Below, one piece after another: positions 1 to 39,242 of a DNA stretch of 39,242 bases. This DNA comes from Solirubrobacteraceae bacterium (lineage in GTDB: Bacteria > Actinomycetota > Thermoleophilia > Solirubrobacterales > Solirubrobacteraceae): positions 1-39,242 of the forward strand of contig JADGPP010000030.1 of assembly GCA_017882375.1 (NCBI GenBank). The letters run 5' to 3'. Under the pieces are notes generated by a model. That model searched no databases. It was not told the origin of the DNA and was given only the letters and a program-made list of their open reading frames with translations. The translations under genes were made by a program, and so were the position numbers. The first letter of the stretch is position 1, and each line of letters opens with the position of its first letter.

Positions 1-141
1 GGCTACCTGACGTTCTACGTCGTCGCGTTCATCGTCTACGACGCGCCGCGCCGCGCCCGTCAGCTGCAGATCGTCGGCTCGCTCGCCGCGCTCGATCTCG
101 CCGCGGGGCTGGTGTTCGGTCCCCTGCTGGGCTGGATCTGA
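1..141 (+). CDS. C-terminal end of an unidentified membrane protein (5' truncated by window edge)
   Basis: Frame 1 is open from the first base to a TGA at 139-141 and encodes 46 residues. The visible part has two hydrophobic stretches (about residues 3-13 and 26-46) separated by a basic segment, APRRARQ, as expected for two membrane helices joined by a cytoplasmic loop. No family signature can be read from so short a tail. It is followed by 60 bases and then the promoter/riboswitch of the next operon, so it is probably the end of a separate transcription unit. Function unknown. Confidence 0.6.
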   Translation, partial: GYLTFYVVAFIVYDAPRRARQLQIVGSLAALDLAAGLVFGPLLGWI

Positions 142-202
142 ACGCTATCGGGCCGCTGCGCCGGCCTGCTCGCGCGCGTGCCTGGAGGAGACTCTGGAGG
201 GC

Positions 203-208
203 TAGGCT
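203..208 (+). promoter_or_regulatory. Candidate -10 element (TAGGCT) for the riboswitch-operon transcript
   Basis: TAGGCT fits the actinobacterial TANNNT -10 consensus and is identical to the hexamers before the rho, APC-permease and rpsA genes in this window. Transcription would start near 215, giving a leader of about 290 nt that contains the whole riboswitch. No convincing -35 is visible. Confidence 0.4.
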
Positions 209-254
209 GGCGGGCCGTTTTCTTTGACTCCGACGAAGCCCGAGGGACAGCCGC

Positions 255-475
255 CGCCGTTGCTACCACCGGCCTCTTGGCTCGTCGAGTAGGATCCAGG
301 CGTTCAACGGCCGGTGGTGAAGGGAAGTCGGTGCGAATCCGACGCGGACCCGCCACTGTGACCGGGGATGCCTGCCGGAGCGCGCCGCGAGCGCGCAGCC
401 ACCGGTCCGCTTTCGCGGAACGGGAAGGCCCGGAGAGGTAGTCCCGGGAGCCAGGAGACCTGCCTCCGGCCGAAG
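255..475 (+). ncRNA. Cobalamin (AdoCbl-type) riboswitch
   Basis: The leader carries the hallmark cobalamin-riboswitch blocks in the right order. There is a perfect 10-bp P2 helix (ACCACCGGCC at 265-274 with GGCCGGTGGT at 309-318). Next comes the conserved core reading GGGAAGTCGGTGCGAATCC, then GCGGACCCGCCACTGTGA at about 344-361. The B12 box GCCAGGAGACCTGCC is at 450-464. Downstream, CCAC (477-480) can pair with GTGG (489-492), which abuts the AAGGGG ribosome-binding site at 494-499. This suggests that B12 binding blocks translation initiation, although the exact expression platform is inference. The outer boundaries are approximate. It precedes the ECF/DUF4430 operon and implies repression of that operon when B12 is plentiful. 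Confidence 0.95.
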
Positions 476-507
476 CCCACAAGCCCTCGTGGAAAGGGGT
501 TGGCTCA

Positions 508-1758
508 ATGCTCACATCTCGTCGCTTGTCTGTTGCGCTCGCCGTATCGGTTGTCGTCCTGCTTGCTCTGTTGAGCTCGGCCGTCGCCGCTGGCGCCGCG
601 CCGATCACCGTCAGCGTGCGCATCGAGGGGTCGTCGGCGACCCTCTACGAAGGACCGGTGACAACATCGGCCGAGACGTTCGAAACGCCATCGAGCGGCG
701 GGTCGCATCCCTGCGACTACTCCTCCAACGGGCCCTCCGGGGGCTTCGCCGACGAAGGCAATCCCTCGGGAACGCCGACGACGGCGCTGCACGACGCGGC
801 GCTCGCGAGTGGGCTGGACTTCGACGCCAAATGGTTCGGCAGCGGGCCGAGCAACGGCGATCCAGGCGACTTCTTCGTCGTCAAGGTGGGTGCGGACGCC
901 AACGGCGGTGCGCCGTCGTTTGCGTCGTGGGGCTATGCGGTCAACGACACGACCGCGATAGTCGGCGGGTGTCAGATCGCGCTCGCTCCTGGCAGTGAAG
1001 TGCTGTGGGCCTACAACTACTTCAACCTCACGCACCTGCTGAGTCTCTCCGGTCCTTCCAGCGTCGGCGCGGGCGCGCCGTTGACCGTGCACGTCGTCGA
1101 CGGCCGCACCGGCCAACCGATCGCCGGTGCGGCGATCGGACAGCTGGCGGCGGGTGTGACGACGACGCTTCCCGCCGGCCCGCTGACAGACGCGTCCGGC
1201 AACGCGACGGTCTCGCTGGCCGGCGTGGGGACGTTCACGCTGAAGGCGACCCAGCCGGAATCGGTGCGCTCCAACGGGCTCGCGGTGTGTGTTCACGCTG
1301 GCAACGACGGCTCGTGCGGCACGACGGTCTCGGGTGGGGGTTCGAGCTCGGCGCCCGGCGTCGGCAATGCCGTGGCCCCGACTGCGACGGGCCTGCTGGC
1401 GAGGATTCTCGGCGTCGTCAATGGAGGCGCCTACGCGCATCGCTCCGGGCCGCGTGTGCTGCGGGGAACCGTGAAGGTGGCGGCCGGCGGCAGCTTGCGC
1501 CAAGTTCGCATTCGCCTGCAGCGGCGCGTCGGTCGCCGCTGCTTGAACTTCAGCGGCGGGCGCGGGCTATTCGTGACTGCGCACAAGTGCGCGCCGGCGA
1601 CGTTCTTCTCGGTTGGCGATTCGGAGTCGTTCAGCTATCTGCTTCCCGCTCGGCTGCCGACCGGCCGCTACGTCTACGACATCGACGCCGTCGAAGCCTC
1701 CGGGAACGTGACGCGGCTCGTGGGAGGGGTGAGTCACGTCGTCTTCCGTGTCAAGTGA
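508..1758 (+). CDS. Secreted DUF4430 (transcobalamin C-terminal-like) protein, first gene of B12-riboswitch operon
   Basis: 416 residues. A Sec signal peptide occupies residues 1-31 (basic MLTSRR, hydrophobic core, AAGAA cleavage region). Residues about 33-175 form a DUF4430 domain, recognisable by its ending (WGYAVND, then GGCQIAL and EVLWAYNYF). Two cysteines (in HPCDY and GGCQ) could form a disulfide. Residues about 180-265 look like an Ig-like or carboxypeptidase-regulatory beta domain (DGRTGQPIAGAAI, TDASGNATVSL). The rest has a Ser/Gly linker and a basic beta-rich C-terminal module of unknown type. There is no C-terminal membrane anchor or LPXTG. The start has an AAGGGG ribosome-binding site 8 nt upstream. 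DUF4430 is the domain homologous to the beta domain of intrinsic factor and transcobalamin. With the riboswitch, a cobalamin-capturing role outside the membrane is likely but inferred. Confidence 0.85.
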   Translation: MLTSRRLSVALAVSVVVLLALLSSAVAAGAAPITVSVRIEGSSATLYEGPVTTSAETFETPSSGGSHPCDYSSNGPSGGFADEGNPSGTPTTALHDAALASGLDFDAKWFGSGPSNGDPGDFFVVKVGADANGGAPSFASWGYAVNDTTAIVGGCQIALAPGSEVLWAYNYFNLTHLLSLSGPSSVGAGAPLTVHVVDGRTGQPIAGAAIGQLAAGVTTTLPAGPLTDASGNATVSLAGVGTFTLKATQPESVRSNGLAVCVHAGNDGSCGTTVSGGGSSSAPGVGNAVAPTATGLLARILGVVNGGAYAHRSGPRVLRGTVKVAAGGSLRQVRIRLQRRVGRRCLNFSGGRGLFVTAHKCAPATFFSVGDSESFSYLLPARLPTGRYVYDIDAVEASGNVTRLVGGVSHVVFRVK

Positions 1759-2716
1759 GCGGCGCCCCGCGCCGCGCCGCGGGGGGACGCGTCTGGTGGC
1801 GATCGCCGGTCTGCTTGCCCTGGCGGCCACGCTCGCGTCCGGCTGTGGCCTCGGCGCGGGCAAGGCGCCGACCGCCGTCGGGCTCGTCGTCACACGCGAC
1901 TTCGGCGCGAAGGTCGTGCGCTCGTGGGGTGCGCCACAGGCGCGCGGCCAGGAGACGGTGATGAGCCTGCTGACGCGCAACGCGACCGTCTCGACTCGCT
2001 ACGGCGGCGCCTTCGTTCAGAGCATCGACGGTCTGGACGGCGGGCAGAGCGGCGGGCACTCGGTCGACTGGTTCTATTACGTCAACGGCATCCAGGCGTC
2101 AAAGGGCGCGGCGGCGACGAACGTGCATCCCGGCGATCACATCTGGTGGGACCGCCACGACTGGACTGCGACCGACGACATCCCCGCCGTCGTCGGCTCT
2201 TTCCCTGAGCCGTTTCTCAACGGAATCGACGGCAAGCGCCTGCCCGTGCGCGTGGAATGCGCGAGCGCGGGCGGCTATGCCTGTCGCACCGTGACCGCCC
2301 GTCTGCGTGCGCAGCACGTTCCGGCGGCCGTCGCGGCGCTCGGCAGCGGCGCGGGCGCGGCGCACACGCTGCGCGTGGCCGTCGGCACCTGGCGCGAGAT
2401 CGCCGGCGTCTCGGACGTCAGCGAGCTGCGCAGCGGCCCGCACGCGAGCGGCGTCTTTGCGCGCTTCTCACCATCGGGCGCCATGCTCACGCTGCTGGGC
2501 GAAGATGGCCGCTCCACGCAGACGCTCGCCGGCGGTGCGGGGTTGATCGCCGCCACGCGCAACGGCGAAGATGCGCCGGTGTGGGCCGTGACGGGCACCG
2601 ACGCCACCGGCGTGACGCGCGCAGCGAGCGCGTTCGACGCTTCGACGCTGAAGAACCGCTTCGCCGTCGCAGTCGATGCAAGCGGCCCGCTCGCGCTACC
2701 CCGTCCGCGAGCGTGA
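1748..2716 (+). CDS. DUF4430 lipoprotein, putative cobalamin-binding component
   Basis: 322 residues from a GTG that overlaps the previous gene by 11 nt, consistent with translational coupling. The N-terminus is basic (RRPAPRRGGTR), followed by a hydrophobic stretch and a lipobox LASGC, so Cys33 is the predicted lipidated residue. Residues about 42-142 form a second DUF4430 domain: a GQETVMSLL segment, then WFYYVNGI and HPGDHIWWDRHDW. The C-terminal half (about 150-322) is Ala/Gly-rich alpha/beta sequence that I cannot assign. Membrane tethering beside the ECF transporter suggests a substrate-binding lipoprotein handing cobalamin to the S component. Carrying two DUF4430 proteins, one soluble and one lipidated, is notable. 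Confidence 0.85.
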   Translation: MSSERRPAPRRGGTRLVAIAGLLALAATLASGCGLGAGKAPTAVGLVVTRDFGAKVVRSWGAPQARGQETVMSLLTRNATVSTRYGGAFVQSIDGLDGGQSGGHSVDWFYYVNGIQASKGAAATNVHPGDHIWWDRHDWTATDDIPAVVGSFPEPFLNGIDGKRLPVRVECASAGGYACRTVTARLRAQHVPAAVAALGSGAGAAHTLRVAVGTWREIAGVSDVSELRSGPHASGVFARFSPSGAMLTLLGEDGRSTQTLAGGAGLIAATRNGEDAPVWAVTGTDATGVTRAASAFDASTLKNRFAVAVDASGPLALPRPRA

Positions 2717-2720
2717 GGCG

Positions 2721-3623
2721 ATGATCGGCACGCTGCTGTTCTACCGGCGCATCGCAAGCCCGCTGCACGCCACGCGCGCCGGCATCGGCGCGGCGTGGGC
2801 TCTGTCGCTGACGGCCGCCGCGCTGATCCTCTACCACCCGCTTTGCCTGCTCGCGCTGCTGGTCGCCGTGCTCGGCGCCGGCTGGGGCGCCGGGGTCGGG
2901 CCGCGCCTGGCGCGCTCGCTGCGCACGGCGACGATCGTGGCGCTGCCGATCGTGCTCGTCAACGTGCTCGTCAGCCGTCAGGGTCTGACGGTGTTCGCGC
3001 GCCTGGGCGACCTCGGGCCGTTCGGCCAAGGCGACGTGACGGTCGAGGCGGCCGCCTATGGCGGCGTGATCGCCCTGAAGGTCACCATGTTGATCCTGAT
3101 CACCGGACTGGCAGGGCTCGCCGTGGACCCCGACGAGATGCTGCGCATGTTCCGCCGCCTGTCCTTTCGCTCGGCGCTCACGGCGACGCTGGCGACGCGC
3201 ATGCTCCCGGTGCTCGCCGCCGACTCCCAGCGCCTGGCCGAGGCGCAGCGCACGCGTCCAGCTGGTGCGCCGGCGGGCGCGCGCGGGCGCGTGGCGCTGT
3301 TGAGCGCGGTGGTCGGCGGCTCGCTGGACCGTGCGATGGACGTCGCGGCGACGCTCGAGGTTCGCGGCTTCGCGACGGCGCGCAGCGCTGCGGGGGCCAG
3401 AGGGCGCCCGCGCCGAGCGCTCTCGCGCCACGACATCGCCTTCGCGGCGTCGGCCGTCGCGATCCTCGCGCTCGCGATCGCCGGGCGCATGGCCGGCGTC
3501 GCCTCCTTCGCCGCATATCCGCGGATCGAGATGCCCACCGACGCCGGCACATTCGCGCTCGCCCTTGCGCTCATCGCCGCCACTGCGCTGCCGTTCTGCG
3601 ATCGCCGGGGGATCGACCCGTGA
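2721..3623 (+). CDS. ecfT: ECF transporter transmembrane coupling subunit EcfT
   Basis: 300 residues. I chose the ATG at 2721 because its GTGAGG ribosome-binding site overlaps the stop of the preceding gene and the product begins MIGTLLFYRRIASPLH, the usual EcfT opening; a longer frame from 2676 is less likely. The protein has several hydrophobic helices and the cytoplasmic signature EVRGFATARS near residue 213, a variant of the A-R-G motif through which EcfT couples to the ATPases. It stops in a GTGA overlap with the ATPase gene. EcfT links the two ATPases to the substrate-binding S subunit in energy-coupling-factor vitamin importers. Confidence 0.93.
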   Translation: MIGTLLFYRRIASPLHATRAGIGAAWALSLTAAALILYHPLCLLALLVAVLGAGWGAGVGPRLARSLRTATIVALPIVLVNVLVSRQGLTVFARLGDLGPFGQGDVTVEAAAYGGVIALKVTMLILITGLAGLAVDPDEMLRMFRRLSFRSALTATLATRMLPVLAADSQRLAEAQRTRPAGAPAGARGRVALLSAVVGGSLDRAMDVAATLEVRGFATARSAAGARGRPRRALSRHDIAFAASAVAILALAIAGRMAGVASFAAYPRIEMPTDAGTFALALALIAATALPFCDRRGIDP

Positions 3624-5335
3624 CCGGCGCCGTGCTGTCGCTCGAGAACGTCACCTACCGCTACCCCGACGTCGAGCGTGCGGCGCTCAGCGACGTCAGC
3701 CTGGAGATCGCGCCCGGCGAGTTCTGCCTGCTCGCCGGTCTGTCGGGAAGCGGCAAGTCCACGTTGCTGCGCGCGGCCTGCGGCCTGGTGCCGCACTTCC
3801 ACGGTGGCCGCTTCGCCGGCCGCGTCCAGCTCGCCGGCCTGGACACGCGCGAGCACGGGCCCGCGCGGCTCGGAGCGTTCGCCGGGGCGCTGTTCCAGGA
3901 CCCCGAGACGCAGCTGGTGACGGGCTCGGTGCGCGCTGAGCTGTCGCTGGCGCTGGAAAGCCGCGGCGAGAGCGCGGCGGGGGTGGCGCGGGGAGTCGAG
4001 GAGGTCGCGCTCGCGCTGGGCATCGATGCGCTGCTCGATCGTGCCCCGCACGAGCTCTCCGGCGGGGAGAAGCAGCGCGTCGCCCTCGGCGCCGCGCTCG
4101 CCGGCAGGCCGCAGATCGTGCTGCTCGACGAGCCGACCTCGCAGCTGGACCCGGTGGCCGGCGACGAGCTGATCGGGCTGCTGCGCAGGCTCAACCAGGA
4201 GTGGGAGACGACGGTCGTGCTCGCCGAGCATCGCCTCGAGCGCTGCCTCACCGGCGCCGACCGCGTGATCGCACTGCAGCATGGCCGCGTCGCCTGCGAC
4301 GGAGATCCGGCGGCGTTCATGCAATGGGCCAGCGAGCGCGCGCCGGCGCTGCAGACCCCCGGGGCCAAGCTGTTTGCGCTGTGCGACCTGCACCCGGCGC
4401 CGGTCGGGGTCAAGCAGGCGCGCGCGGCGCTTCGCTCGCTGGCGCTGCTGGGCGAGGACGATCCACGTGAGCCCGGTCGCGCCGAGCCCGCGCGCGCCGG
4501 CGCCGCGACTCGCCGCAGGGGTGCGCGCCGCGCGCGCAAGCTGTCGGCGCTGGCGATGCGTGGTGTGTGGCACGAGCTGCGCAACGGTCCGGCGATCCTG
4601 CGCGGCGCGACGCTTGTCGTCGCGCCGGGGGAGAGCGTCGCGCTGATGGGCCGAAACGGCGCCGGCAAGTCGACGCTGCTGCGACACGCCGCAGGCCTGC
4701 TGGAGCCGACGCGCGGGCGCATCGAAGCCTCCGGCAGGGTGGCGCTGCTGCTGCAGAACCCCGGCGACTACTTCATCCACGAGCGCGTCGACGAGGAGCT
4801 CTCGGCTGACGCACTGGAGGCTGCCGGGCTGACGGCGATGGCGGCACGCCATCCGCGCGATCTCTCCGGCGGCGAGCGCCAGCGTCTGGCGCTCGCGATC
4901 GTCACCGACGCGCACGATGCGGCGCAGACCCGGCGCGGTCACGCGCGGGCTCGCGACGACGACGCGCGGCGTGAGCGCCACGACGGCGACGTGCAGGCTC
5001 CGCCGGCGGTGCTCGCGCTCGACGAGCCGACGCGCGGCATGGACCGCCAGGGAAAGGCGGAGCTGGCCGGCGAGCTGCGCCGGCGCGCGGGGGAGGGGCA
5101 GGCGGTGATCGTCGCCACGCACGACCCCGAGTTCGCCGCCGCATGCGCCGACCGCGCGGTGCTGCTCGCCGACGGACGCGTGATCGCCGACGGTCCCACG
5201 CGCGAGCTGCTCGCCGGTGGCTGGTACTTCGCAACCGAGACCGCGCGCATCCTCGGCGGCGCGGGTGGCGCGCTGTTGCCCGAGGAAGGCGCCGAGCTGC
5301 TGCGCCGGCGCGCCCCCGTCGAGGTCGCGCTGTGA
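3620..5335 (+). CDS. Fused double ECF ATPase (EcfA-EcfA')
   Basis: 571 residues from the GTG at 3620, which overlaps the ecfT stop. The same frame is open far upstream, but homology begins at MTGAVLSLENVTYRY. Domain 1 has Walker [10 protein letters not shown] (40-48), signature LSGGEKQR (146-153) and Walker B IVLLDEP (166-172). Domain 2 has Walker A GRNGAGKST (344-352), signature LSGGERQR (415-422) and Walker B LALDEP (D468). The two are joined by an Arg/Ala-rich linker around residues 285-310. In domain 2 the gap between signature and Walker B is about 29 residues longer than in domain 1, owing to a His/Arg/Asp-rich insertion near 427-460. All catalytic motifs are intact, so both sites should work. 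It powers import with EcfT and the S component. Confidence 0.93.
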   Translation: MTGAVLSLENVTYRYPDVERAALSDVSLEIAPGEFCLLAGLSGSGKSTLLRAACGLVPHFHGGRFAGRVQLAGLDTREHGPARLGAFAGALFQDPETQLVTGSVRAELSLALESRGESAAGVARGVEEVALALGIDALLDRAPHELSGGEKQRVALGAALAGRPQIVLLDEPTSQLDPVAGDELIGLLRRLNQEWETTVVLAEHRLERCLTGADRVIALQHGRVACDGDPAAFMQWASERAPALQTPGAKLFALCDLHPAPVGVKQARAALRSLALLGEDDPREPGRAEPARAGAATRRRGARRARKLSALAMRGVWHELRNGPAILRGATLVVAPGESVALMGRNGAGKSTLLRHAAGLLEPTRGRIEASGRVALLLQNPGDYFIHERVDEELSADALEAAGLTAMAARHPRDLSGGERQRLALAIVTDAHDAAQTRRGHARARDDDARRERHDGDVQAPPAVLALDEPTRGMDRQGKAELAGELRRRAGEGQAVIVATHDPEFAAACADRAVLLADGRVIADGPTRELLAGGWYFATETARILGGAGGALLPEEGAELLRRRAPVEVAL

Positions 5336-6936
5336 GCTGGCCGCTCGCCTCGTTCTCGCTCGTCGGCGTCGTGCTCGCGCTCGGCTGGCTGGCCTACGAG
5401 CGCGCGCGCCTGTCGGCGCGGATGGTCGCCGTCGTCGGCACGCTCGCCGCGGTGGCGGCGCTCGGCCGCGATGCGTTCGTGGCGATCCCCGACGTCAAGC
5501 CGATCACGGCGATGACGCTCGTCGTCGGCTACGCGCTCGGGCCGCTGCCGGGCTTCACCGTCGGCGCGCTCGGCATGCTCGCATCGAACTTCGTGCTCGG
5601 ACAGGGCCCGCACACGCCGTGGCAGATGGCCACGTGGGGCCTGGTGGGGCTGGCCGGCGCGGCGCTCGGCGCGCTCAGTCGCCGGCGCCTGGGGCGCGTG
5701 CAGCTGGCGCTCGCCGCGGGGCTGGCCGCGCTGGCGGCCAAGGAGCTGATGAACGTGTATCAGTGGACGATCGGCGCCAGTCACACCCCGGCGGCGCTGC
5801 TGGTGATCGCCGGAACAGGCCTGCCGTTCGACCTGGCCGACGTGCTCGCGAGCTTCCTCTTCGGCCTGGCCTTCGCGCCCGAGCTCGCCCGACTGCTTGC
5901 GCGGATGCGCTCGCGAATGGACGTCACGTGGGAACCCGTCCAGCCGCCGGTCCCAGCGCCGCCGGCGCCGCCCGGCGCTCCTCGCGCGGGCGGGCTGCGA
6001 TCGCTGGGCGGACCGGGAGCAATCGTCGTGCTGCTGGTCGCGCTCGTCGCGCTCGCGGGCACGCCGCACGCCGCCTCAGCCGCCTCGTCCAGCCGCGGGC
6101 TCTCCTTCCTGATCGCCTCGCAGAACGCCGACGGCGGCTTCGGCGGCGCGAGCGGGCAGCACAGCAGCGAGCTGTACACGGGCTGGGCGGCGATGGGGCT
6201 GGCCGCCGCCGGGCGCAACCCGGCGACCGTAAGGCGCAACGGGCGCTCGGTGCTTGACTCGTTGCGCGCTGAAGCGGCGACGCTCGCCGGCGTCGGCGAC
6301 GACGAGCGCACGATCCTCGCCGTGCGCGCATGCGGCGCATCGGCGTATTCCTTTGCCGGGCGCAACCTCGTCGACGAAGTCCTGCGCGCTCGCGCCGGCG
6401 ACGGCTCCTTCGATCACCAGGTCAACCTGACCGCGTTTGCGATCTTCGCCCTGCGCGCCGCAGGGCACTCGCCGCGCCTCACCGCCATCCGCGAAGCGGC
6501 CGGCTGGATCGAGAGCCAGCAGAACGGCGACGGCGGGTTCGCGTTCGGCGGTCGTGGTGCGCGCAGCGACGTCGACGACACCGGAGCCGCTCTGCAGGCG
6601 CTCGCCGACGCCGGGGCGCGCAACCGGCGCGTGCTCGGCCTGGCCACGGGATACCTGACCCGCTCGCAGAATCCCGACGGCGGCTTTCCGCAGCAGTACG
6701 CAAGCGAGTCAAACGCGCAGTCGACGGCCTGGGCGGTGCAGGGCCTGATCGCCGCGGGCCGCGATCCCGCCGCCGTGCGCCGCCGCGCAAGCCGCTCGCC
6801 GATCGGCTACCTGGAAAGCCTGCTCGCGCCAAACGGCAGCGTGCGCTACTCGCGCACGAGCGCGCAGACGCCCGTTTGGGTCACGGCGCAGGCGCTGATC
6901 GCCTTGGCCGGCAAGACGTTCCCCGTCGCCGGCTGA
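5332..6936 (+). CDS. ECF S component fused to extracytoplasmic alpha/alpha-barrel (squalene-cyclase/transcobalamin alpha-like) domain
   Basis: 534 residues from the GTG at 5332, overlapping the ATPase stop. Residues 1 to about 195 contain five or six hydrophobic helices with PDVKPITAMTLVVGYALGPL and PGFTVGALGMLASNFVLGQG, typical of ECF substrate-binding subunits. A proline-rich linker (about 200-222) is followed by a further hydrophobic segment (229-247) ending in a signal-peptidase-like AASA. Residues about 255-534 form a helical repeat domain with three QNxDGGF motifs (264, 397, 446), the prenyltransferase/squalene-oxidase repeat that builds alpha6/alpha6 barrels. The N-terminal domain of intrinsic factor and transcobalamin has this fold. 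With two DUF4430 proteins in the same operon, the pair resembles a split transcobalamin feeding its own transporter; substrate identity rests on the riboswitch. Confidence 0.88.
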   Translation: MSWPLASFSLVGVVLALGWLAYERARLSARMVAVVGTLAAVAALGRDAFVAIPDVKPITAMTLVVGYALGPLPGFTVGALGMLASNFVLGQGPHTPWQMATWGLVGLAGAALGALSRRRLGRVQLALAAGLAALAAKELMNVYQWTIGASHTPAALLVIAGTGLPFDLADVLASFLFGLAFAPELARLLARMRSRMDVTWEPVQPPVPAPPAPPGAPRAGGLRSLGGPGAIVVLLVALVALAGTPHAASAASSSRGLSFLIASQNADGGFGGASGQHSSELYTGWAAMGLAAAGRNPATVRRNGRSVLDSLRAEAATLAGVGDDERTILAVRACGASAYSFAGRNLVDEVLRARAGDGSFDHQVNLTAFAIFALRAAGHSPRLTAIREAAGWIESQQNGDGGFAFGGRGARSDVDDTGAALQALADAGARNRRVLGLATGYLTRSQNPDGGFPQQYASESNAQSTAWAVQGLIAAGRDPAAVRRRASRSPIGYLESLLAPNGSVRYSRTSAQTPVWVTAQALIALAGKTFPVAG

Positions 6937-6986
6937 TCGTCAAGAGCAACGCCTGTGGCCCGCCACGCCGTCGCTAACGCGCTTCA

Positions 6987-7006
6987 GGCGGGCTTTAGCG
7001 CCCGTC
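6987..7006 (+). terminator. Possible weak terminator hairpin after the B12 operon
   Basis: GGCGGGC (6987-6993) pairs with GCCCGTC (7000-7006), 7 bp with one G-U pair and a 6-nt loop, 50 nt after the operon stop. There is no U-tract and the hairpin abuts the next -10 element, so the call is tentative. Confidence 0.3.
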
Positions 7007-7007
7007 G

Positions 7008-7013
7008 TACCCT
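7008..7013 (+). promoter_or_regulatory. -10 element (TACCCT) for leaderless PAP2 gene
   Basis: TACCCT ends 8 nt before the ATG at 7022 and no Shine-Dalgarno is present, so the mRNA probably begins at or next to the start codon. Confidence 0.45.
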
Positions 7014-7021
7014 TTGCAGAC

Positions 7022-7726
7022 ATGTCCGGATACCCGTACACGACCCCTGCCCCGATGCCGCGCGCGTTCATGGCCGTCCGCGCCGACGAGCAGCGACGGC
7101 GAGGGCAGGCCGGACCTCTGGGGCTCGCCGGGCTCTGCCTGCTGGCGCTCGCGCTGGTCTGGGTCGTCGCCGAGCTCGTGCCGGCGGCCCACGTCAGAGA
7201 CGCCGTCCTGCTGCACCACTTCGTCGCGCTTGAAAGCACCGGCGTAAACGCCGTCGCCGAGCGCCTGCCGCATCTGGTCAACCCCCTGCTGTTCACGATC
7301 TGGGGCGTCGTGCTGGTGCTCGTCGCGCTCGCTCGCCGGCGTCCCCGGGTCGCGCTGGCGGTCGCGCTCGTCATGGCGCTCGCGCCGCTGAGCTCGGAGA
7401 TCCTCAAGCCGCTGCTCGCACATCCCCACGTGCAAATCGGATACACGCAGATCGGCCCGGCCTCGTTCCCCAGCGGGCACTCGACCGCGGCGGCGATTCT
7501 CGCGATGAGCGCCGTGCTGGTTGCGCCCCGGCGGGCGCGGCCTGTCGTCGCCGTGCTCGCCGGCGCATTCGCGCTGGCCGTCGGCGCGGCGCTGCTGATC
7601 CGCTCCTGGCACATGCCAAGTGACGTGCTCGGCGGCTACCTGATGGCGCTGCTGTGGACGGCCCTGGCGGTCGCCGGCGTGCGCTGGTCAGAGCGACGCC
7701 GGCCTTCGCGCCGGGCAGAGCATTAG
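7022..7726 (+). CDS. PAP2-superfamily membrane phosphatase
   Basis: 234 residues with about five hydrophobic helices. The three phosphatase motifs are readable: EILKPLLAHPH (degenerate motif 1, with Lys but a His where Arg-Pro is usual), FPSGHST (motif 2, catalytic His) and RSWHMPSDVLGG (motif 3, nucleophile His and Asp). Family members dephosphorylate lipid phosphates such as phosphatidic acid, phosphatidylglycerol phosphate or undecaprenyl diphosphate at the outer face of the membrane; the substrate cannot be chosen from sequence. Its own -10 element suggests it is not part of the upstream B12 operon. It is convergent with the adenosyltransferase gene. Confidence 0.88.
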   Translation: MSGYPYTTPAPMPRAFMAVRADEQRRRGQAGPLGLAGLCLLALALVWVVAELVPAAHVRDAVLLHHFVALESTGVNAVAERLPHLVNPLLFTIWGVVLVLVALARRRPRVALAVALVMALAPLSSEILKPLLAHPHVQIGYTQIGPASFPSGHSTAAAILAMSAVLVAPRRARPVVAVLAGAFALAVGAALLIRSWHMPSDVLGGYLMALLWTALAVAGVRWSERRRPSRRAEH

Positions 7727-7734
7727 GCGCGCTC

Positions 7735-7756
7735 GCCGGCGGCGACGTGCGTCGGC
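7735..7756. terminator. Hairpin in the convergent PAP2/pduO junction
   Basis: GCCGGCG (7735-7741) pairs with CGTCGGC (7750-7756), 7 bp with one G-U and an 8-nt loop. It lies in the 42-nt gap between two converging genes, where a bidirectional terminator would be expected. It has no U-tract. Confidence 0.3.
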
Positions 7757-7768
7757 CCTGGTTGCTCG

Positions 7769-8389
7769 CTAGGAGGACTGTCCAGCGTCGTTGTCGGCGC
7801 GATGCGCGCCCGGCTGCCACAGCGGCTCGGCGGGCTGCTCGCTCGCGCCCGGCTCGTTGTTGGCGGCGCGGCTGAGGATGAACAGCAGATCCGACAGGCG
7901 GTTGAGGTAGCGGACCACCTCGCCGTTGCCCTCCTGGCCGACGGCGATCGCCCGACGCTCGGCGCGCCGGCAGACCGTGCGGCAGACGTGCAGGTGCGCC
8001 GCCGCGGGGGTGCCGCCCGGGATCACGAACGAGCGCAGGGGCGCGAGCGTCGCGTTGACCTCGTCGCAGGCGCGCTCGAGCCACTCGGTGTACTCGCCGC
8101 TGACGCGCAGGCGCTCGCGCGCGTCCGGGCCTGTGCCCGGGTCGGGCGCTGGGACCGACAGGTCGGCGCCGATGTCGAGCAGGTCGTTCTGCACACGCGC
8201 CAGCCACTGCGCGAACTGCTCGGGAAGGCCCGGCTGTAGCAGCGCGACGCCGATCGTCGCGTTGAGCTCGTCGACTGTGCCGTAGGCCTCGACGCGGGGG
8301 TGCAGCTTGGAGACACGGCTCATGTCGCCGAGGTGGGTCTCGCCGCCGTCGCCGAGCTTGGTGTAAATCCGTGTCAGGTTGACGGTCAT
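7769..8389 (-). CDS. pduO: PduO-type cob(I)alamin adenosyltransferase
   Basis: 206 residues. Motifs of the PduO/MMAB family are clear: TKLGDGGETHLGD near the N-terminus (ATP-binding loop), VEAYGTVDELNA, LLDIGADLS, the CRRAERRA arginine/glutamate helix and YLNRLSDLLFILSR. The enzyme transfers the adenosyl group of ATP to cob(I)alamin to make adenosylcobalamin. The C-terminal 25 residues are a polar tail. The gene lies 0.8 kb from the riboswitch-controlled importer, which fits salvage of imported B12, although no riboswitch precedes this gene. A TATCAT -10 lies 36 nt upstream. It is divergent from the transhydrogenase operon. Confidence 0.95.
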   Translation of the reverse strand: MTVNLTRIYTKLGDGGETHLGDMSRVSKLHPRVEAYGTVDELNATIGVALLQPGLPEQFAQWLARVQNDLLDIGADLSVPAPDPGTGPDARERLRVSGEYTEWLERACDEVNATLAPLRSFVIPGGTPAAAHLHVCRTVCRRAERRAIAVGQEGNGEVVRYLNRLSDLLFILSRAANNEPGASEQPAEPLWQPGAHRADNDAGQSS

Positions 8390-8425
8390 GGCTTACGAGC
8401 GGCCGTCGCAGCCGGCTCAGCCCTG

Positions 8426-8431
8426 ATGATA
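8426..8431 (-). promoter_or_regulatory. Candidate -10 (TATCAT) for pduO
   Basis: On the minus strand TATCAT reads from 8431 to 8426, leaving a short leader of roughly 30 nt before the ATG at 8389. It is the same hexamer as before the FAD oxidoreductase gene. Confidence 0.4.
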
Positions 8432-8470
8432 GGCCGACGACCCTGACTGCCTCGCGTCGGCGCGATGGGA

Positions 8471-8476
8471 TACGTT
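8471..8476 (+). promoter_or_regulatory. Candidate -10 (TACGTT) for pntAA
   Basis: TACGTT ends 11 nt before the ATG at 8488, and the intervening bases lack a Shine-Dalgarno, which suggests a leaderless or nearly leaderless transcript of the pnt operon. Confidence 0.4.
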
Positions 8477-8487
8477 CCCGCCCTTCC

Positions 8488-9693
8488 ATGCGCATCGGCG
8501 TTCCGAAGGAGACCGCGGCGGGCGAGCATCGAGTGGCGCTCGTGCCGGAGGTCGTGAGCAAGCTCAAGGCCAGGGGCCTTGACATCGTCGTGCAGAACGG
8601 CGCGGGCGACGACGCGCTCGTGCCCGACGGGGCCTTCACCGAGGCCGGTGCGCAGCTGACCGGAGATGCTGCGGCGATCTGGAGCTGCGACGTGGTGTTG
8701 ACGATCGCGCCGCCCGATCCCCAGCAGATCCGCTCGCTTGGTCCCTCGTCGATCCTGATCGGCTTTCTCGCGCCGCTGTCCAGTCCGCAGACCACGCGCG
8801 CGCTCTCCGACGCCGGCGCGACCGCCTTCGCGATGGAGGCGATCCCGCGGATCTCGCGTGCCCAGTCGATGGACGCGCTGTCCTCGCAGGCCAACGTCGC
8901 CGGCTACAAGGCCGCGCTGCTCGGCGCCGAGGAGATGGGCCGCTTCTATCCGATGCTGATGACCGCGGCCGGCACGATCCCGCCAGCGAAGGTGCTCGTG
9001 CTGGGCGTCGGCGTCGCGGGCCTGCAGGCGCTCGCCACCGCCAAGCGCCTGGGCGCGCGCACGACCGGCTACGACGTGCGCCCGGAGGTCGCCGAGCAGG
9101 TGCAGTCGCTCGGCGCCCAGTGGCTCGACCTCGGCCTGGAGGCCAGCGGCGAGGGCGGCTACGCCCGCGAGCTGACCGATGAGGAGCGCGCGCGCCAGCA
9201 GCAGGCGCTGACCGACGCGATCAAGGGCTTCGATGTCGTCATCACGACCGCGCTGGTACCCGGGCGCCCTGCCCCGAAGCTGGTCACCGCGGAGGCCGTC
9301 GCGGGCATGAAGCCCGGCTCGGTGATCGTCGATCTCGCCGGCGAGACGGGCGGCAACTGCGAGCTGACCGAGCCCGGCCAGACCGTCGTGCGCCACGACG
9401 TGAAGATCGCCTCGCCGCTGAACCTGCCGTCGAGCATGCCCGAGCACTCCTCGCAGCTGTTCGCACGAAACGTGCTCGCGCTGCTGGAACTGCTGATCGG
9501 CGAGGACGGCAACCTGAAGCTCGACTTCGACGACGAGATCATCGCCGGCGCCTGCGTGGTGCGCGGTGGCGAGATCGTCAACCCCGGGGCCGAGGCGGCC
9601 GTGGAGAAGGCCGGCGCAACCGCCGGCGGCTCGACGGCCGGCACGAGCTCGGACGTTGTCGCCGACACGCCCGGCGGAGGTGACCGAGAGTGA
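8488..9693 (+). CDS. pntAA: NAD(P) transhydrogenase subunit alpha, NAD(H)-binding part
   Basis: 401 residues, beginning MRIGVPKETAAGEHRVALVPE, the typical start of transhydrogenase domain I and alanine dehydrogenase relatives. A Rossmann nucleotide site VLVLGVGVAGLQALATAKRLGA lies near residues 170-190, and AGYKAALLGAEEMGRFYPMLMTAAGTIPPAKV is characteristic of PntA. The subunit binds NAD(H) in the cytosol and exchanges hydride with the NADP(H) domain of PntB. The Gly/Ala/Ser-rich tail of about 30 residues replaces the linker that joins this part to the membrane domain in two-subunit enzymes. It ends in a GTGA overlap with pntAB. Confidence 0.94.
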   Translation: MRIGVPKETAAGEHRVALVPEVVSKLKARGLDIVVQNGAGDDALVPDGAFTEAGAQLTGDAAAIWSCDVVLTIAPPDPQQIRSLGPSSILIGFLAPLSSPQTTRALSDAGATAFAMEAIPRISRAQSMDALSSQANVAGYKAALLGAEEMGRFYPMLMTAAGTIPPAKVLVLGVGVAGLQALATAKRLGARTTGYDVRPEVAEQVQSLGAQWLDLGLEASGEGGYARELTDEERARQQQALTDAIKGFDVVITTALVPGRPAPKLVTAEAVAGMKPGSVIVDLAGETGGNCELTEPGQTVVRHDVKIASPLNLPSSMPEHSSQLFARNVLALLELLIGEDGNLKLDFDDEIIAGACVVRGGEIVNPGAEAAVEKAGATAGGSTAGTSSDVVADTPGGGDRE

Positions 9694-10037
9694 TCCTCGC
9701 AAGCACGCTCACCACCAACCTCGCGATCCTCGTGCTCGCCGGGTTCATCGGCTTCGTCGTGATCTCCAAGGTGCCCAACACGCTGCACACGCCGCTGATG
9801 TCGGGGACCAACGCGATCCACGGGATCGTTCTGCTCGGCGGCCTGTTGATCGTCGGCGCCTCGGGCAACGGCACGTTTAACAAGATCATCCTCGTGATCG
9901 CGATCGCCTTCGGCACGATCAACGTCGTCGGCGGCTTCCTCGTCACCGATCGCATGCTGGAGATGTTCAAGTCCAAGCCCAAGCCGCCGAAGGACGACAC
10001 GGGCAAGGACGGCGACGGAGCGGGGGGGACGCGGTGA
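9690..10037 (+). CDS. pntAB: NAD(P) transhydrogenase subunit alpha, membrane part
   Basis: 115 residues from a GTG in a 4-nt overlap with pntAA. Three to four hydrophobic helices are visible, with GFVVISKVPNTLHTPLMSGTNAIHGIV, the conserved domain II segment of the transhydrogenase, and a charged Lys/Asp/Gly-rich tail. It forms half of the proton channel. The three-gene arrangement (split alpha) is common in Actinobacteria and alpha-proteobacteria. It overlaps pntB by 4 nt (GTGA). Confidence 0.94.
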   Translation: MILASTLTTNLAILVLAGFIGFVVISKVPNTLHTPLMSGTNAIHGIVLLGGLLIVGASGNGTFNKIILVIAIAFGTINVVGGFLVTDRMLEMFKSKPKPPKDDTGKDGDGAGGTR

Positions 10038-11452
10038 TCCTCGCGAGCTCGTTCCTGCAGGAACAGAACTTCCTCGACGTCCTCTACGTCATCGCCTTCG
10101 CCCTGTTCATCCAGGGCCTGCGCGGCCTCTCCGGCCCGACGACGGCGGTGCGCGGCAACCGCATAGCGGCTGTCGGCATGTTGATCGCGGTGATCGCAAC
10201 CCTGCTCAACCAGTTCGAGGGCAACTGGGGGCTGATCGTGCTCGGCGTCGCGCTCGGCGCGGCCGTCGGCGTGCCGGCGGCCAGGCAGGTCAAGATGACC
10301 GCGATGCCGCAGATGGTCGCGCTGTTCAACGGCGTGGGCGGCGGTGCGGTGTTCCTGATCTCCTGGTCGGAGTTCCGCCTCACCGACGGCTTCTCGGGCA
10401 CGGCCACCTATATCGCCGTCTTCTCGCTGTTCGCGGCGATCGTCGGCTCGGTCTCCTTCTGGGGCTCGAACATCGCCTTCGGCAAGCTCCAGGAAATCAT
10501 CCCCGGGCGCCCGATCAGCTTCGGTTCGGCCCAGCAGATCGTCAACCTCGTGCTGCTGATTCTCGCGGTCGCCGCCGGCGTGGACATCGCCGCCGGCTCT
10601 CATTCGGAGGCGATCTTCATCGGGCTGCTCGTCTGCTCGGCGCTGCTCGGCAACGCCGTCGTGCTGCCGATCGGTGGCGCCGACATGCCCGTCGTGATCT
10701 CGCTGCTCAACGCATTCACCGGGCTGTCCGCCGCCGCCACGGGGATTGCGCTGAACAACACCGCGCTGATCGTCGCCGGCATGATCGTCGGCGCCTCGGG
10801 CACGATCCTGACGAACCTGATGGCCACGGCGATGAACCGCTCGATCCCGGCGATCGTCGCCGGCGGCTTCGGCGGCGGCGGAGCGGTCGAGGGCGCCTCC
10901 GGCGCCGGCGAGCACGCGGGCACGGTGCGCTCCACCAGCGCAGCCGACGCGGCGATCCAGCTCGCCTACGCCAATCGCGTGGTGATCGTCCCCGGCTACG
11001 GCATGGCCGTTGCCCAAGCCCAGCACGCGGTGCGCGAGCTGACCAAGGAGCTTGAGAAACGCGGCGTGGAAGTCAGCTACGCGATCCATCCCGTCGCCGG
11101 GCGCATGCCCGGGCACATGAACGTGCTGCTCGCCGAGGCCGACGTGCCATACGACCAGCTCAAGGAGATGGACGACGCCAACCCCGAGTTCCAGCGCACC
11201 GACGTGTCGCTGGTGATCGGCGCCAACGACGTGACCAATCCGGCGGCCAAGAACACCCCGTCATCGCCGATCTACGGGATGCCGATCCTCGAAGTCGGCG
11301 ACAGCCACTCGGTGATCGTCATCAAGCGCTCGATGAACCCCGGCTTCGCGGGTATCGAAAACGAGCTCTACTACGACCCCAAGACGGCGATGCTCTTCGG
11401 CGACGCCAAGTCCGCGGTCTCAGAGATCAGCGCGGAGCTTGGCCAGATCTGA
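10034..11452 (+). CDS. pntB: NAD(P) transhydrogenase subunit beta
   Basis: 472 residues from a GTG. About eight or nine membrane helices fill residues 1-260. The NADP(H)-binding domain III follows, with VVIVPGYGMAVAQAQHAVREL and HPVAGRMPGHMNVLLAEADVPY, then VIGANDVTNPAAKNTPSSPIYGMP, all hallmark sequences. With PntAA and PntAB it uses the proton gradient to reduce NADP+ with NADH. The glpD gene starts 25 nt downstream and may be co-transcribed. Confidence 0.95.
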   Translation: MILASSFLQEQNFLDVLYVIAFALFIQGLRGLSGPTTAVRGNRIAAVGMLIAVIATLLNQFEGNWGLIVLGVALGAAVGVPAARQVKMTAMPQMVALFNGVGGGAVFLISWSEFRLTDGFSGTATYIAVFSLFAAIVGSVSFWGSNIAFGKLQEIIPGRPISFGSAQQIVNLVLLILAVAAGVDIAAGSHSEAIFIGLLVCSALLGNAVVLPIGGADMPVVISLLNAFTGLSAAATGIALNNTALIVAGMIVGASGTILTNLMATAMNRSIPAIVAGGFGGGGAVEGASGAGEHAGTVRSTSAADAAIQLAYANRVVIVPGYGMAVAQAQHAVRELTKELEKRGVEVSYAIHPVAGRMPGHMNVLLAEADVPYDQLKEMDDANPEFQRTDVSLVIGANDVTNPAAKNTPSSPIYGMPILEVGDSHSVIVIKRSMNPGFAGIENELYYDPKTAMLFGDAKSAVSEISAELGQI

Positions 11453-11477
11453 GTAGCGCCTCTGCGAGACTGCGGTC

Positions 11478-13208
11478 GTGATCGAGCGCAGCCAGGCTCT
11501 CGCGGCGCTGACCGAGGATGAGTTCGACGTCGTCGTCGTCGGCGGCGGGATCACGGGAGCTGGCGTCGCGCTCGACGCAGCCTCACGCGGTTACAGCGTC
11601 GCGCTGCTGGAGCGCGCCGACTACGCCTCGGGGACCTCCAGCCGCTCGAGCAAGCTCGTTCACGGCGGTCTTCGCTACCTGCAGAACTTCGACCTCGGGC
11701 TCGTGCGCGAGGCGCTGCTCGAGCGCCAGCTGCTGGTCGCGCTCGCGCCGCATCTCGTGCGCCCGCTGCCGCTCGTGGTGCCGGCCTTTGAGGGCGCCCG
11801 TCCCGATCGGCTCGTGGGCGTCGGCCTGAACCTCTACGACGTGATGTCCGTCGACCGCGATCGCCTGCGCACGCGCCGGGGAAAACGCGCCCGCGCGGCC
11901 GCGGCCGACAAGAAGTCGGGCGTCGAGCAGGGCACCGCGCCCGACGGCCCGTCAGACGGCGAGTCGTGGAGCCCCGAGCGCCACCGCGTGATCTCCGGCG
12001 AGGAGGTGCTCGAGCTGCTGCCGGCGCTCTCCAGTCGCGAGCCAACGAGCGGCTACCTGTTCTATGACTGCCAGACCGACGACGTGCGCCTGGTGCTGAC
12101 CGTGCTCGGCGAGGCCGAGCGCTTTGGCGCGGTGTGCGCCAATCGGGTTGACGTCACCGGCCTGCTCGAGCACGGCGGTCGCGCCCACGGCGTGCGCGTG
12201 CTCGACGCCGAGAGCGGCGGCGAATTCGACGTGCACGCGGCCAACGTGATCAACGCGACCGGCGTGTGGGCCGATGAGCTGCGCCCGCAGGAGCTGCACG
12301 ACGAGGCCGAGCTGCCGCGCATCCGCCCCAGCCGCGGCACACACGTCACGCTGCACCACGACGACCTGCCGCTCGTCGGCGGCGCGATCGTTCCGGCTGG
12401 CTCCGGGCGCTCGATCTTCGCGCTGCCCTGGCTGGGGCATACGCTGGTGGGCACGACCGACAACGACTACGAGGGCCCGCTCGACCACATCGAGCCCTCC
12501 GGCGAGGACGTCGACTACCTGCTGCAGGCGATAAACGAGTTCTTCGGCTCGACGCTCGGCCGCGAGCAGCTGACCGGCGCATTTGCCGGCGTGCGCCCGT
12601 TGATCTCCACGGGCGACCCGAAGAAGTCCGTCGACATCTCGCGCAAGGCCGAGCTGTACGAGACGTCCTCGGGGATGATCACGATCACGGGCGGCAAGCT
12701 CACGACCTGGCGGCGGATGGCCAAGATGACCGTCGATCGGCTGGTCCTGCGCGACGCCCGCGACGCCCCCTGCCGCACGCATGAGATTCCGCTGGGCCAG
12801 GCGATCTCAGTCGATGAGCTGCCGCTCGTCGAGGGCGTGCCCGCGGAGTCCTATGCCGCGCTCGCCTCGCGCTACGGCCATGCGGCGCACACGGTGCTCG
12901 CGCTCGCCGCCGAGCGCGGCGAGCTGGCCCAGCCGATCGTGCCGGGCCTACCCGACCTGCTCGCCGAGGTTGCGCTGGCGGCGCGCCAGGAGCAGGCGCG
13001 CAGCATCGGCGACGTGCTGCTGCGTCGCACGCGCCTCGGGCTGCTCGCCGCGCACGAGCTGTCGGCCGGCGAGGGCGGGCCCAGCGAGCCGGTGGCGCGC
13101 GTCGCCGACATCCTCGCGGGCGAGCTCGGCTGGGACGCGGCGCGGACGCAACTGGAGATCGACCGGTTCGCAGACGAGGCCCGCGCCGAGGGGCTGCACC
13201 AGTCGTGA
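11478..13208 (+). CDS. glpD: FAD-dependent glycerol-3-phosphate dehydrogenase
   Basis: 576 residues from a GTG. The FAD site is DVVVVGGGITGAGVALDAASRG near residues 16-37, followed by SGTSSRSSKLVHGGLRYLQ, a GlpD/GlpA hallmark. Further conserved parts are VINATGVWAD, RPSRGTHV, FALPWLGHTLVGTTDNDYEG, GVRPLIS and TITGGKLTTWRRMA. The C-terminal helical domain (about 430-576) is typical of bacterial GlpD. A charged, low-complexity insertion around residues 134-165 (RRGKRARAAAADKKSG and acidic residues) replaces a shorter loop. It oxidises sn-glycerol 3-phosphate to dihydroxyacetone phosphate at the membrane, passing electrons to quinone. It ends in a GTGA overlap with folP, an unusual partner. Confidence 0.94.
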   Translation: MIERSQALAALTEDEFDVVVVGGGITGAGVALDAASRGYSVALLERADYASGTSSRSSKLVHGGLRYLQNFDLGLVREALLERQLLVALAPHLVRPLPLVVPAFEGARPDRLVGVGLNLYDVMSVDRDRLRTRRGKRARAAAADKKSGVEQGTAPDGPSDGESWSPERHRVISGEEVLELLPALSSREPTSGYLFYDCQTDDVRLVLTVLGEAERFGAVCANRVDVTGLLEHGGRAHGVRVLDAESGGEFDVHAANVINATGVWADELRPQELHDEAELPRIRPSRGTHVTLHHDDLPLVGGAIVPAGSGRSIFALPWLGHTLVGTTDNDYEGPLDHIEPSGEDVDYLLQAINEFFGSTLGREQLTGAFAGVRPLISTGDPKKSVDISRKAELYETSSGMITITGGKLTTWRRMAKMTVDRLVLRDARDAPCRTHEIPLGQAISVDELPLVEGVPAESYAALASRYGHAAHTVLALAAERGELAQPIVPGLPDLLAEVALAARQEQARSIGDVLLRRTRLGLLAAHELSAGEGGPSEPVARVADILAGELGWDAARTQLEIDRFADEARAEGLHQS

Positions 13209-14137
13209 ACCCGAGCCGGGTGGCCCACCGCGCGGCCCCGAGCCACCGCCTGACGGCCGCGGGTCGCGTGCTCGAGCTGGGCGCGAGGCCCTGGCTGATG
13301 GGGATCGTCAACGCCTCGCCGGACTCCTTCAGCGACGGCGGCCGGCGCCCCACGCTCGATTCTCAGGTGCAGCTGGCCGAGGAGCTGCTCGCCGCCGGCG
13401 CGGACATCGTCGACATCGGCGGCGAGTCCGCCACCACGGGGCGCCCGCCGGTGTCCGTCGAGGAGGAGCTGGCGCGTGTCGTGCCGCTGGTCGAACGCGT
13501 TGCCGGCGGGCTCGACGCGATCGTCTCAGTCGACACCTATAAGCCGCCCGTCGCGCGCGCCGCCGTCGCCGCCGGGGCGTGCATCGTCAACGACGTCAGC
13601 GCCCTGCGCGACCCGCAGCTGGCCGATGTCTGCGCGCAGACCGGTGCCGCGCTCGTCGTCATGCACACGCGCGCCGCACCGCGCGAGCGTCTGCACGATG
13701 CCGATCTCTACGACGACATCACCGCGGAGGTGCTCGGCTTCCTGCGCGAGCGCATCGCCGTGGCGCTGGGGGCGGGTATGGCTCCCGAGCAGCTGATCGT
13801 CGACCCCGGGCCCGACTTCGCCAAGACCCCGGCGCAGACGATCCGCCTGCTGCGCGAGCTCGATCGCCTGCACGAGCTCGGACGGCCGCTGCTGATGGCG
13901 ATCTCGCGCAAGGACTTCGTCGGCGCGCTCACCGGGCGCCCTCCGCGCGAGCGGCTCGCCGGCACGCTTGCCGCGCTCGCGCACGGCGTGGACGCGGGCG
14001 CGCACGTCTTCCGCGTGCACGACGTCGCCGCCGCCGCGGATTTCCTGGCCGTCCGCGCGGCGCTCTCGGGCGCCTCGGAGCCGAGCAGGGATCTCGCGCT
14101 CGCCGAGGAATTGCGTCATGACCGGGTGACCGGTTGA
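13205..14137 (+). CDS. folP: Dihydropteroate synthase
   Basis: 310 residues from the GTG overlapping the glpD stop. The pterin-binding TIM-barrel motifs are present: LMGIVNASPDSFSDGG near residue 35, DIVDIGGESATTGRPPVSVEEE, VSVDTYKP, IVNDVSALRD, DPGPDFAKTPAQT, and ISRKDFVGALTGRPPRERLAGT with the catalytic lysine region. The enzyme condenses 6-hydroxymethyl-dihydropterin pyrophosphate with p-aminobenzoate in folate synthesis. The ESATTG loop, usually ESTRPG, is a mild departure in the sulfonamide-contact region. No other folate gene is adjacent, so translational coupling to glpD is notable. The N-terminal 30 residues before the barrel may be shorter in reality. Confidence 0.93.
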   Translation: MNPSRVAHRAAPSHRLTAAGRVLELGARPWLMGIVNASPDSFSDGGRRPTLDSQVQLAEELLAAGADIVDIGGESATTGRPPVSVEEELARVVPLVERVAGGLDAIVSVDTYKPPVARAAVAAGACIVNDVSALRDPQLADVCAQTGAALVVMHTRAAPRERLHDADLYDDITAEVLGFLRERIAVALGAGMAPEQLIVDPGPDFAKTPAQTIRLLRELDRLHELGRPLLMAISRKDFVGALTGRPPRERLAGTLAALAHGVDAGAHVFRVHDVAAAADFLAVRAALSGASEPSRDLALAEELRHDRVTG

Positions 14138-14196
14138 CGCCCGCGCTGCGAGCGCGCTCGGCGCGGCCGAACGCGCGAGGCGGCCGGGAGAGCCGC

Positions 14197-14202
14197 TAGG
14201 CT
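14197..14202 (+). promoter_or_regulatory. Candidate -10 (TAGGCT) for rho-like gene
   Basis: TAGGCT lies 77 nt upstream of the start codon, so this transcript would have a leader of about 70 nt, unlike most genes in the window. The leader ends in a strong Shine-Dalgarno (GAGAAGGAGA, 14264-14273). Confidence 0.4.
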
Positions 14203-14279
14203 GGAAAGCGTTCACGGGTGCCCGCAGCTGTCCAACGCGGCGGGACGCCAACCACCCATTCAAGAGAAGGAGACCCAAA

Positions 14280-15626
14280 ATGGCAGCAGTACTCGACCGT
14301 TCCGAGCTCGAGGCGAGCCCTCTGGCCGACCTCCATGCAATCGCCGACCAACTCGGTCTCGACGGATTCCGTCGCTTGCGCAAGGCCGATCTGATCGACC
14401 GGATTCTCGGCGACGCGCCGGCGCCGGACGTCGACGACGAGCCGTCCTCGACATCGCAGGAGCAGGACACCTCCGAGCGCCCCTCGCGCGGCCGCCGGCG
14501 CGGCGGCCGGTCGCGCCGTTCGAGCTCCGCCGCCTCGCGCGCGGACTCGGCCGATGCGGAGGAGGACACCGAGGACGTCCCCGAGAACGCGCCTGGCGAG
14601 AAAGCCGCCCGTGAGAAAGCGCCTCGCGAGCGAGGCGGGCGCCGCGAGCGAAGCCGCAGCACGCGCGATGACGAGCCGCCCAAGGACGTGGAGAGCGACG
14701 ATGGCGGCGCCGTGGCCGAGGGCGTCGTCGAGGTGCTCGGCAATGGCTCGGCCTTCCTGCGCATCGATCCGCCCGAGCCCTCCGACGGCGACGTGTACAT
14801 ATCCGCCGCCCAGGTGCGCCGCTGTGAGCTCGTCTCGGGCGACCGCGTCGCCGGGCCTGCGCGTACGCCGCGCCGCTCCGAGCGATACCCGTCGCTCGTG
14901 CGCGTCGACACGATCAATGGGACCTCCGCAGACGCCGTGTCGGCGGGCACGCGCTACGAGGATCTGCCGGTCGACTACCCGAGCGAGCGCATCGCGCTCG
15001 AGTCCAAGGACCCGACGCTCGAGGCGATCGAATGGCTAACGCCGTTCGGCCGCGGCTCGCGCGTGACGATCGTCGGCGCTGCGCGCGCCGGCAAGACCGA
15101 GACGCTTCGCGGTCTACTGGCGGCGCTGGCCGCCGATCAGGGATCGGCCAGCGATGGCCTGGAGGTCTCGCTCGTGCTCGCCGGGGCACGCCCGGAGGAG
15201 ATCGCCCGGTGGCAGCAGGGTGCGCCCGCTCCTGCCAGCGCGCTCAGCTTCGCCGCGTCCTCGGACTCGCAGAGCCAGGCGGTCGAGCGCGCGCTCGACG
15301 CGGCCAAGCGCGTGGCCGCGCGCGGGGGGGACGCCGTCGTGCTGATCGACAGCCTCGACGGCCTCAGCCCGCAAGCCGCGCGCAAGGCCCTCGCCGCGGC
15401 GCGCAACCTGCGCGACGGCGGATCGCTGACCGTGATCGCCACCGCCGCGCAGCCGCTCGGCGGCGAGAGCACGGTGATCGCGCTCGATGTCGCGCTCACC
15501 TCGACCGGACGCCAGCCGATCCTCGATCTCGCGGCCAGCGGCACGCTCAAGCCCGAGCTGCTCGTCGGCGACGACGGTGCGCAGGCGATCACGCAGGCGC
15601 GCGCAGGCGCGCTCGACGCGAGCTAG
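14280..15626 (+). CDS. rho: Rho-like protein with degenerate ATPase core
   Basis: 448 residues with a strong ribosome-binding site. Residues 13-43 form a Rho_N (SAP-like) domain, followed by an Arg/Ser/Asp/Glu-rich linker to about 150. The RNA-binding domain follows (EGVVEVLGNGSAFLRI, GDVYISAAQVRRCEL). The ATPase domain keeps the P-loop GAARAGKT (266-273) and Walker B VVLIDS (D357), plus ARNLRDGGSLTVIATA. By alignment from memory to E. coli Rho, Glu211 is Ala303 (AGARPEE), Arg269 is Gly361 (DSLDGL), and the Arg366 finger region is replaced (VIALDVALTSTGRQP). The Q-loop segment between LARAYN and the ARN helix is missing, about 16 residues. It may bind ATP and RNA yet not translocate normally. 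A canonical rho elsewhere, or a divergent but active family member, are the alternatives. Confidence 0.75.
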   Translation: MAAVLDRSELEASPLADLHAIADQLGLDGFRRLRKADLIDRILGDAPAPDVDDEPSSTSQEQDTSERPSRGRRRGGRSRRSSSAASRADSADAEEDTEDVPENAPGEKAAREKAPRERGGRRERSRSTRDDEPPKDVESDDGGAVAEGVVEVLGNGSAFLRIDPPEPSDGDVYISAAQVRRCELVSGDRVAGPARTPRRSERYPSLVRVDTINGTSADAVSAGTRYEDLPVDYPSERIALESKDPTLEAIEWLTPFGRGSRVTIVGAARAGKTETLRGLLAALAADQGSASDGLEVSLVLAGARPEEIARWQQGAPAPASALSFAASSDSQSQAVERALDAAKRVAARGGDAVVLIDSLDGLSPQAARKALAAARNLRDGGSLTVIATAAQPLGGESTVIALDVALTSTGRQPILDLAASGTLKPELLVGDDGAQAITQARAGALDAS

Positions 15627-16150
15627 GCGTAGCGGCGGTAGGCCACCCGGCCCCAGGAGGGCTCGGGAGCGAGTTCGATCGGTTCGCCGCCGACCTGCGA
15701 CAGCGGGTCGACGGGCTGAACGTAGGCGAACCTGCCGGTCTCTTCGTCGAAGGCCACGCTCAGCTCGCCCTCGTTGACGCGCTGGTCCAGCCAGGCTCCA
15801 CGGAACACCAGCCGCCGCAGCCAGTGCACCAGCGAGCGCTCGGCCGGTCCGACCAGCTCCGGCCAGCAGTCGTTGACGTGCTGTCCGAGCGCCGACGCCG
15901 GATCTGAGATCTCGCCGTTGACGGCGAGGTTGACGAGGTCTTCGAGCTCCTCCTCGCCCAGACGTCCGCCGACGAAGCCGACCTTGATCGCCGCCTGCTC
16001 GCAGCGCTCGGAGAAATCCTCCTCGTTGAAGGTGAAGCGCAGCTCGCCGTATTCGAGGACGAAGTCCTCTCCCGAGTCGTAGTTTCCGCGGCGCGAAGTG
16101 TCCATAGCAGGGTGACCGGCGGCCCTTGGGCCTTCGGTCGTCGGGATCAT
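15623..16150 (-). CDS. Conserved-looking acidic protein of unknown function
   Basis: 175 residues from the ATG at 16150, preceded by GAGGAGG 10 nt upstream. A second ATG at 16105 (MDTSRRGNYDSG) is possible, and an open frame further upstream lacks support. The product is soluble and rich in Glu, Asp and Trp, with segments FVLEYGELRFTFNEEDF, GEEELEDLVNLAVNGEI, HWLRRLVFRGAWLDQRVNEG and GELSVAFDEETGRFAYVQP. It has no signal peptide or membrane helix. I recognise no family. Its stop shares the palindrome CTAG with the rho stop, so the two genes overlap tail to tail by 4 bp. It is divergent from the APC permease. Confidence 0.7.
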   Translation of the reverse strand: MIPTTEGPRAAGHPAMDTSRRGNYDSGEDFVLEYGELRFTFNEEDFSERCEQAAIKVGFVGGRLGEEELEDLVNLAVNGEISDPASALGQHVNDCWPELVGPAERSLVHWLRRLVFRGAWLDQRVNEGELSVAFDEETGRFAYVQPVDPLSQVGGEPIELAPEPSWGRVAYRRYA

Positions 16151-16263
16151 ACGGTGGGTTCCTCCTCGCCCGGCTGCGGTGCACGGGATTTTGCATTGGC
16201 GAATCCTTCTGCTGGCCTCGGCGGCGCCCCGGCGCAGCGGGCGTATGCGTGTCCGGCCCTCTA

Positions 16264-16269
16264 TAGGCT
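16264..16269 (+). promoter_or_regulatory. -10 element (TAGGCT) for leaderless APC permease gene
   Basis: TAGGCT ends 6 nt before the ATG at 16276 and no Shine-Dalgarno is present, the geometry of a leaderless mRNA. Confidence 0.5.
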
Positions 16270-16275
16270 GCGCGC

Positions 16276-18222
16276 ATGGCACGCCTGTCAGAGCACGGCC
16301 TGCGCCGATCGGTCGGCGTGCCCGGCTTGTTCGCGACGGCCTACGGCAACGTCGGCTCCTCGATCTACTACGCGCTCGGGCTCGTCGCCGCCCACGCGCT
16401 GGGCCTGACACCGATCGTCTTCCTGTTCGCCGGCGGGCTGTTCGTGCTCACCGCCAAGACCTACGCCGAGGGCGCCTCGATGTTCCCCGAAGCCGGCGGC
16501 TCCTCGTCGTTCGCGCGCCACGCGTTCAACGACGTCGTCTCGTTCTTTGCCGGCTGGGCGCTGAGCCTCGACTACATCATCACGATCGCCATCTCGGCGT
16601 TCTTCGTCCCGCACTACCTCGGCGCGTTCTTTCCCGCGCTGACGCACAACCCGGGCGACATCATCGGCGGTCTCGTCACGATCGTGCTGCTCGCCGGTCT
16701 GAACATCCGCGGCCTCGGCGAGTCGGCCAAGCTCAACCTGTTCCTGGCGATCGCCGACCTCTGCACGCAGGTGCTGCTCGTCGGCCTCGGCTTCGTGCTC
16801 GTGTTCAGCCCCTCGCTGCTGATCGATCAGGTGCACCTGGGACTCGCTCCGAGCTGGACCCAGCTGATCTTCGCGCTGTCGGTGGCGATGGTCGCCTACA
16901 CGGGAATCGAGACCGTCTCGAACATGGCCGAGGAGGCCAAGGATCCCGGCCACGACATTCCCAAGTCGGTCAACCTCGTTCTGATCGCCGTGCTCGGCGT
17001 CTACGCGGGCATCTCCGTGGTGGCACTGTCGGCGCTGCCGGTGATCCACCACGGAGTCGGCTTCAGCCCGGCGCTGGCCGAAAGCTACAGGCACGCCGGC
17101 TACGCGACGGCGCTCGGCGGCCATTTCGAAAACGATCCCGTGCTGGGTATCGTCTCGCGCCTGGGCCTGCATGGCACGGTCCTGACGCTCGCCAAAGCCT
17201 ACGTCGGCGTGCTCGCCGCGACGATCCTGTTCATCGCCACGAACGCCGGTCTGATCGGTATCTCGCGGCTGTCGTGGTCGCTGTCCGAGCACCGCCAGCT
17301 GCCCACCCTGTTCTCCAGCCTGCACCCCCGGTTTCGCACGCCCTGGTTCACGATCGTGTTCTTCTCGATCCTCGCCGGGTTACTGATCCTGCCGGGCGAA
17401 ACGACGCTGCTCGGCAACCTCTACTCGTTCGGCGCGATGCTCTCGTTCACCACCGCGCACGTCTCGGTGATCGCGCTGCGCATCAAGCGCCCCGACCAGG
17501 AGCGCCCCTACCGGATGCCGTGGAACGTGCCCTTCCGTGGCCACGTCATCCCGTTGACCGCCGTGCTCGGCGCGATCGGCACGTTCGGCGCATGGTGCGC
17601 GGTGGTCGCGCTGCACGGCGAGGCGCGCACGATCGGCATCCCCTGGATGGTCCTCGGGATGGCCGGCTACTTCGTCTATCGCAGGCGCCAGGGGCTGGAC
17701 CCGCGCAAGCCCTACAAGATCGAGCGCCCGCAGCGCCCACCGGACTTCGAGGCCTTTGACTATCGCTCCGCGCTCGTGCCGATCTTCGGCGCCGACGTCA
17801 GCGCCAGCGCCCTGCACAGCGCCGCCAAGCTGATCGGCGAGGAGGGCGTCGTATATGCGATCTTCGTGTTGCCCGTCCCCAGTCAGCTGTCGCTCGATGC
17901 GGGCCTGGAGGAAGAGGAAGCGCACGGGCGCTCGGTGCTGGAGAGCGCGCGCATCCAGGCGCGCCGCGCTGGCATCAAGATCCACACCGGGCTGATCCGC
18001 ACGCGTCATCCGGGAGCCTCGCTCGTCGAGGAAGCCGAGCGGGTCGGCGCCGACGTCATCTACTGGTCGACGATCCACGCCCCCGCCGGCGAGCAGCGGA
18101 TCGGGCCGACGGCCGCCTATCTGCTCAGCCGCCGACCCTGCCGCGTGATCATCGAGACCGACAACCGCGCCGGCCACGATCGCACGCTCGCGCCAGACCG
18201 CGCGAGTGCCGGCGCCGTCTGA
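16276..18222 (+). CDS. APC-superfamily amino acid permease with C-terminal universal stress protein domain
   Basis: 648 residues. Residues about 12-470 hold roughly 12 hydrophobic helices of the APC fold, opening with the helix-1 substrate loop GLFATAYGNVGSSIYYALG and the helix-2/3 segment YAEGASMFPEAGGSSSFARHAF. AYTGIETVSNMAEEAKDPGHDIPKS is the helix-6 region with its downstream loop. Residues about 490-620 form a soluble alpha/beta domain (SALVPIFGADVSASAL, ASLVEEAERVGADVIYWSTI) matching universal stress protein folds, as in cationic amino acid/polyamine transporters with a cytosolic USP regulatory tail. The substrate is probably an amino acid or amine but is not assignable. The gene is convergent with the TIGR01777 epimerase, with a 19-nt gap. 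Confidence 0.88.
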   Translation: MARLSEHGLRRSVGVPGLFATAYGNVGSSIYYALGLVAAHALGLTPIVFLFAGGLFVLTAKTYAEGASMFPEAGGSSSFARHAFNDVVSFFAGWALSLDYIITIAISAFFVPHYLGAFFPALTHNPGDIIGGLVTIVLLAGLNIRGLGESAKLNLFLAIADLCTQVLLVGLGFVLVFSPSLLIDQVHLGLAPSWTQLIFALSVAMVAYTGIETVSNMAEEAKDPGHDIPKSVNLVLIAVLGVYAGISVVALSALPVIHHGVGFSPALAESYRHAGYATALGGHFENDPVLGIVSRLGLHGTVLTLAKAYVGVLAATILFIATNAGLIGISRLSWSLSEHRQLPTLFSSLHPRFRTPWFTIVFFSILAGLLILPGETTLLGNLYSFGAMLSFTTAHVSVIALRIKRPDQERPYRMPWNVPFRGHVIPLTAVLGAIGTFGAWCAVVALHGEARTIGIPWMVLGMAGYFVYRRRQGLDPRKPYKIERPQRPPDFEAFDYRSALVPIFGADVSASALHSAAKLIGEEGVVYAIFVLPVPSQLSLDAGLEEEEAHGRSVLESARIQARRAGIKIHTGLIRTRHPGASLVEEAERVGADVIYWSTIHAPAGEQRIGPTAAYLLSRRPCRVIIETDNRAGHDRTLAPDRASAGAV

Positions 18223-18241
18223 GCGGGGGCGACGTCGCGCC

Positions 18242-19177
18242 CTAGTCGCGTCGGAGTGCCGAGGTGAGCGCCTGGTCGAGCTCGGCGTGCACGAACTGGA
18301 AGCCGAGCACCAGCGGCTTGGCGGGCACCACGCGCGCGCCCTCGGTCACGATCTCGGCCATCTCGCCGTAGAGCAACTTCAGCGCAACGGCTGGCACGGG
18401 CAGCAGCGCCGGGCGTTTGAGCGCACGGCCCAGCGCACGCGAGAAGTCGCGATTGCTGACCGGCTCGGGCGCCGTCGCGTTCACCGGCCCGCTCCAGCGC
18501 TCGTCTGAAACCGCCGCGACCATCACGCCGACGAGGTCGTCGAGGTGGATCCATGAGACGTACTGGCGCCCGCCCGCGACCGGGCCGCCGACACCCAGGC
18601 GAAACGGCGGCAGCATCTTCTCCAGCGCCCCTCCGTCCTTGGCGAGCACGACGCCCGTGCGCACCAGCACCACGCGCATGCCCAGCGCCGAGGCCTTTGA
18701 CGCCTCGTCCTCCCATTGCACGCAGATCCGTGCCAGGAAGTCCTTGCCGGGCGGCGCGTCCTCGTCCAGCGGCTCCTCGCCGCGGGCTCCGTAGTAGCCG
18801 ACGCCCGAGGAGCTTACGAGCGTCGAGGGTCGCTCGTCGGCCTGTTCCAGTCCCGCGAGCAGGTTGCGCGTACCGGTGACGCGGCTCTCGCGGATCGCCC
18901 GCTTTGCCTCCGCGCTCCAGCGCCGGGCGATGTTCTCACCGGCCAGGTGCACGACCGCGTCGCGGCTCTCCAGCGCCGCCACCGGGGCGGGCCCGCTCAT
19001 CAGGTCCCAGTCGAAGACCTCGACCGGCCGCAGTCCCGCACTGCGCAAGCGCTCCTGCGCCCGCCCGGCATCGCGCGAGAGGACGGTCACCGCAGCCCCG
19101 CTGCCCTGCAGCGCGGCGATCAGGCGTGGACCGATCAGGCCCGTCGCCCCCGTCACCGTCACGCGCGTTGCCTCCAC
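18242..19177 (-). CDS. TIGR01777-family NAD(P)-binding epimerase (SDR39U1-like)
   Basis: 311 residues from a GTG. The N-terminus has the extended-SDR nucleotide site VTVTGATGLIGPRLIAALQ. Family-specific motifs follow: VVHLAGENIARRWSAEAKRAIRESRVTGTRNL, SSSGVGYYGARGEEPLDE, VRTGVVLAKDGGALEKMLPPFRLG, and YVSWIHLDDL. A C-terminal DUF1731 segment (RALKRPALLPVPAVALKLLYGEMAEIV) completes it. Members are predicted sugar-nucleotide-like epimerases; the E. coli relative YfcH has no settled substrate. Downstream of its start lies the repeat-bearing non-coding island described separately. Confidence 0.92.
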   Translation of the reverse strand: MEATRVTVTGATGLIGPRLIAALQGSGAAVTVLSRDAGRAQERLRSAGLRPVEVFDWDLMSGPAPVAALESRDAVVHLAGENIARRWSAEAKRAIRESRVTGTRNLLAGLEQADERPSTLVSSSGVGYYGARGEEPLDEDAPPGKDFLARICVQWEDEASKASALGMRVVLVRTGVVLAKDGGALEKMLPPFRLGVGGPVAGGRQYVSWIHLDDLVGVMVAAVSDERWSGPVNATAPEPVSNRDFSRALGRALKRPALLPVPAVALKLLYGEMAEIVTEGARVVPAKPLVLGFQFVHAELDQALTSALRRD

Positions 19178-19209
19178 GCGCCTACCCTCTCACACGCGCA
19201 GCCCGACGG

Positions 19210-19249
19210 CTAGGCGGAGGAGATCGAGGTCATCGTGTCGCCCGGCGCG
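19210..19249 (+). repeat. Duplicate of the last 40 bp of the malic enzyme gene
   Basis: These 40 bp match 19470-19509 at 37 of 40 positions, offset by exactly 260 bp and in the same orientation. Read on the minus strand this copy still encodes APGDTMTSISSA followed by TAG; the gene itself ends APGDTMTPSSSA. No upstream coding continuation exists, so this is a detached gene-end copy bordering the non-coding island. Confidence 0.85.
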
Positions 19250-19353
19250 CAGCGTGGGCTGAGCTTGTGCATATAGCGCCAGCGATAGCCATAGTAGTTA
19301 CGCAGCGCGGGCTGAGTGTGTGCAAATAGCGCTGGCGATAGCCATAGTATTTA
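19248..19353 (+). repeat. Two tandem 53-bp imperfect repeats
   Basis: Units at 19248-19300 and 19301-19353 agree at 46 of 53 positions. Each starts CGCAGCG and ends with GCGATAGCCATAGTA followed by three or four T/A-rich bases. Several differences are compensatory-looking (GCGCCAGCG versus GCGCTGGCG). There is no spacer between copies and no coding frame, so this is neither a CRISPR array nor a protein repeat. Confidence 0.85.
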
Positions 19354-19377
19354 CATCGTATATACGATTGCTATCGC
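19335..19377. repeat. Inverted repeat with a central perfect 14-bp palindrome
   Basis: GCGATAGC (19335-19342) is repeated inverted as GCTATCGC (19370-19377). Between them ATCGTATATACGAT (19355-19368) is a perfect palindrome. This is the most AT-rich stretch in the neighbourhood. It could be a protein-binding site, a recombination or element end, or a structured RNA. Confidence 0.7.
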
Positions 19378-19416
19378 AGTTCGCGTAAAGAGGACACAGC
19401 CCACTGTCCCTCTGCC

Positions 19417-19436
19417 GATCTGCTCGCGAACAGATC
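19417..19436. repeat. 20-bp near-perfect palindrome in the malic enzyme 3' region
   Basis: GATCTGCTCGCGAACAGATC is palindromic except for one mismatched pair. It lies 34 bp beyond the malic enzyme stop codon, so it could be a transcription-terminator stem for that gene (no U-tract) or an operator-like site. A looser inverted pair (GAGGACA, TGTCCCTC) lies just upstream at 19390-19412. Confidence 0.55.
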
Positions 19437-19469
19437 AGAGACCCAGAGACTCCAACCCGCATCAAGCCT

Positions 19470-19509
19470 CTAGGCCGAGGAGCTCGGGGTCATCGTGTCG
19501 CCCGGCGCG
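19470..19509 (+). repeat. Gene-end copy of the 40-bp direct repeat (3' end of malic enzyme gene)
   Basis: This is the copy within the functional gene, including its TAG. Its partner is at 19210-19249. The 220 bp between the two copies are non-coding and repeat-rich. Confidence 0.85.
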
Positions 19510-20942
19510 AAGCCGACCTCCAGGCCGGCGCGTGCAGTTCCATCGGCGCGGGCCTCGTTGGCCACCGCCGCGGCGACCGCAGGGGCGACGTCACGGTTGA
19601 AGACCGACGGGATGATGTAGTCCTCGCGCAGTTCCGCCTCGTCGACCGCCGCCGCGATCGCGCGCGCGGCCGCCATCTTCATCCGCTCGGTGATCGTCGG
19701 CGCGCGCACGTCCAAGGCGCCGCGGAAGATCCCCGGGAAGCACAGCACGTTGTTGATCTGGTTGGCGTAGTCAGAGCGCCCCGTCGCCACGATCCTCACG
19801 TACTTGGCGGCCTCCTCCGGTATCACCTCGGGAGTCGGGTTGGCCATCGCGAAGACCATCCCGTCCTTGTTCATGCGCGCCAGCGCCTCCGCCGGCATCA
19901 CACGGGCGCCCGACACGCCGATCAGCAGATCCTCGCCGTCGATCACCTCGGCGGGCGTGCCTGCGCGGCAGTCGGGATTGGTCGACTCGGCAAACCAGCG
20001 CTTGACGTCGTTCATCGACCCGTCGAGGTAGTCGGCGCGCTGGACGTGCAGCGCGCCGCGCGAGTCCGCGCCGACGATTTTGCGCACGCCGCCGGCCAGC
20101 AGGATCTTCGTCACCGCGATCCCCGCCGCGCCGAGGCCGATGATCAGCACGTTCAGGTCCTCGATCCGCTTGCCCGTCAGCTTGAGCGCGTTCAGCAGCG
20201 CCGCCATCACGACCACCGCCGTGCCGTGCTGGTCGTCGTGGAACACGGGGATGTCCAGCTCCTGCTTCAGGCGATCCTCGACCGCGAAGCAGCGCGGCGC
20301 GGAGATGTCCTCGAGGTTGATCCCGCCGAACGCCGGCGCGATCAGCTTGACCGTGCGCACGATCTCGTCCGGGTCGGTCGTGTCCAGGCAGATCGGGAAT
20401 GCGTCGACGTCGGCGAACTCCTTGAACAGGCAGCACTTGCCCTCCATCACCGGCATCGCCGCGCGCGGCCCGATGTCGCCTAGCCCGAGCACCGCGGTGC
20501 CGTCGGAGACGACCGCCACGGTGTTGCGCTTGATCGTGTACTGGAAGGCCCTGTCCGGATCGTCGGCGATCGCCAGGCTGACGCGCGCCACGCCCGGCGT
20601 GTAGGCCATCGACAGGTCGTCACGCGTCTTCAGCGGATGCTTGTTGTGCTGTTCGATCTTGCCGCCGACGTGCAGCAGGAACGTGCGGTCTGTCGTGTCG
20701 ATCACCTCGACGCCCGGCACCGCCTCGATCGCCGCGATGATCCGCTCCCAGTGGTCCTTGCCGGAGGCGTCGACGACGACGTCGCGCAGGCTGTGGTTGC
20801 CGTCGACCTCGACCAGGTCGACCGCGCCCACCATCCCGCCGGCCTCGGCGATCGCGCTCGAGAGCTGCCCCAGCGTCCCGTGCGCGTCATCGATCCTGAC
20901 GCGGATGGTGAGTCTGAACTGTGCGCTCGGCGTGGCGCTCAC
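19470..20942 (-). CDS. NAD(P)-dependent malic enzyme with N-terminal ACT domain
   Basis: 490 residues if started at the GTG at 20942, which has GAGGAG 9 nt upstream; a GTG at 20972 would add ten residues but sits too close to the -10. Residues about 7-85 form an ACT domain (FRLTIRVRIDDAHGTLGQLSSAIAEAGG), a small-molecule-binding regulatory module. The catalytic part begins at LSMAYTPGVARV and contains KRNTVAVVSDGTAVLGLGDIGP, PVFHDDQHGTAVV, the cofactor fold LIIGLGAAGIAV, and MANPTPEVIPEEA. It oxidatively decarboxylates malate to pyruvate. The last 40 bp are duplicated 260 bp downstream (19210-19249). The gene is divergent from polA. Confidence 0.93.
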   Translation of the reverse strand: MSATPSAQFRLTIRVRIDDAHGTLGQLSSAIAEAGGMVGAVDLVEVDGNHSLRDVVVDASGKDHWERIIAAIEAVPGVEVIDTTDRTFLLHVGGKIEQHNKHPLKTRDDLSMAYTPGVARVSLAIADDPDRAFQYTIKRNTVAVVSDGTAVLGLGDIGPRAAMPVMEGKCCLFKEFADVDAFPICLDTTDPDEIVRTVKLIAPAFGGINLEDISAPRCFAVEDRLKQELDIPVFHDDQHGTAVVVMAALLNALKLTGKRIEDLNVLIIGLGAAGIAVTKILLAGGVRKIVGADSRGALHVQRADYLDGSMNDVKRWFAESTNPDCRAGTPAEVIDGEDLLIGVSGARVMPAEALARMNKDGMVFAMANPTPEVIPEEAAKYVRIVATGRSDYANQINNVLCFPGIFRGALDVRAPTITERMKMAAARAIAAAVDEAELREDYIIPSVFNRDVAPAVAAAVANEARADGTARAGLEVGFAPGDTMTPSSSA

Positions 20943-20975
20943 GAAACGTATCTCCTCGGAAGTTGGGGGCACGGC

Positions 20976-20981
20976 ATGTTA
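20976..20981 (-). promoter_or_regulatory. Candidate -10 (TAACAT) for the malic enzyme gene
   Basis: Reading from 20981 to 20976 on the minus strand, TAACAT would start transcription near 20969. That leaves about 27 nt before the GTG at 20942 and includes the GAGGAG Shine-Dalgarno, which supports that start over the GTG at 20972. Confidence 0.35.
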
Positions 20982-21061
20982 GGCCTCAGGCGAGTCTCAA
21001 CGCGTGATGGTGCGCGGCGCGTGGCGGGCGAGCCCGCTCCACGGCGCCGCGCGCGTCCTCG

Positions 21062-21067
21062 TAGAGT
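21062..21067 (+). promoter_or_regulatory. -10 element (TAGAGT) for leaderless polA
   Basis: TAGAGT ends 9 nt before the ATG at 21077, and no Shine-Dalgarno is seen. The same hexamer serves the membrane-protein gene at 25942. Confidence 0.5.
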
Positions 21068-21076
21068 GACCGGTCA

Positions 21077-23746
21077 ATGGCCGGCACGAGCACACGCGCG
21101 AAGGCGCCCGCGGGCGCTCCGGTGGACACGCAGCGGCGCCTGTTCCTGATCGACGGGCCGAGCCTGGTCTATCGCGCGTTCTTCGCGCTGCCCGAGTCGA
21201 TCGCGACATCCACCGGCGTGCCCACCAACGCGATCTTCGGCTTCGCCTCGATGCTCGTGAAGATCGTCACCGAGTACGGCGTGTGTCCGACCGTCGTCGC
21301 CTGGGACGCCGGCAGCTCCGGGCGCACCGAGGTCTACGCCGAGTACAAGGCCCAGCGCCGCTCGCGCCCGGACCTGCTCAAGCAGCAGTGGCCGGCAATG
21401 GAACCGCTCGTCGAGGCCTTCGGCTACTCAAACGTGAAGATCGACGGCTACGAGGCCGACGACGTGATCGCCTCGCTGGCCGAGCACGCGCTCCGCGCCG
21501 ACCCGCCCGTGCCCGTGATGATCGTCACCGGCGATCGCGACGCCTTCCAGCTGATCGACGCCGATGGCCTGGTCAAGGTGATGGCGACCTCGCGCGGGAT
21601 CACCGAGACGAAGATCTACGACCGTCAGGCGGTGATCGACCGTTATGGCATCGCGCCGGAGCTGATCCCCGACTTCTACGGCCTGAAGGGCGACACCTCC
21701 GACAACATCCCCGGCGTCCCCGGAATCGGCGACAAGACCGCCAGCGAGCTGATCCAGACCTACGGCGCGCTGGAGGACGTGCTCGCGCACGTCGACGAGA
21801 TAAAAGGCGCCAAGCGCAAACAGAACCTGCTCGAGCACGCCGACGACGCGCGCGTGTCCAAGCAGCTGGCGACCGTGCAGCGCGACGTCGCCGTCGACTT
21901 CGACATCGCCGCCGAGTCCACGCGCGAGCCCGATCGCTCGCGCGTGCGCGAGGTCTTTCGCGAGTACGAGCTGCGCGATCCGCTGCGTCGCCTGGAGGAG
22001 GCGCTCGGCGACCCCGACGTTGCCGCCCCCGCGCTGCCGGCCGAGGTCAAGTTGAGCGGGCGCGTGCGCTCGGGCACGCCCGCTGACATCGCCCGCCTCG
22101 GCGCGCCGGACTCGGAGATCGCGCTCGTCGTGCGCGCCGCCGAGACGCCCGAGGGCGCGCTGTTCGCCGACGGCGCGCCGTGGCGCTTCGCGGCGGCGGT
22201 CGCCGGCGCCGGGCAGGGGCGTGGCGCGGGCGCGGGCGTCGAGGTGCTCGCCGGCGACTGCGAGGGGCCCCAGCAGGTCGTCGCCGCATGCGCGCAGCGA
22301 CCCGTCGTCGCCCACGACGCCAAGTCGCTCGGGCTCGTGCCGCCGGGGTTGGCGCACGACACGCTGCTCGGCGCCTACCTGCTCGAGCCCGCGCGCCGCG
22401 GCTACCCGTTCGCCGAGCTTTGCGAGGAGCGCGGACTGGCCAGCGACCTGGAGGACCCGCAGTCCGCCGAGGTCGTGCTGCTCGGCGCGCTCGCCGGCTG
22501 GCAGCGCGAGCAGATCGCCGAGCGCGGGCTGGAGGGCGTGATGCACGACATCGAGTTGCCGCTCGTCGCAGTGCTGCGCGAGATGGAGCTGCTCGGCGTG
22601 CGTCTGAACCTCGACCGCCTCGCCGAGATCACCGCCCGCGTGCGCGAGGAGGTCGCCGGCCTGGAAGCGGAGATCTTCGCGCTCGCCGAGGAGGAGTTCA
22701 CGATCGGCTCGCCCCAGCAGCTCGGGCAGATCCTGTTCGAGAAGCTCGGCCTGTCGCGCAAGCGCCGCGGCAAGACCGGCTACTCGACCGACGCGCGCGT
22801 GCTGCAGGCGATCCGCACCGAGCACGAGATCGTGCCGAAGATCGAGCGCTGGCGCGAGCTGTCGACGCTCGCCAAGACCTACCTCGATGTGCTCCCCGAG
22901 GAGGTCGACGAGCGCTCGCGCATCCACACGACCTTCCTGCAGGCCGTCGCGCAGACCGGGCGGCTGTCGAGCACCAACCCGAACATGCAGAACGTGCCGA
23001 TCCGCACCCCGCTCGGGCGCGAGATCCGCGGCTGCTTCGAGGCCGAGGACGCAAACGTGCTGATCTCCGCCGACTATTCGCAGATCGAGCTGCGCGTGCT
23101 CGCGCACGTCGCCGACGAGCCGGCGCTCAAGGAGATCTTCAGGCGCGAGGAAGACGTGCACACGGCGACCGCCTCGCAGGTGTTCGCCGTCGCCGCGCAG
23201 GACATCGATCCGGGCATGCGCTCGAAGGCGAAGATGATCAACTACGGAATCGTCTACGGCCTCTCGGACTTCGGCCTCGCCGACCGTCTGAACATCCCTC
23301 GCGAGGAGGCCAAGGAGTTCATCGACGCCTACCTGCAGCGCTTCCCGCGCGTCGCCGCCTTCATGGCCGAGACGATCGAGCAGGCCAAGCAGCAGAGCTA
23401 CGTGACGACGCTGTGGGGCCGCCGGCGCCAGATCCCCGAGCTTCAGGCGCGCAACTACCAGGTGCGCATGCTCGGCGAGCGCCTCGCCGTGAACACCGTC
23501 ATCCAGGGCACCGCCGCCGACATCATCAAGCTGGCGATGGTCCGCACCCACGCAGCGCTCGGCGAGTCAGGACTGCAGACGCGCCTGCTGCTGACGATCC
23601 ACGACGAGCTGCTGTTCGAAGGGCCGCCGTCCGAGCAGGCCGCTGCGCGCGATCTCGTCGAGCGTGAGATGTGCGGCGTGTGGGATCGCGACCCGCCGCT
23701 CGCCGTCGATGCCGGCGTCGGACGCAACTGGCTGGAGGCCAAGTGA
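21077..23746 (+). CDS. polA: DNA polymerase I
   Basis: 889 residues. Residues about 20-310 form the 5'-3' exonuclease (LIDGPSLVYRAFFALP, GYEADDVIASLA, TGDRDAFQLID, GLKGDTSDNIPGVPGIGDKTA). The middle region (about 330-510) has the position of the proofreading domain but lacks the DxE metal site and reads as a shortened, Ala/Gly-rich remnant (VVAHDAKSLG, HDTLLGAYLLEP), so proofreading is probably absent, as in Taq. The polymerase domain has motif A SADYSQIELR (about 663), motif B RSKAKMINYGIVYG (about 715) and motif C TIHDELLF (about 840). The O-helix aromatic is Tyr (NYG), where E. coli has Phe762. It ends in a GTGA overlap with the next gene. Confidence 0.96.
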   Translation: MAGTSTRAKAPAGAPVDTQRRLFLIDGPSLVYRAFFALPESIATSTGVPTNAIFGFASMLVKIVTEYGVCPTVVAWDAGSSGRTEVYAEYKAQRRSRPDLLKQQWPAMEPLVEAFGYSNVKIDGYEADDVIASLAEHALRADPPVPVMIVTGDRDAFQLIDADGLVKVMATSRGITETKIYDRQAVIDRYGIAPELIPDFYGLKGDTSDNIPGVPGIGDKTASELIQTYGALEDVLAHVDEIKGAKRKQNLLEHADDARVSKQLATVQRDVAVDFDIAAESTREPDRSRVREVFREYELRDPLRRLEEALGDPDVAAPALPAEVKLSGRVRSGTPADIARLGAPDSEIALVVRAAETPEGALFADGAPWRFAAAVAGAGQGRGAGAGVEVLAGDCEGPQQVVAACAQRPVVAHDAKSLGLVPPGLAHDTLLGAYLLEPARRGYPFAELCEERGLASDLEDPQSAEVVLLGALAGWQREQIAERGLEGVMHDIELPLVAVLREMELLGVRLNLDRLAEITARVREEVAGLEAEIFALAEEEFTIGSPQQLGQILFEKLGLSRKRRGKTGYSTDARVLQAIRTEHEIVPKIERWRELSTLAKTYLDVLPEEVDERSRIHTTFLQAVAQTGRLSSTNPNMQNVPIRTPLGREIRGCFEAEDANVLISADYSQIELRVLAHVADEPALKEIFRREEDVHTATASQVFAVAAQDIDPGMRSKAKMINYGIVYGLSDFGLADRLNIPREEAKEFIDAYLQRFPRVAAFMAETIEQAKQQSYVTTLWGRRRQIPELQARNYQVRMLGERLAVNTVIQGTAADIIKLAMVRTHAALGESGLQTRLLLTIHDELLFEGPPSEQAAARDLVEREMCGVWDRDPPLAVDAGVGRNWLEAK

Positions 23747-24186
23747 GCCGCTCGCTGGCTGTGCTGATCGGGGTCGGCGCCGGCTGCCTGGTGGGAATGC
23801 AGGCGCCGATCAACTCACGCCTGGGCAAGACGGTCGGAGGCCTGCAGGCGGCGAGCTTCTCCTTTCTGGTCGGCACGGTCGCGTTGGTGTCGCTCGCCTT
23901 CGTCTTGCGCGGGGGGCTCGGCAGCCTCGGCCAGCTGGGACGTGTGCCCTGGTGGGCGCTCGTCGGCGGCCTGCTCGGGGCCGTGTACGTGTTCGTCGCC
24001 CTCGAAGCCGTGCGCACGCTCGGGGTGAGCGGATTGACCGCGGCGGTGATCCTTGGCCAGCTGGCGATCTCCGTCGTGGTCGACCGCTTCGGCCTGCTCG
24101 GGGTCGCGCGCCAGAGCATTGACCTGCAGCGGATCGTCGGGCTGGCGCTGCTCGCCGCCGGCGTCGTGCTCGTCGTGCGCAAGTAG
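23743..24186 (+). CDS. YdcZ/DUF606-family DMT membrane protein
   Basis: 147 residues from the GTG at 23743, overlapping the polA stop (GTGA); the frame is open upstream inside polA, but homology begins at SRSLAVLIGVGAGCLVGMQAPINSRLGK, the family's usual opening. About five hydrophobic helices follow, with a second half containing VPWWALVGGLLGAVYVFVALEAVRTLGVSGLTAAVILGQ. DUF606 proteins belong to the drug/metabolite transporter superfamily, usually functioning as half-size units; the substrate is unknown. Translational coupling to polA appears incidental rather than functional. It is convergent with the epimerase, with a 13-nt gap. Confidence 0.88.
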   Translation: MSRSLAVLIGVGAGCLVGMQAPINSRLGKTVGGLQAASFSFLVGTVALVSLAFVLRGGLGSLGQLGRVPWWALVGGLLGAVYVFVALEAVRTLGVSGLTAAVILGQLAISVVVDRFGLLGVARQSIDLQRIVGLALLAAGVVLVVRK

Positions 24187-24199
24187 TGGGCGACGGCGC

Positions 24200-25132
24200 T
24201 CAGCCCAGCGCGCTCTGAAAGCCCTCGCGCCAGCTCGCGTAGCGCGGCGTCCAGCCGAGCTCATGCTTGGCGCGCGCATTGGATGCACCCTGCGCGCGCG
24301 TCATCGTCATCACGCCGTACTCGCCGGCGAGCGGGCGCGCCAGCCATGCCGGCACGCGGCGCGGAGCCTTTGCGCCGAGCGCGTCCGCGAGCGCCGGGAT
24401 CCACTCGTGCACCGGCGCCGGCTCGTCGTCGACCACGTTGTACGTGTCCGATGCGCCCTGCGTGAGCGCCGCCACCGTGGCCCGCGCGGCATCCTGCACG
24501 TGGATGAACGACCACACACCGCCGCCGCCGCCGACGATCGGCAGCCGACGCCGGGCGACTTCTTGCCCGAGCGAGCCGCGCGCGGAGATCGACGTGCCCG
24601 GACCGTAGAAGTAGCCGTAGCGCAGCACGATCCCACCCGCGCCGAGCACCGTGCGCTCGAGCTCGGCGATTGCCGCCGCCGAGCGCTTGAACTGCGCCGG
24701 CGGATCGGCCATCAATGGGTCGTCCTCGACGTGAACCGTTCCCAACGGGCCGGATGCGTAGGCGAAGGCGATGCTCTGGGCGAGGACGCGCGAGGCGCCG
24801 GCTCGCTGCGCGGCCGCGACGAGATTGCGCGTGCCCTGCGTGCGCAGGCGGTCGGTGAGCGCGAAGTCGCGCACGATCTTGCGCGGATCCAGGCGCGGCG
24901 GGATCGCCGTCAGCTGATGCACGACCGCCTCAGGTCGTGCCGCGACGACGGCGCTTGTCACGGCGTCGGCGTCGAGCGCGTCGACGATGACCGCCTCGGC
25001 GCCCGCCGCGCGCACGGCTGCGGCCTTCTCGGGCGAACGCGTCATGCCGGTTACCTCGTGGCCGTCGGCGACCAGCAGCGCCAGCAGCGGCGCGCCGATC
25101 GCGCCGGTGGCGCCTGCCAGGAAGACCCTCAC
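24200..25132 (-). CDS. NAD(P)-dependent epimerase/oxidoreductase (extended/atypical SDR)
   Basis: 310 residues from a GTG that overlaps the TGA of the decarboxylase-family pseudogene (GTGA). The nucleotide site MRVFLAGATGAIGAPLLALLVADGHEV opens the protein. Further parts are AVVHQLTAIPPRLDPRKI, GTRNLVAAAQRAGASRVLAQS and VLRYGYFYGPGTSI (active-site Tyr and Lys equivalents appear as YGYFYG), then WSFIHVQDAARATVAAL and YNVVDDEPAPVHEWIPALADALG. This resembles NAD-dependent epimerase/dehydratase proteins often found beside carboxymuconolactone-decarboxylase-family genes and MocR regulators in Actinobacteria. The substrate is unknown. It is the last gene of the three-gene unit divergent from the MocR regulator. 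Confidence 0.88.
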   Translation of the reverse strand: MRVFLAGATGAIGAPLLALLVADGHEVTGMTRSPEKAAAVRAAGAEAVIVDALDADAVTSAVVAARPEAVVHQLTAIPPRLDPRKIVRDFALTDRLRTQGTRNLVAAAQRAGASRVLAQSIAFAYASGPLGTVHVEDDPLMADPPAQFKRSAAAIAELERTVLGAGGIVLRYGYFYGPGTSISARGSLGQEVARRRLPIVGGGGGVWSFIHVQDAARATVAALTQGASDTYNVVDDEPAPVHEWIPALADALGAKAPRRVPAWLARPLAGEYGVMTMTRAQGASNARAKHELGWTPRYASWREGFQSALG

Positions 25133-25502
25133 GGCGCCGCTACCGCCGGTCGCTCGGCGCCCGGCAGCGACTCGCCCACCACGCAGACCATTCCCTCGCT
25201 GAAGCCCGCCGGCGGCATGTCGAAGGCGCTGTTGAAGCGCGCGCGCATGTTCTCCAGCGCGATCACGTTGGTCAGCTCGACCAGCTGGCGCTCGTCTCGG
25301 CGAGCACCTTCAGGCGCTCCTGCATGCGAGCCTGCTTGGCGGTTGCGCGCTCGAAGGCGCCGTAGCCCATCAGCAAGCCAGGCGTGTACGCGTAGACGCC
25401 CACGGGGTCCACGTCGCGGCCAAGCTGCCTGCGCGAGACCGTGTGGGCCAACCGCACCAACGGGTTCCAGCTGCGCTTGGATACGACGTCGATTCTGGTC
25501 AT
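25129..25502 (-). pseudogene. Carboxymuconolactone decarboxylase/AhpD-family gene with out-of-frame internal deletion
   Basis: The ATG at 25502 (ATGA overlap with the upstream gene's stop) opens MTRIDVVSKRSWNPLVRLAH and continues through YTPGLLMGYGAFERATAKQ to RLKVLAETSAS, then stops at 25272. From about 25290 another frame resumes with family sequence, QLVELTNVIALENMRARFN, then FDMPPAGFSEGMVCVV, and ends at TGA 25129. Family members have 60-70 residues between these blocks, including the CxxC-type redox/catalytic centre and its HxxxA helix. Here they are missing. The junction lies within 25281-25303. The gene therefore cannot make a functional enzyme, though its truncated reading frame could still couple translation of the epimerase. 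Confidence 0.75.
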
Positions 25503-25942
25503 CGCTGCACCTCCAGCGGTCGGGTTGACTCGCGCGCGAGCCATGCCAGGGCGGCGGTCGCGAGCGCGAGCGAGGCGAAGTCGAACGGCCCGAGCCAGTG
25601 CGGATGGGCCGAGCCGATGTCGGCGAGGTGGTTGATCGCGTGCAGCGCGAACTGCAGCGCCACGCAGCAGAGGATCGGCGTGCGCCAGGAGACGCGCCGG
25701 TAAGCGACCGTCAGCGAGACGCCGAACGCCAGGTTGAACGTCGCCGTGTCGCGCAGGTAGTGGTCGTTCTGAACGCCGAACGGGCCGATGTCGGTGAAGA
25801 ACGTGTGCGGCGCGAACACCATCAACGCGGCGATCGCGAAGTGGTATGCCGCGAACGCGATCAGGCCGACGCGGACCGTCGACGCCAAGCGCACCGCTGG
25901 GCCGGTCGATGCGCTGTCGCTGGCGTCACGAGCAGTTGACAT
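25499..25942 (-). CDS. Small four-helix membrane protein of unknown function
   Basis: 147 residues from the ATG at 25942; 7 nt upstream is a TAGAGT -10, so the longer upstream frame is not used. After a polar Ala/Ser/Asp-rich N-terminus there are about four hydrophobic helices: VGLIAFAAYHFAIAALMVFAP, TATFNLAFGVSLTVAY, TPILCCVALQFALHAINHL, and FASLALATAALAWLARE. HAINHLADIG with nearby PHWLGPFD resembles the DUF4345-like group of small actinobacterial membrane proteins, but I do not assign a family. It heads the unit with the decarboxylase-family pseudogene and the epimerase, all divergent from the MocR regulator, which probably controls it. Confidence 0.72.
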   Translation of the reverse strand: MSTARDASDSASTGPAVRLASTVRVGLIAFAAYHFAIAALMVFAPHTFFTDIGPFGVQNDHYLRDTATFNLAFGVSLTVAYRRVSWRTPILCCVALQFALHAINHLADIGSAHPHWLGPFDFASLALATAALAWLARESTRPLEVQR

Positions 25943-25949
25943 GGCCGCT

Positions 25950-25955
25950 ACTCTA
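25950..25955 (-). promoter_or_regulatory. -10 element (TAGAGT) for leaderless membrane-protein gene
   Basis: On the minus strand TAGAGT reads from 25955 to 25950, 7 nt before the ATG at 25942. It lies within the 35-bp divergent region shared with the MocR gene. Confidence 0.5.
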
Positions 25956-25977
25956 GCCCAGAGGTGGTTCCCAAACA

Positions 25978-27369
25978 GTGACCAGTCTGGCGACAAAAGA
26001 AGGTACCAGTTACGGTCCGGAGCTGCTCGTGCGCCTACGCGGCGGGCGCCGCCGCGCACAGCTGGAGGATCGCCTGCGCGAGCTCGTGCGCGACGGCACG
26101 CTCACGGCCGGCAGCCGGATGCCGTCCTCGCGGGCGCTCGCGGGCGACCTGAGCGTGTCGCGGCGGCTGGTCGTCGACGCCTACGCGCAGCTGCTCGCCG
26201 AGGGCTATCTGATCGCCCGTCAGGGCGCCGGCACCTATGTGGCGCAGGCCACCGCTGCGGCCGACGGCGCCGCTCCGCCGCAGGTCTCCCGCGCGCCGCA
26301 GTTCGACTTCTTCCCCGGCGCGCCCGACCTGTCCTCGTTCCCGCGCTCGCTGTGGCTGCGCGCGATGCGCGACGTGCTGCGCGTGGCGCCCGACGGCGCG
26401 CTCGCCTACCCGGATGCGCGTGGCGCCCCCGAGCTGCGCCGCGCGCTCAGCTCATACCTGCGACGCGTGCGCGGCGTCGTCGTCGAGCCCGACGCGATCG
26501 TCGTCTGCTCCGGCGCCACGCAGGGGCTGGCGCTGCTCGGGCGCGCGCTGGTCACCCAGGGCGTGACGGCGATCGACGTCGAGGACCCCGGTCTGCCACC
26601 GCACCGCGCGGTGCTCGCCTACGCCGGCCTGCAGGTGCGCGGGGCAACCGTGGACGAGCAGGGCGTGGACGTCGCCGCGCTGCGCGCGCCGGTCGTGCTG
26701 ACCACGCCGGCTCATCAGTGCCCGACGGGCGTCGTGCTCTCGCCGCAGCGCCGCGGCGAGCTCGTGCGCTGGGCGCGCGAGGGCGGCCTGGTGATCGAGG
26801 ACGACTACGACGCCGAGTTCCGCTACGACCGCGCCCCGCTCGGCGCGCTGCAGGGGCTCGCGCCCGACCGGGTCGTGTACATGGGCACGGTGTCAAAGAC
26901 GCTCGCGCCGGGCCTGCGCCTCGGCTGGCTGGTGCTGCCGGCATCGCTGATCGACGCCGTCGTGCAGGCCAAGGCCCTCGACGACCTCGGCTGCCCGGCG
27001 CTCGACCAGCTCGTGCTCGCGCGGTTGCTGGAGACCTCGGCGTATGACCGTCATCTGCGCCGCGCGCGCCGGCGCAACCGCGCGCGACGCGACGCGCTGA
27101 TCGCGGCCGTCGCGCGCGAGCTGCCCCGAGCGCGCGTCAGCGGCATCTCCGCCGGGCTGCACGCGCTCGTGCGCCTGCCGCGCGCCGTCGACCTGCAGGG
27201 GCTGGTCAGCGCCGCCGAGCAGCGCTCGCTGCGCGTGTACCCGCTGGAGTTCCACCGGATCGAGCCCGCGGGTGAGGCCGACGCGCTCGTAATGGGCTAC
27301 GCCAACCTCTCAGAGCCGGCGATCGACGAGGGCGTGCGCCGACTGTCGGAAGTCCTGCGAGAGCTCTGA
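25978..27369 (+). CDS. MocR-type regulator (GntR HTH fused to PLP aminotransferase-like domain)
   Basis: 463 residues from a GTG at 25978. Residues about 25-90 form a GntR winged helix (LEDRLRELVRDGTLTAGSRMPSSRALAGDLSVSRRLVVDAYAQLLAEGYL). Residues about 110-460 form a fold-type-I aminotransferase domain with the PLP-binding Lys307 in VSKTLAPGLRLGW and the DDYDAEFRY motif. MocR proteins are regulators that sense PLP or an amino compound and typically bind direct repeats near divergent promoters. ACCAGT occurs at 25981-25986 and 26005-26010, inside the first codons, and may be such an operator. The divergent targets are likely the membrane protein, the decarboxylase-family pseudogene and the epimerase. 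Confidence 0.9.
   Translation: MTSLATKEGTSYGPELLVRLRGGRRRAQLEDRLRELVRDGTLTAGSRMPSSRALAGDLSVSRRLVVDAYAQLLAEGYLIARQGAGTYVAQATAAADGAAPPQVSRAPQFDFFPGAPDLSSFPRSLWLRAMRDVLRVAPDGALAYPDARGAPELRRALSSYLRRVRGVVVEPDAIVVCSGATQGLALLGRALVTQGVTAIDVEDPGLPPHRAVLAYAGLQVRGATVDEQGVDVAALRAPVVLTTPAHQCPTGVVLSPQRRGELVRWAREGGLVIEDDYDAEFRYDRAPLGALQGLAPDRVVYMGTVSKTLAPGLRLGWLVLPASLIDAVVQAKALDDLGCPALDQLVLARLLETSAYDRHLRRARRRNRARRDALIAAVARELPRARVSGISAGLHALVRLPRAVDLQGLVSAAEQRSLRVYPLEFHRIEPAGEADALVMGYANLSEPAIDEGVRRLSEVLREL
25981..26010. promoter_or_regulatory. Possible MocR operator: direct repeat of ACCAGT
   Basis: Two ACCAGT hexamers lie 24 bp apart (start to start) at the beginning of the regulator gene, 26-55 bp from the divergent -10. 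Repeats on the same helix face near a divergent MocR promoter fit known MocR operators, but two hexamers could occur by chance. Confidence 0.3.
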
Positions 27370-27420
27370 GCGATCGAGGTCGCGCGATGACCGGTCGAGA
27401 GCCACCAGAACCCTCAGCAC

Positions 27421-27449
27421 CGCCGGAGCCGCCACCGACGGCTCCGGCG
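27421..27449. terminator. Strong bidirectional hairpin between MocR and FAD oxidoreductase genes
   Basis: An 11-bp perfect stem, CGCCGGAGCCG (27421-27431) with CGGCTCCGGCG (27439-27449), encloses a 7-nt loop. It lies 52 bp after the MocR stop and 23 bp beyond the converging gene's stop. No U-tract follows on either side. Confidence 0.6.
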
Positions 27450-27471
27450 CGCCCGCGGGCGAAGGACGGTC

Positions 27472-28632
27472 TCAGGCGGGCGCGCCCGCCGAGACGGCGG
27501 CGAGCCGCGAGCGCGTCAGCGCGCGGGCGCCTTCGGCGACGAAGGTCGGCGGGGCGATCGCCAGATACTGATCGAACACCCAGCCGCACAACCGGCGGTT
27601 CTCGAACAGGTGGATGACAGCGGTGAGCGAGCGGCTGGGCGTCAGGCGTCCGGCGGCCTGCTGGGCACGGAGCATCCATGCGAACTTGCGCGTGTGCGCG
27701 GCCGAGAAGGCGCCGTAGCGCGCCAGCGCCAGCTCGCGCGAGCGCCGGCCCTCGAGCACGGCGCGCAGCTCGCGCCCGCAGGCCAGCCCGAAGTACAGCG
27801 CCGTGCGGATGCCCTCGGCTGTCAGCGGGAGACAGTGCCCGGCAGAGTCGCCGGCGAAGAACACGCCGTCCTCGACCGCCGGGCGCAGCTGATGGGGGAT
27901 CCAGTTGCCCTGGTATCCCTCCGCGGGCAGACCGAGGTCGCCGGCGAGCCTGACGGTCGGCTCCTTGACGTGATCGGAGGGCCAGAAGGAGCCGACGCCG
28001 ACGCGCAGCTCGTCCTCGGCGGGGAAGCTCCAGGAGTAGCCGGCGCGCACGTAGCGCGGGTCGACCCACAGCTCCATCTCCTCGCCGCGACCCGGCGGGT
28101 GCACCTCCAGGCCGCGCGACAGGCGCGCGTCGGGCGGCTGGATCGTCGTCTGGTTGGACAGCACGCGCCGCCAGCCGAGCCCGTCGACGACCAGCGGCGC
28201 GGTCAGCGAGCCGCGGTCGGTGTGCACGGTCGAGCCGTCGCGGCCGGTCACGGTCGCGGTCTCGAACTCCAGCTCGCCGTCGTCGGCGTGATCCCACATC
28301 AGCGCGCACAGCTCGCGGTAGTCAAACGTCGAGAACGACCACGGCAGCGACCAGCGCGAGGTGTGAAACGGCGTGTGCACGACGAGCTCGTCGAAGGTCT
28401 GGCGATGCGAGGACTGCAGATCCATCGCGCTCAGCCAGCGCGTGGGCATCGCGCACGCCGATGTCTGGCGCTCGCCGATCTCGTAGCGATCGATCATGAG
28501 CACGCGCGCGCCGGCGCCGGCTAGCTCGCGGGCGATGGCCAGGCCGGCGAAGCTCGCACCGCACACCAGGACGTCGCAATCGCGCTCCAGCGGTGTGCGC
28601 GCCGCTCCCCGCGTCGTCGCTCGTACAGGCAT
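27472..28632 (-). CDS. FAD-dependent oxidoreductase (geranylgeranyl-reductase-like)
   Basis: 386 residues. The N-terminal FAD Rossmann motif is DVLVCGASFAGLAIARELAG, ending in VLMIDR, and the second FAD motif is GVFFAGDSAGHCLPLTAEGIRTALYFGL near residue 265. In between are SWSFPAEDELRVGVGSFW and a GLEVHPPG segment. This is the layout of the geranylgeranyl reductase/digeranylgeranylglycerophospholipid reductase and halogenase-like group; the exact substrate is not clear. A CAMPTRW segment near residue 60 resembles the cysteine-bearing substrate loop of prenyl reductases. It is divergent from rpsA, with its TATCAT -10 only 10 bp from the rpsA -10. Confidence 0.82.
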   Translation of the reverse strand: MPVRATTRGAARTPLERDCDVLVCGASFAGLAIARELAGAGARVLMIDRYEIGERQTSACAMPTRWLSAMDLQSSHRQTFDELVVHTPFHTSRWSLPWSFSTFDYRELCALMWDHADDGELEFETATVTGRDGSTVHTDRGSLTAPLVVDGLGWRRVLSNQTTIQPPDARLSRGLEVHPPGRGEEMELWVDPRYVRAGYSWSFPAEDELRVGVGSFWPSDHVKEPTVRLAGDLGLPAEGYQGNWIPHQLRPAVEDGVFFAGDSAGHCLPLTAEGIRTALYFGLACGRELRAVLEGRRSRELALARYGAFSAAHTRKFAWMLRAQQAAGRLTPSRSLTAVIHLFENRRLCGWVFDQYLAIAPPTFVAEGARALTRSRLAAVSAGAPA

Positions 28633-28642
28633 ATTCCCCGCA

Positions 28643-28648
28643 ATGATA
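28643..28648 (-). promoter_or_regulatory. Candidate -10 (TATCAT) for the FAD oxidoreductase gene
   Basis: The hexamer reads from 28648 to 28643 on the minus strand, 10 nt before the ATG at 28632, implying a very short leader. The rpsA -10 on the other strand is 10 bp away, so the two promoters overlap and may compete. Confidence 0.45.
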
Positions 28649-28657
28649 CGGCTGCGC

Positions 28658-28663
28658 TAGGCT
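28658..28663 (+). promoter_or_regulatory. -10 element (TAGGCT) for leaderless rpsA
   Basis: TAGGCT ends 6 nt before the GTG at 28670, which places that GTG at the predicted transcription start. The ATG at 28682 is the alternative start. Confidence 0.5.
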
Positions 28664-28669
28664 TCGCCG

Positions 28670-30202
28670 GTGCAAACGGTGATGGAGAATCCTCAGGCTC
28701 GCGTGGTCGAGGGGTCCAACGGGCTCCTGTTGGAGATCGATGGCGCGATCGTGCCCAACTACGAGGCGACCTTCCGGACGATCGAGGAGGGCGAGGTCGT
28801 AACGGGCCACGTCGTGCGAATCGACAAGGACGAGGTCCTCGTCGACATCGGCTACAAGTCCGAGGGCGTCATCCCGGCCAACGAGCTTTCGATCCGCAAG
28901 TCGGTCGATCCCAAAGACGAGGTGCACCTCGGCGAGGAGGTCGACGCGATCGTCATGACCAAGGAGGACCAGGACGGTCGCCTGATCATGTCGAAGAAGC
29001 GCGCGCGCTTCGAGAAGGCGTGGCGCCGCATCGAAACGGCCGCCGAGTCGGGAGAGCCCGTGGAGGGCACCGTGATCGAGGTCGTCAAGGGAGGATTGAT
29101 CATTGATCTCGGCGTGCGCGGCTTCCTTCCCGCTTCGCTGGTCGACATCCGGCGCGTGCCCAACCTGGACGAGTACATGGGCACGAAGATCGAGACGAAG
29201 GTGATCGAGCTCAACCGTTCGCGCAACAACGTCGTGCTGTCGCGCCGCGCGGTGCTCGAGGAGGAGCGCAAGGAGGTCCGCCAGCAGATCCTCGACCGCC
29301 TGCAGCCGGGCCTGGTCGTCGAAGGCCAGATCTCCAACATCGTCGATTTCGGCGCGTTCGTCGATCTCGACGGGATCGACGGGCTGATCCACATCTCCGA
29401 GCTTTCGTGGTCGCACGTCAACCACCCGAGCGAGATTCTCACGATCGGCGACACCGTCAAGGTCAAGGTGCTGGACATCGACCGCGACCGCCAGCGCATC
29501 TCGCTGGGTCTCAAGCAGACCCAGGAGGACCCGTGGCAGCGGATCGTGGACACCTACAACGTCGGCGACGAGCTCGAGGGCAAGGTCACCAAGGTCGTCA
29601 CGTTCGGCGCTTTCGTGGAGATCCTCGACGGCGTCGAGGGGCTCGTGCACATCTCAGAGCTCGCGCCGCACCACGTCGAGAGCCCGCGCGAGATCGTGCA
29701 CCCGGGCGACGAGATCCGCGTGAAGATCCTCGAGATCGACTCCGAGCGCCGCCGCCTCTCGTTGTCGGCCAAGCGCGTGGAGGACCAGATCCTGCCCGTG
29801 TCGCGTCCTGGCGAGCCCGAGGCTCAGCCGGCCGACGCAGCGCCGGACGCCGAGCTGCAGGCCGCGCCTGAGGGGCCCGAGGCCGCAGCGCCCGAGGCCG
29901 CAGCGCCCGAGGCCGCAGCGCCCGAGGCCGCGGCGCCGGCAATTGAGCAGGCCGAGCCCGAGGCTGCGGCTCCTGTCGAGGCCCCGGCGCCCGCAGAGGC
30001 CGCCGGGTCGGCGCAGGACGTCGAGCCCGCCGCCAGCGGCGAGGCTGCCGTGGCAGAGCCCGAGCCGGCGAGCGAGGACGAGCAGGCGCTGGCAGCGGCC
30101 GCTGGCGAGGGGTCGGCCGAGGCCGAGGCCGAGCAACCGCCGGCCGAGGCGAGCGCGGCCGACCAGGCCGCCGAGCCCGCAGCCGAGCCCGCCCAGGACT
30201 GA
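28670..30202 (+). CDS. rpsA: 30S ribosomal protein S1
   Basis: 510 residues from the GTG (or 506 from the ATG at 28682). Four S1/OB domains begin near residues 42, 128, 214 and 300, each with the G-x-V/E-x-G-x-V pattern (for example GQISNIVDFGAFVDLDG and GKVTKVVTFGAFVEILDG); domains 3 and 4 are the most canonical, ending GLIHISELSW and GLVHISEL. Actinobacterial S1 has four such domains. The last 130 residues are an Ala/Glu/Pro-rich tail with no predicted fold, containing a fourfold PEAAA repeat. The protein binds mRNA at the 30S platform; in a genome with many leaderless genes its role in initiation is interesting. coaE follows after 24 nt. Confidence 0.96.
   Translation: MQTVMENPQARVVEGSNGLLLEIDGAIVPNYEATFRTIEEGEVVTGHVVRIDKDEVLVDIGYKSEGVIPANELSIRKSVDPKDEVHLGEEVDAIVMTKEDQDGRLIMSKKRARFEKAWRRIETAAESGEPVEGTVIEVVKGGLIIDLGVRGFLPASLVDIRRVPNLDEYMGTKIETKVIELNRSRNNVVLSRRAVLEEERKEVRQQILDRLQPGLVVEGQISNIVDFGAFVDLDGIDGLIHISELSWSHVNHPSEILTIGDTVKVKVLDIDRDRQRISLGLKQTQEDPWQRIVDTYNVGDELEGKVTKVVTFGAFVEILDGVEGLVHISELAPHHVESPREIVHPGDEIRVKILEIDSERRRLSLSAKRVEDQILPVSRPGEPEAQPADAAPDAELQAAPEGPEAAAPEAAAPEAAAPEAAAPAIEQAEPEAAAPVEAPAPAEAAGSAQDVEPAASGEAAVAEPEPASEDEQALAAAAGEGSAEAEAEQPPAEASAADQAAEPAAEPAQD
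29876..29935 (+). repeat. Four tandem 15-bp units in rpsA encoding PEAAA
   Basis: The unit CCCGAGGCCGCAGCG is repeated exactly three times, and a fourth copy has one change (GCGGCG at its end). It is in frame and encodes PEAAA four times. Near-identity at DNA level suggests recent slippage, so copy number may vary between strains. Confidence 0.9.
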
Positions 30203-30226
30203 CGCGGTCTGAGCGGCGCCGGGCGA

Positions 30227-30838
30227 GTGGAGCCGGTGGTGCCCTTCGTGGGGCTGACCGGGGGCATGGGCGCGGGCAAGTCGACCGCGCTTGCGGCGCT
30301 TGAGCGTCTCGGCGCGGCGGTGCTGTCCAGCGACGCGGTTGTGCACGAGCTGTACGCGCACGACGCGCAGCTGCGCGACGCCGTGGTCGAGCGCTGGGGG
30401 GCGCAGGTCGCGCCCGACGGCGTCGTCGACCGCTCGGCGGTGGCCGAGCGGGCATTCGCCAGCGCCGAGGAGCGCGCGTGGCTGGAGGGTCTGCTGTGGC
30501 CGCTGGTCGGCGCTCGCGTGGCCGCCTGGCTCACCGATGTGCGCGCCGGCGGGTCTGCGCGCAACGGGCGGCCGCGGGCGGCGGTCGTAGAGGTGCCGCT
30601 GCTGTTCGAGGCCGGCCTGGAAGGGCTCTACGATGCGACGGTCGCGGTCGTCTCCGATGAGACGCTGCGCCACGAGCGCGCCTCCGCGCGCGGGCACGCG
30701 CTGGCCGACGAGCGCTCGGCGCGCCAGCTCTCACAGCAGGAGAAGGCGCGGCGGGCGACGTTCGTCGTGCGCAACGACGGCTCAGAACAGGAGTTGGAAC
30801 AGGAGTTGTCGGCGGTACTTGACAAGCTGGAAGGATGA
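30227..30838 (+). CDS. coaE: Dephospho-CoA kinase
   Basis: 203 residues from a GTG. The P-loop is FVGLTGGMGAGKSTALAALE, followed by LSSDAVVHELYA (substrate Asp), VVEVPLLFEAGLEGLYD and VVSDETLRHERASARG, all typical of CoaE. It phosphorylates the 3'-hydroxyl of dephospho-CoA, the last step of CoA synthesis. The order rpsA-coaE is conserved in Actinobacteria. In Mycobacterium CoaE carries a long C-terminal extra domain; this version is the short, single-domain form. It overlaps the next gene by ATGA. Confidence 0.95.
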   Translation: MEPVVPFVGLTGGMGAGKSTALAALERLGAAVLSSDAVVHELYAHDAQLRDAVVERWGAQVAPDGVVDRSAVAERAFASAEERAWLEGLLWPLVGARVAAWLTDVRAGGSARNGRPRAAVVEVPLLFEAGLEGLYDATVAVVSDETLRHERASARGHALADERSARQLSQQEKARRATFVVRNDGSEQELEQELSAVLDKLEG

Positions 30839-31458
30839 GCCGGCAGGTGGCCATGGGCGGGCGGCGGACGGCGCGGACGATCAGCCGGCGCACGCTCGGC
30901 ACGCTGACGGCGCTCGCGGTAGCGGCGCTGATCGTCGTGCTGATCGCCTCGGAGGTCAACCACGCCGTCAACGGGCTCGGCCTGCCGTTGACCAACGCGG
31001 ACGTGATCCGCAAGCAGGCGGCGGAAAAGCGCCTGGACCCGGCGCTGATCGCGGCGGTCATCTATGCCGAGTCCAAATTTGCCCCGCGCCAGTCCTCGGC
31101 GGGCGCGGAGGGCCTGATGCAGATCCTTCCGGAAACCGCCTACTACATCGCGCATCTGTCGGGGGGTAGCCGGTTCACGGCCAGCGACCTGGCGACGCCG
31201 AGCATCAACGTGGCCTACGGCAGCTACTACCTGCGCTACCTGCTGGACCACTACGACGGCAACGAGATGCTCGCGGTGGCGGCCTACAACGGCGGCCTGG
31301 CCAACGTCGACGGCTGGGTGGCGCGAGCGCGCGCGAAGGGGGGGCACCTGACGGTCGCCACGATTCCCTTTCCCGAGACGCGTGCGTACGTGCAGCGCGT
31401 GCTGAGCGCTCAGCAGGACTACCGCACGACCTATCGGCGCGAGCTGGGGCTGGGGTAG
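30835..31458 (+). CDS. Membrane-anchored SLT-type lytic transglycosylase
   Basis: 207 residues, starting in an ATGA overlap with coaE. A basic N-terminus (RRTARTISRRTLG) and one hydrophobic helix (about 25-42, LTALAVAALIVVLIAS) form an uncleaved anchor. The SLT domain follows with catalytic Glu in IYAESKFAPRQSS, then GAEGLMQILPETA, INVAYGSYYLRYLLDHY and AVAAYNGGLANVDGW, and the ending TIPFPETRAYVQRVLSA. Such enzymes cleave peptidoglycan between MurNAc and GlcNAc with anhydro-ring formation. Its place between coaE and uvrB is not part of the mycobacterial order and suggests later insertion into the cluster. Confidence 0.92.
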   Translation: MSRQVAMGGRRTARTISRRTLGTLTALAVAALIVVLIASEVNHAVNGLGLPLTNADVIRKQAAEKRLDPALIAAVIYAESKFAPRQSSAGAEGLMQILPETAYYIAHLSGGSRFTASDLATPSINVAYGSYYLRYLLDHYDGNEMLAVAAYNGGLANVDGWVARARAKGGHLTVATIPFPETRAYVQRVLSAQQDYRTTYRRELGLG

Positions 31459-31466
31459 GCGCTCGC

Positions 31467-31472
31467 TACGGT
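31467..31472 (+). promoter_or_regulatory. Candidate -10 (TACGGT) for leaderless uvrB
   Basis: TACGGT ends 8 nt before the ATG at 31481. No SOS box of the CGAAC-N4-GTTCG type is present upstream, in contrast to uvrA. Confidence 0.4.
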
Positions 31473-31480
31473 AGAGAGGG

Positions 31481-33574
31481 ATGCCCGACTTCAAGCTCGA
31501 CTCCGTCTTCACGCCGACCGCCGACCAGCCGAAGGCGATCGCGGCGCTGGCCGAAGGCGTCGAGGGCGGCGAACAGTTCCAGACGCTGCTCGGGGCGACG
31601 GGCACGGGCAAGACGATGGCGATGGCCGGGGTGATCGAGGCGGTTCAGCGCCCGACGCTGGTGATCGCCCACAACAAGACGCTGGCGGCGCAGCTGTGCA
31701 ACGAGTTCCGCACGTTCTTCCCCGACAACGCCGTCGAGTACTTCGTGTCGTACTACGACTACTACCAGCCCGAGGCCTACGTCCCCAGCCGCGACCTGTA
31801 CATCGAGAAGGACTCGGCGATCAACCAGGAGGTCGACCGCCTGCGCCACGCGGCGACGGCCGCCGTGTTCGCGCGCCGCGACGTGATCGTCGTCGCGTCG
31901 GTGTCGTGCATCTTCGGCCTGGGCTCGCCGGAGACCTATGAGATGAACATGCAGATCCTCAACCGCGGCCAGGAAATCGACCGCGACAAGCTGCTGCGCA
32001 AACTCGTGGCGATCCAGTACACGCGCAACGACACCGTGCTGTCGCGCGGCAGCTTCCGCGTGCGCGGCGAGACGCTGGAGGTCTTCCCCGCCTACGCCGC
32101 GACGGCCTTCCGGGCGACGCTGTTCGGCGACGAGGTCGAGCGCCTGCAGCACTTCGACCCGCTGACGGGCGAGCTGCTCCAGGACGACCTCGAGCACGTG
32201 GCGATCTGGCCGGCGACGCACTACAACGTCAAGGAGGGCACGATCGAGGACGGCGTCGCGGAGATCGGCCGAGAGCTCAATGAGCGCTGCGAGCAGCTGG
32301 AGTCCGAGGGCAAGCTGCTGGAGTCCCACCGCCTGCGCCAGCGCACGCAGTACGACATGGAGATGCTGCGCGAGATGGGCTTCTGCTCGGGGATCGAGAA
32401 CTACTCGCGGATCCTCGACAAACGCCAGCCGGGAGAGCGTCCGTACTGCCTGATCGACTACTTCCCCAAGGACTTCATCTGCTTCATCGACGAGTCCCAT
32501 CAGACCGTGCCGCAGATCGGCGGCATGTACGAAGGTGACCGCTCGCGCAAGCAGACGCTCGTCGACTACGGCTTCCGCCTGCCGAGCGCGCTGGACAACC
32601 GCCCGCAGCGCTTCGAGGAGTTCCTCTCGATCACGCCGCAGCTGCTGTTCGTCTCGGCCACGCCCGGGGAATACGAGCGGACCAACTCGACGCGGATCGT
32701 CGAGCAGATCGTCCGCCCGACGGGGATCGTCGATCCGCGCGTGGAGGTGCGCGAGACCAAGAACCAGATCGACGACCTGATGAACGAGGTGCGCAAGCGC
32801 ACCGAGCGCGACGAGCGCGTGCTGGTGACGACGCTGACCAAGAAGATGTCCGAGGACCTCTCGCAGTATCTGCTGGAGATGGGCTTCAAGACGCGCTACC
32901 TGCACTCGGAGATCGACACGCTGGAGCGCATCCAGATCATCCGCGACCTGCGCCTGGGTGAGTACGACGTGCTGGTCGGCGTGAACCTGCTGCGCGAGGG
33001 CCTCGACCTGCCCGAGGTCTCGCTGGTGGCGATCCTCGACGCCGACAAGGAGGGCTTCCTGCGCGGGGAGACTTCGCTGATCCAGACGATCGGCCGCGCG
33101 GCGCGCAACGTCGACGGGACCGTGTTGATGTACGCCGACAAGGAGACCAAGGCGATGAAGGCGGCGATCTCCGAGACCGACCGCCGGCGCGAAATCCAGG
33201 TTGCCTACAACGAGGAGCACGGAATCACCGCGGCGACGATCGTCAAGGGCATCTCCGACATCGCCGAGTTCCTGCAAGCCGAGTCCAAGGTGCCCAAGCG
33301 CAAACGCAGCAGGCGCAAGTCCGCCACGGCCGGCGAGATGCCCCAGCACGAGCTCGAGCGCATGGTCGTCGAGCTGGAGGAGGAGATGATCGCCGCCGCC
33401 GACGAGTTGCGCTTCGAGTACGCCGCGCAACTGCGCGACGAGTTGCGCGAGCTGCGCCGTGACCTGCGCGAGATCCAGGCCAGCGAGGCGCCGCCGGAGG
33501 CAGAGGCCGCGACGGCGGACGCTCCTGCCGACGACGCCGCTGCGCATGAGGCCCCGACGGGCGACATCGCCTAG
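31481..33574 (+). CDS. uvrB: Excinuclease ABC subunit B
   Basis: 697 residues. Walker A LLGATGTGKTMAMAGVIE near residue 37 and the damage-probing beta-hairpin VSYYDYYQPEAYVPSRD near residue 90 are present. Helicase motifs follow (FIDESHQTVPQIGGMYEGDR, LFVSATPGEYE, VLVGVNLLREGLDLPEVSLV, QTIGRAARNVDG). A C-terminal UVR motif (ADELRFEYAAQLRDELRELR) mediates UvrC binding. An acidic Ala-rich tail of about 35 residues extends beyond it. It forms the lesion-verification complex of nucleotide excision repair with UvrA, encoded 1.1 kb downstream. Confidence 0.97.
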   Translation: MPDFKLDSVFTPTADQPKAIAALAEGVEGGEQFQTLLGATGTGKTMAMAGVIEAVQRPTLVIAHNKTLAAQLCNEFRTFFPDNAVEYFVSYYDYYQPEAYVPSRDLYIEKDSAINQEVDRLRHAATAAVFARRDVIVVASVSCIFGLGSPETYEMNMQILNRGQEIDRDKLLRKLVAIQYTRNDTVLSRGSFRVRGETLEVFPAYAATAFRATLFGDEVERLQHFDPLTGELLQDDLEHVAIWPATHYNVKEGTIEDGVAEIGRELNERCEQLESEGKLLESHRLRQRTQYDMEMLREMGFCSGIENYSRILDKRQPGERPYCLIDYFPKDFICFIDESHQTVPQIGGMYEGDRSRKQTLVDYGFRLPSALDNRPQRFEEFLSITPQLLFVSATPGEYERTNSTRIVEQIVRPTGIVDPRVEVRETKNQIDDLMNEVRKRTERDERVLVTTLTKKMSEDLSQYLLEMGFKTRYLHSEIDTLERIQIIRDLRLGEYDVLVGVNLLREGLDLPEVSLVAILDADKEGFLRGETSLIQTIGRAARNVDGTVLMYADKETKAMKAAISETDRRREIQVAYNEEHGITAATIVKGISDIAEFLQAESKVPKRKRSRRKSATAGEMPQHELERMVVELEEEMIAAADELRFEYAAQLRDELRELRRDLREIQASEAPPEAEAATADAPADDAAAHEAPTGDIA

Positions 33575-33577
33575 GAT
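33572..33577 (+). promoter_or_regulatory. -10 element (TAGGAT) for DivIVA-like gene
   Basis: TAGGAT overlaps the uvrB stop codon and ends 7 nt before the GTG at 33585, which supports that GTG, rather than the ATG inside the -10 at 33576, as the start. Confidence 0.45.
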
Positions 33578-33584
33578 GCCCGCC

Positions 33585-34613
33585 GTGGACATCGACCGTC
33601 AGGCGATCGAGCGACGTGACTTTCCCATCGCGCGGCGTGGCTATGAGCCGGCCGCCGTGGACGCCCATCTGCGCGCGCTCGCGGCCGAGATCGAGCAGCT
33701 GCAGCGCGAGCTGTCCGAGGGCGGTGGGCGGACCTCTCTGGCCTCCGCGGCCGGTAACCAGGTGCAGAGTATCCTCGCCGCGGCCGAGGCGACCGCCGCC
33801 GACTTCGAGCGCGACGCGGCCGACAGCGCACACACGACGCGCGAGGAGGCCGATCGCGACGCCGCGCGCACGCGCGAGCAGGCGATCGTCCAAGCACGCG
33901 CGCATGTCGCCGCTGTGGCTCAGGCGACGGCCGTGCTGCTCGAGCGCGTGGGCTCGATGGACGCGCAGGTGAGCGCGCTGGTCGACAGCGTGCGCGCGGG
34001 CGCCGACCGGCTTGCCACGGACCTCGGCGCAGTCGAGACGAACATGGATGAGCTCTACGACGCTGCCGCCGGGAAGGCGGTCACGCGCGCGGTGGCCGGC
34101 GAGCCGCCGCCTCAGCCGTCCGTTCCCGCGCCACCCGCGCCGCAGCATCCAGCGCCGCAGCTCGCCGGTCAGGCGCCGGCTCCGCCGATTCCCCCGCCGC
34201 CTTCGGGTGCAGCCGCGCCGCAGGTGCGCGCCGCGCAGACCACACCGCCGCCGCTCTCGCCACCCGAGACCGCCCAACCAGACGCCCATGTCGATCCTGA
34301 GGCGCCCGCGCCGCACGGACACCGGGCCGCTGCGCATCCGCTGTCGCCCCCCGAAGCGGCAGCGCCGGGTGTGCACGTCGACCCGGAGGCGCCTCCGCCG
34401 CGCGCGCGTATCGCGACGGGCGCTGGGTCCGGCGGGCAGGCGGGCGCGCAGGCCCCTGACAACGGCGACCTCGACGGCGCGCGGCTGATCGCGCTGAACA
34501 TGGCGCTCAACGGCGAGTCGCGCGAGGACGCCGATCGCTATCTCGCCGAGAACTTCCAGCTGTCCGACCGGCAGAAGCTGATAGACGAGGTGTACGCAGC
34601 GATCGAGGGTTGA
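33585..34613 (+). CDS. DivIVA-domain coiled-coil protein with long Pro-rich linker
   Basis: 342 residues from the GTG at 33585 (345 from the ATG at 33576). Residues 1-45 ([33 protein letters not shown]) match the DivIVA N-terminal membrane-curvature motif. Residues about 45-160 are heptad-like Ala/Glu/Arg coiled coil. Residues about 165-290 are a Pro/Ala-rich linker with a duplicated LSPPE...HVDPEAP block. The last 45 residues ([46 protein letters not shown]) form a compact helical module that looks conserved. DivIVA relatives act in polar growth and division-site placement; the C-terminal module suggests a specialised scaffold. The assignment rests mostly on the N-terminal motif. Confidence 0.75.
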
Positions 34614-34664
34614 TCTGTCCCGGTCGGACGATCGCAACGAGCGGATTGCGGGCTGGTGAGCGAG

Positions 34665-34680
34665 GCGAACGTCTGTTCGC
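34665..34680. promoter_or_regulatory. LexA (SOS) box upstream of uvrA
   Basis: GCGAACGTCTGTTCGC is a perfect inverted repeat with a 4-nt spacer and matches the Gram-positive/actinobacterial LexA operator core CGAAC-N4-GTTCG. It sits 5 bp upstream of the uvrA -10, where LexA would block RNA polymerase. Confidence 0.82.
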
Positions 34681-34685
34681 CGTCA

Positions 34686-34691
34686 TAGAAT
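34686..34691 (+). promoter_or_regulatory. -10 element (TAGAAT) for leaderless uvrA
   Basis: TAGAAT ends 9 nt before the ATG at 34701 with no Shine-Dalgarno between, suggesting a leaderless mRNA. Confidence 0.5.
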
Positions 34692-34700
34692 GACTGGCTG

Positions 34701-37694
34701 ATGCCAGCCGGCAACCAGATAGTCGTTTCGGGGGCGCGCGAGCACAACCTGAAGGACATCTCGCTCTCGCTGCCGCGCGATGCGCTGGTGGTGATCACGG
34801 GACTGTCCGGCTCGGGTAAGAGCTCGCTGGCCTTCGACACGATCTACGCCGAGGGGCAGCGCCGCTACGTCGAGTCGCTGTCGGCGTACGCCCGTCAGTT
34901 CCTCGGCCAGATGGACAAGCCGGACGTCGACTCGATCGAGGGGCTCTCGCCGGCGATCTCGATCGACCAGAAGACGACCTCGCGCAATCCGCGCTCGACG
35001 GTCGGCACGGTGACCGAGATCTACGACTACCTGCGCCTGCTGTGGTCGCGTGTGGGCAAGCCGCACTGCCCGATCTGCGGGCGGCCGATCGTCGGCCAGT
35101 CGGCCGAGCAGATCATCGACCAGGCGATGGAGCTCGCCGAGGGGACGCGCTTCATGGTGCTCGCGCCGGTCGTGCGCGGGCGCAAGGGCGAGTACGGCAA
35201 GCTCCTGGAGGAGCTGCGCAACGACGGCTTTGCGCGGGTGAAGATCGACGACCGCATCCGCATGCTGGAGGAGTCGATCGTGCTCGACAAGCGCTACAAG
35301 CACGACATCTCGGTCGTCGTCGACCGCCTGGCGATGCGACATGACGTGCGCAAGCGCCTGGCGGACTCGATCGAGACGGCCGTCGCCCTCGCCGACGGTC
35401 TCGTCGAGATCGAGATCGTCGGTGCCGCCAAAGACCAGCCCGAGTCCGAGGCGGCTCACGCGACGGGCGCGAAGGGCGCGCGTGCCCCAGCCAGCCAGAT
35501 CGTCCCCGGCGAGACGCCGCAGCCCGGCACGATCTTCACGTTCTCCGAGCGCTTTGCCTGTCCCGAGCACGGACCGTCGCTGGTCGAGCTGGAGCCGCGG
35601 ATCTTCTCCTTCAACTCGCCGCACGGGGCGTGCGACCGCTGCACTGGGCTCGGCTCGCAGATGGAGATAGACCCGGAGCTCGTCGTGCCCGACCCGACGC
35701 TGTCGATCGCCGAAGGCGCACTCGCGCCCTGGGCCAACAGCACGTCCAACTACTACGAGCAGGTGACCGAGGCGATCGCCGACCGCTACGGCGTCGACCT
35801 GGAGGCGCCGTGGGAGGACCTGCCCGAGGAGCGCCGCGCCCTGTTCCTGCAAGGCACCAACGGCGAGCCGGTGCACGTCAGCTATCGCAACCGCTACGGG
35901 CGCCGGCGCTCGTATGCGACGCGCTTTGAGGGAATCGTCAAGAACCTGCAGCGGCGCTATCGCGAGACCGACTCGGAGTGGACGCGCGAGAAGATCGAGG
36001 AGTTCATGTCGCTGCGCGCCTGCCCGGTGTGCGGCGGAGCGCGCTTGCGCGCGGAGTCGCGCGCGGTGACCGTCGGCGGCACGCGCATCGAGGACTTCTG
36101 CGCGCTGTCGGCGCGGCGCGCGCTTGAGTGGTTGGAGGAGGTCGAGCTGTCAGAGACAGACCGTCACGTGGCGCGGCTGATCCTGCGCGAGATATCCGAG
36201 CGCCTGCAGTTCCTGGAGAACGTCGGCATCGGCTACCTGTCGATGGACAGGGCCGCCGCGACGCTGTCGGGCGGGGAGGCGCAGCGGATTCGCCTGGCGA
36301 CGCAGATCGGCTCGTCGCTGGTCGGCGTGCTGTACATCCTCGACGAGCCCTCGATCGGGCTGCACCAGCGCGACAACTCCAAGCTGATCACCACGCTGGA
36401 GCGCCTGCGCGACCTGGGCAACACGGTGATCGTCGTCGAGCACGACGAGCAGACGATGCGCAGCGCCGACCATCTCGTCGACCTCGGCCCCGGCGCCGGA
36501 GAGCACGGCGGTCAGATCGTCGCGCAGGGCACGGCCGCGCAGGTGCAGCGCGTGAAGGGCTCGCTGACGGGGCAGTTCCTGGCGGGAACGCGCACGATCG
36601 AGGCGCCGGAGCAACGGCGCAAGCCGAGCGGCTACGTGGAGATCGTCGGCGCCTCAGAACACAACCTGCGCGAGATCGACGTGCACATCCCGCTCGGCGT
36701 GCTCACCTGCGTGACCGGCGTGTCGGGCTCGGGCAAGTCGACGCTCGTCAACGAAGTGCTCTACAAGGCTGTCGCCAACCGCCTGCACCGCGCCCGCCAG
36801 CGACCGGGCGCGCACCGCGCGATCCACGGTTTGGACCAGCTCGACAAGATCATCGCCGTCGACCAATCGCCGATCGGGCGCACGCCGCGCTCGAACCCCG
36901 CCACCTACACGGGCCTGTTCGACGTGATCCGCGACCTCTTCTCCAAGACCCAGGAGGCCCGCATCCGCGGCTACAAGCCGGGCCGCTTCAGCTTCAACGT
37001 CAAGGGCGGGCGCTGCGAGGTCTGCCGCGGCGATGGACAGATCAAGATCGAGATGCACTTCCTGCCCGACGTCTATGTCCCGTGCGAGCAGTGCCACGGC
37101 AAGCGCTACAACCGCGAGACGCTGGAAGTGCGCTTCAAGGGCAAGAGCATCGCCGACGTGCTCGACATGCCCGTCGAGGAGGCGCTGAAGTTCTTCGAGC
37201 ACATCCCGAAGGTCCGCCGCCGCCTGGAGACGCTGCACGCGGTCGGCCTGGGCTACGTGCGCCTCGGTCAGCCGGCGACGACGCTGTCGGGCGGCGAGGC
37301 CCAGCGCGTGAAGCTGGCGACCGAGCTTTCGAAGGTGGCGACAGGGCGCACGCTGTACATCCTCGACGAGCCGACGACCGGGCTGCACTTCGCCGACGTG
37401 CAGCGGCTGCTGGAGGTGCTGCAGCGGCTCGTCGACGCCGGCAACAGCGTGGTCGTGATCGAGCACAACCTCGACGTGATCAAGTCGGCCGACCGGCTGA
37501 TCGACATGGGCCCGGAGGGCGGCGAGGAGGGTGGTATGGCGATCGCCGTCGGCACTCCCGAGGAGGTCGCCGCCGAGCCGTCGTCGCACACCGGGCAGTT
37601 CCTAGCCGAGATCCTCACGCCGGTCGTGAAGCGGTCGGAGACCCGGTCGGGCAAGGGTCCGCGGGGTGGGCGCCCGGCCAAGGTCGCCGCTTGA
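34701..37694 (+). CDS. uvrA: Excinuclease ABC subunit A
   Basis: 997 residues. The first ATPase begins [19 protein letters not shown] with Walker [15 protein letters not shown]; the second begins [12 protein letters not shown] with Walker [15 protein letters not shown]. Both signatures are LSGGEAQR, and Walker B regions read [13 protein letters not shown] and [13 protein letters not shown]. Zinc modules are visible as CPEHG with [17 protein letters not shown], and the C-terminal finger CEVCRGDGQ with [10 protein letters not shown]. An insertion of about 30 polar residues ([18 protein letters not shown]) precedes the first finger. UvrA dimers find DNA damage and load UvrB. It is the only gene in the window with an SOS box. 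Confidence 0.97.
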
Positions 37695-37705
37695 GCTGAG
37701 TCCTA

Positions 37706-37732
37706 CGGTTCGGTGGTCGGCGTGCCGAGCCG
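37706..37732. terminator. Hairpin between converging uvrA and GGDEF/HD-GYP genes
   Basis: CGGTTCGG (37706-37713) pairs with CCGAGCCG (37725-37732), 8 bp with one G-U and an 11-nt loop, in the 41-bp gap between convergent stop codons. No U-tract follows. Confidence 0.45.
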
Positions 37733-37735
37733 CGT

Positions 37736-39242
37736 TCAGGCGTGAACTGCGGCTCTGTCACGACCGATGGCGACGAACTTCGGAGCGAGATGCTCGCGCT
37801 TGGAGCGATCGCCGAGGACCCGTAGGAGGGCGTCGACGACGTCCTCGTCGAACTGCGTGCCGGCGTTGCGGCGCAGCTCCTCGATGGCGAACCGCTCGCC
37901 GGGCGCTTTGCGATAGGGCCGGTCGGAGGTCATCGCCTCGTAGGCGTCGGCGACGTGGATGATGCGCGACTCCAGCGGAATCTCACGATCGGCGATGCCA
38001 TCGGGGTAACCGGCTCCGTCGATGCGCTCGTGGTGATGGCGCACCCATCCAGCTCGCTCGGGCATCTCGGCCGCCAGCACGATGGCCTCGCCGAGCACCG
38101 AATGAGTCTTCATCCGCTCGTACTCGCCAGCGTCGAGCTCGGTTGGCTTTCTGAGGATGGCATCGGGGATGCCGATCTTGCCGACGTCGTGAAGCAGGCC
38201 GGCGATGCGAAGGCGCGCCAGTCGCTCGCCGTCGAAGCCCAGCTCGACACCGATCGCGGCGCACAGATTGGAGACGGTCTGGGAGTGGCTGCGTGTGTAG
38301 GGATCCTTCGCATCGACGGCAAGTGCGAGGGCGTTCGCGAGGGTCCGGACGTGGTTCGCGTCCTCTTCGTTGGGCGCACGCGTGAAATCGCCCATGTCCG
38401 GCGTGTACAGGGCCGCGGCCTGGCCCGAGGCCTTGGCGCTGATCAACGCGCGGTCCGCGTCGCGGACAACATCGTCCTTGGACCGCAGCTCGGTCGCCTG
38501 TGAGATCCCCGCCGTCGCTCGCACGGATGCCTGGCCAAGCTGTTCCAGCGCCTCCTGGAGGCGCTGGGCGAATTGAAATCCTGCCCACTCGCCGACAGCC
38601 GGGAGGATCACCGCGAACTCGTCGCCGCCGATGCGGTAGGCCCTGTCGCTCGCGCGCATGGTCGACTTGATCGCCTTCGCGAGAGCTTGCAGATGCTCGT
38701 CGCCTGCCTGATGCCCGCGGGTGTCATTTACCTCCTTCAGGTCGTTGACGTCGAGCAGCACGAGTGTCAGCGGCGTGTTCAGGCGTGCAGTGCGCTGAAG
38801 CTCATTCGCCATGTCCTCATGAAAGGCACGGTGGTTGCGCAGCTCGGTCAGAGGATCGGTGAGCACCAGCTCTGACAACCGCTGCAGCTCGGCCGCGCGT
38901 GCCTTGCGCCCGGCACGGCGATAGCGACCAATCACCAGCAGCAGTGCGATCACCAGGCCGGCACCGAGTCCGACGGCGATCAGCCCGGCCCTGAAGGCTC
39001 CGGCCTCGTCCTTGCGCAGCTCATCGCTCTGCTCCAGGGCCTTGGACGAGGCGACCTGGGCCGCTGAGTAGACGTCCGCCTGGATGACGCTGAAGATCGG
39101 GTCGGTGACCGTCTGGTCCAGGTGTCTGACCAGGGGCGTGTTACCTGACCGGGTCGCCGCGAACATCCTCGCGGTCGCCCGCTCGTAACGCCGATGGAGC
39201 GCCAGCAAGTGCACGACCCTCTGCCTGACGGCGAGAGAGCGG
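37736..39242 (-). CDS. Membrane-bound GGDEF + HD-GYP cyclic-di-GMP enzyme (N-terminus beyond the window)
   Basis: At least 501 residues; the frame stays open to the window edge (RSLAVRQRVVHLLALHRRYERAT), so a GTG at 39214 is probably internal. An N-terminal helical sensor segment is followed by one membrane helix (AGLIAVGLGAGLVIALLLVIG). The GGDEF domain has LTDPLTELRNHRAF, an intact active site RIGGDEFAVILP and an upstream RASD matching the RxxD inhibitory site. The HD-GYP domain has LLHDVGKIGIPDAIL, HHERIDGAGYPDGI and DAYEAMTSDRPYR, all intact. It should therefore be able both to make and to degrade cyclic-di-GMP. It is convergent with uvrA. Confidence 0.93.
   Translation of the reverse strand, partial: RSLAVRQRVVHLLALHRRYERATARMFAATRSGNTPLVRHLDQTVTDPIFSVIQADVYSAAQVASSKALEQSDELRKDEAGAFRAGLIAVGLGAGLVIALLLVIGRYRRAGRKARAAELQRLSELVLTDPLTELRNHRAFHEDMANELQRTARLNTPLTLVLLDVNDLKEVNDTRGHQAGDEHLQALAKAIKSTMRASDRAYRIGGDEFAVILPAVGEWAGFQFAQRLQEALEQLGQASVRATAGISQATELRSKDDVVRDADRALISAKASGQAAALYTPDMGDFTRAPNEEDANHVRTLANALALAVDAKDPYTRSHSQTVSNLCAAIGVELGFDGERLARLRIAGLLHDVGKIGIPDAILRKPTELDAGEYERMKTHSVLGEAIVLAAEMPERAGWVRHHHERIDGAGYPDGIADREIPLESRIIHVADAYEAMTSDRPYRKAPGERFAIEELRRNAGTQFDEDVVDALLRVLGDRSKREHLAPKFVAIGRDRAAVHA

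Follow-up and report, generated by a model that had tools for sequence, protein, structure and literature searches.

The window analysed here, a stretch of 39,242 nucleotides from the draft genome (96% complete) of a soil actinobacterium, contains a cobalamin riboswitch followed by genes for exported DUF4430 proteins and an ECF transporter, and we confirmed that the operon described in the first-pass annotation is real. The full-length riboswitch aptamer (RF00174, positions 298–481, + strand) scored 76.4 bits with cmscan, where the gathering score is 31.5, covers the complete model (1–189) and includes a B12-box, AGCCAGGAGACCTGCC, located from the sequence at 449–464. A genome-wide search of the 96%-complete draft showed it to be the only RF00174 match of the source genome.

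All operon genes lie on the + strand. The first (A, 508–1758) encodes an exported protein with a signal peptide, a divergent DUF4430-like domain and an Ig/CarboxypepD_reg-like domain, based on sub-threshold Pfam matches and HHalign. It is followed by a predicted DUF4430 lipoprotein (B, 1748–2716; Pfam and conservation), the CbiQ-family transmembrane coupling protein EcfT (2721–3623; PF02361, E=5.4e-13) and a fused EcfA-EcfA′ ATPase pair (3620–5335) with two ABC_tran stretches (E=8.9e-42), for which TIGR04520/04521 were the best matches, below their cut-offs. The last reading frame of the ORF list (5332–6936) encodes an S component fused to a helical barrel, as had been proposed. The genes were said to be joined by short overlaps, which holds for three junctions (11, 4 and 4 nt); B and EcfT are instead separated by a 4-nt gap. 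Outside the operon, a gene for a PduO-type cobalamin adenosyltransferase (7769–8389, – strand; PF01923, E=6.6e-60; TIGR00636 above cut-off) adjoins it on the opposite strand, a further link to B12 that is also found near the operon in many relatives.

Pfam gives only weak ECF S-component matches for the last gene product (residues 27–182). A family profile of its S domain (profile A5; aa 1–205, 5332–5946), compared with the PDB, matched 6FNP_A, CbrT, the S component characterised for ECF-type uptake of vitamin B12 (PMC5997447), with E=2.7e-25, compared with 0.0011 for RibU and 0.054 for FolT. By profile comparison, this domain is thus related to CbrT and nearer to it than to S components that serve other substrates. 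The operon brings an S component together with EcfT and a pair of EcfA ATPases, which is the make-up of an ECF transporter. Together, the riboswitch and the CbrT-related domain agree with the earlier suggestion of ECF-type B12 import under B12 control, and the operon very likely serves this purpose.

Conservation of the operon and its relation to B12 synthesis

A related-locus search yielded nine close relatives. At the order level, every one of the 32 loci of sufficient length keeps the succession riboswitch, B, EcfT, EcfA-EcfA′ and S component, which argues against a chance arrangement. The upstream riboswitch is of the cobalamin class in all of these loci. The barrel is fused to the S component in 28 of the 32 operons; the four genomes without it belong to a single genus.

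A second layout recurs across the Actinomycetota, in which the riboswitch is followed by genes for the barrel, a small DUF4430-like protein, EcfT, EcfA-EcfA′ and the S component. Cobalamin riboswitches lie immediately 5′ of such barrel-first operons in many other families. The small proteins of this layout gave no match to Pfam DUF4430, and HHalign related them to A with 86.7% and to B with 71.4% probability, compared with 0.5% for a negative control. A Streptomyces-like locus shows the succession barrel, DUF4430-like gene, EcfT, EcfA-EcfA′ and S component; at the one such locus examined for it (family f27), no riboswitch was detected. In one locus of the second layout (relative L122:9454-12279), the barrel and two DUF4430-like domains are present in a single chain, in the order found in transcobalamin.

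The occurrence of the operon is complementary to that of de novo B12 synthesis, for which CbiC served as the one marker of the corrin-ring pathway. No CbiC was found in the 96%-complete draft of the source genome. At the order level, 14 of 15 genomes checked that carry the operon lack this marker, while all four without the operon possess it, and B12-binding enzymes occur in 19 of 19 order genomes checked. Across the phylum, 148 genomes with the S component include 23 that have CbiC, while the 248 genomes lacking it include 88 (Fisher test ignoring phylogeny, p=1.6e-5). Eleven Streptomyces-like genomes of family f27 contain both CbiC and the S component, indicating that the system is not restricted to auxotrophs.

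The barrel and the DUF4430 proteins

The barrel domain (aa 246–534, 6067–6933) contains GGF repeats and matches the SQHop_cyclase_C/Prenyltrans toroids of Pfam. Its AF2 model (mean pLDDT about 90) is an alpha/alpha toroid with Z scores of 22–28 to toroid proteins, the highest (27.7) to squalene-hopene cyclase. The closest structures are squalene-hopene cyclases and prenyltransferases, and the best profile and fold matches, considered among the best 50, include drimenyl cyclases. Transcobalamin is absent from the best 50 Foldseek/VIA matches; because only these 50 were considered, this is no evidence against kinship. PF01122, the transcobalamin alpha family, matched none of the window proteins at E≤1 and 2 of 37 barrels (best E 0.16), and gave no match above cut-off across 28 genomes. 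These matches do not support a specific correspondence of the barrel to the transcobalamin alpha domain, the nearest folds being terpene cyclases and prenyltransferases.

Between the S domain and the barrel lies an extra hydrophobic segment (aa 225–243, 6004–6060) with the highest hydropathy of the protein (2.33), followed by an AxA motif. It could be a seventh transmembrane helix or a signal-peptide-like linker, either of which would place the barrel outside the membrane. Given this signal-peptide-like segment with its AxA motif, cleavage may release the barrel from the S component instead of leaving it directly tethered. In other loci, barrels carry SLH or cell-wall-binding domains as anchors.

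Two exported DUF4430 proteins had been proposed. For B this is supported by a PF14478 match above cut-off (E=4.1e-15; 56.4 vs 23.8 bits; aa 69–135, 1952–2152), found in 29 of 29 relatives, and by a lipobox cysteine (Cys33) kept in at least 90% of relatives. For A (DUF4430-like aa 118–170, Ig/CarboxypepD_reg-like aa 192–260) the Pfam match remains sub-threshold (E=0.0099; 16.8 vs 23.8 bits) and is backed by an HHalign probability of 96.6% between the A profile and the B family profile. All DUF4430 matches of the source genome lie inside the operon. After the DUF4430 domain, B continues with some 150 aa of C-terminal sequence that is uncharacterised. While a full-length B profile found no match in the PDB, a profile of the DUF4430 domain retrieved 3U7Z (E 0.0042) and, in second place, the beta domain of human Transcobalamin-1 (E 0.22), hints of kinship that are suggestive only. 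An AF2 model of B, built from six sequences, was too poor for use (pLDDT 47), and a plasmid search with B gave no match. The operon provides, as had been anticipated, both transcobalamin-type halves as separate parts predicted to be exported, with the DUF4430 proteins and the toroid encoded by separate reading frames.

A possible capture mechanism and its alternatives

Based on these observations, we consider it probable that this is a scavenging operon for B12 or related corrinoids, with a two-part extracellular clamp feeding a CbrT-like ECF importer; the clamp itself is likely. The host would be a B12-requiring bacterium in which corrin-ring synthesis is undetected, and AdoCbl would repress the operon. 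Outside the membrane, a corrinoid would be caught between lipoprotein B, with its DUF4430 domain, and the toroid barrel, which would either stay attached to the S component or be cleaved from it; soluble A may assist. It would then be handed to the CbrT-like S domain and imported by EcfT and EcfA-EcfA′ at the expense of ATP. We infer that a substrate is bound, that the two halves sandwich it and pass it on to S, and that the barrel lies outside the membrane. Joint action of the halves, part of the original proposal, is supported at the sequence level by the relative combining barrel and DUF4430-like domains in one chain. About evenly poised, in our judgement, is the more specific idea of a split transcobalamin, in which barrel and lipoprotein close over cobalamin outside the cell, reopen and pass it to the CbrT-type S domain of the same chain. 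In the literature we searched, no ECF transporter is described as using such reversible capture and hand-over.

Alternatively, the DUF4430 proteins alone could be the corrinoid receptors of the importer, with a structural toroid that mediates docking or cell-wall contact and never touches B12. The generic character of the barrel in sequence and fold, lacking a PF01122 match, and its absence from the operons of one genus fit this explanation. We nevertheless regard it as unlikely given the retention of the barrel in most operons, its fusion to DUF4430-like domains in one relative, its position directly 3′ of cobalamin riboswitches in other families, and the sandwiching of B12 by toroid and SLBB domains in transcobalamin (PMC1796856). 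It is rather improbable that the substrate is a precursor (cobinamide) or another cobamide instead of cobalamin itself, even though CbrT and the human carriers also accept cobinamide (PMC5997447).

There is very little chance that the barrel is an exported enzyme that processes prenyl or terpene compounds and shares its regulation with a B12 importer. Cyclases are its top fold and profile matches, and its DVDDT sequence (aa 413–417) resembles the class II DxDD motif; however, this motif varies within the family (SDxDST, SDxNTT and others), DVDDT looks like one copy of a repeated helix-start motif, and the barrel is predicted to lie outside the membrane and is linked to DUF4430 and the riboswitch. 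A CbiMNQO-type cobalt importer, which the CbiQ-family EcfT, the CbiO-like ATPases and the frequent control of cobalt uptake by B12 riboswitches (PMC3766115) might suggest, is hardly credible given a CbrT-related S domain, no Pfam match to CbiM or CbiN among the operon proteins and, with CbiC absent, no sign of cobalt-needing corrin synthesis.

Comparison with known B12 importers and carriers

To our knowledge, ECF importers have been described as not requiring a separate extracellular binding protein. If the proposed clamp exists, this ECF importer would have a two-part module devoted to capture. The operon also points to candidate B12 uptake genes across much of the Actinomycetota, where many genomes use B12 and lack the synthesis marker. 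B12-capturing lipoproteins of gut Bacteroides act in an outer-membrane setting and are unrelated to the window proteins. The likeness is that the corrinoid is captured at the surface ahead of an importer (PMC6143338).

ECF-CbrT of Lactobacillus delbrueckii (6FNP, PMC5997447) shares the S family, the ECF module and a nearby pduO gene with the window. There, CbrT is a 182-residue S component without a fused barrel that uses a shared group II module, whereas the window combines S, T and A genes and adds DUF4430 proteins and a toroid. The barrel belongs to the same family as the SCO2321 family membrane protein (NF053823; 94.7 bits, E 5.5e-27), albeit below the model cut-off of 300 bits. In the open-access literature, we found no experimental work on the actinobacterial barrel/DUF4430 ECF system.

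Burroughs et al. (2007; PMC1796856) predicted B12 scavengers, mainly in low-GC Gram-positives, that unite an SLBB domain (DUF4430-type, of the transcobalamin C-terminal clade) and an alpha/alpha toroid in one chain and are encoded with CbiO/CbiQ; neither an S component nor a riboswitch was described. Like these systems, the window has an exported DUF4430-type domain and toroid, a paralogous second SLBB protein and a CbiO/CbiQ operon, and in both cases hosts usually lack key B12 synthesis enzymes and scavenging is proposed. It differs in its separate chains, the toroid on the S component and its occurrence in Actinomycetota. The claim of a distinct mechanism is therefore narrowed: the general idea dates from 2007, to which the present analysis adds the fusion of barrel and S component, the use of separate chains, the link to a riboswitch and the spread among actinobacteria. 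Separate halves, barrel-S fusion and single-chain form now provide material on which to test the idea, put forward in 2007, that transcobalamin of animals arose from bacterial surface B12 scavengers. Like transcobalamin, intrinsic factor and haptocorrin of animals, the operon pairs a barrel, modelled as an alpha/alpha toroid, with a DUF4430-type beta domain; unlike them, its halves reside on separate chains, a membrane transporter is attached and the barrel falls outside PF01122. A split transcobalamin, if it exists, would be a bacterial counterpart of the arrangement that may have given rise to the animal B12 carriers.

Riboswitch, operon and probable substrate

The genome carrying the operon (G000) is an actinobacterial draft of 3.57 Mb in 172 contigs (96% complete), and the named close relatives are metagenome assemblies of Solirubrobacterales/Solirubrobacteraceae. 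The only cobalamin riboswitch found in the genome is complete (298-481; 76.4 bits against a gathering threshold of 31.5), with 26 nt between its end and the start codon of the first gene. On the same strand follow ORFs for A (508-1758) and B (1748-2716), the two exported DUF4430-type proteins, EcfT (2721-3623), the fused ATPases EcfA-A′ (3620-5335) and S::barrel (5332-6936). Three of the junctions overlap, by 11, 4 and 4 nt, while the fourth has a 4-nt gap. Riboswitch score, ORFs and domain matches confirm the riboswitch-led operon described in the first-pass annotation. Downstream lie a PAP2 phosphatase gene and then a convergent gene for a PduO-type cobalamin adenosyltransferase (7769-8389, minus strand), which is found upstream of the riboswitch instead in L040, L042, L048 and L056.

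A profile of 36 S domains matched CbrT (6FNP, the ECF-CbrT structure; PMC5997447) at E 2.7e-25, followed by RibU at E 0.0011. CbrT was established experimentally as an S component for cobalamin/cobinamide (PMC5997447), and we consider it very probable that the operon imports B12.

Corrin-ring synthesis was scored by a single marker, CbiC, which is absent from G000. Among 19 genomes of the order, all of which encode B12-binding-domain proteins, CbiC is missing in 14 of 15 with the operon and present in 4/4 without it (Fisher p=0.0013, phylogeny ignored). Across the phylum, CbiC occurs in 23/148 genomes with the S component versus 88/248 without (p=1.6e-5, phylogeny ignored); 11 of these 23 belong to one Streptomyces-like family.

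The barrel and the DUF4430 proteins

In S::barrel, the S-component half is followed by a hydrophobic stretch (aa 225-243), an AxA motif and the barrel, which may stay tethered or be clipped off. For the barrel, the sequence profile and the AF2 model, with a mean pLDDT of about 90 in this part, both point to an alpha/alpha toroid. The barrel had been equated with the transcobalamin alpha domain, a name that is not warranted, since the barrel failed the PF01122 test. In the structure comparison it came closest to squalene-hopene cyclase (Z 27.7), followed by drimenyl synthases and protein prenyltransferases. S-domain matches within open frames of >1000 codons (G323:C1:667700, G281:C1:2563778, G397:C1:286416, G158:C2:82679) are possibly other S fusions.

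B is a clear DUF4430 protein (Pfam, E 4.1e-15); the domain is matched in 29/29 aligned relatives, and the lipobox cysteine is conserved in at least 90%. In the C-terminal half of B, a stretch of about 150 residues following this domain (window 2240-2713) is kept in most B relatives and has no Pfam match; it could form a second ligand or docking domain. A is exported, with a DUF4430 match below cut-off, and reaches 96.6% against the B family in profile-profile comparison. All DUF4430 matches of G000 at E<=0.01 fall within the operon. The DUF4430-domain profile finds human Transcobalamin-1 weakly (E 0.22). In many relatives, including L034:6966-7712 (-), L041:1881-2678 (+) and L038, A and B are separated by a further gene for an exported protein, a putative third paralogue whose DUF4430/CarboxypepD_reg-like signals are weak. 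G030, which has CbiC and no S::barrel match, has a DUF4430 gene at G030:C94:21128-21328.

Conservation and variant layouts

An S::barrel relative is encoded in 51/61 genomes searched in the order. In all 32 loci on contigs spanning riboswitch to S, the riboswitch precedes B, EcfT, the EcfA fusion and S in this order, and S carries the barrel in 28. The remaining four (L058, L059, L060, L065) belong to one genus. In G039, G042, G045 and G048 (one genus; L058-L060), the operon S lacks the barrel and a divergent barrel (29-32% identity) lies elsewhere in each genome. Because S and barrel are separate neighboring genes in the same-class relative L114, the two appear to have been fused later.

Phylum-wide, barrel family NF053823 was matched in 98/396 genomes, many loci reading riboswitch, exported barrel, small exported protein, EcfT, EcfA-A′ and S. 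The small proteins usually end in a C-terminal hydrophobic segment. They give no Pfam DUF4430 match but show colinear alignments to A (86.7%) and to B (71.4%), compared with 0.5% for a negative control. At several such loci the riboswitch scores weakly (24-40 bits), but its position directly 5′ of the barrel recurs across families; none was detected at the Streptomyces-like locus L095.

Proposed capture and known systems

In locus L122, which has an operon of the barrel-first layout, the first gene encodes a single exported chain combining a barrel (ORF residues 88-409) with a pair of DUF4430-like domains (about 356-667), which score E 8.5e-39 against a profile built without this chain. The domain order is that of transcobalamin, with cell-wall-binding domains coming after. 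Two adjoining barrel-type exported proteins there, L122:7222-9210 (+) and L122:9454-12279 (+), both have CWB2 cell-wall-binding domains, the latter being the chain with the DUF4430-like domains. SLH domains occur on the barrels of L103 and L112, and C-terminal hydrophobic segments on others. Since S fusion, SLH, CWB2 and TM-segment variants recur, the barrel appears to be repeatedly held at the cell surface, which fits extracellular capture.

From these findings we infer as the most likely working that low AdoCbl would switch on expression and corrinoid would be captured extracellularly between barrel and DUF4430 protein; the CbrT-type S domain would then receive it, and the ECF module would carry it into the cell. 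That barrel and DUF4430 protein form a two-part clamp on the corrinoid is somewhat favored. The proposed split transcobalamin-like importer stands in part: the CbrT-type S component, both halves in one operon and the L122 chain speak for it, and the PF01122 result against alpha-domain identity.

In the open literature searched, we found no experimental work on this system and no description of the barrel-S fusion, of separate chains combined with a CbrT-type S component, of the riboswitch link or of the actinobacterial breadth. The core idea of an SLBB-plus-toroid B12 scavenger was already anticipated by Burroughs et al. 2007 (PMC1796856), who established the SLBB superfamily. They described SLBB-toroid fusions in bacteria, paralogous SLBB proteins and operons shared with CbiO/CbiQ, whose bacterial hosts usually lack key B12 enzymes, and suggested a role in B12 scavenging as well as transfer to animals. 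The present system is a variant of the kind predicted in 2007.
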